From a virus, in the IMG/VR virus record IMGVR_UViG_3300010354_000339, positions 1 to 32,107 of that record: a stretch of DNA of 32,107 bases; one strand, written 5' to 3'. The position numbers and the translations under genes were made by a program. This document shows, piece after piece, positions 1-32,107 of this stretch; the stretch's first letter is position 1; the number at the start of each line of letters is the position of its first letter. A model generated the notes under the pieces. That model was given only the letters and a program-made list of their open reading frames with translations, was not told the origin of the DNA and did not search any database.

Positions 1-135
1 AGTCGCTCCAGTCAATCCTGTTGCTCCAGTAGGTCCAGTCGCACCTGTCAGACCAGTAGCACCTGTCAGACCAGTCGCACCAGTTGGACCTGTTGCTCCT
101 TCTGGACCTGTTGCTCCAGTTGGACCTGTCGCGCC
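1..135 (-). repeat. Collagen-like Gly-X-Y coding repeat (second block of the giant fibre)
   Basis: Read on the minus strand, this is an unbroken series of Gly-Ala-Thr, Gly-Pro-Thr and Gly-Leu-Thr triplets, encoded by near-identical 9-base units such as CCAGTAGCA in plus orientation. The first 13 bases are identical to the last 13 of the window. Confidence 0.9.
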
Positions 136-3100
136 GCTTTGTGGTGACACCCATGACAAATTACCAGTACCATCAGTTGACAAGACATTATTGGCTGCAC
201 CGCCAGTAATCTTGACATTACTATTGCTACCTAATGATACATTGTTACCAGTAAAGTTTGCATTTCCTGCATTGACAGCATTAAAGTTACCATTTGTAGC
301 AATAATATCGCCGTCGCTTGTTATTGAACTATCGGCAAATACTGCACCATTTTTGTCAACATTGAATCTAGTAAAGCCACCTACTTGTAAGTCCATTAAC
401 TTACTAGTTGAATTACTATTGCTATCAGTAATATTAACTTTAACAGCAGTAAATGTTACAGCACCATTATTGAACTCACCAGTTGCAAAAATGATTGGTG
501 TATCGGCAGTCATGCCAGATATGCCACCATATCCTGACAATATTGATCTACCAGTGCGTACTTCACCACCTGGATTCCATACGCTGTTATTGCTATCTAT
601 GTAATAGAAATTACTGCTTGCAGCAAATGCACCATTACTATTATATTGTATTTCGTAAGTATTACCAGCAGCATTCGTGACGAATGATCTAGTGACACCA
701 TTTGCCCACTTGATATTGTCTGTCAGTAAATTACCAACATTAGCATTTCCAGTTACAGCAAGATTAGTTAATGTACCAACGCTTGTGATATTTGGTTGTG
801 CGTTTGTGCTTACAGTATTTGCGTATACTGCGAAGGCAGCATTTGCGACTTGACCACTGACATTAGCACCATCTACATGGTATGCTGTGCCTGCAATATT
901 TGCATAGTTTGCGTTTGCAACTACACCACTAACATTGCTACCACTCACATTGTATGCGACATTAGCGAATGCGCTATAGTTTGCGTTAGCAACTGTGCCA
1001 GTAACATTAGCACCTGTTAATGCTGATAAGCCACTACCATTACCAGTAAACACACCAGTGTTTGCTGTGATATTGGCAGCAATTATGTTACCATTTACAT
1101 CTAATCCAGTTAATGTACCAAGACTTGTGATATTGCTTTGTGTAGCACCAGTCACAGTTGTTGCATAGTTAGCAGTGTTGGCTATTGTTGCGCTATTTGC
1201 AACATTAGCATTACCGCTGTTGTCAGCATAACCTGCGTTTGCTGCATATGTTGCATTTGCTACAGTACCAGTAACATTTGCACCTGGAATATTTGTTAAT
1301 CCTGCTGCGTTACCAGTAAAGATGCCAGTGTTTGCTGAGACATTTACACCAACAATGTTTCCATTTACATTGAGTCCTGTCAATGTGCCAAGGCTTGTGA
1401 TATTGCCTTGACTTGGATTGCTTACTGTATTGGCAACACTAACTTCGCCAGTAACATTGCTACCAGATACATCATATGCTGTTCCTGCAATGTTTGCATA
1501 GTTAGCATTAGCGACGATTCCTGTGACATTAGCACCAGCAATTGATGTAATACCTGTACCATTTCCATAGAAGTTACCATTAAAGTTTGCAGCATTAGCG
1601 TTACCTGTCACTGCTAATGATGTTAGTGTACCAACGCTAGTGATATTTGGCTGTGATGAACTTACAACAGTTTCGGCAGTATTTGCTTGACCTAGTAAAT
1701 TACCAATAAACACACATGCGCGTATATTACCATATTGATTTACTGTGATGACATCATTAGCATTAGTTGCGTTGCTAGCAAATATGAATTCGCTATTTGC
1801 TGCTTTCCAACCCATGAATCTATCGATCTCAGCGTTTGCGCCAGTATCGAATGTAACTAATTCTGTACCACGATCTTTACCATCATTACTTGTTAATGGT
1901 GCACCATTTGGTCCACCGCCCATTGTGATGATAGGATCGATAACATATAGATCAGTAACATTGCTATAAGTTGTGTTACCAGTAACAGTTAAGTTACCGC
2001 TGATAATCGTATTACCGGCAACATTCAATGCTGTTAAATTACCAACGCTTGTGATGTTGGGCTGACTATTGCCTGTAACATTAGTTGCGTTGCCTGCATA
2101 TGCGGCATAGTTTGCATTTGCTACGGTATTTGTGACATTTGCACCATTAACACTATATGCTAGATTTGCGATTGGTACTGTGTTTTGTGCAGTCCAAATT
2201 GTAGTGCCTGAATTATAAACTAATACATCACCATTATTTGGTGTAGTTGCACTTACATTATGCAAGTCATTGACATAATAACCAAAATCTGGTCTTACTT
2301 GTATTTTACCATTTGTTGATGATGGTGTGCTGCTTTGTACCAAACATGCTGCTACTGTAATTTTTGGACCTGGTGCAGCAGGTTCAGTTGTTTGCATATT
2401 ACCATTACTATTTGGTGTCAAATATAATAAACTACCTGCAGGGAACGCATTAGTTTGTAGATCATATACTTCACCAAATGATTGTACATAACCATTTGCA
2501 CCATTTGCTATATTAGCAGGTGCGATGCCCATTACATATTTAGGTATGAATCCAACACTCGCTGTATTTGCTGGTGCTGCAAGTATTGTATCACCTTGTA
2601 CACCATTAAACATGACAACTTGACCAGCAGTTATCGTTGCATTTGCTTTGACAAAATAATATTGATCTTCACCAACTTGCTGAACAATGTTAGAAGCATT
2701 GTTCATTGATATTGCTAATGTATCTTTTTCATTATCCCAATATACACGCCCTGTTTGGAATGCAGGTGCACTAGCAGTTGTATCAAAGTCAATATAATCA
2801 ACATTTGCAAAACTTATATTTGCAATTATGCTATTTGCTGTAATGACATTTGCTGTGATGTTACCTGCAACTGTTAAGCCAGTTAAGTTACCAACACTTG
2901 TGATATTAGGCTGTGCATTGTCAGTCACAACATTTGCGTAACTTGCTAAGTTTGCATAAGCAGCAAAGTTAGCATTAGCAACAACACCTGTGACATTTGC
3001 ACCAGGTATGTTTGTTAAACCTGCTGCATTACCAGTAAAGATGCCAGTATTTGCTGTGATATTAGCAGCAACGATGTTACCATTTACATCAAGTCCAGTC

Positions 3101-4152
3101 AATGTACCTAGACTGGTTATATTTCCTTGACTTGCGCCAGTAACATTTGTAGCATAATTGGCATTGTTTGCACCAGCAACATCACCGCTGACATTGCTAC
3201 CACTTATACTATACGCAACATTGGCATAGTTACTGACATTTGATTGTACTGCATCACCTGCAAAATTTGCATAGTTTGCATTAGCAACTGTACCAGTAAC
3301 ATTTGCAGCATCTACATCATATGCTTCGCCTGCTATTACAGAATAGTAAGCGTTAGCAACTTCACCACTAACATTGCCACCAGCAACCAAAAATGCTTCG
3401 CCACTATATGAACTATAATTGGCATTGCTTGCAAACGCTGCATTGCTAGCAAAGTTTGCATTTGGTACTATACCAGTAACATTAGCACCAGCAATATTAG
3501 ATAGCCCACTACCATTACCAGTAATGATACCGCTGATAAAGGTACTTGATGCATTACTATTAATAGTTTGTTCGCCAAGATAGATTGTGCTATTTGCTAA
3601 CCAAATATCTTGCCATCTTTGTGTGTTACTACCTAAATTATATGTAATATTAGCATTTGGTAACAGGTTGCTTTGTACATTTGATGTTATTGTTAAATTT
3701 TCGACTGTTACTGTATTGCTGGTTTTATTGAAAGTAAATGCTGCACTACCATTTGGTTGATTATTATCATTGAAAATTACTTCTGTGTTGCTACCTGCAA
3801 TAGGGCCTGTAGCACCAGTTGATCCTGTGATACCAGTAGCACCAGTTAGACCAGTCGCTCCAGTAGGACCCGCTAGACCAGTTGCACCTTGTGGTCCAGT
3901 GCTACCCTGAATACCAGTCGCGCCTGTAGGGCCAGCAACTCCAGTAGCACCTACTGGACCAGTAGAACCTGCCGGACCTGTAGCACCTTGAATACCAGTA
4001 GCGCCGATTGGACCTGTAGCCCCTGTTGGGCCCTGTGCACCTGTCGCTCCTTGTGGTACTATCGCACGGTCTACTTGAACAACTACATTAGGAGTAGGTT
4101 CAATGTTGACTTGTACGACGCCTGAACCATTTACACTAACTTGCTGTGCCAT
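1..4152 (-). CDS. Giant collagen-like tail fibre, N-terminal 1384 codons (open at left edge)
   Basis: This is an adsorption or side-fibre protein with no stop codon before the left edge. Residues 1-34 form a short valine/proline-rich segment ([11 protein letters not shown]) that probably anchors it to the tail. Residues 35-118 are Gly-X-Y triplets of the GATGPTG type, as in phage collagen-like fibres. A long body follows that is rich in Asn, Ala, Thr and Val. It contains seven copies of a motif like [18 protein letters not shown] and many copies of [15 protein letters not shown] second Gly-X-Y block begins at about nt 135 and runs off the edge. The start is an ATG sharing its A with the stop of the preceding gene (TAATG), so translation is coupled. 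The frame probably continues at 32094-30946 (see the end of the window). The role comes from domain architecture; the receptor is unknown. Confidence 0.85.
3799..4050 (-). repeat. Collagen-like Gly-X-Y coding repeat (first block of the giant fibre)
   Basis: About 28 Gly-X-Y triplets (residues 35-118 of the fibre) lie directly after the N-terminal anchor. They are interleaved with PQG, PAG, VAG and IQG triplets, so the period of three residues is exact although the DNA units differ. Confidence 0.85.
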
Positions 4153-4967
4153 TAGTTGTATACTCCATCACTTGCTACTAAGAATAACAAGAATATGCTT
4201 TCATCATGTGCTGGTACTGTACCAACTGCTGGGAAACTGATTTTAATTCTACCAGTAAAACATGCTGGGTCTGTCGCATTGATGCCAAGATCGGGATCAC
4301 CTGGCAAGCCCGAATATGTTACTTGCAAACTATCACGACCTATTGTTGCCCATGTTTCTTCATCGATGACGAGCGTGAAACTACCTGTGCTATCTACACG
4401 GTTAGTGATTGATAAACTTATGGGCAATGGTTCTATGCGATTCATTGTCATGCTACCGCTAGCAGTGACTAGTGCAAATACAGTACCTGGTGTATAAGTT
4501 GGCGCAGCACCTCTTGTAGCACTGATAGTAAATGTAGTTGCAGTTAATACTTCTTTGACATAATAAGTTGTATTGATTGCTACATTACCAAATACTGTAC
4601 CTTTGAATTGCACTGGCATACCAACATATAATTCTGCTGTTGATGCACATGTCAATTCATTAGTTCCTGTCGTAGTTGCTGTTACTGTTGTGATTAAACT
4701 TACTAATGGATAATCGCGTATCTGGAAGTCATATCCACTGCGACTATCACGGAAATTTGTTATTGCGCGACGAATGATCGTTGCGTCGATGGTTGCTCCA
4801 GTCAAATTAATTGGAGTTGTACCTGTTTGCCAACCACTTGGGTAACTTGTAATGTTTGACCATACAAGATTCCAGAAGTCTTTTTGATTATAAACTAGTT
4901 CTTGTGCAAGAACTTGCCCATCAAATCCACCGACTTGATTGAGCGTATTTTGACTGAATTTCGCCAT
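4152..4967 (-). CDS. Tail/fibre-base protein with an inserted repeat-type domain
   Basis: A 271-aa protein encoded directly before the giant fibre. It is probably a baseplate or fibre-attachment subunit. Residues 1-85 and about 170-271 look like one structural protein (beta-rich, ending [13 protein letters not shown]). The middle, about residues 90-170, is a Thr/Val-rich segment ([18 protein letters not shown]) of the 'GTTYYV...ATTFTIS' type that recurs as an insert in many phage structural proteins. A GAGG sequence sits about 10 nt before the ATG. Its TAA overlaps the next ATG (TAATG). No enzymatic motif is visible. The function is inferred from position only. Confidence 0.75.
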
Positions 4968-5035
4968 CTTCGCTGCCTCGCGTTATGACCATAATCTACT
5001 ACCTCGCAGATGTATGGTGTTATATTGTATTTATA
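4968..5035 (-). other. 68-nt intergenic gap in the fibre gene cluster
   Basis: This is the largest gap among the fibre genes. It holds the ribosome-binding region of the downstream gene and AT-rich DNA in which a -10-like TACAAT can be read on the minus strand. No convincing -35 or hairpin is visible, so I do not call a promoter. Confidence 0.3.
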
Positions 5036-6466
5036 TTAACCTAGATAACTTATCAATGTAGACACACCGGGCGCGTTAGATGATGTAGTAGTTGCTGCAT
5101 CAAAAACTTCGCTTGCTGATACTCCTATAATACTTGCAGGAGTATCTAACAATAAATTTCCAGAAATTTCTGTTTCTGTAGCAACTGCATAAGTCAATGT
5201 ACCTGATGGAGACCAAGTATATGATCCATTACCGGGAATATTACCATTATCTGGTAAACACATCACTGTAGCATATGTATCACGCTGACATCCTACAAAG
5301 ATTCTATCATTACCTGTAGTTATTTGTAAACTATTATCAGGTAAATTGCTATTTTCTAAATTGTTTATTTTAAATGCTGCATTCGATGTTAATAAGTTTT
5401 GCCATTGTATATTACCAGTATTATCATATTTGGCTAACCATATATTGCCACCTGATTTCATGCCAGCAACATATATGTTACTATCATCTTTCAATGCAAC
5501 GCTATATAATGACACATTTGCAACTTCTCGCTGCCATTGCACTGTACCATTACTGTATGTTTTTACAAAATAACCTTTACCTGTACTGTCTCTACCAACA
5601 GCATAAATGTTGTCAGTACTATCAAGTTTATGTTGACTTGCTAGTAAATTGACATTTGCAATATAAAATGGATCGTTCCATACTGTAGGTAATACATCAT
5701 ATGCATATCCAGTATTACTACTAGTTTGATTAAGTTCTGCTAATATCATTCTAGTTTCGGTATTACTTTTCCATAAATTATAGAATACAGTAATATTACC
5801 AGTACTTGTCAATGACATAGATGCGCAATATATTTTATTTGCTGGTGTACCACTAAATCCACCTGGTGTTGTTAAAACACTTTCTGCTAATATATTGGCA
5901 TTAGCATTTGTATTACTCATTTTTTTAATATGAATATCGCTAGGATTAGTTAATGGTGGTACTGATCTACTAGCGATATAATAAGCATTACCTGGATCAT
6001 TAATTGCATTATGTATAAAATAATCACCTGGATTTACATTTCCAGCATTTACCATGCGCAATGATGAACTTGCATTGCCGGTAGTACCATCAACAAATGA
6101 TGCAAATCCTCTATTAGCAGAATTCACATTTAAAAATTGATATCCGTTCAATCCTAAATTTATATTTGCTGTATTAACATTTTTAAAGGTAACAACATTT
6201 GTATTAACAGTATTGGCACCGGTACCTTCGTTTAATGTAAAATATTCACTGACAGGATTTTTATCACCATTTATTTTTAATATACCAAAATGATCTGTAC
6301 CTGTTTTAGTACCTAGGTAAACACAGGGCTGTGATGAATCTCTAAACATACCAACAACTGTGCTTGTACCAGTAGTTGTTGTAACACCATAGCCCCAATA
6401 TTCTCTTGAGGCATTTAGTTCAATTTTGGCATAAGTCAATGCACCTACGCTACCAGTAATTGGCAT
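5036..6466 (-). CDS. Beta-propeller-like tail fibre protein
   Basis: A 476-aa protein, rich in Asn, Thr and Gly. Two clear repeat blades occur in the C-terminal half: NIYAVGRDSTGKGYFVKTY followed by VQWQRE, and NIYVAGMKSGGNIWLAKYD followed by IQWQNL. The pattern (x-I-Y-V-x-G, then x-G-x-I/V-Q-W-Q) is that of PQQ/SBBP-type beta-propeller repeats, which bind partners or glycans rather than catalyse. More divergent blades may lie upstream. The start ATG overlaps the stop of the preceding collagen/YadA-like fibre gene (TAATG), so the two are probably made in a fixed ratio. A role in receptor recognition is inferred from context. Confidence 0.75.
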   Translation of the reverse strand: MPITGSVGALTYAKIELNASREYWGYGVTTTTGTSTVVGMFRDSSQPCVYLGTKTGTDHFGILKINGDKNPVSEYFTLNEGTGANTVNTNVVTFKNVNTANINLGLNGYQFLNVNSANRGFASFVDGTTGNASSSLRMVNAGNVNPGDYFIHNAINDPGNAYYIASRSVPPLTNPSDIHIKKMSNTNANANILAESVLTTPGGFSGTPANKIYCASMSLTSTGNITVFYNLWKSNTETRMILAELNQTSSNTGYAYDVLPTVWNDPFYIANVNLLASQHKLDSTDNIYAVGRDSTGKGYFVKTYSNGTVQWQREVANVSLYSVALKDDSNIYVAGMKSGGNIWLAKYDNTGNIQWQNLLTSNAAFKINNLENSNLPDNSLQITTGNDRIFVGCQRDTYATVMCLPDNGNIPGNGSYTWSPSGTLTYAVATETEISGNLLLDTPASIIGVSASEVFDAATTTSSNAPGVSTLISYLG

Positions 6467-7860
6467 TAGACGAATCCTGTTCTAGTTGCAAATACTGTAT
6501 ATGTGTTTGCTGCTGTTTTTATGATATTGAAAGTATAATTGTCGCGTCCATTTGTAGTACCATTACCTACATTTCCAGTTGTACCAGACCATACTGGTGT
6601 AATATTACTACCATCGATCTGTATGACATTAGCAACATAAGCAGTTGCACCATTTTTATTCATAAATGTACAAGTCATGCTTTGATTGCTACTCATGGTA
6701 TTGTTTAATGTAGTTGTGCTATTACCTCTTATATTTAAAGTAAAGTTTGCAGTTGCATTACCAGTTCTAAACTGTATCGCACCATCAAGCACATCAAAAT
6801 TAATTGTACCAGTAACACCTGTGCTATTCGCTACAACAGTTTCTTTAATAACACCAGTGGTCAAATTACTAAAATTATTACTATATGTTATTTCACCAGC
6901 AGTTGCATCATAAAATAAAATATCAGTTGTACTTGCATTTCTTATTGGTTTTACAATTAGACTATTTGCTACTGTGCTGTTTAAATCAACGCCGGTAGCA
7001 TTTATAATTATTGTATTATCATGTTGATTAGCATTACCTGCATAAGAACCAAATGCTATCGCATTGGTACCTTGATTACCATATCCAGCAGCACGCCCAA
7101 TAGCAACAGAATTATTTGCTTGACTACCTGATCCTGAATCATAACCAATTGCGATTGAATATAAACCCTGTGTCACACCGCCTGCACCAATACCTAGACC
7201 AATACTGTATTGTCCTTGAATATTTGAACCAGCGCCTTGTCCGATAGCAATTGCACCGATACCTTGTTGGTCATAACCTGCTGCATCACCGATAGCAACA
7301 CCCCAATATGATTGTGAATTAGAACCTGCTTGATTACCTATCGCGACCGCATTGACACCCTGACCATTTGCACCTGCATTCGCGCCTAAATGTATATTTG
7401 CTGCTGTAATTCTTAAATCTACTAAATTACCTAAACTAGTGATATTTGGTTGTGCTGCATTAGCAACTGTCAATGCATAACCAATTACATTACCATTAAA
7501 ATTTGGTGCTGTGATATTACCTTGCGCATTCAATGTGCCAGGTATTGCCATAGCATTTGTCGTGTAGTCAAATGTAAATCCTGTTGATCCACCAAACGCA
7601 CCATTGCTATTATATTGAATTTGTGTATTGCTGCCACCTACTGCACTGGGTCCTGTCGCACCAGTAGCACCAGTTGGTCCACCGCTTGGGCCGGTAGCGC
7701 CGGTAGGACCTGTTGCGCCTGTAGGACCAGTAGCACCTTCGGGTCCACTAGTAAAAATGTTTAAGTTAACTGCTTCTGGAGCAACAGTGATAGGTGGCGG
7801 TTCAGGTGTGATTGTCAGCGTTATTGGCTGAACAACAATGTTGGCAGTAATATCTGACAT
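6466..7860 (-). CDS. Collagen-like fibre with YadA-head-like repeats
   Basis: A 464-aa trimeric-type fibre. Residues 1-37 are a Pro/Val-rich anchor (ITPEPPPITVAPEAVNL). Residues 39-71 are Gly-X-Y collagen triplets. [17 protein letters not shown] module follows (about 76-91), then an ITSLGNL repeat. About residues 155-290 form six or seven repeats such as GVNAVAIGNQAGS and QGIGAIAIGQGAGS, the pattern of the left-handed beta-roll of YadA/Hep-Hag trimeric adhesins. The last ~130 residues form a beta-rich tip. The architecture closely parallels that of the giant fibre, so both likely attach to the same tail component. It starts one nucleotide after the upstream stop. Confidence 0.85.
   Translation of the reverse strand: MSDITANIVVQPITLTITPEPPPITVAPEAVNLNIFTSGPEGATGPTGATGPTGATGPSGGPTGATGATGPSAVGGSNTQIQYNSNGAFGGSTGFTFDYTTNAMAIPGTLNAQGNITAPNFNGNVIGYALTVANAAQPNITSLGNLVDLRITAANIHLGANAGANGQGVNAVAIGNQAGSNSQSYWGVAIGDAAGYDQQGIGAIAIGQGAGSNIQGQYSIGLGIGAGGVTQGLYSIAIGYDSGSGSQANNSVAIGRAAGYGNQGTNAIAFGSYAGNANQHDNTIIINATGVDLNSTVANSLIVKPIRNASTTDILFYDATAGEITYSNNFSNLTTGVIKETVVANSTGVTGTINFDVLDGAIQFRTGNATANFTLNIRGNSTTTLNNTMSSNQSMTCTFMNKNGATAYVANVIQIDGSNITPVWSGTTGNVGNGTTNGRDNYTFNIIKTAANTYTVFATRTGFV
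7648..7746 (-). repeat. Collagen-like Gly-X-Y coding repeat in the YadA-like fibre
   Basis: About 11 triplets ([13 protein letters not shown]...) encode residues 39-71. The nucleotide units are nearly the same as those of the giant fibre, which gives direct-repeat DNA within the fibre cluster. Confidence 0.85.
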
Positions 7861-7861
7861 A

Positions 7862-8362
7862 TTATTGGTACCTTACGATAAAGCCTAATGGTTCTCTGTT
7901 AATATCTGTTAATGCAGCATTTGAATTACTTTGTTTTGTGACTGTTAATGTTACAACAACCAATACGCTGTTGCTCGTATTGTTTGCTAATGTGACATTT
8001 GGTACACCATTAGCAAAATTATTTGTGATATTGTTACCAACATACAAATATCCAGTACCAATATTAGCATTAGTAAATGCTGTACTTAAAGTATAATTTG
8101 CAGCACTAGGGCTTGATAATTGGGTTAAATTACCTAAAATAACTTCAGTATTGCTGTTATTATAAGTTACATTGCTAACTGTATAAAAGTTAGCAGTAGC
8201 AGCCAATACCCAAGCATTTGGCACTAATGCGTTTGCAGCATTACCATTAGCATCGGTAAAACTAAGTGGAAAAGTATATGCTTCACCAGTATAGATTTCC
8301 AAGCACTGCATTTGAGTGCCTGCTAAAGTCATTGTTTTTGCGCCGTTTAATAGTAGACTCAT
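7862..8362 (-). CDS. Small beta-rich fibre/baseplate-associated protein
   Basis: A 166-aa, Asn/Thr/Val-rich protein encoded between the gpJ-like gene and the first fibre. The N-terminal part (LEIYTGEAYTFPLSFTDANG) looks like the immunoglobulin-like N-terminal domain of BppU-type baseplate proteins, in which a 'G-x-x-[YF]-x-[FL]-x-[FL]' strand precedes a D/N-G turn. This is a weak resemblance. AGGAAT lies upstream of the ATG as a ribosome-binding site. No catalytic motif is seen. A structural role linking the tip to the fibres is inferred from neighbours. Confidence 0.65.
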   Translation of the reverse strand: MSLLLNGAKTMTLAGTQMQCLEIYTGEAYTFPLSFTDANGNAANALVPNAWVLAATANFYTVSNVTYNNSNTEVILGNLTQLSSPSAANYTLSTAFTNANIGTGYLYVGNNITNNFANGVPNVTLANNTSNSVLVVVTLTVTKQSNSNAALTDINREPLGFIVRYQ

Positions 8363-8385
8363 TTTATTTGATTCCTATAATATAT

Positions 8386-8601
8386 TTATTCATTTGGTTT
8401 TACCGTGTCATACGATAGACCTTCTTTGTCTAATCTTGCTTTAATTTTATCACATATTTGGGTGTAAAATTTACTATTGCTTGTTTGGAAGATATTGTAT
8501 CTTTTGGCAAAATCAATGAAGTCTTGTAATGATCCCTTTTCAATAACATCATTCATAGATTGTACAATAGATGGTCCCTTCAAATTATCTATTTTAATCA
8601 T
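8386..8601 (-). CDS. Small hypothetical protein after the tail-tip gene
   Basis: A 71-aa, charged and probably helical protein (LQDFIDFAKRYNIFQTSNSK). Its start overlaps the end of the gpJ-like gene by four bases (ATGA), so it is translationally coupled to it. Its residue composition contrasts with the Asn/Thr-rich fibres around it. I do not recognise a family. A chaperone-like or accessory role in tip assembly would fit the coupling but is a guess. Confidence 0.7.
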   Translation of the reverse strand: MIKIDNLKGPSIVQSMNDVIEKGSLQDFIDFAKRYNIFQTSNSKFYTQICDKIKARLDKEGLSYDTVKPNE

Positions 8602-11246
8602 GTTATTTTTTCCTTGCTAAGGTCTAATCTGCAATAAACTGTATATGCTCTGACATCAGTATTGCTTAAGTTTTTAACCAAATAACCACTACCATCGATA
8701 GGATTGTTAGCAGTTTCCGAATAACCTAAAATTGTAATTATTTGATAGGGTATGTTTGCTTTTAATTGATATGTTGATACACCTTGATTATCTACATATA
8801 TTGTACCAGGTGTATTATTAGCAGTATAAAATGATGCAATTTGTAAATCACAATCTTGGTTTGCGATCCATGTTGCTTGTAAATTTACTTTTAATGATTC
8901 ATTACTTGCTAATGGAAAATTAGTTGTATTTCCAAAATTATCATATATGAATCCATACCAATTATCATCACCATTATTAATAACTTGGAAACTTGCTCCG
9001 GCTGGTTCCCAAACATTTGTGCTATTATCTACATAACCATTTGCTGTAGTTGAAGTATTTTGATAATATGGATAATAATAATTTGGATCAACATTTGCAC
9101 CATCGACATAGACCGGTGCACTTGTTATAACATTTGGATCTATTGCCACGGGTAATGTGACTGTATTACCACCAACATCAGGTATACCAAATGCAACAAC
9201 ACTTATTGGTTTAGTACCACCAGCGCCTAAATTAGTATATGTTACTGTATTATTCTGTATTTGATTACCAATAATACCACCAGTGTTTGTATTTGGATCA
9301 TATGGAGTAACATTTGCACCGCCCCAATTTACTACTGCGCTACTACCCGATCTACGCCCAGCAGTATTGTTTCTAGCGGTTACACTCCAATAATAATTAC
9401 CCGATTTTAAATCGTTAACATTGACGCTGACATTATTATAAACTGCGTTTGCGCTATCACTGTTTATAAATGGTACACCATTACTTTGTTGTACAGTTCT
9501 ATACAATTGATGTGTAAGCACATTACTATTGGTACCATAATTGAAATCCATATATAATACAAGACCACTATCTGGTACATAACTTGTGACATCAAAACTT
9601 GTGATTAATCCATCTGTATTAACACTATTTGTAATAACTGGATCGCCAGGTGGACTGATAACATTAGGATCTTTCAGACCAGTGTTTGCGCTTGGGACGA
9701 AATCCTGTACAGGATCATCTGCATATACTGTGCCATTGTATTCAAATGCTCTGATCGCAGCAAACAAATTACCCTGATCATCTTTTTCTTCTGCAACTTC
9801 ACTTACACGGAACAACTTATCAGTCCAACCATATGTTTCGTGTGTGATGCGAATGACATCACCTGCTTCTACTTGTATACCACTATAATCAGTTCTAAAC
9901 GATACGACTAAATCTTCACGACTTTGTAGTATGCGTCTAGCACTAATATACTTTGCTTGTACTGCATTGTTGACTACAGGTAATGTTATGTTAAGTCTAT
10001 TGACTGCTTCATTTGGTGATATGACTACAGGATTGGTATCAAATAAATTAATTACCTGATAATCAGTCTGATCGCGTATGTTTGTATTTGGATATGCGAC
10101 TTCTACTTGGTTATAGGTTTCATTTAAATCAAGTGGGCTAATTTCTATACCACCAACTAGATTACTACTATTGACTAAAAATAGATTGCTTAATGTAGTC
10201 GCACCAGGTGCTTGATCATAACCTTTATTCATTACAACACGCCATCTACCTGTTAGTTCGCTATATTGTAGCCAACTATCGCAAGCATCTAACAAATATT
10301 GTAAATTGGTCAAACAATCATTTGCTGTGTCTATGGGTCCATTTATACTGTATCTACGAATTGTGCTGTATGGATCACCACTCACCCAACCTACTGGCTT
10401 GTAATCAATCAATTGTGCTGAATATGTATTCAAATTATTTAAACTGGTCGTATCAATACGACTGCTAGGTATCGCACATCCATATCGTGTGTTAGTCATG
10501 TAATCTAATATTGCTAAGCCAGGATTATGATAACCTGCAGCATTATTATATCCATTATCTAGCGTACACATCAATGTACCTACGCCTGTAGTACCTGCAT
10601 CTTGGCTGTATACAACTTTGATGATGGCGAAGGCACAATTTGACATCAAATGATTGACTGTCCATGCTTGCGCTGCTGGCGCGCCATTAGCAACACTGAT
10701 GATCTGATCAGCAGTCAAGCCACCTGTATTAACACCGCTTGCTCTACCATTTCTAAACAAATAGATATCTAAAAATCCATTCACGCGAGTATCAACTTGC
10801 GCTGCGGCATCGTTTGTGATCAATCCAGTTACGACAGAACTTGTGCTGCTTGCAAATTGTACTTTCTTACCATCGTAATAAACACCATTGGTAGTATCAA
10901 AATTATATCTGCTGAGTGTGCTTGTGGTAAATGCTTCTGCCAATGCAACAACATACCACATTGTTTTTTGATCAGTGCTTAATACTGCGTCAATGATTGG
11001 TCCACCAGTCCATGCTTTACCATATATTACTGGTAATTTATTATCAGTCGCAGGAGGTAATTGTATGCGACCACCACCATCGCCACCAGCACTTGCTTGT
11101 ACTTTTTCACTAGCGCGTTTAGCAATCAATTTGCTGACGCCAATGCTTAATGCTGTTGTGACAGCGAATTTGGCAACAGCGGCGACTGTTGCTTTCGCAA
11201 ACACTGCTTTGGCTATAACTGCAACTGCTTTGACGACTACTGCCAT
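8598..11246 (-). CDS. gpJ-like tail tip / host-specificity protein
   Basis: An 882-aa protein with the position and shape of the lambda tip-attachment protein J. Residues 1-45 are Ala/Val-rich and hydrophobic. Next comes LPVIYGKAWTGGPIIDAV and a Tyr/Val-rich stretch (MWYVVALAEAF), typical of the conserved N-terminal part of gpJ proteins. The middle part includes NETYNQVEVAYPN and GIQVEAGDVIRITHETYGW, which match the hub-like region. The C-terminal third is beta-rich and may contain fibronectin-type-III-like domains (PGDPVITNSVN). GGGAG precedes the ATG. It would close the distal tail and contact the receptor. The family call is by pattern recognition, with no alignment run. Confidence 0.8.
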   Translation of the reverse strand: MAVVVKAVAVIAKAVFAKATVAAVAKFAVTTALSIGVSKLIAKRASEKVQASAGGDGGGRIQLPPATDNKLPVIYGKAWTGGPIIDAVLSTDQKTMWYVVALAEAFTTSTLSRYNFDTTNGVYYDGKKVQFASSTSSVVTGLITNDAAAQVDTRVNGFLDIYLFRNGRASGVNTGGLTADQIISVANGAPAAQAWTVNHLMSNCAFAIIKVVYSQDAGTTGVGTLMCTLDNGYNNAAGYHNPGLAILDYMTNTRYGCAIPSSRIDTTSLNNLNTYSAQLIDYKPVGWVSGDPYSTIRRYSINGPIDTANDCLTNLQYLLDACDSWLQYSELTGRWRVVMNKGYDQAPGATTLSNLFLVNSSNLVGGIEISPLDLNETYNQVEVAYPNTNIRDQTDYQVINLFDTNPVVISPNEAVNRLNITLPVVNNAVQAKYISARRILQSREDLVVSFRTDYSGIQVEAGDVIRITHETYGWTDKLFRVSEVAEEKDDQGNLFAAIRAFEYNGTVYADDPVQDFVPSANTGLKDPNVISPPGDPVITNSVNTDGLITSFDVTSYVPDSGLVLYMDFNYGTNSNVLTHQLYRTVQQSNGVPFINSDSANAVYNNVSVNVNDLKSGNYYWSVTARNNTAGRRSGSSAVVNWGGANVTPYDPNTNTGGIIGNQIQNNTVTYTNLGAGGTKPISVVAFGIPDVGGNTVTLPVAIDPNVITSAPVYVDGANVDPNYYYPYYQNTSTTANGYVDNSTNVWEPAGASFQVINNGDDNWYGFIYDNFGNTTNFPLASNESLKVNLQATWIANQDCDLQIASFYTANNTPGTIYVDNQGVSTYQLKANIPYQIITILGYSETANNPIDGSGYLVKNLSNTDVRAYTVYCRLDLSKEKIT

Positions 11247-11247
11247 T

Positions 11248-11700
11248 TTATACTCCCATGTATACCTTTTCGATCAGTTTATAATCGAAACGGTCAAAAT
11301 CAACTTCAAACAATGGTTCTGCTGCTGTCATCGTAAATTCTTTTATACGATTTTCTGTTTTTAATTCTAATCCTGCTTTATTGTATGCTTTGATCAACTG
11401 ATAACCTACTCTTGTATGTTGCCAATCTGGTTCAACATAAAACAATATATTATGCAAAAAGAATGTCTCAGGGCTCCATACATTTGGTGTGATGACAGCA
11501 AATGTCATGCCTACGATTTCTTCTGATTCTGCGATCAATGCGATTCCGCCACCATTTATCACAGTGACAAATAAACTGTTTAGGTAATCTTCATCCAATT
11601 CTATCTCATGAAACTCTTTGGCAAATTCTTTTGCCTGTACAGTTTTTACAGTCTTGATAAAATATGGTAAATCGAATTTATTTGCTAATCTTACTTTCAT
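11248..11700 (-). CDS. GNAT-fold acetyltransferase-like protein in the tail-tip operon
   Basis: A 150-aa protein with the GNAT order of elements. There is an N-terminal helix region, a central strand pair (GIALIAESEEIVGMTFAVI), then the acetyl-CoA-binding segment LFYVEPDWQHTRVGYQLI (about 86-103), and an ending FDRFDYKLIEKVYMG that resembles the GNAT 'GF...Y..M' terminus. The pyrophosphate loop normally reads Q/RxxGxG/A. Here only the first Gly is kept (TRVGYQ), so activity may be reduced or lost. It is sandwiched with 1-2 nt gaps between the gpL-like and gpJ-like genes, where lambda carries gpK/gpI. Either a virion-protein modification or a structural role is possible. Confidence 0.75.
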   Translation of the reverse strand: MKVRLANKFDLPYFIKTVKTVQAKEFAKEFHEIELDEDYLNSLFVTVINGGGIALIAESEEIVGMTFAVITPNVWSPETFFLHNILFYVEPDWQHTRVGYQLIKAYNKAGLELKTENRIKEFTMTAAEPLFEVDFDRFDYKLIEKVYMGV

Positions 11701-11702
11701 AA

Positions 11703-12515
11703 TTATTTCTTCACTGGTACCATGCTTGATCCTGGCATGCTGCCACCTGCAGGATAACCACCTTGTCCTGGCACAACTGTACCTGCTTTTGGTGGTTGAC
11801 CAAAATCAAATGTTACGCCACTTATGCTATATACTTGGTTCATGCTTACATCAGTATTATTGAAATATTGCCAACTTTCCTTGTTTGTTTTTCTTCCTGC
11901 AATACGGTTCTCTAATACTGTTTTATAACTGCTAGCACCTACGCTAACTGTAAAATTATCTTCTGTACCTTCGCGGTCTTCACTGATCGCATATGATGTG
12001 ACGATGCCCGTAAATCTATTGTAAACATTTGTCAATACAAAATTGTTACTATAGAATCCACGCAATACTTCTACTGTGCTACCGCGTATTTTGGTAGCAA
12101 GCACATTGAAAATATTGTTACCATCGATACCGCTCAATGATATTGCTGTTTCGCCGCTGGTAACACGCAAACTACGATTTTGACTACCTACTGCTAACAA
12201 TCCACCCAATGCATAATAAACATTACCACTTATGGTTTCATCTTTATAACTGCTGCTAAAAGTCAATACAGTAACATCGTTTGCTGTGCCTGTACCAACA
12301 CTACCATTTGCTGTTGCAGTAAAGAATGTACCACTAGTGTTTGCTGTCGCACCTAATGATACCCAATTGGTATTACCAGCAGTGCTGATGATATAACTAT
12401 TACCTGTTACTACTGTGGCTGTAGTATTTGCAGGATAATGATTGTATATGGTTAACTTAACAAATTCAGCACTATTGATTTGTGTTGTATTATTAACTTC
12501 AGGTATTGTTTGCAT
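11703..12515 (-). CDS. gpL-like minor tail (tip) protein with an inserted domain
   Basis: A protein of about 270 aa. The C-terminal half (DNFTVSVGASSYKTVLENR, then SWQYFNNTDVSMNQVY) resembles lambda gpL-type tail-tip proteins of the baseplate hub. Between about residues 30 and 85 lies an extra segment (YIISTAGNTNWVSLGATAN, then GTFFTATANG) of the 'G-x-x-Y-x-I...T-x-F...GA' insert type. An in-frame ATG exists 18 nt further upstream, but I choose the ATG at 12515 because it overlaps the previous stop as TAATG, like many junctions in this operon. The C-terminus is Gly/Pro-rich. The role in tail-tip assembly is inferred from order and motif. Confidence 0.75.
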   Translation of the reverse strand: MQTIPEVNNTTQINSAEFVKLTIYNHYPANTTATVVTGNSYIISTAGNTNWVSLGATANTSGTFFTATANGSVGTGTANDVTVLTFSSSYKDETISGNVYYALGGLLAVGSQNRSLRVTSGETAISLSGIDGNNIFNVLATKIRGSTVEVLRGFYSNNFVLTNVYNRFTGIVTSYAISEDREGTEDNFTVSVGASSYKTVLENRIAGRKTNKESWQYFNNTDVSMNQVYSISGVTFDFGQPPKAGTVVPGQGGYPAGGSMPGSSMVPVKK

Positions 12516-13201
12516 TATGCTGTACCTACCCATTCATACAATGTGAAATCATCACTGAATTCAATCAATGCATTGTTGACTGTTTCACCATTTGCTTTTA
12601 CATAACCACCTGGTATCAATTTGTATGTAGGCATGTTTGGGCAAAACATTTTAAATGTACATGCGTTACCGACTGTAATACCTGCACTAGCAATACTACC
12701 ACTAATGATGTTTGGTCTATTAGTTGTGACAGTGATTGTGCTTGCTGCACCACGCAATATTTGTGTTGTGCTAGTAAATGGATATGTATATGCACCAATC
12801 TGTATTAAATCGTTTGGTTCAAAAATAACTCTACTGCTTGGCACGACTGGTAAACTAGTCAATACTAATTGATTGCCTACAAAACTTTGCACACGCAATC
12901 CAGCAAGTTGTCCACCACTCAATTGACCTTGATATCTAAATATCCAACTCAAACATGCATTGTCACTAAATGTAATATTTTGTGGCTGATAACGGTCTAA
13001 TCTATCTAATTCTTCTAATACATCTCTATTATTGTAATAACGCAAACTATTTGGCATAGTCAATACAAAGCGCCATGGCTGCTTAGTTGGTGTCAAACTT
13101 GTGCGTGGTATTTCATTTCTTGTGATTTGTATACCTACAACTTTGCGACGGTCAATGACCATTCCACTTGCTTTATTAACTATTGTTTGTAGTCCTGACA
13201 T
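12515..13201 (-). CDS. Minor tail protein following the tape measure (gpM-like position)
   Basis: A 228-aa protein directly after the tape-measure gene (5-nt gap). It has an arginine-rich N-terminal part (VIDRRKVVGIQITRNEIPR) and a beta-rich body. By position it corresponds to lambda gpM or a distal tail protein that starts tip assembly. The segment LQTIVNKASGMVIDRR recalls distal tail proteins of other siphoviruses, but I cannot fix the family. The stop is shared with the next start (TAATG). Confidence 0.7.
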   Translation of the reverse strand: MSGLQTIVNKASGMVIDRRKVVGIQITRNEIPRTSLTPTKQPWRFVLTMPNSLRYYNNRDVLEELDRLDRYQPQNITFSDNACLSWIFRYQGQLSGGQLAGLRVQSFVGNQLVLTSLPVVPSSRVIFEPNDLIQIGAYTYPFTSTTQILRGAASTITVTTNRPNIISGSIASAGITVGNACTFKMFCPNMPTYKLIPGGYVKANGETVNNALIEFSDDFTLYEWVGTA

Positions 13202-13206
13202 TTGTT

Positions 13207-15429
13207 TTATCCCATTCTATACGGCATTTCTCTTTGTGCCGTTTGTACTGAGCCTAATAAACTTTTTCTGTTCTCAGCAAATAATTGTGCTACTGATTTT
13301 GCGTCAAGTGCATTGATATTATTAGTAATGTATGTATTGTTTACAGGAGCACTTACCATTCCTGTTGCAGTTGCTTCTGTTTTAGCACCTAATTTATTAT
13401 TTGGTATCACGCTGCCTGCTTGTCTTGGTACAAATAATTCTGGGCCCTTTTCACCAACAATATATGGTTGACCCATTTTTGCTGGTCCGCCTTCTGCTAA
13501 ACCTGGTATTTTTAATCCAAAGAAACCTAATGTTGCTTGTATTGCTTTTAACAATTGTGCTTTAATAATTATTTTAGCGATATCTTGTATCACAGATTGA
13601 GCGAAATCCTTAAACTTAAACTTACCTGTTTCAACAAAATTATCTACAGCACTACCAATCTTACTCCATGTTGCCAATACAGCATCTTGTGCCATTTTGT
13701 ATGGTGTAAATTGTCTGCTCAAAGTTTCCATAGCATCACCAACACCTTTAAAAATATTTTCATTTTTTAAAGTTTCGGCTGCTTGAATATCAGCAATATT
13801 ACGCAACTCATTTGCATATCTTGTTTGATTCATTCTATCTAAATCATCAAGATCAGCAATTTCTTGTGCTGTTGCATTTCTTCCTAACAGGGCTCGTTGT
13901 TTTGCAAGTTTAATTCTTTCTTGTTCAAAACGACTTTGTGCTTCTGATAATTGTGTACCTATTTGCGCTTGTTTTTCAGTTATTTCACCATTTGCTGCTT
14001 GTAGCATCAATAATGATTTTTGAGCATCGATACGGGCTTGTAAATTAAATATTTCTAAATTATTATTTTTTTCGATACCTTTGGTTATTTCTTGTTGTAA
14101 GAATAAGCGATTTAATTCTTCTGTCTTAAGTTGCTTTTGTACCGATAATTGTTTGTCAACTTCAAGTAATTGTTTTTGTAATTCAACAACAATATTTTGG
14201 TTCGTATCGACACCTTTAGCAATTTCAGTATCAATTTGTTTTTGGATATCAAGTTTGTCATTGCCTGCTTGGCGTTCAAGATCAGCAATAGTTTTAATTA
14301 AAGTTGCCTCTTGTTGACTTAATCCTATTGTGCTATTAACAATACGCTGATACTTATTTGCTTCTTCATTTTTGACCATTAATTGGCGAGTTTGTTCCTT
14401 TATTGCTGCCAATTGTTTTTCTTCTGCTGTCACACCTACAGTTCTTTGTGGTGTCGCACCCGTTGGGCCCGGTACCGCTGCATTACCATTTAAATTTTCT
14501 TGCGCAGTGCCGGCGTCTTCCATTGCTTTACCAAGCGCGACATATGCTGCTGTGGCTGCTGCGGCGCTTGCTGCTACTGCTATTAAACCTACGCCTGATA
14601 ATCCAACTAAGAATGCAGAGGCTGCCCCTGCTGCTCTCATTGCACCACCTAGGTCTTTAACAAGTTTTACAATTTTTGCAATTTGTATAACTGTGCTTGC
14701 TGCAAACGCTGCTGCAATTAATGCACCTAATACTTGAACAGTTTGTTTAGCACCTTCTGCTGTAATGTTTACATCTTTTATACTTTGCAAAATTGGTGCA
14801 ATTGCATTTATTGCTGCGATTTGTAAATTACGAAATGCTGTTTCTATGCTACCTACAGCATCAGCAGCCAATTGTAAATTGCGTTCTACTTCTGGATCTA
14901 TAGTACCTTTAAGATTTTCTGCTAATTGTTTGAAATCAACACTTGCTGCTGATTTACCAAATAATTCTGTGGCAATACGGGTTTTTTCAAACCCATCTTC
15001 CATATTGGCTAAACCATTAATGGCTGCTCTATATAATTCTTCATCACTTAAAACTTCTAGTTCATTTCTAGATAGACCCAACTTCATCAAACTATCAATG
15101 GCTTTGGTACTACCTTCTTCGACTTGACCTAACAAACTACTAAATGATTTTAGAAATTTACCACTATCATCAAATTGTCCGCCGCTTGCTTCTAACGCTG
15201 TACTTAATTGGTAGATTTGACCAACGCTAAAACCTGTAGCCTTAGCCAAATCATTCATGTCATCTGCCATGCGCACTGCACTAGTCGCTAATGCGGTAAA
15301 TGCTGCTATACCCGCAGCAGCAGCAGTTGTGATAGTTGATTGCAATTCATCAACGCTATCCATTAGGTCAATAACTTTATCTTGACCGTCTACTGTAATT
15401 TTTATTTTATAATTATCAATGGTAGCCAT
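13207..15429 (-). CDS. Tape measure protein
   Basis: A 740-aa protein that sets tail length and is threaded into the tail tube. It shows Ala-rich hydrophobic stretches (about 35-52, 232-256 and 264-300), a long coiled-coil-type Gln/Glu/Lys region (about 340-560), and the characteristic C-terminal end. That end includes FKFKDFAQSVIQDIAKIIIK, AQLLKAIQATLGFFGLKIPG and YIVGEKGPELFVPRQAGS, as in lambda-type tape measures. At roughly 0.15 nm per residue it predicts a tail of about 110 nm. The start ATG overlaps the stop of the preceding 107-aa gene (TAATG). Confidence 0.92.
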   Translation of the reverse strand: MATIDNYKIKITVDGQDKVIDLMDSVDELQSTITTAAAAGIAAFTALATSAVRMADDMNDLAKATGFSVGQIYQLSTALEASGGQFDDSGKFLKSFSSLLGQVEEGSTKAIDSLMKLGLSRNELEVLSDEELYRAAINGLANMEDGFEKTRIATELFGKSAASVDFKQLAENLKGTIDPEVERNLQLAADAVGSIETAFRNLQIAAINAIAPILQSIKDVNITAEGAKQTVQVLGALIAAAFAASTVIQIAKIVKLVKDLGGAMRAAGAASAFLVGLSGVGLIAVAASAAAATAAYVALGKAMEDAGTAQENLNGNAAVPGPTGATPQRTVGVTAEEKQLAAIKEQTRQLMVKNEEANKYQRIVNSTIGLSQQEATLIKTIADLERQAGNDKLDIQKQIDTEIAKGVDTNQNIVVELQKQLLEVDKQLSVQKQLKTEELNRLFLQQEITKGIEKNNNLEIFNLQARIDAQKSLLMLQAANGEITEKQAQIGTQLSEAQSRFEQERIKLAKQRALLGRNATAQEIADLDDLDRMNQTRYANELRNIADIQAAETLKNENIFKGVGDAMETLSRQFTPYKMAQDAVLATWSKIGSAVDNFVETGKFKFKDFAQSVIQDIAKIIIKAQLLKAIQATLGFFGLKIPGLAEGGPAKMGQPYIVGEKGPELFVPRQAGSVIPNNKLGAKTEATATGMVSAPVNNTYITNNINALDAKSVAQLFAENRKSLLGSVQTAQREMPYRMG

Positions 15430-15752
15430 TATATTTTGATTCCTAGTTTATTATAAACATAATCACGAATATCTTTTAATGTAGGCTCAGTCATACCATT
15501 TGGGGCTTGACTGCTATAACCTTCTTCCAATCGTTGAGCATAAGGGTAATTTGCTTGTATCTCATTATTTCGTAAAACGGTTTTGCGTCTAGCATTACCT
15601 GGTCTATAATTTTTAGGTTTATATTTTGTTTTCCAACGATTTGGATCACCAATTGGAGTATTATCCTTGAACGCAGTATAGGCAACTTGACTGATATTTT
15701 TATCGTCAAGAGTATCTAGTACTTTATTCAATCTATTGGTGATATTGCTCAT
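15429..15752 (-). CDS. HK97 gp10-like head-tail/neck protein, in an unusual place
   Basis: A 107-aa basic protein. The segment YPYAQRLEEGYSSQAPNGM matches the signature of HK97 gp10/gpZ-like neck proteins (PYAxxLExGxSxxAPxG). Members usually lie between the head-tail adaptor and the tail terminator genes. Here the gene lies between the tail assembly chaperones and the tape measure and is joined to both by TAATG overlaps. A neck/tail-completion function is likely. The position could mean a rearranged module or a changed role. Confidence 0.75.
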   Translation of the reverse strand: MSNITNRLNKVLDTLDDKNISQVAYTAFKDNTPIGDPNRWKTKYKPKNYRPGNARRKTVLRNNEIQANYPYAQRLEEGYSSQAPNGMTEPTLKDIRDYVYNKLGIKI

Positions 15753-15964
15753 TATTGTTTTGTCTTATTTTTAATTGCTAATAATTGTTCTGTAGTTAAG
15801 TTATATACACTAGGATCTAAAGTACCACCTTTTGCTTTAGCCTGTTGAAAATTGTCATAGGTAGCAAGCACATCTGTTATCATAAAATCATAAGTGGTAG
15901 CATGTTGCTCCACTTGACTTGGTAGCATATGAAATTTTTCAGCCAAACGCCCTATTGTAATCAT
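15752..15964 (-). CDS. Tail assembly chaperone, T-like downstream frame
   Basis: A 70-aa frame that has its own ATG but is probably expressed mainly as the C-terminal part of a -1 frameshift product (see 15752-16305). The protein-like frame extends upstream of the ATG without a stop (NPNDWESVKMITIGRLAEKF), which would not be expected if the ATG were the only start. By analogy to lambda T it would bind the major tail protein and help it assemble round the tape measure. The end is joined to the next gene by TAATG. Confidence 0.7.
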   Translation of the reverse strand: MITIGRLAEKFHMLPSQVEQHATTYDFMITDVLATYDNFQQAKAKGGTLDPSVYNLTTEQLLAIKNKTKQ

Positions 15965-16305
15965 TTTTACTGATTCCCAGTCGTTGGGGTTGATGTCTTG
16001 CTCTGTGGTTTTCCCAAGATTTCTCCTATCTTATTAATTGCCGCGGCAGCAATATCAATAGGTAAATCTTCATCAATGTCTAATACTGCTTTACCATTTT
16101 TATCTAAAATCATTGCTTTCATCATTTTATCTAAATTAGTAAATTCGTTATTACTACGAGCATTGAAAAAATCAAAATATGTTGACATGCGAACAATGTT
16201 ATATGTGTAGAAAGTTATTGGCTCACCATATTTTTCTACCAGTTCTTCATCGTCTAGTACAATTTCAATTAGTTGGGGTTTACTTGCGAATTCTTTTATG
16301 TTCAT
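15752..16305 (-). CDS. Tail assembly chaperone G-T fusion made by -1 programmed frameshift
   Basis: The slippery heptamer G GGA AAA lies in the zero frame of the 112-aa gene at 16015-16009 (codons 98-99). Slipping back one base after AAA continues as ACC ACA GAG CAA and so on into the T-like frame, with no stop until 15752. The fusion would be 184 aa (99 from the first frame, 85 from the second). Lambda and many other siphoviruses make their tail chaperones this way, using GGGAAAG. Order (major tail protein, chaperones, tape measure) and heptamer agree. A short CCC/GGG pairing downstream may act as a stimulator, but this is weak. Confidence 0.8.
15967..16305 (-). CDS. Tail assembly chaperone, G-like
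   Basis: A 112-aa product of the unshifted frame. It begins MNIKEFASKPQLIEIVLDDE and is acidic and mostly helical, as G-like chaperones are, with a Thr/Ser/Pro-rich end (SKTSTPTTGNQ). It coats the tape measure before tube polymerisation. A clear AGGAG lies 7 nt before the ATG. It lies between the major tail protein and the tape measure, as expected, with one additional 63-aa gene in between. Confidence 0.8.
   Translation of the reverse strand: MNIKEFASKPQLIEIVLDDEELVEKYGEPITFYTYNIVRMSTYFDFFNARSNNEFTNLDKMMKAMILDKNGKAVLDIDEDLPIDIAAAAINKIGEILGKPQSKTSTPTTGNQ
16009..16015 (-). promoter_or_regulatory. -1 ribosomal frameshift slippery heptamer GGGAAAA
   Basis: The zero-frame codons are TTG GGA AAA CCA, giving the canonical X XXY YYZ arrangement. 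Re-pairing gives GGG AAA. The heptamer lies 14 codons before the zero-frame stop, so the shifted and unshifted products share 99 residues. Confidence 0.8.
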
Positions 16306-16321
16306 TTATTACTCCTATTAA

Positions 16322-16513
16322 TTAGTTCTGATTATTATATTTATCGAGTTCCTGTTCAAGCAGTTGATTGAGCAATGCCAATCTAAACGCTTGTTTGGCT
16401 TTCATTTGTTGTAATGTTGCTTGCATGTTGTTAATCATTGGAAGCACCTTTGCTTCATCAGCAATTAAACTGCGCAATTTTTCTTCATTTGTTATCAAAA
16501 ATGGATTGTTCAT
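16322..16513 (-). CDS. Small helical protein between major tail protein and chaperones
   Basis: A 63-aa protein, predicted helical (IADEAKVLPMINNMQATLQQ, MKAKQAFRLALLNQLLEQEL) and coiled-coil-like, with no Cys. AGGTGA precedes the ATG. It follows a strong terminator (16534-16561), so its mRNA level should be lower than that of the major tail protein. I do not recognise the family. A small assembly factor is possible. Confidence 0.65.
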   Translation of the reverse strand: MNNPFLITNEEKLRSLIADEAKVLPMINNMQATLQQMKAKQAFRLALLNQLLEQELDKYNNQN

Positions 16514-16533
16514 TATTCACCTAATTAGTTAAT

Positions 16534-16561
16534 AAAAAGGAGAGATATTTCTACCTCTCCT
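16534..16561 (-). terminator. Rho-independent terminator after the major tail protein gene
   Basis: On the minus strand AGGAGAG ... CTCTCCT forms a 7-bp stem with a 10-nt loop, followed by a T-run (16534-16538). It lies 27 nt after the stop of the major tail protein. The likely role is to cut the abundance of downstream tail transcripts relative to head and tube proteins, with partial read-through. Confidence 0.8.
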
Positions 16562-16571
16562 CTTTGTTTTA

Positions 16572-16587
16572 CTTGATTTGAATCAAG
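16572..16587. repeat. Perfect inverted repeat next to the stop of the major tail protein
   Basis: CTTGATT TG AATCAAG gives two 7-bp arms with a 2-base centre. It abuts the stop codon and the terminator. It could add an mRNA-stabilising 3' hairpin or bind a dimeric protein. Confidence 0.5.
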
Positions 16588-16588
16588 A

Positions 16589-17125
16589 TTAACTTACACC
16601 GCTGTACATCGTACCATCGACTGCGATAGTCATTGGTGTTACCCAAACAGGTGCTTCTGGTGAAGCAGTTGGGGCAAGACTTGATACGAAACCTCTACCA
16701 CTTGAATAGTAAACATTGGTTAAGTTACCGATGTTGCCATCAGTAATGTTAGCAATGTTGGCGTCGTAGTTCCATACAACTAGGAACTGTACTGGGATCT
16801 TATCCTGAGATAGTCCGCTCAATCCTTCGTTAGCAGCACTACCTGAAGCAGCAGAATTATTACCGAAATAAACAGTTGGGTCAATTACGACATTCATGCT
16901 AATTTCGTTGTCTGCTGGAGTTGGTAGTTTGTTAGTGTCTGGTGAGCAGAAATCTACATAGGAATAGATGCCTGTACTTGCTGTGATAGTTACATCTTGC
17001 AAGCAAGTTACTGCTAGCACATTTGCGCCTGCAATATTACCAGTATCGATGTTGCCGTTAGCAATATCAGTTGATAGTAATATTGTTGGGTGTGTGCCAG
17101 TTTCATTTACTGTTATGCGTGCCAT
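16589..17125 (-). CDS. Probable major tail (tube) protein
   Basis: A 178-aa, acidic, beta-rich protein with few Lys residues. A strong ribosome-binding site (AAAGGAG) precedes the start and a terminator follows it, as is usual for abundant structural proteins. It lies between neck candidates and tail chaperones, which is the standard place for the tube protein in siphoviruses. No family-specific motif is obvious, and the call rests on order, size and expression signals. Confidence 0.7.
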   Translation of the reverse strand: MARITVNETGTHPTILLSTDIANGNIDTGNIAGANVLAVTCLQDVTITASTGIYSYVDFCSPDTNKLPTPADNEISMNVVIDPTVYFGNNSAASGSAANEGLSGLSQDKIPVQFLVVWNYDANIANITDGNIGNLTNVYYSSGRGFVSSLAPTASPEAPVWVTPMTIAVDGTMYSGVS

Positions 17126-17149
17126 TGTAGTTTTCTCCTTTATTAGGCA

Positions 17150-17572
17150 TCAATCATTAAAATCCAAACGCTTTAAATTAAAAGTATAGGTATGTTTCTC
17201 ACTACGATTACCAAGTACTTCAGTTTTTCCAAATGTAACTTCGTAATATCCATCAAAGAAACTACTGTCTGCTGCTAAATCGTTTACACGACCTAATACA
17301 ACAAGACTCTGTGGATCATTTTGAAATGAAATATACAATATTTCAAATTGGTCTGTGACCGTATAAATTGATCCACATACTGTAGTTCCCAATTGATTTA
17401 CTTCTCTGCTGATAGGGTGACAATCTCTAACATAAACGCCGAATGGAACAACATCATCAGCACTAGGGTATATACCATTGACTTCAACGATAGGTGTAAG
17501 TTCGTCACATACAACCTTCATATAGTCCATGATCTGTTCCTTAGTGAGATATGGCTGATGTCCACTTGCCAT
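17150..17572 (-). CDS. Probable tail terminator / head-tail joining protein
   Basis: A 140-aa protein beginning MASGHQPYLTKEQIMDYMKV. It is of the size of a tail terminator (lambda gpU-like) and sits directly upstream of the tube protein. The start overlaps the previous stop (TAATG). No diagnostic motif is visible. Alternatives are a second head completion protein or a minor capsid protein. Confidence 0.6.
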   Translation of the reverse strand: MASGHQPYLTKEQIMDYMKVVCDELTPIVEVNGIYPSADDVVPFGVYVRDCHPISREVNQLGTTVCGSIYTVTDQFEILYISFQNDPQSLVVLGRVNDLAADSSFFDGYYEVTFGKTEVLGNRSEKHTYTFNLKRLDFND

Positions 17573-18099
17573 TAGAAATATCTCCTGTCATTATTAAAGT
17601 AATCAACATCCGCAGTCCAATTTTCCTCAAGTTTAGTTGTAGGACCATTAGGTGCGTCTTGATTGAGATCATAGAAATTCATTAACTGTAGTGCCTTTTC
17701 CCATTCATACTGATATCTACGCAATGCGTGATCATAGTTAGCACGGTCAACATCGTTGACATTGCTAGTATCTGATACGATTGATTCGTAGAATATTTTG
17801 ACAGCCATAAATGTATCAAGTCGTACTAGTGTTTGATCACTTTTGATGAGCAGACTAGGATTGAAACTTGATATCAAGGCACCATTTGGTAAGTTAGTGT
17901 AATATGTTGCCCCTAACACCGTATCGCAATACTTTGGCCACCAGCCAAACTCAAGTTGATAAAGGATTTCTTGACTACCTACTTTAAAGTAGTCATCCCA
18001 ATTGACTTGCATTTGAGCAGCGCGGCGTTCAGCAGCAGGATCATAGAATATGATATCCTGTACTGTTGCATTGCTGATTCGTTGATAGGGGACTGACAT
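17572..18099 (-). CDS. Probable head-tail adaptor (head completion) protein
   Basis: A 175-aa, aromatic-rich protein with helix-type segments (ALRRYQYEWEKALQLMNFYD). It is encoded right after the major capsid protein. Connector proteins at this position in HK97-like phages are mainly helical and 100-180 aa long, which fits. No sequence motif secures the call. Confidence 0.6.
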   Translation of the reverse strand: MSVPYQRISNATVQDIIFYDPAAERRAAQMQVNWDDYFKVGSQEILYQLEFGWWPKYCDTVLGATYYTNLPNGALISSFNPSLLIKSDQTLVRLDTFMAVKIFYESIVSDTSNVNDVDRANYDHALRRYQYEWEKALQLMNFYDLNQDAPNGPTTKLEENWTADVDYFNNDRRYF

Positions 18100-18123
18100 A
18101 TGTTACATTCCTATAAAATTAAA

Positions 18124-19185
18124 TTAGGCTTGGATAATATTGATTGCACCACCGCGGCGCTTGTCAGCGACGCCTGCACCCATATATGCAAGACCAGTCA
18201 ACCACATTTGCAATCCGCCTGGCTTCTCACCCATCTTGATCTGCAATCCTTCCTTGAGAACAGTGAAAATTGCTGTTTCGTGGAAATATGCACCAACAAG
18301 AACTGGTATTGAAGTGAGACCGACTACAGTGCGTACTGCGCTTGGTAGGAAAGTAGTGAATACTACTGCGCAACCATAAACACTTTCAATGCGTCCAGTT
18401 GACAATAGTTCATTACCTAGAGCAGATAGGTTTGAACCACCTGACTGACTTACAGCACCACCAGTTAATTCAGCAAGCATACGATTCAATGAAGAACCAG
18501 TTTGTCCTGCTACTGTGTAACTGAAGCCACCTGGTGCGTCACCATTGCTATCCAATACGATGATTGGTGTGCCTGGTAGACGGGCAGTCTTGTAGTTCTG
18601 CTTAACATTGCGAACAAGTCCTAGAACTGTGTTGCTAGTGAAGCCTGGTGTTGATGTACCACCAGTATAACCTGATTGTACTAACTCCATAGCACCTAAT
18701 TCTAGTGGGCGGCTAAAGCCGTCTGCTGGAGTTGGTGAATAGTTAGTGTTGCCTGGTGTTGCCTTGAATGATAAGAAGGCTTCGCAAACGCGAATGTCAA
18801 CTTTTTCACCATATGATTCACCAAGTTCAGCACCTAGTGTAGCAGCAAGTTCAAATGATGTAGTCCAAGCATAGAACACATCGAATGCTGTTGCTGCAAC
18901 TGCTGGAGTTGCTGTGATGCTACCTTGACCTAATGCTGGATTCTGCTCAACTGCTAATGGAGGTGAGCCGAAACCAGTACCAGAACCTGAAGTTGCTGGG
19001 TTATAGTCTTGGTATGTGATTGGAGCAAAGTTAGGCACTAAGTATTGATTGCCTTGATTTGGGGCAACGACTTGTGTAAACTCTACTAGACCTGTGCTTT
19101 CGTGCATAGCACGCAAAGCGAAATTTGCGATTGCAGTTGTGAATCCATCGGCTTCATTATTGCCACCGCCTAGTACATATGCCAT
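18124..19185 (-). CDS. Major capsid protein
   Basis: A 353-aa protein in the position after portal and scaffold. A near-perfect ribosome-binding site AAAGGAG lies 8 nt before the ATG. It has a Gly/Ala-rich N-terminal part (MAYVLGGGNNEADGFTTAIA) and a C-terminal region with VVGLTSIPVLVGAYFHETAI and a basic end (ADKRRGGAINIIQA). The length and order suit an HK97-fold capsid protein that uses a separate scaffold. It would form the procapsid shell with the upstream scaffold. Motif support is limited, but order and expression signals are strong. Confidence 0.82.
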   Translation of the reverse strand: MAYVLGGGNNEADGFTTAIANFALRAMHESTGLVEFTQVVAPNQGNQYLVPNFAPITYQDYNPATSGSGTGFGSPPLAVEQNPALGQGSITATPAVAATAFDVFYAWTTSFELAATLGAELGESYGEKVDIRVCEAFLSFKATPGNTNYSPTPADGFSRPLELGAMELVQSGYTGGTSTPGFTSNTVLGLVRNVKQNYKTARLPGTPIIVLDSNGDAPGGFSYTVAGQTGSSLNRMLAELTGGAVSQSGGSNLSALGNELLSTGRIESVYGCAVVFTTFLPSAVRTVVGLTSIPVLVGAYFHETAIFTVLKEGLQIKMGEKPGGLQMWLTGLAYMGAGVADKRRGGAINIIQA

Positions 19186-19206
19186 TTTAATTCTCCTTTA
19201 TTTGGC

Positions 19207-19986
19207 TTATATAATTCGTCTAGATGCAGTACTGACCGTTGCAGTCACGCCTTGTGCTTTTAATCCTACTCGCTTACCTAAACCATTTTTCTGAGCCCAT
19301 GCTTCAAAAGCAGCAGGATCTTTGCTATAGTCAGGTATGCTATCAGGAGTTGCACCAGCAAAACTGTTTTGACCAGGTCTTAATCCAGACCCGCTTGATG
19401 TTGAATTTACTTTGAGTAGTTTTGGATTACCCTTAGCAATTTCTTCAATCAAGCCATTTATTGTTAGTGGATTACCATCCATACCATAACGCTCTTGACC
19501 TTTAGCATTAATGATTGCATAACTACCATCTCGTTTCCATTGGATATTAGATTTTACTTTTTGCAATGCATAATCCTGCAAGTCTGGGTCGAACTTGTCG
19601 CCCATAGTGCGTAGTATTTCGCTGTCTAGTTCCTTCTGACGCAATGCGCGCTCTTTGCTAGCCAAGTCGCGTTGTAATCTTGAGAACTGTTCGCGTAGAT
19701 CAGTATTATCAGACACCTCTTCACGCCCCATGCGTGGTTCTTGAGATACCTGATCCACTGGCTGTGCGTTGCCAACGGTACGCTGACTGCTTGTTCTTGC
19801 CACATATGCTAATGCTGCTTCTACACTTTCAAAATTTTGCCCGCTTGCTTGTGACAATGCGTTTAAAATAGAACTGGTAGTGCTTTTGCGAATAGCACCG
19901 GGATTCACTTTACCTTCAGCGGCACCATTTGTATCCTGTTGTGCTTCAGGGGCGGTATCGGAGCCAACGATTTCATTATCTATCAT
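19207..19986 (-). CDS. Scaffolding protein
   Basis: A 259-aa protein. It has an acidic, disordered N-terminus (MIDNEIVGSDTAPEAQQDTN), a central coiled coil (about residues 95-125: REQFSRLQRDLASKERALRQ), and a basic C-terminal region (AWAQKNGLGKRVGLKAQGV) of the kind that contacts the capsid protein. GAGGAAAT lies just before the ATG. It sits between portal and major capsid protein, the standard scaffold place. No protease motif is seen. Confidence 0.78.
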   Translation of the reverse strand: MIDNEIVGSDTAPEAQQDTNGAAEGKVNPGAIRKSTTSSILNALSQASGQNFESVEAALAYVARTSSQRTVGNAQPVDQVSQEPRMGREEVSDNTDLREQFSRLQRDLASKERALRQKELDSEILRTMGDKFDPDLQDYALQKVKSNIQWKRDGSYAIINAKGQERYGMDGNPLTINGLIEEIAKGNPKLLKVNSTSSGSGLRPGQNSFAGATPDSIPDYSKDPAAFEAWAQKNGLGKRVGLKAQGVTATVSTASRRII

Positions 19987-20020
19987 ATTTCCTCTTTGAT
20001 TGTATCGTAATCATCGTAAA

Positions 20021-21631
20021 TTACCTACCAGTGTTAACACCAACTAATTGTGCTGTTATCGCCTGGTTTGTGTAATAGGATTGTCCAGTGTAAGTGACTG
20101 GTGTGCCGATACCTTCATCATCGTATCCTGCACCTTCATCACCTGCACTATCATATTCTGTAGTGTCACCAAATACTGCTTCTGTTTCACCAAAATCTTC
20201 TGGTGTAGGTATTTGATTACCAATGTCTCTACTATTAACTTGTAAATTATCCTGTGTCATTAATTCTTTGACAGCAGGATCAGTAATAGTTTCAATAAAT
20301 GCTTGTTCATATTGTGGGATCTTTTCACTTGGAGCAAGCATGCCAATTATTTCTCTGACAATTAGATTGTCAATGATTGGATTATTTTGCACTAGACTCT
20401 TTGCCTGACCCATCAAGGCTAATCTATAATTAGTATCATGTGCTTCATAATCAGTATTGTAATGTACTTCACCCGCCCAACGCATACCCATAAATCTTGC
20501 AGCAAAAGTGAAAATCATTTCTTCAGCGACTTCCATCAATCTTGCCTTGCTCTTGGCAAGTCTATGTAATTGTTTGCGTTCTTCGATAATCGCTACACCC
20601 GAAGCCAATTGATTTTTACTGTTTCGTAGCCCACCTAATCCGGTAAGTGCTTCAATCTGTTCAAGTATATGATCTTGACGGCTTGTTACTTTGTCAACAT
20701 CGCCAGTATCAACAGGTATTGCTTCTACTGCGCCTTGACTTGCACGAACAATCGAGCCAGCATGTACAGGTATGGCTACTCCTTTGTCTGCTCTAATAAT
20801 TGTTTTAGCAAATTGAATGCTGGTATATGCTTCGCATTCTAGTTTGTAATGTTCGCGTTGTGCGTCACTTGCGCTATCAATATCGCTTACGCCAATATCA
20901 ATTGTGCGTGGATCACGGCGACCATATGCAATGAAGCCAGGTATAGCCATACCTGCGGGGTATTCGCCCCTACCAATTTCAGTTGCTTCATTCTTACTTA
21001 CATTTTTACCGACTTTGTAACTCACCCAGTAACTAGGTGTATCAGGTGTACCTAGATGATAGCATTTGATATACCAATCATCTTTATCTTCACTCTCAAG
21101 TATTTTGACATACTTGACCATTGGCTTGCCACCGAACCATTCCCACTCCCAGTCCCAAACATTTAATGGATTGACGGCGACAACATATGGTCTACCAAAG
21201 TTTGCATCACCTTGCTGTGCCATATCAACAAATATCCAACAGTGTCCATAGATACTTGTTAAGTCACCTATTTGTTCCATGAAGCCATCAAGGCTGCGAT
21301 TGTTTAGATCACTATCAAGTATGAACAATTGACTCCATTCTATGTTGTCAGGTTCTAGTGCAACACCTTCTGGTGTGCAAAATCGTAATTCTCTTTTAAC
21401 GCCTGGCTCAAACAATACATCATTGATTGTGTCAACAATGTATCTACAAATTGGTTGTGCTACTGTGTTTTGTACAAGATCAAGGTAAAGATTGCTATCT
21501 TCACTTGGGCGCTTTTTGCGTACATATGTTTTAAAAATATAGCCACCTAGATAAGCATATTGATATGCGAGCATTTGCTCATAGATGGCATTGTAAATAG
21601 GATTCTTATGTATTAAATCTTTTGTATTCAT
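20021..21631 (-). CDS. Portal protein
   Basis: A 536-aa protein that forms the dodecameric DNA channel at the capsid vertex. It begins with a helical region (NPIYNAIYEQMLAYQYAYLG). The middle contains FGRPYVVAVNPLNVWDWEWE, a conserved-looking 'PxxVxDWE'-like segment typical of portals. After it comes the helical stem-like region with GLGGLRNSKNQLASGVAIIE. The C-terminus is acidic and Gly/Tyr-rich. It is encoded after TerL and before the scaffold. The assignment uses size, order and those segments. Confidence 0.85.
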   Translation of the reverse strand: MNTKDLIHKNPIYNAIYEQMLAYQYAYLGGYIFKTYVRKKRPSEDSNLYLDLVQNTVAQPICRYIVDTINDVLFEPGVKRELRFCTPEGVALEPDNIEWSQLFILDSDLNNRSLDGFMEQIGDLTSIYGHCWIFVDMAQQGDANFGRPYVVAVNPLNVWDWEWEWFGGKPMVKYVKILESEDKDDWYIKCYHLGTPDTPSYWVSYKVGKNVSKNEATEIGRGEYPAGMAIPGFIAYGRRDPRTIDIGVSDIDSASDAQREHYKLECEAYTSIQFAKTIIRADKGVAIPVHAGSIVRASQGAVEAIPVDTGDVDKVTSRQDHILEQIEALTGLGGLRNSKNQLASGVAIIEERKQLHRLAKSKARLMEVAEEMIFTFAARFMGMRWAGEVHYNTDYEAHDTNYRLALMGQAKSLVQNNPIIDNLIVREIIGMLAPSEKIPQYEQAFIETITDPAVKELMTQDNLQVNSRDIGNQIPTPEDFGETEAVFGDTTEYDSAGDEGAGYDDEGIGTPVTYTGQSYYTNQAITAQLVGVNTGR

Positions 21632-21649
21632 ATGATATTTCCGTGACGA

Positions 21650-21958
21650 TTATTCTTCGTCTAGGTATTCGTAATAATCGCCGCCGAATTTCTCATCCAT
21701 ATATTCTTCTTTTTCCATTTCGGCATATTCTAATGGATCCATGTCCATCACATCTTCAGTCTCTTGTGTATAGACACTATACTCATCTAATGCTTTCATT
21801 ACTTCTGGAAATTCATTAAAGGCACGGTCTATCTCGCTAACGCTGTGACCCATATCGGTAAGATATCGTACTACATCTTTAGCAAGATCATAATGATCAT
21901 CTTGAGGAATATAAAACTTTGAGATATTATACATCTCAACCATCATTTCAAAATCCAT
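21650..21958 (-). CDS. Small acidic protein between HNH and portal
   Basis: A 102-aa, strongly acidic protein with many Met, Asp and Glu residues (ETEDVMDMDPLEYAEMEKEE near the C-terminus). GGAGA lies before the ATG. It might be a DNA-mimic or packaging accessory because of its charge and place, but no family is recognised. Confidence 0.65.
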   Translation of the reverse strand: MDFEMMVEMYNISKFYIPQDDHYDLAKDVVRYLTDMGHSVSEIDRAFNEFPEVMKALDEYSVYTQETEDVMDMDPLEYAEMEKEEYMDEKFGGDYYEYLDEE

Positions 21959-21984
21959 GCTATTTCTCCATTAGTGTTAAGTAT

Positions 21985-22437
21985 TTATACTTTTTGAGTA
22001 GGTATATAAGTATAACAATCTTTGTGATGTCTACTGAACCATGTGAATATACTAGTACCACCACAATGTTCGCATGTTCTATACAAATTCTTTTTGTTTT
22101 GCCATACTTTATGTACTGGGTGTCTATTCTTTAAAAACTTTTTCATTCTTTCTTGTGTTGTACCTTCTTTTAGATGTTTAGGATTGACACAAGTATAATG
22201 ATTACATATATGGTGTATCTCAAAATTTTCTATATCCATACCAACATGCTTTGCGACTGCGCGATGGACAGTCATCATTGTAGGTATGCCATTGTCACCC
22301 CTGATCATACCAAAACCTGCATTGTTGACGGGCCCACACCATAACCAACACTTATCTGGATTATTTGTTCCTTTAGTTCTGCGCATGATTCTATCATATG
22401 CGCTTACACATTTTCTCTTTTTTCTTGTCTTTTTCAT
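21985..22437 (-). CDS. HNH endonuclease between terminase and portal
   Basis: A 150-aa nuclease. The N-terminus is very basic (MKKTRKKRK). The HNH core reads CWLWCGPVNNAGFG, a TVHRAVAKHVG helix, then EIHHICNHYTCVNPKHL, giving the H, N, H residues at 75/76, 85 and 88 with paired Cys/His. A C-terminal Cys/His set (C122, C125, H137/H138, C141) suggests an additional zinc site. HNH proteins next to terL are common in HK97-type phages, where some support terminase cutting at the packaging site. It could also be a homing nuclease, but no intron or intein is visible. Confidence 0.85.
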   Translation of the reverse strand: MKKTRKKRKCVSAYDRIMRRTKGTNNPDKCWLWCGPVNNAGFGMIRGDNGIPTMMTVHRAVAKHVGMDIENFEIHHICNHYTCVNPKHLKEGTTQERMKKFLKNRHPVHKVWQNKKNLYRTCEHCGGTSIFTWFSRHHKDCYTYIPTQKV

Positions 22438-22440
22438 TTG

Positions 22441-23883
22441 TTAACTCCATGTTGCATAATCTGTATCTGCTTCATCACCGTTAATTATTTCTTCCCAACT
22501 TGGTCCACCTGGATATAGTGGACTATCTGGCATATGCTCAAGTCCTGGTCTATTCATTCTCGCATAGCGTTGATCCATACCAACATATTCTTTAATATTG
22601 CTATCACCGTGTGTGATTGGGAATAGATGAAATATACCATATCTTAATGCGTCGCCAAGTCCGTCAATGTGTGCATATCTTTGCTCAGTATATTTGACTA
22701 GGCGTTTTCTTGATCCATCTTCGAAGTGGTATGTTTGCAATGCTTCTAATAAATATTTATCATCTTGTTTTATCTGTAGGCCATTTCTATTGATAAACGC
22801 ATTGACTGTGTTATCAGTATCAACAACTAATGGATTGCTCTTACGACTATTCACAATCGTGAATCCATATTTCTCTAATATGATCTTATCTGTGATACCA
22901 AAGGGACTTGTAGTATCACGATTCACTTGCGTACCTGACATATCAATAATACTATAGATTCTGCGTTTAGGAAAATCTCTGCGTATTGCGTCAGCGATAC
23001 CTTCTGTGCTGCAATCAGGTATGGCATAACTTTTTAACACTTGTAATGTACCATCTATCATGCCAGGCTTGCGTACTTGCGCAACAATGGCGCACATCAC
23101 ACGCTTGTTAAAGTCATGGAAAGTATATAAGTCACCACCATGATCAACAATATCATCAGTAGTATGTTTGTGTTTGTCGAATGTATAATAAAATTGATCA
23201 GCAACGCTTTCCCATTGACACATGTAGTCTTGATTAAACTTTAATGGGCTTAATATGCGTTTCTGTTCTAATATGAAATCTAAATTACCACTACGCATTT
23301 GTTGGTAATTAAAATGTCTAACGATGTAACGGTCTGGCTTATCTAATGCCATCTTAAACAAATCGTAGAGAGGCCCAGTGCCGTTAGGCGTGCTGATGAC
23401 AACCAACCGTCCACTTGTATCTGGTTGCCCAACCTTGGGCCTCAATCTGTTTGTGATTTCTTGTAATGTTTCACTAGTATATAGTGCTGCTTCGTCTGCT
23501 ACCCAGATGCCGACATTGAGACCTCTTAAGTTTTCTCTTTGTTCAGCACTTTTACAGCGAATAAACACACCATTAGGAAACTTGATCGTCATGTCACTAT
23601 TGTTTATGTCAGTGCCATCTTGTAAATTAAAATGCTCAATGCAACTTTTCTTTAATGGTTCCCATATCAATGATTTGATCATTGCGCCAGTAGGTGCGCT
23701 ATAGATAATGTCTTTGCCATGATGGTATCTTTCATCAGTAGCAAATATAGGTAATGCAATGCTGGCAAGAAATGTTTTACCACTTCCTACAGGCACGATA
23801 TCGATACAATGTTTATCAGTTGTTAGCCAATCTTTTAATATTGTACCTTGCTCACCGTATAGTGGTATGTCAATCTTTCTCAT
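22441..23883 (-). CDS. terL: Terminase large subunit
   Basis: A 480-aa packaging motor and nuclease. Walker A is PVGSGKT (31-37) and Walker B is VGIWVADE (124-131). The coupling motif is VVISTPNG (161-168). The C-terminal RNase H-like nuclease has acidic residues in FHDFN (D257), SIIDMSG (D314) and HIDGLGDAL (D407/D411). Its start overlaps the end of the small-subunit gene by 14 nt. All key residues are present, so it is probably active. Whether it makes cos ends or headful packaging cannot be told from sequence alone. Confidence 0.95.
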   Translation of the reverse strand: MRKIDIPLYGEQGTILKDWLTTDKHCIDIVPVGSGKTFLASIALPIFATDERYHHGKDIIYSAPTGAMIKSLIWEPLKKSCIEHFNLQDGTDINNSDMTIKFPNGVFIRCKSAEQRENLRGLNVGIWVADEAALYTSETLQEITNRLRPKVGQPDTSGRLVVISTPNGTGPLYDLFKMALDKPDRYIVRHFNYQQMRSGNLDFILEQKRILSPLKFNQDYMCQWESVADQFYYTFDKHKHTTDDIVDHGGDLYTFHDFNKRVMCAIVAQVRKPGMIDGTLQVLKSYAIPDCSTEGIADAIRRDFPKRRIYSIIDMSGTQVNRDTTSPFGITDKIILEKYGFTIVNSRKSNPLVVDTDNTVNAFINRNGLQIKQDDKYLLEALQTYHFEDGSRKRLVKYTEQRYAHIDGLGDALRYGIFHLFPITHGDSNIKEYVGMDQRYARMNRPGLEHMPDSPLYPGGPSWEEIINGDEADTDYATWS

Positions 23884-24259
23884 TTACTGTTATTGTTTTA
23901 GGTATACTAGTCCAATCTGGTAATTCCTTTGTAGGGAAATTAAACACAGCATGTAGACTTTGACCTAATGTTGTATGATCGACATCAACTTTATCAGCAA
24001 CAACTTTATTCAATATCATCTGCTGATATTTTACAACTAGATGTTGGTCTCCTGACATTCTTGCATTGTGATAATCTTCTGCGAGTCCAATTGCGAAGGG
24101 CTTGTCTCTCTTCGCTATTTCGTGCAAAAGTCTCTGGGCACTGAGTTTCTGTGTCGATCCCACTTTCCTGCCGCTGTTGGGTCTGGCTCCGCCCCTGCCC
24201 TTCTTTGGTGAATTTTGATTGTTCTTCAACGGTATGTCTGACATTGATTTTGTCTCCAT
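23870..24259 (-). CDS. terS: Probable terminase small subunit
   Basis: A 129-aa protein with the basic segment KKGRGGARPNSGRKVGS (residues 19-35), common at the start of small terminase subunits. A helical region follows (LSAQRLLHEIAKRDKPFAIG). It would bind the packaging site and load the large subunit. It overlaps the next gene (terL) by 14 nt and starts on the stop of the FkbM gene (TAATG). Confidence 0.8.
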   Translation of the reverse strand: METKSMSDIPLKNNQNSPKKGRGGARPNSGRKVGSTQKLSAQRLLHEIAKRDKPFAIGLAEDYHNARMSGDQHLVVKYQQMILNKVVADKVDVDHTTLGQSLHAVFNFPTKELPDWTSIPKTITVNEKD

Positions 24260-25140
24260 TACTTTTTATTATCATCTTGATACCTTTGTACTGCTTGTTG
24301 TATGGTATCGTCTCTGCTGATGCATTCTACCAAATTACTGACTTTGGGATACTTTTCTGGTAGTGCTAAACAATTGACTACGCCACCATTACCAAATACA
24401 TTTCTAACTTCTTTATAGTAATTATTAGGATTATAGTTAGGGCATGGGTACCAGTATATTCTATAATTTAATTGCTTGAGCATATCATAGATTTTATCTG
24501 CATCTTTACAGTGCATGTTTTCGTAAAATATGATAGGCTTATATTCTGTGATTGTTTCTAATGCACCAAGAAATACTTCATATTCATGACCCTCAACATC
24601 GATCTTAATGATGTCTGGGGCATATATGTCATCGATCTTGTCTAATGCTAGACTTAAGCACTCTTGTCCACTATCACTGATATGTAACTCTCCATAGTTG
24701 TCTGACTTATTGTCATCGAAATCTTCTATGAACAGTTTACCATTCTTGCTTGATATTGCTACATTAAACAATTCAGTATTTGTTTCTGTAACATTCTTTT
24801 TCAAGCATTCAAATAATTTTTTGTTTGGTTCGAATGCATAGACATGTTTTGCTAGTTTGCTAAACGCTATTGTGTGATAACCGATATTAGCACCTACATC
24901 ATATACTACACTGTCTTTGTTTAAGAAGTTCTTAAGCAGTTCTATTTCTAGTTCTGTATATTCACCATATAGTTTGATGCTTGTGCCAATAATGCTATCG
25001 TTTGTAAAGACATGGAAGTTCTCATTATAGCGTGTTCTGCACACAGTATATAATGGTAATTCTAGTTTATTACCGTCAAAACTGACGATAGTATCTTTCT
25101 TGTAATTTGTTTGTGTGATGTTCAATGGTTCAATTTTCAT
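24259..25140 (-). CDS. FkbM-family methyltransferase
   Basis: A 293-aa SAM-dependent methyltransferase. Motif I is VVYDVGANIGYHT (78-90), followed by AFEPN (102-106). The family hallmark is IKIDVEGHEYEVFLGA (178-193). FkbM enzymes O-methylate sugars or polyketides, and phages often carry them beside fibre or surface genes. The start overlaps the previous gene by four bases (ATGA), and the stop overlaps terS. The substrate cannot be read from sequence. A GNGxSR-type protein at 26150-26746 is a possible partner. Confidence 0.92.
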   Translation of the reverse strand: MKIEPLNITQTNYKKDTIVSFDGNKLELPLYTVCRTRYNENFHVFTNDSIIGTSIKLYGEYTELEIELLKNFLNKDSVVYDVGANIGYHTIAFSKLAKHVYAFEPNKKLFECLKKNVTETNTELFNVAISSKNGKLFIEDFDDNKSDNYGELHISDSGQECLSLALDKIDDIYAPDIIKIDVEGHEYEVFLGALETITEYKPIIFYENMHCKDADKIYDMLKQLNYRIYWYPCPNYNPNNYYKEVRNVFGNGGVVNCLALPEKYPKVSNLVECISRDDTIQQAVQRYQDDNKK

Positions 25141-25493
25141 AGGTCTTCCAATTTTTGTATGTGATTGACTCCGCAGCAGCCCAATGTGAACTTATAGCCC
25201 TCATTGTTTAGCCTTTGAGTGATTCTATCAACAATCATAACATGATCATTTGTTGTTAGATTTTTCTGTCTTTTATAATAGTATGCAAGGTTCAATACCT
25301 CATTTAATGGGTAAGTATCGATTCTTTGCAAGTATTCAAACAGTGTCATAAATTTTTTTTTAACTTTGGTGCAGATGTCTTTACCTTTTACAGTACCCTG
25401 ATATCTATAGCCGGGCCAACATGCTTTGTTGTCAGCACCAACTTTCTTACCTTGTTGATTTGTCTGTGGTAGTTTTACGACTTTGTTTTTCAT
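25137..25493 (-). CDS. Small two-part protein with a CWPGYRY N-terminal segment
   Basis: An 118-aa protein from ATG 25493, which has an AGAGAT just upstream. The longer frame would need a TTG at 25556. The N-terminal half carries KACWPGYRYQGTVKGKDICT, similar to small phage proteins with 'CWxGYxxxGxKxK...C'. The C-terminal half (MTLFEYLQRIDTYPLNEVLN) resembles a separate helical protein. The two are joined at a run of nine A's followed by TTTATG, and the second part could also be translated from its own ATG there. Function unknown. Confidence 0.65.
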   Translation of the reverse strand: MKNKVVKLPQTNQQGKKVGADNKACWPGYRYQGTVKGKDICTKVKKKFMTLFEYLQRIDTYPLNEVLNLAYYYKRQKNLTTNDHVMIVDRITQRLNNEGYKFTLGCCGVNHIQKLEDL

Positions 25494-25497
25494 AAAA

Positions 25498-25542
25498 TTA
25501 TCTCTTTGGTTTTGGTTTAGTTTTTGGTTTTTTGTTATACAT
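25498..25542 (-). CDS. Possible 14-aa Lys/Pro-rich peptide
   Basis: Between two genes, ATG at 25542 opens MYNKKPKTKPKPKR and ends at TAA. A GGGAGAA sequence lies 6-7 nt before the ATG, better placed than for any neighbour. It overlaps the end of the 123-aa gene. It may be a very small basic protein, or a device that couples translation to the next gene. Evidence is the SD sequence and composition only. Confidence 0.35.
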   Translation of the reverse strand: MYNKKPKTKPKPKR

Positions 25543-25906
25543 ATAATTTCTCCCAATCTTCTGGATTATCTTCTGGGTCGAGACCATCATATAATGTATT
25601 GTCTGACCCGTCTTTGCGCTTGTATTTGAGTTTACCAAATACGCTCAATACCTTTTGATTTTTCTTGCCCCATAGTAATACGAGTTCTTGATATCGATCA
25701 CTGCCCAACATGATTTGAAATTGTGTTTTGCAATCAGTTGGTGTTGGATTGATATCAAACTTGCTATTCTCAACAGTCCACATGAAATCAACACATTTGT
25801 CGATTTCTTCTGCTGTCAAATATGGGCTAAGTTCTCTTAGCATTTTTTCAAATACAGCGATCTTTGTATTGTTTAATGGTCTATCTAATAATGTTTTGAG
25901 TAGCAT
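25535..25906 (-). CDS. Hypothetical protein
   Basis: A 123-aa protein, mixed charge, with a helical N-terminus (IAVFEKMLRELSPYLTAEEI) and an acidic, Gly/Asp-rich C-terminus (LYDGLDPEDNPEDWEKLYV). Its ATG shares its A with the stop before it (TAATG). The layout recalls small replication or packaging helper proteins, but no family is recognised. Confidence 0.7.
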   Translation of the reverse strand: MLLKTLLDRPLNNTKIAVFEKMLRELSPYLTAEEIDKCVDFMWTVENSKFDINPTPTDCKTQFQIMLGSDRYQELVLLWGKKNQKVLSVFGKLKYKRKDGSDNTLYDGLDPEDNPEDWEKLYV

Positions 25907-26175
25907 TAGTGTAATGTCCCATCTGTATTAGTGTTTTTGTTTTGTTCTTCTAACGCAATTTCTTTTAGGTTCTGCTCAGTAAGCAATGAGCCTAAAAAGT
26001 TATATACTGCTTCCATACTCAATATTGTAAAGTCAACACCGCGCTTTTCATCTACTGACATTTTGCTAGTATCGATGTCTTTTGCATTACGCAATGCTTG
26101 TTTAACATCTGTCATCAATGGTTGTATAGTGACCCATACAATATTATCTTCAGCCCTGTGTAACATGTAACTCAT
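25906..26175 (-). CDS. Hypothetical protein
   Basis: An 89-aa protein with a well-formed AAGGAG 7-8 nt before its ATG. It overlaps the end of the GNGxSR gene by 26 nt. It is helical and charged, with a Gln/Asn/Thr end (EEQNKNTNTDGTLH). No motif is recognised. The overlap and ribosome site show that it is a real gene. Confidence 0.7.
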   Translation of the reverse strand: MSYMLHRAEDNIVWVTIQPLMTDVKQALRNAKDIDTSKMSVDEKRGVDFTILSMEAVYNFLGSLLTEQNLKEIALEEQNKNTNTDGTLH

Positions 26176-26746
26176 TTATTATCTCCTTGAATTGTTCAAT
26201 TGTTATGTTTGTAAAGTTTGGTTCTTTGCAGACTGGTTTATAATCTATGCCCTGCACTCTAGTAATTTTTGTATTTGGATATGTTTTGCACCAATGACGC
26301 AATCTGCTTTCCCATTGTGTGAGCATAAAATGTCCACCATTGTTTATTGGGCCTGGTTGATAATGTGTTGTACCTGCGTAGACATTATCTATATACTGAT
26401 TATGTGTTTGGTAATCAAATCCTATCATATAAATTTGTTGATGACCATTGCTACATGCTAATCTTAATGCGCCTGTACCACTATCACCCATAAACTTATC
26501 TTGTATCACAAAATTGATTGGTTCTCCGTTCTTATGTCTGTTATCCATCTTTGTACCATGCTGAGTATAAAATTTAGTCTTATAATGTGCTTTCTGATCT
26601 AATATTTCATCTGCTATGCCCATATCATGACTGATCAAATAGTCTGGTATGAAGTCACGGTACAATGCATTACAACCATATGTTGTAAAGATGTTTTGCA
26701 ATTGATGTAAGTCAAAGTTTAATCTACTTTTACCATTACCAATCAC
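26150..26746 (-). CDS. GNGxSR-motif protein, DUF115/MptE-like
   Basis: About 198 aa from a GTG at 26746. The N-terminus VIGNGKSRLNFDL is the glycine-rich signature of DUF115/MptE-like proteins, followed by TYGCNALYRDFIPDYLISHD, a typical second segment. Members act on nucleotide-activated or pterin substrates and include proteins linked to flagellin glycosylation. Longer starts exist (ATG 26818, TTG 26866), but they run through the 49-aa gene in another frame, so I prefer GTG. No good ribosome-binding site supports any of them. The family call is from the motif only. Confidence 0.65.
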   Translation of the reverse strand: MIGNGKSRLNFDLHQLQNIFTTYGCNALYRDFIPDYLISHDMGIADEILDQKAHYKTKFYTQHGTKMDNRHKNGEPINFVIQDKFMGDSGTGALRLACSNGHQQIYMIGFDYQTHNQYIDNVYAGTTHYQPGPINNGGHFMLTQWESRLRHWCKTYPNTKITRVQGIDYKPVCKEPNFTNITIEQFKEIINELHVTQG

Positions 26747-26753
26747 TAGTGCA

Positions 26754-26903
26754 TTATTTCTTTTTGTATCCACCAGTATATCCGCTTGCGTATGCTGCTC
26801 TTGCTTGCTTTTCAGCATCACTACGCTTTTTGTAGACTTTGCCGCTGCTACCCCATTGATAGCCAACTAACTTACCTTCTTTATAAACTCTATGTACTGG
26901 CAT
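26754..26903 (-). CDS. Conserved-looking 49-aa basic phage protein
   Basis: Starts ATG 26903, MPVHRVYKEGKLVGYQWGSS, and ends AAYASGYTGGYKKK. AGAGGT lies about 8 nt before the ATG. The pattern 'YQWGxSGKxY...A..QARAAYASGY' recurs in small proteins of phage genomes, by recall rather than by search. It is basic and Tyr-rich, with no known function. It overlaps alternative starts of the following GNGxSR gene. Confidence 0.75.
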   Translation of the reverse strand: MPVHRVYKEGKLVGYQWGSSGKVYKKRSDAEKQARAAYASGYTGGYKKK

Positions 26904-26920
26904 TGTGTGTACCTCTTATA

Positions 26921-27121
26921 TTATTTATGATTTTTACAGATATGCGTATCAAAGTTGTTATTGGCGTTTTTGTTGAAACCCCTATTACAAACGCTACAAC
27001 GACTGCCTATGACTTTCCAAATTTTGGTTGATTTTATATAGGCATAAGTGGTATTGATCATTCTAGTTCTAGAGTTCAATACTTTTTTAAGTTTATTTTG
27101 GTATAAGACATGATCCATCAT
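26921..27121 (-). CDS. Small zinc-finger-like protein
   Basis: A 66-aa basic protein with a C-terminal Cys/His set: CSVC (C42, C45), then THICKNH (H60, C62, H65), spaced as in a small zinc ribbon or C2H2-like finger. The first part is basic and helical. There is no clear ribosome-binding site, and two ATGs adjoin each other (27121 and 27118). It could be a nucleic-acid-binding regulator. Inferred from the motif. Confidence 0.6.
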   Translation of the reverse strand: MMDHVLYQNKLKKVLNSRTRMINTTYAYIKSTKIWKVIGSRCSVCNRGFNKNANNNFDTHICKNHK

Positions 27122-27141
27122 GTACTTATACCCAATATATT

Positions 27142-27567
27142 TTACATGTTGAACAGCCTTTGACGGAACTCAATCTTTTCCATGTCAGGTACATTTGGTT
27201 GTAATTGCAAGCCCTTGACTGCATCATAGATCAGTTCCATGTTCGCGCTAATGTTTTCTAATGCATCCATTTGTACTTGACTGAAATCGTTTTGATTGCC
27301 AAACATAAGATTATTAAGCAAGCCAGCGATAAAACTCTCAGGTGTGTTCCAACCATCTTTGCCCTTTGGTAATGTTTCTGTTCGTTTACCATACCACTGA
27401 TTGACAATGTTTTGTATGTCTCTGTTGCGTGACTTTTTAAGTTCGCCCATCAATGACATATATCTGATCAGTTCTTGCTGAACATAAGCCATGTCTTGTG
27501 CTTCTATTTTATTATATTGAGTTCTAGCACTAGTTGATTTCGGGTCGTAATTTATTATCTTTGCCAT
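27142..27567 (-). CDS. Hypothetical protein
   Basis: A 141-aa protein with a basic first half (helix around AYVQQELIRYMSLMGELKKS) and a mostly polar second half ending MEKIEFRQRLFNM. It lies 3 nt after the DUF5710 gene, with GGAG inside the end of that gene. No family is recognised. Confidence 0.7.
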   Translation of the reverse strand: MAKIINYDPKSTSARTQYNKIEAQDMAYVQQELIRYMSLMGELKKSRNRDIQNIVNQWYGKRTETLPKGKDGWNTPESFIAGLLNNLMFGNQNDFSQVQMDALENISANMELIYDAVKGLQLQPNVPDMEKIEFRQRLFNM

Positions 27568-27570
27568 GTG

Positions 27571-28020
27571 TTACTCCGTGTATGCTTGACGATTACCTTT
27601 GGTAGATAACCAATCATGTACCATGTCATAATCATCTTGATGAATATATTTATATAAATGCTCTAGTTGTGGATTTCCAGTGTGGGTATACCATGATTTT
27701 TCTTCTGGATGCCATCGTGCGCCATGGTTTTTGGCATAATCTTTTTCTTGAAATGAAACATTCAACCAAATTAATTTTTCTCCACTTGGTATATAAATGA
27801 AATGTGGTTTTGGTGTCTTAATTGCATTCCTATTGAAGTCATCTAAAAAATCACAATATAACATTTGTTTGTATCCCATATCAGTCCAATAATTGAGTTT
27901 ATCTTGGCTTGCCCAATTGATGGCTTGTTGACATGTATGGCAATATAATCTTGCCACATGTGATTTGTATTGTTTACCTGTAGGTATAATACTAATGAGA
28001 TGTGTATCATGTATATTCAT
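27571..28020 (-). CDS. DUF5710-domain protein, first gene of the late operon
   Basis: A 149-aa protein. Residues 83-113 (LIWLNVSFQEKDYAKNHGAR, then WHPEEKSWY) match the short DUF5710 domain (LxVxFxEKDxAKxxGARWxPxxKxWY), found next to primase- and antirestriction-type domains in plasmids and phages. Residues 27-30 (CHTC) may bind zinc. AGGAG lies 7 nt before the ATG. It is the first gene after the putative late promoter near 28050. The exact activity is unknown; nucleic-acid contact is a reasonable guess. Confidence 0.75.
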   Translation of the reverse strand: MNIHDTHLISIIPTGKQYKSHVARLYCHTCQQAINWASQDKLNYWTDMGYKQMLYCDFLDDFNRNAIKTPKPHFIYIPSGEKLIWLNVSFQEKDYAKNHGARWHPEEKSWYTHTGNPQLEHLYKYIHQDDYDMVHDWLSTKGNRQAYTE

Positions 28021-28045
28021 GTGTTACTCCTATATCCCTCAATGT

Positions 28046-28051
28046 ATTATA
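28046..28051 (-). promoter_or_regulatory. Candidate -10 element of the late promoter
   Basis: The minus strand reads TATAAT, 26 nt before the first late gene's ATG. No -35 match lies 16-18 nt upstream. Instead a dyad AGCAT-GA-ATGCT (28063-28074) occupies that place, which would suit a promoter depending on an activator. Confidence 0.4.
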
Positions 28052-28079
28052 TAACGAGTACCAGCATGAATGCTAGTGC

Positions 28080-28108
28080 TATGGGTTGGTATCAAATACC
28101 AACCCATA
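28080..28108. repeat. 29-bp perfect palindrome upstream of the late operon
   Basis: Two 13-bp arms (TATGGGTTGGTAT and its complement) flank CAA. It lies about 30 bp upstream of the putative -10 of the minus-strand operon. It could be an operator for a dimeric regulator, an activator site, or an RNA hairpin. It has no T-run, so it is a poor terminator. Confidence 0.7.
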
Positions 28109-28128
28109 ACAATAATATTAGTAAACAC

Positions 28129-28176
28129 ATCAGGTGAGTTGGCTGGTGAGCGATAGCGAACAAGCACTCACCTGAT
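28129..28176. repeat. 11-bp inverted repeat enclosing GTGAGCG-containing DNA
   Basis: ATCAGGTGAGT at 28129-28139 pairs with ACTCACCTGAT at 28166-28176, with 26 nt between. GTGAGCG inside the loop (28146-28152) recurs at 28266-28272 inside a CCCG/CGGG hairpin. A CTGCC-GCAT-GGCAG hairpin follows at 28181-28194. This may be a folded RNA or a protein-binding array. Confidence 0.6.
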
Positions 28177-28536
28177 AGCACTGCCGCATGGCAGGGCTTA
28201 CATACAAAATAATATGGTGAAATAATTAATTATGTGACCAAACAAGAACTACTCACTCACTGCCCGTGAGCGGGAACACACAGCGAAATCCGTGAATGTA
28301 AAACAGCACATACTTTATCCGCTCATTATTGCCATCATCAATGACATCACAGTTTGTTTTTGGGTCCAGTTGTTACTATTATCCAATAGTATCGTTGTGA
28401 TTAGCAACGCCTGTTAGCATCTATGAACAATGTTTGCGCGGTTTATAACTTTGACTTGCTGTATCGTCTATCGTATTACTACGACCCAAATCCTTTATTG
28501 TCAGTATTTGTATACTCTAGGATCTAGCAGTTGAAC

Positions 28537-28638
28537 CGTGTTATAGTTCGTAATTTTATTTATATAACATTTAAAATAACCAATAAAAAAACCCCATAAA
28601 ACGCTAAATTTTATGGGGCTACGAACTGGTATAACACG
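28537..28638. other. Long two-part stem enclosing an intrinsic terminator
   Basis: CGTGTTATA and GTTCGTA (28537-28552) pair with TACGAAC and TATAACACG (28620-28638), interrupted by a TGG bulge. Together they make a 16-bp stem around the terminator hairpin at 28592-28618. The total length is about 102 nt. The whole could be a small RNA or a replication/packaging signal. Confidence 0.6.
28585..28618 (-). terminator. Strong intrinsic terminator for leftward transcription
   Basis: On the minus strand CCCCATAAAA / TTTTATGGGG makes a 10-bp stem with a 7-nt loop, followed by seven T's. No minus-strand gene lies between it and 29564, so it best serves as the end of a transcript coming from the LamG/fibre genes. 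Confidence 0.85.
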
Positions 28639-28704
28639 ACCAGCACTCTTAGATGAGCAATAATATTTATGCCAAGAAAAAAGAGTGTAAAAACATATAA
28701 TATT

Positions 28705-28732
28705 TTTACCCATTTAATTAGACTTATATAAT
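28705..28732 (+). promoter_or_regulatory. Promoter for the 56-aa plus-strand gene
   Basis: TTTACC (28705-28710, four of six matches to TTGACA), 16 nt, then TATAAT (28727-28732). Transcription would start near 28739 and leave a leader of about 50 nt with a small CGCTG-A6-CAGCG hairpin (28755-28770) before the ribosome-binding site. Confidence 0.55.
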
Positions 28733-28788
28733 ATTAATTGATATTATATCTATACGCTGAAAAAACAGCGATACACAGGAGATAGAAA

Positions 28789-28959
28789 ATGGAAAAGTAT
28801 ACTTTACAAGATGTAGTAACAGAATTGAGTAATATTGAACAAGCAATTCTAAATCCTAATACAAATAGTTGGAATCAATCAATAGGTGACGAATTACATC
28901 AAATTGAATATCAACTAGGAAGAATAGCAGATAGTTTAGAAAAAATAGCAAATAAGTAA
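28789..28959 (+). CDS. Small hypothetical protein (56 aa), opposite strand to the operon
   Basis: MEKYTLQDVVTELSNIEQAI begins a 56-aa helical, acidic protein that ends SLEKIAN K. AGGAG (28777-28781) lies 7 nt before the ATG, the best-placed ribosome-binding site in this region. A promoter lies upstream and hairpins follow. Its leucine/isoleucine spacing suggests a small coiled-coil or dimerising protein. The family is unknown. It is transcribed opposite to the whole virion operon, so it may be an early gene or a regulator. Confidence 0.8.
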   Translation: MEKYTLQDVVTELSNIEQAILNPNTNSWNQSIGDELHQIEYQLGRIADSLEKIANK

Positions 28960-28966
28960 AAAGAAA

Positions 28967-28984
28967 GTCTCCCGAAAGGGAGAC
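28967..28984 (-). terminator. Hairpin after the 56-aa gene; terminator for leftward reading
   Basis: GTCTCCC GAAA GGGAGAC is a perfect 7-bp stem with a stable GAAA tetraloop (plus strand). On the minus strand it is followed by TTTCTTTTT, so it can stop leftward transcription. In the plus direction no T-run follows. Confidence 0.65.
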
Positions 28985-29031
28985 GATCTTCTGTGTAAGC
29001 GCAAGTTCATCTAAACTTCTAGACACTCTTT

Positions 29032-29061
29032 ATCCGTAGTGTGCGCAAAACGGATTTTTTT
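29032..29061 (+). terminator. Intrinsic terminator for the plus-strand 56-aa gene
   Basis: ATCCGT ... ACGGAT makes a 6-bp stem with a 12-nt loop, directly followed by seven T's (29055-29061). It is about 75 nt after the stop of the 56-aa gene. Confidence 0.75.
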
Positions 29062-29188
29062 AATTAATGTCTGGGATTAGCCCCAAAGTAAATCCTACCA
29101 ATAAGGAGTCTCTCATTAAGTTGCAAGGCTAATAATATCCCGCCCACGGATCAGACAAAGTGGGCATTAAATATTGTTGATGCGAAAG

Positions 29189-29215
29189 CAGGGTAGCACT
29201 CCCTGAGGGGTTTTT
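29189..29215 (+). promoter_or_regulatory. Possible attenuator: two competing hairpins before a T-run
   Basis: CAGGG/CCCTG (29189-29193 with 29201-29205) can form, or alternatively CCC/GGG in CTCCCTGAGGGG followed by TTTTT (29211-29215). The two exclude each other as in transcription attenuators. The stems are short, so this is tentative. It would act on the 52-aa gene downstream. Confidence 0.35.
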
Positions 29216-29223
29216 CTTGTGTG

Positions 29224-29250
29224 ATCCCGAGCAAGGTGCGCAATCGGGGT
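29224..29250 (+). other. CCCGA/TCGGG hairpin, copy 1
   Basis: ATCCCGA pairs with TCGGGGT (7 bp with one G-U), with a 13-nt loop that contains GCGCAA. A related hairpin lies directly before the next gene (29379-29399). Together they look like a repeated RNA element. Confidence 0.5.
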
Positions 29251-29378
29251 GTTAATTTTATAGTTTTTAACGAATTGCGATAAATAATTGTGTGTATCTA
29301 GACTTGCGGTGTTGTTCCGAAATATCCTAAGTTGTTAATTACCATGTAAAAAAATAGCAAGTCATTTGGAACTTCGGT

Positions 29379-29399
29379 CCCGAAAGCGCACATATCGGG
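29379..29399 (+). other. CCCGA/TCGGG hairpin, copy 2, next to the start of the 52-aa gene
   Basis: CCCGA and TCGGG enclose an 11-nt loop containing GCGCA. The hairpin ends 9 nt before the ATG at 29409, where a ribosome-binding site would be expected but is missing. It may control translation. Confidence 0.5.
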
Positions 29400-29408
29400 C
29401 TCTTGAAT

Positions 29409-29567
29409 ATGTCAGAAACAATATACACAATCAAATACCATGTAGAAGATACTGAACAGCGTGAAGTGTTCAATACTTTGGAAGAGGCACAAAACCAACT
29501 CAATGAAATGAGTGAAATGTGGCCTAATGCTGTTATTATCACAAAAATAATCGATAGTACAAATTAA
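29409..29567 (+). CDS. Small hypothetical protein (52 aa), convergent with the LamG gene
   Basis: MSETIYTIKYHVEDTEQREV continues to WPNAVIITKIID and ends at 29567. The alternating pattern (TIYTIKYHVEDT, helix EEAQNQLNEMSEM, then strand AVIITKII) looks like a small folded alpha/beta protein. No AGGAG-type site is seen; a hairpin lies just upstream instead. The stop overlaps the stop of the LamG gene on the other strand by four bases. The function is unknown. Confidence 0.7.
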   Translation: MSETIYTIKYHVEDTEQREVFNTLEEAQNQLNEMSEMWPNAVIITKIIDSTN

Positions 29568-30945
29568 TTATCTGGGAAAGCAGTTGTTGGTGGCGTGAAG
29601 TTAGCAGTATATCTTGCTATACCATTTGTAATACGCATTTGTCCCAAATATGCGTTTGGTCCACTTAATATATTACCACGCAATGGTACATTACCGCTGT
29701 TAACAACATTGCCCACACTATTACCATCTACATAAAATACAATATTGCTACCATCTCTTACTGCTGCTAGATGGTGCCAACTATTATCTCTATTATTTGC
29801 AGTAGTATAAACAGCACCACTATTAGATACTATACCAAAATTATAATTACCAGTACTTGGATTGACTGTTCTTATTTGTAGTGAAGTTGCACCTGAACCA
29901 CCATCAAATAATATTGCATTTGTATTTGATGTGCTATTGTCCATGTAGATAAATGCTTCTATAGTAAAATTACCAGTTGCAGTTGTATCAGTATTGCTGC
30001 TTGTATTATTTCTTGCTGGCCATATCAACACATTTGACACATTTGCTGCGCCCAAACTTTTGATTGTATTTGCACCAGTAAATTTTTGGTAAGTATTGCT
30101 TTGTTCTGCTATTGTACCAACTTGACGAATACCATGACCTTTTATACTGACATCATAGAATGCGCCTTCATCACCATTCATTAAGAATTGTGTATTGGCA
30201 TCACTAGTTAATGGAGTTCTTTGTGGTGTAAAGTTAGCAGTATATCTTGCAACATTACTTAATCTAGCACCAGCAACATAACCATAAAATTGATTATCAC
30301 CGGCGCCGGGGCCAGTACCGATACCACAACCCAAATTAAATGCACTAAAACTTAGTGTACCAGTGCTTGTCGCAGAACTTTGTCCTGCTAGATTACCATC
30401 AAAATAATATTTTAAATTATTACTTGCATTACCACTACGCACCAATGCCATATGTCTCCATACGCCATCATTGCTTGTAGTATTACTAGTAAAGTTAAAT
30501 GTTGGTCCACCATAACTATCAGCGCGCCATATATTAGCACGACCTGCTACTGGTTGATGACTAAAGAATCCACTGTTGTTTGCACTGATGATTGGGCTTG
30601 GATATGTGAATAATGGGCTATCGGTAGGAGCCATTGCCCAACATTCTACGGTAAAATCACCTGCATAAGTCGGTCCACCGCTACCAACACGCAATCCACC
30701 GCTGAATGTACCAGCATTATAATAACTTCCATAACTACCATTTGCATTTGCAGGATTTTTACCAGCATATGTTGCATATGTACCTACAGTAATAGAATAA
30801 TTGTTACTGCTAATATCTTTAAATGTTCTATCATTAATTTGACCACTATTATTAGTGTTCAATAATAAAATAACATTTGCCCAATTAGGATCACCTGATG
30901 GTGCTGGTGCTGGTTGTATCCAGAAAGTTTGTCTGCTTGAGAACA

Positions 30946-30946
<1 letters not shown>
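29564..30946 (-). CDS. LamG/concanavalin-like tail adhesin with two domains
   Basis: A 460-aa protein with two laminin-G-like (Laminin_G_3-type) jellyroll domains: FTVECWAMAP to ARYTANFTP (97-241) and FTIEAFIYMD to ARYTANFTP (326-452). Both show the WxHxAxVRxG strand (WRHMALVRSG, WHHLAAVRDG) and the YFDG / YVDG turn. These folds bind carbohydrates, so it is a likely receptor-binding tip partner of the giant fibre, to which it is coupled by TAATG. The two domains look like an internal duplication. It is the last gene of the leftward operon. Confidence 0.88.

Positions 30947-32107
<1,161 letters not shown>

Follow-up and report, generated by a model that had tools for sequence, protein, structure and literature searches.

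Phages are known to possess few large structured RNAs, mostly without known function. GOLLD and ROOL are large structured RNAs of phages and prophages that lie outside coding DNA and whose function is unknown (PMC12286853). The putRNA of phage HK022 is about 70 nt long and is built from two stem-loops (PMC9378689). Among the small structured elements located within or close to phage-type genes are the phage leader motifs manA and wcaG and STAXI, a pseudoknot motif (PMC2864571). As large non-coding phage RNAs, the elements B and X described below find their nearest kind in GOLLD and ROOL. The differences lie in length (about 600 to 800 nt, compared to 300 to 400 nt for B and X), in the lack of an Rfam match for B and X, and in the absence of tRNA genes from the window, i.e., the whole 32,107-base virus record that was analyzed. 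With putRNA, B shares the position of a phage RNA element before a long operon, but it is four times longer, carries a terminator-like end of its own, and is followed by a promoter-like site. For the pseudoknots D and A, the nearest kind are manA, wcaG, and STAXI: D precedes glycosyltransferase-like genes in three relatives, and both elements are pseudoknots, with a distinct sequence and architecture (loop GUGUGCGC, GCGCNAA).

A terminase search of IMG/VR yields 268 relatives of the window. The nearest named phages, all of them distant, are Phage DSL-LC06 (PMC10611076) and the Pelagibacter phages HTVC026P and HTVC112P, with portal identities of 24 to 26% and, like the window, sizes of about 30 to 32 kb. 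The genome of DSL-LC06 is likewise circular and nearly one-directional and contains 750 nt of non-coding DNA, at the end of which hairpins and TTGACA-17-TATAAT precede the late genes. This stretch differs in not being alignable with B or X; as a candidate homologue of B it was rejected, with a local alignment no better than shuffles. In the DSL-LC06 sequence (L137), the unannotated positions 572-1328 show the same layout, with a multibranched fold (z -1.2), hairpins, TTGACA-17-TATAAT, and a late gene, and a frame resembling the window gene 27571-28020 is found at about 608-798, interrupted by an in-frame TGA.

In the window, every gene of at least 80 aa lies on the minus strand, and counting such genes, positions 28021-29563 form the sole intergenic gap longer than 350 nt. 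The recognized proteins comprise a lambda-like tail set, portal, terminase, an FkbM methyltransferase, an HNH endonuclease, and an acetyltransferase. Comparison of 34 proteins with Pfam, PHROGs (25 of the 39 listed families examined), and NCBIfam revealed no recognized polymerase, primase, initiator, integrase, or repressor among the matches listed; the lack of replication genes in the window is meant here as none recognized. A search of the window for tRNA genes found none. The genome of about 30 kb, as well as that of the relative G001, combines a full virion set with no recognized replication or regulatory protein. The preliminary description had taken the genome to be circular, which agrees with the collagen-like fiber gene that spans both contig ends: after removal of a 13-nt terminal overlap, its two halves join in frame, and G001 keeps the same gene order continuously across the join point. 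The overlap sits in repetitive sequence and is by itself moderate evidence of circularity. The size of the window fits a complete circular genome, since the relative G011 shows a 123-bp terminal repeat at 34.9 kb.

The features of the intergenic region, together with the coordinates given for X in two relatives, are as follows.

28027-28031, minus strand: ribosome site AGGAG for the first late gene, read from the sequence
28046-28051, minus strand: -10-like TATAAT preceding the first late gene at 28020, read from the sequence
About 28061-28077, minus strand: dyad CCAGCAT/ATGCTAG in the -35 place, read from the sequence
28081-28107, minus strand: hairpin ATGGGTTGGTA-TTTGA-TACCAACCCAT, with a counterpart in the relative L007
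28130-28175, minus strand: TCAGGTGAGT...ACTCACCTGA, a long hairpin located after RNA B and before the late operon
28250-28590, minus strand: element B, conserved and non-coding, a probable structured RNA (conservation, fold statistics, no Rfam match)
28590-28620, minus strand: terminator-like hairpin of 13 pairs with a T run, directly upstream of B
28705-28732, plus strand: promoter-like TTTACC-16-TATAAT, well placed for a plus-strand unit, of a class whose count is at chance level
28789-28959, plus strand: small ORF of 56 aa with ribosome site AGGAGA before the ATG, no relatives found
28967-28984, no strand assigned: strong hairpin GTCTCCC-GAAA-GGGAGAC with a tail that is T-rich only when read on the minus strand
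29022-29056, plus strand: pseudoknot D, ACACT pairing with loop AGTGT, stem ATCCGT/ACGGAT, loop GCGCAAA (covariation)
29213-29250, plus strand: pseudoknot A, CTTGT pairing with GCAAG in the loop of stem ATCCCGA/TCGGGGT (covariation)
29379-29399, minus strand: hairpin C, CCCGA-TATGTGCGCTT-TCGGG, with the loop core of D and A
29409-29567, plus strand: small ORF of 52 aa from the ATG, without a clear ribosome site, no relatives found
L016:4355-4568 and L100:13807-14001: RNA family X, about 400 nt (coordinates of alignment A3)

This region appears to be a genuine control region based on RNA in an uncultivated phage group, because it holds a conserved, probably folded RNA of ~300 bases and two pseudoknots, none of them in Rfam. 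A reasonably probable reading is that of a single control region whose minus strand carries a separate RNA gene, B, and then the beginning of the late operon, and whose plus strand carries an early unit with pseudoknots. The region would then be the sole control region of a circular, almost wholly one-directional phage genome. On the minus strand, B would form a separate gene for a structured RNA of ~300 nt, with a terminator before it and strong hairpins after it, followed by the late operon. As a separate transcript, B would act as an RNA, most likely in trans, and may fill the same role as the unrelated X in sister genomes. The short plus-strand early unit would consist of D, A, and the two small ORFs.

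The hairpin density stated in the preliminary description is borne out by folding statistics, although the main feature of the region, the conserved block at 28250-28590, was overlooked there and the pseudoknots went unmentioned. For 100-nt pieces, the folding z averages -1.50 on the minus strand of the region and -0.53 on that strand elsewhere (P 0.03); on the plus strand, the averages are -1.23 and -0.38 (P 0.10). Terminator-like matches in 26000-32107 number 8, compared to 3.1 +/- 1.8 in shuffles; two of the three terminators originally proposed are good (28590-28620 and 28967-28984), and the remainder is weak. The proposed plus-strand promoter is well placed, but promoter-like sites as a class occur at chance level (31, compared to 27.6 +/- 5.6 expected). 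Both small opposite-strand genes are present as ORFs, with no detectable homologues of either; homology of the 52-aa ORF to a small opposite-strand ORF of L007 was sought and not found, and a role in defense or as toxin-antitoxin was discarded, with no PADLOC match. Their designation as early genes is plausible, as the same slot in relatives holds more opposite-strand genes. An origin and a packaging site had also been suggested for this region; neither gains support, as only weak two- or three-copy matches (68 to 80% identity) and no iteron-like tandem repeats are present and GC skew reveals no clear switch.

Element B shows 88.9% identity over 342 nt with the relative L007/G001 and is the most conserved long stretch of this genome pair, in which the other aligned segments show mostly 65 to 77% and the next-best segments of at least 150 nt reach 76.6% (27152-27572) and 73.4% (terminase). 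The non-coding flanks of B are not clearly alignable with L007/G001. A coding function was rejected, the largest ORF inside B having at most 43 aa. The preliminary description named as its refutation a lack of compensatory changes and of conservation outside the two ORFs, and the reverse is seen: the conserved part is non-coding DNA, and the ORFs are not conserved. The RNA proper would span about 28552-28250 (~300 nt), and the 40 nt upstream are probably promoter. The conservation of B, its non-coding nature, and its slot and strand are direct observations.

That B folds as an RNA is supported but not proven by its two independent sequences, further IMG/VR copies belonging to the same lineage. 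The folding z of the window sequence is -2.44 on the minus strand and -0.04 on the plus strand, and that of the L007 copy is -1.07. Substitutions break 5 pairs of the window fold, compared to 9.2 under random placement (P 0.028), and two pairs show changes in both partners (P 0.032). The fold of L007 itself gives no significance in the test on these two sequences (P 0.18), and the plus-strand fold gives no substitution signal. RNAalifold predicts 88 pairs with 0 broken, a result biased by the derivation of the fold from the same two sequences. Within the alignment, the stem UCGUA/UACGA stays intact while its GNRA-type loop GUAA becomes GAAA, and CGUUG/CAACG changes to CGUUA/UAACG; the latter local hairpin and the RNAalifold fold compete with each other. 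Rfam 15 gives no covariance-model match at the gathering score in the whole window, a best score of 25.4 bits against a cut-off of 59 in the region at E values up to 5, and nothing near a cut-off for the L007 copy. Known RNAs, GOLLD and ROOL included, were rejected on this basis, and no match to B was found in plasmids, named phages, or bacterial genomes; four contigs sharing an 18-mer with B (L110, L113, L114, and L129) proved to be chance matches. The case for B as an RNA is good, although based on two sequences, and these point to a stand-alone structured RNA; any function beyond that of a conserved structured RNA is more conjectural.

Because B rests on two independent sequences, the main rival is a recent DNA exchange between two phage lineages, by which B would be similar without any special RNA function. 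The confinement of B to two lineages fits such an exchange, as do the visibly mosaic control regions of the group, with X apparently recombined in L121, but the similarity ends at the edges of the non-coding unit, the genes to either side are much more diverged, and the fold of the minus strand withstands the substitutions. This explanation is considered unlikely, and the separate RNA gene is preferred.

Independent evidence for a structured RNA in this slot is X, a different RNA on the same strand in relatives, for which covariation across 12 sequences, with two-sided changes at 20 pairs, provides proof. Alignment A3 comprises L016, L100, L044, L033, L025, L042, L049, L116, L121, L122, L125, and L126. 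The structure contains 39 pairs, including the long-range pseudoknot GGGTAGA/TCTACCC, and 94.2% of the cells are paired, compared to 29 to 45% with the partners slid. Modular recombination of X between genomes is also apparent. X matches neither Rfam nor named phages; two 18-mer matches in bacterial genomes were thrown out by the profile, and a group I intron, suggested by its GAGATATAGTC, has no Rfam support even at E 5. B was also considered as a diverged X, and the covariance search was negative: with the model of X (R1), local matches in the window score at most 8.7 bits, the highest-scoring one falling outside B, and L007 reaches 6.8 bits, compared to about 200 bits for true members. Of the genomes that carry gene w27142 preceded by 500 nt or more of sequence, the window and the L007 lineage have B; all others have X, apart from the groups G004 and G005, which have neither, a point against the preferred reading. 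The two RNAs never occur together, and B genomes carry an extra gene, w27571, between the RNA and w27142. In L105, a 416-aa protein without a family match (5406-6656) lies in the slot where others hold X or B.

Between B and the first late gene, the 28081-28107 hairpin has the counterpart ATGGGGTGCGA-TTTGA-TCGCAGCCCAT in L007, with an identical loop, two pairs changed on both sides, and one mismatch; at the equivalent of 28130-28175, L007 has a strong but unrelated hairpin. The promoter position is occupied by TTGACA-17-TATTAT in L007 and TTGACA-17-TATAAT in G011, and a near-consensus promoter follows the RNA and strong hairpins and precedes the next gene in L007, G011, and DSL-LC06. The preliminary description had envisaged a small RNA here and the start and end of a circular late transcript, and both are supported by the conserved minus-strand RNA and by the hairpins and -10-like box that follow it and lead directly into the first late gene. 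This layout makes a separate RNA gene more likely than a simple leader, because hairpins and a near-consensus promoter (in the window, the -10 box and dyad) lie between the RNA and the next gene.

A cis-acting leader of the late operon, for example a processive antitermination RNA like the HK022 putRNA, is improbable. B does lie on the same strand directly before the long late operon, and the hairpins after it would need read-through; against this stand the -10-like box or full promoter between RNA and operon, the small size of putRNA (about 70 nt in two stem-loops; PMC9378689), and G011, which has a whole gene between X and other upstream late-sense genes. A replication origin or its primer RNA, in a genome without replication proteins of its own, is very improbable: the window has no recognized replication protein and B is its only strongly conserved non-coding segment, but neither iteron-like repeats nor a clear GC-skew switch accompany it, an unrecognized gene may be the initiator, and L016 carries X alongside a DnaC-like ATPase.

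Besides the separate RNA gene, the preferred reading includes the plus-strand unit, where D and A sit between the two small ORFs. In both, two interlocked helices are kept as the sequence changes, as expected of H-type pseudoknots. Among nine copies of D, stem position 5 is T-A, G-C, or C-G and position 6 shows all four Watson-Crick types; the knot helix (A/G)CACT/AGTGT is kept in 9/9 and nearly invariant, and the loop GCGC..AA is constant. The knot helix of A, CTTGT/RCAAG, becomes CCCGT/ACGGG in L007. D and A would most likely control translation or stability of the early genes, because copies in relatives often adjoin start codons: an ATG follows the stem by 9 to 28 nt in 6/9 copies of D and by 12 to 15 nt in 3/5 copies of A. 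The genes after D are an ~395-aa glycosyltransferase-like gene in three cases and three others. In the window, a 21-codon frame after D (29067-29132) is a possible target or a chance occurrence. A scan of IMG/VR with the D core found seven copies on six contigs, all of this family, and hairpins with the loop core GUGCGC are concentrated in the family's control regions, with a few scattered elsewhere that look like chance. Neither D nor A has an Rfam match in the stretch searched. The knot partner of hairpin C (ACAAAT in relatives) is imperfect in the window. The C loop of relatives, UUUGUGCGC, and the D loop, GUGUGCGCAAA, could form 9 pairs, two of them G-U, a pairing that might bring late and early transcripts into contact.

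A wider proposal, which is quite doubtful at present, is that interchangeable large RNAs (B, X, and perhaps that of DSL-LC06) control or prime the cycle in place of regulatory or replication proteins and that GUGCGC-loop pseudoknots control the early genes. If this were true, widespread phages of ~30 kb would code almost only for virion building and use RNA instead of such proteins. The unrelated B and X occupy one and the same position within a single phage group, next to a new pseudoknot motif and in genomes with no recognizable replication genes, and the question of what a large phage RNA does becomes testable by deleting or swapping one defined element.

Further elements are found in relatives. 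A group I intron (RF00028, 93.8 bits) lies at L012:9731-9955 between homologues of the window genes 19207 and 18124. The COG2908 RNA motif (RF02939) occurs near the end of the fiber region at L100:10326-10370 and L105:10445-10489. At L093:4040-5600, promoter-like units (TTGACA..., TATACTATC, TGACTGAGGTGATTTATG) are repeated before several small early genes on both strands.
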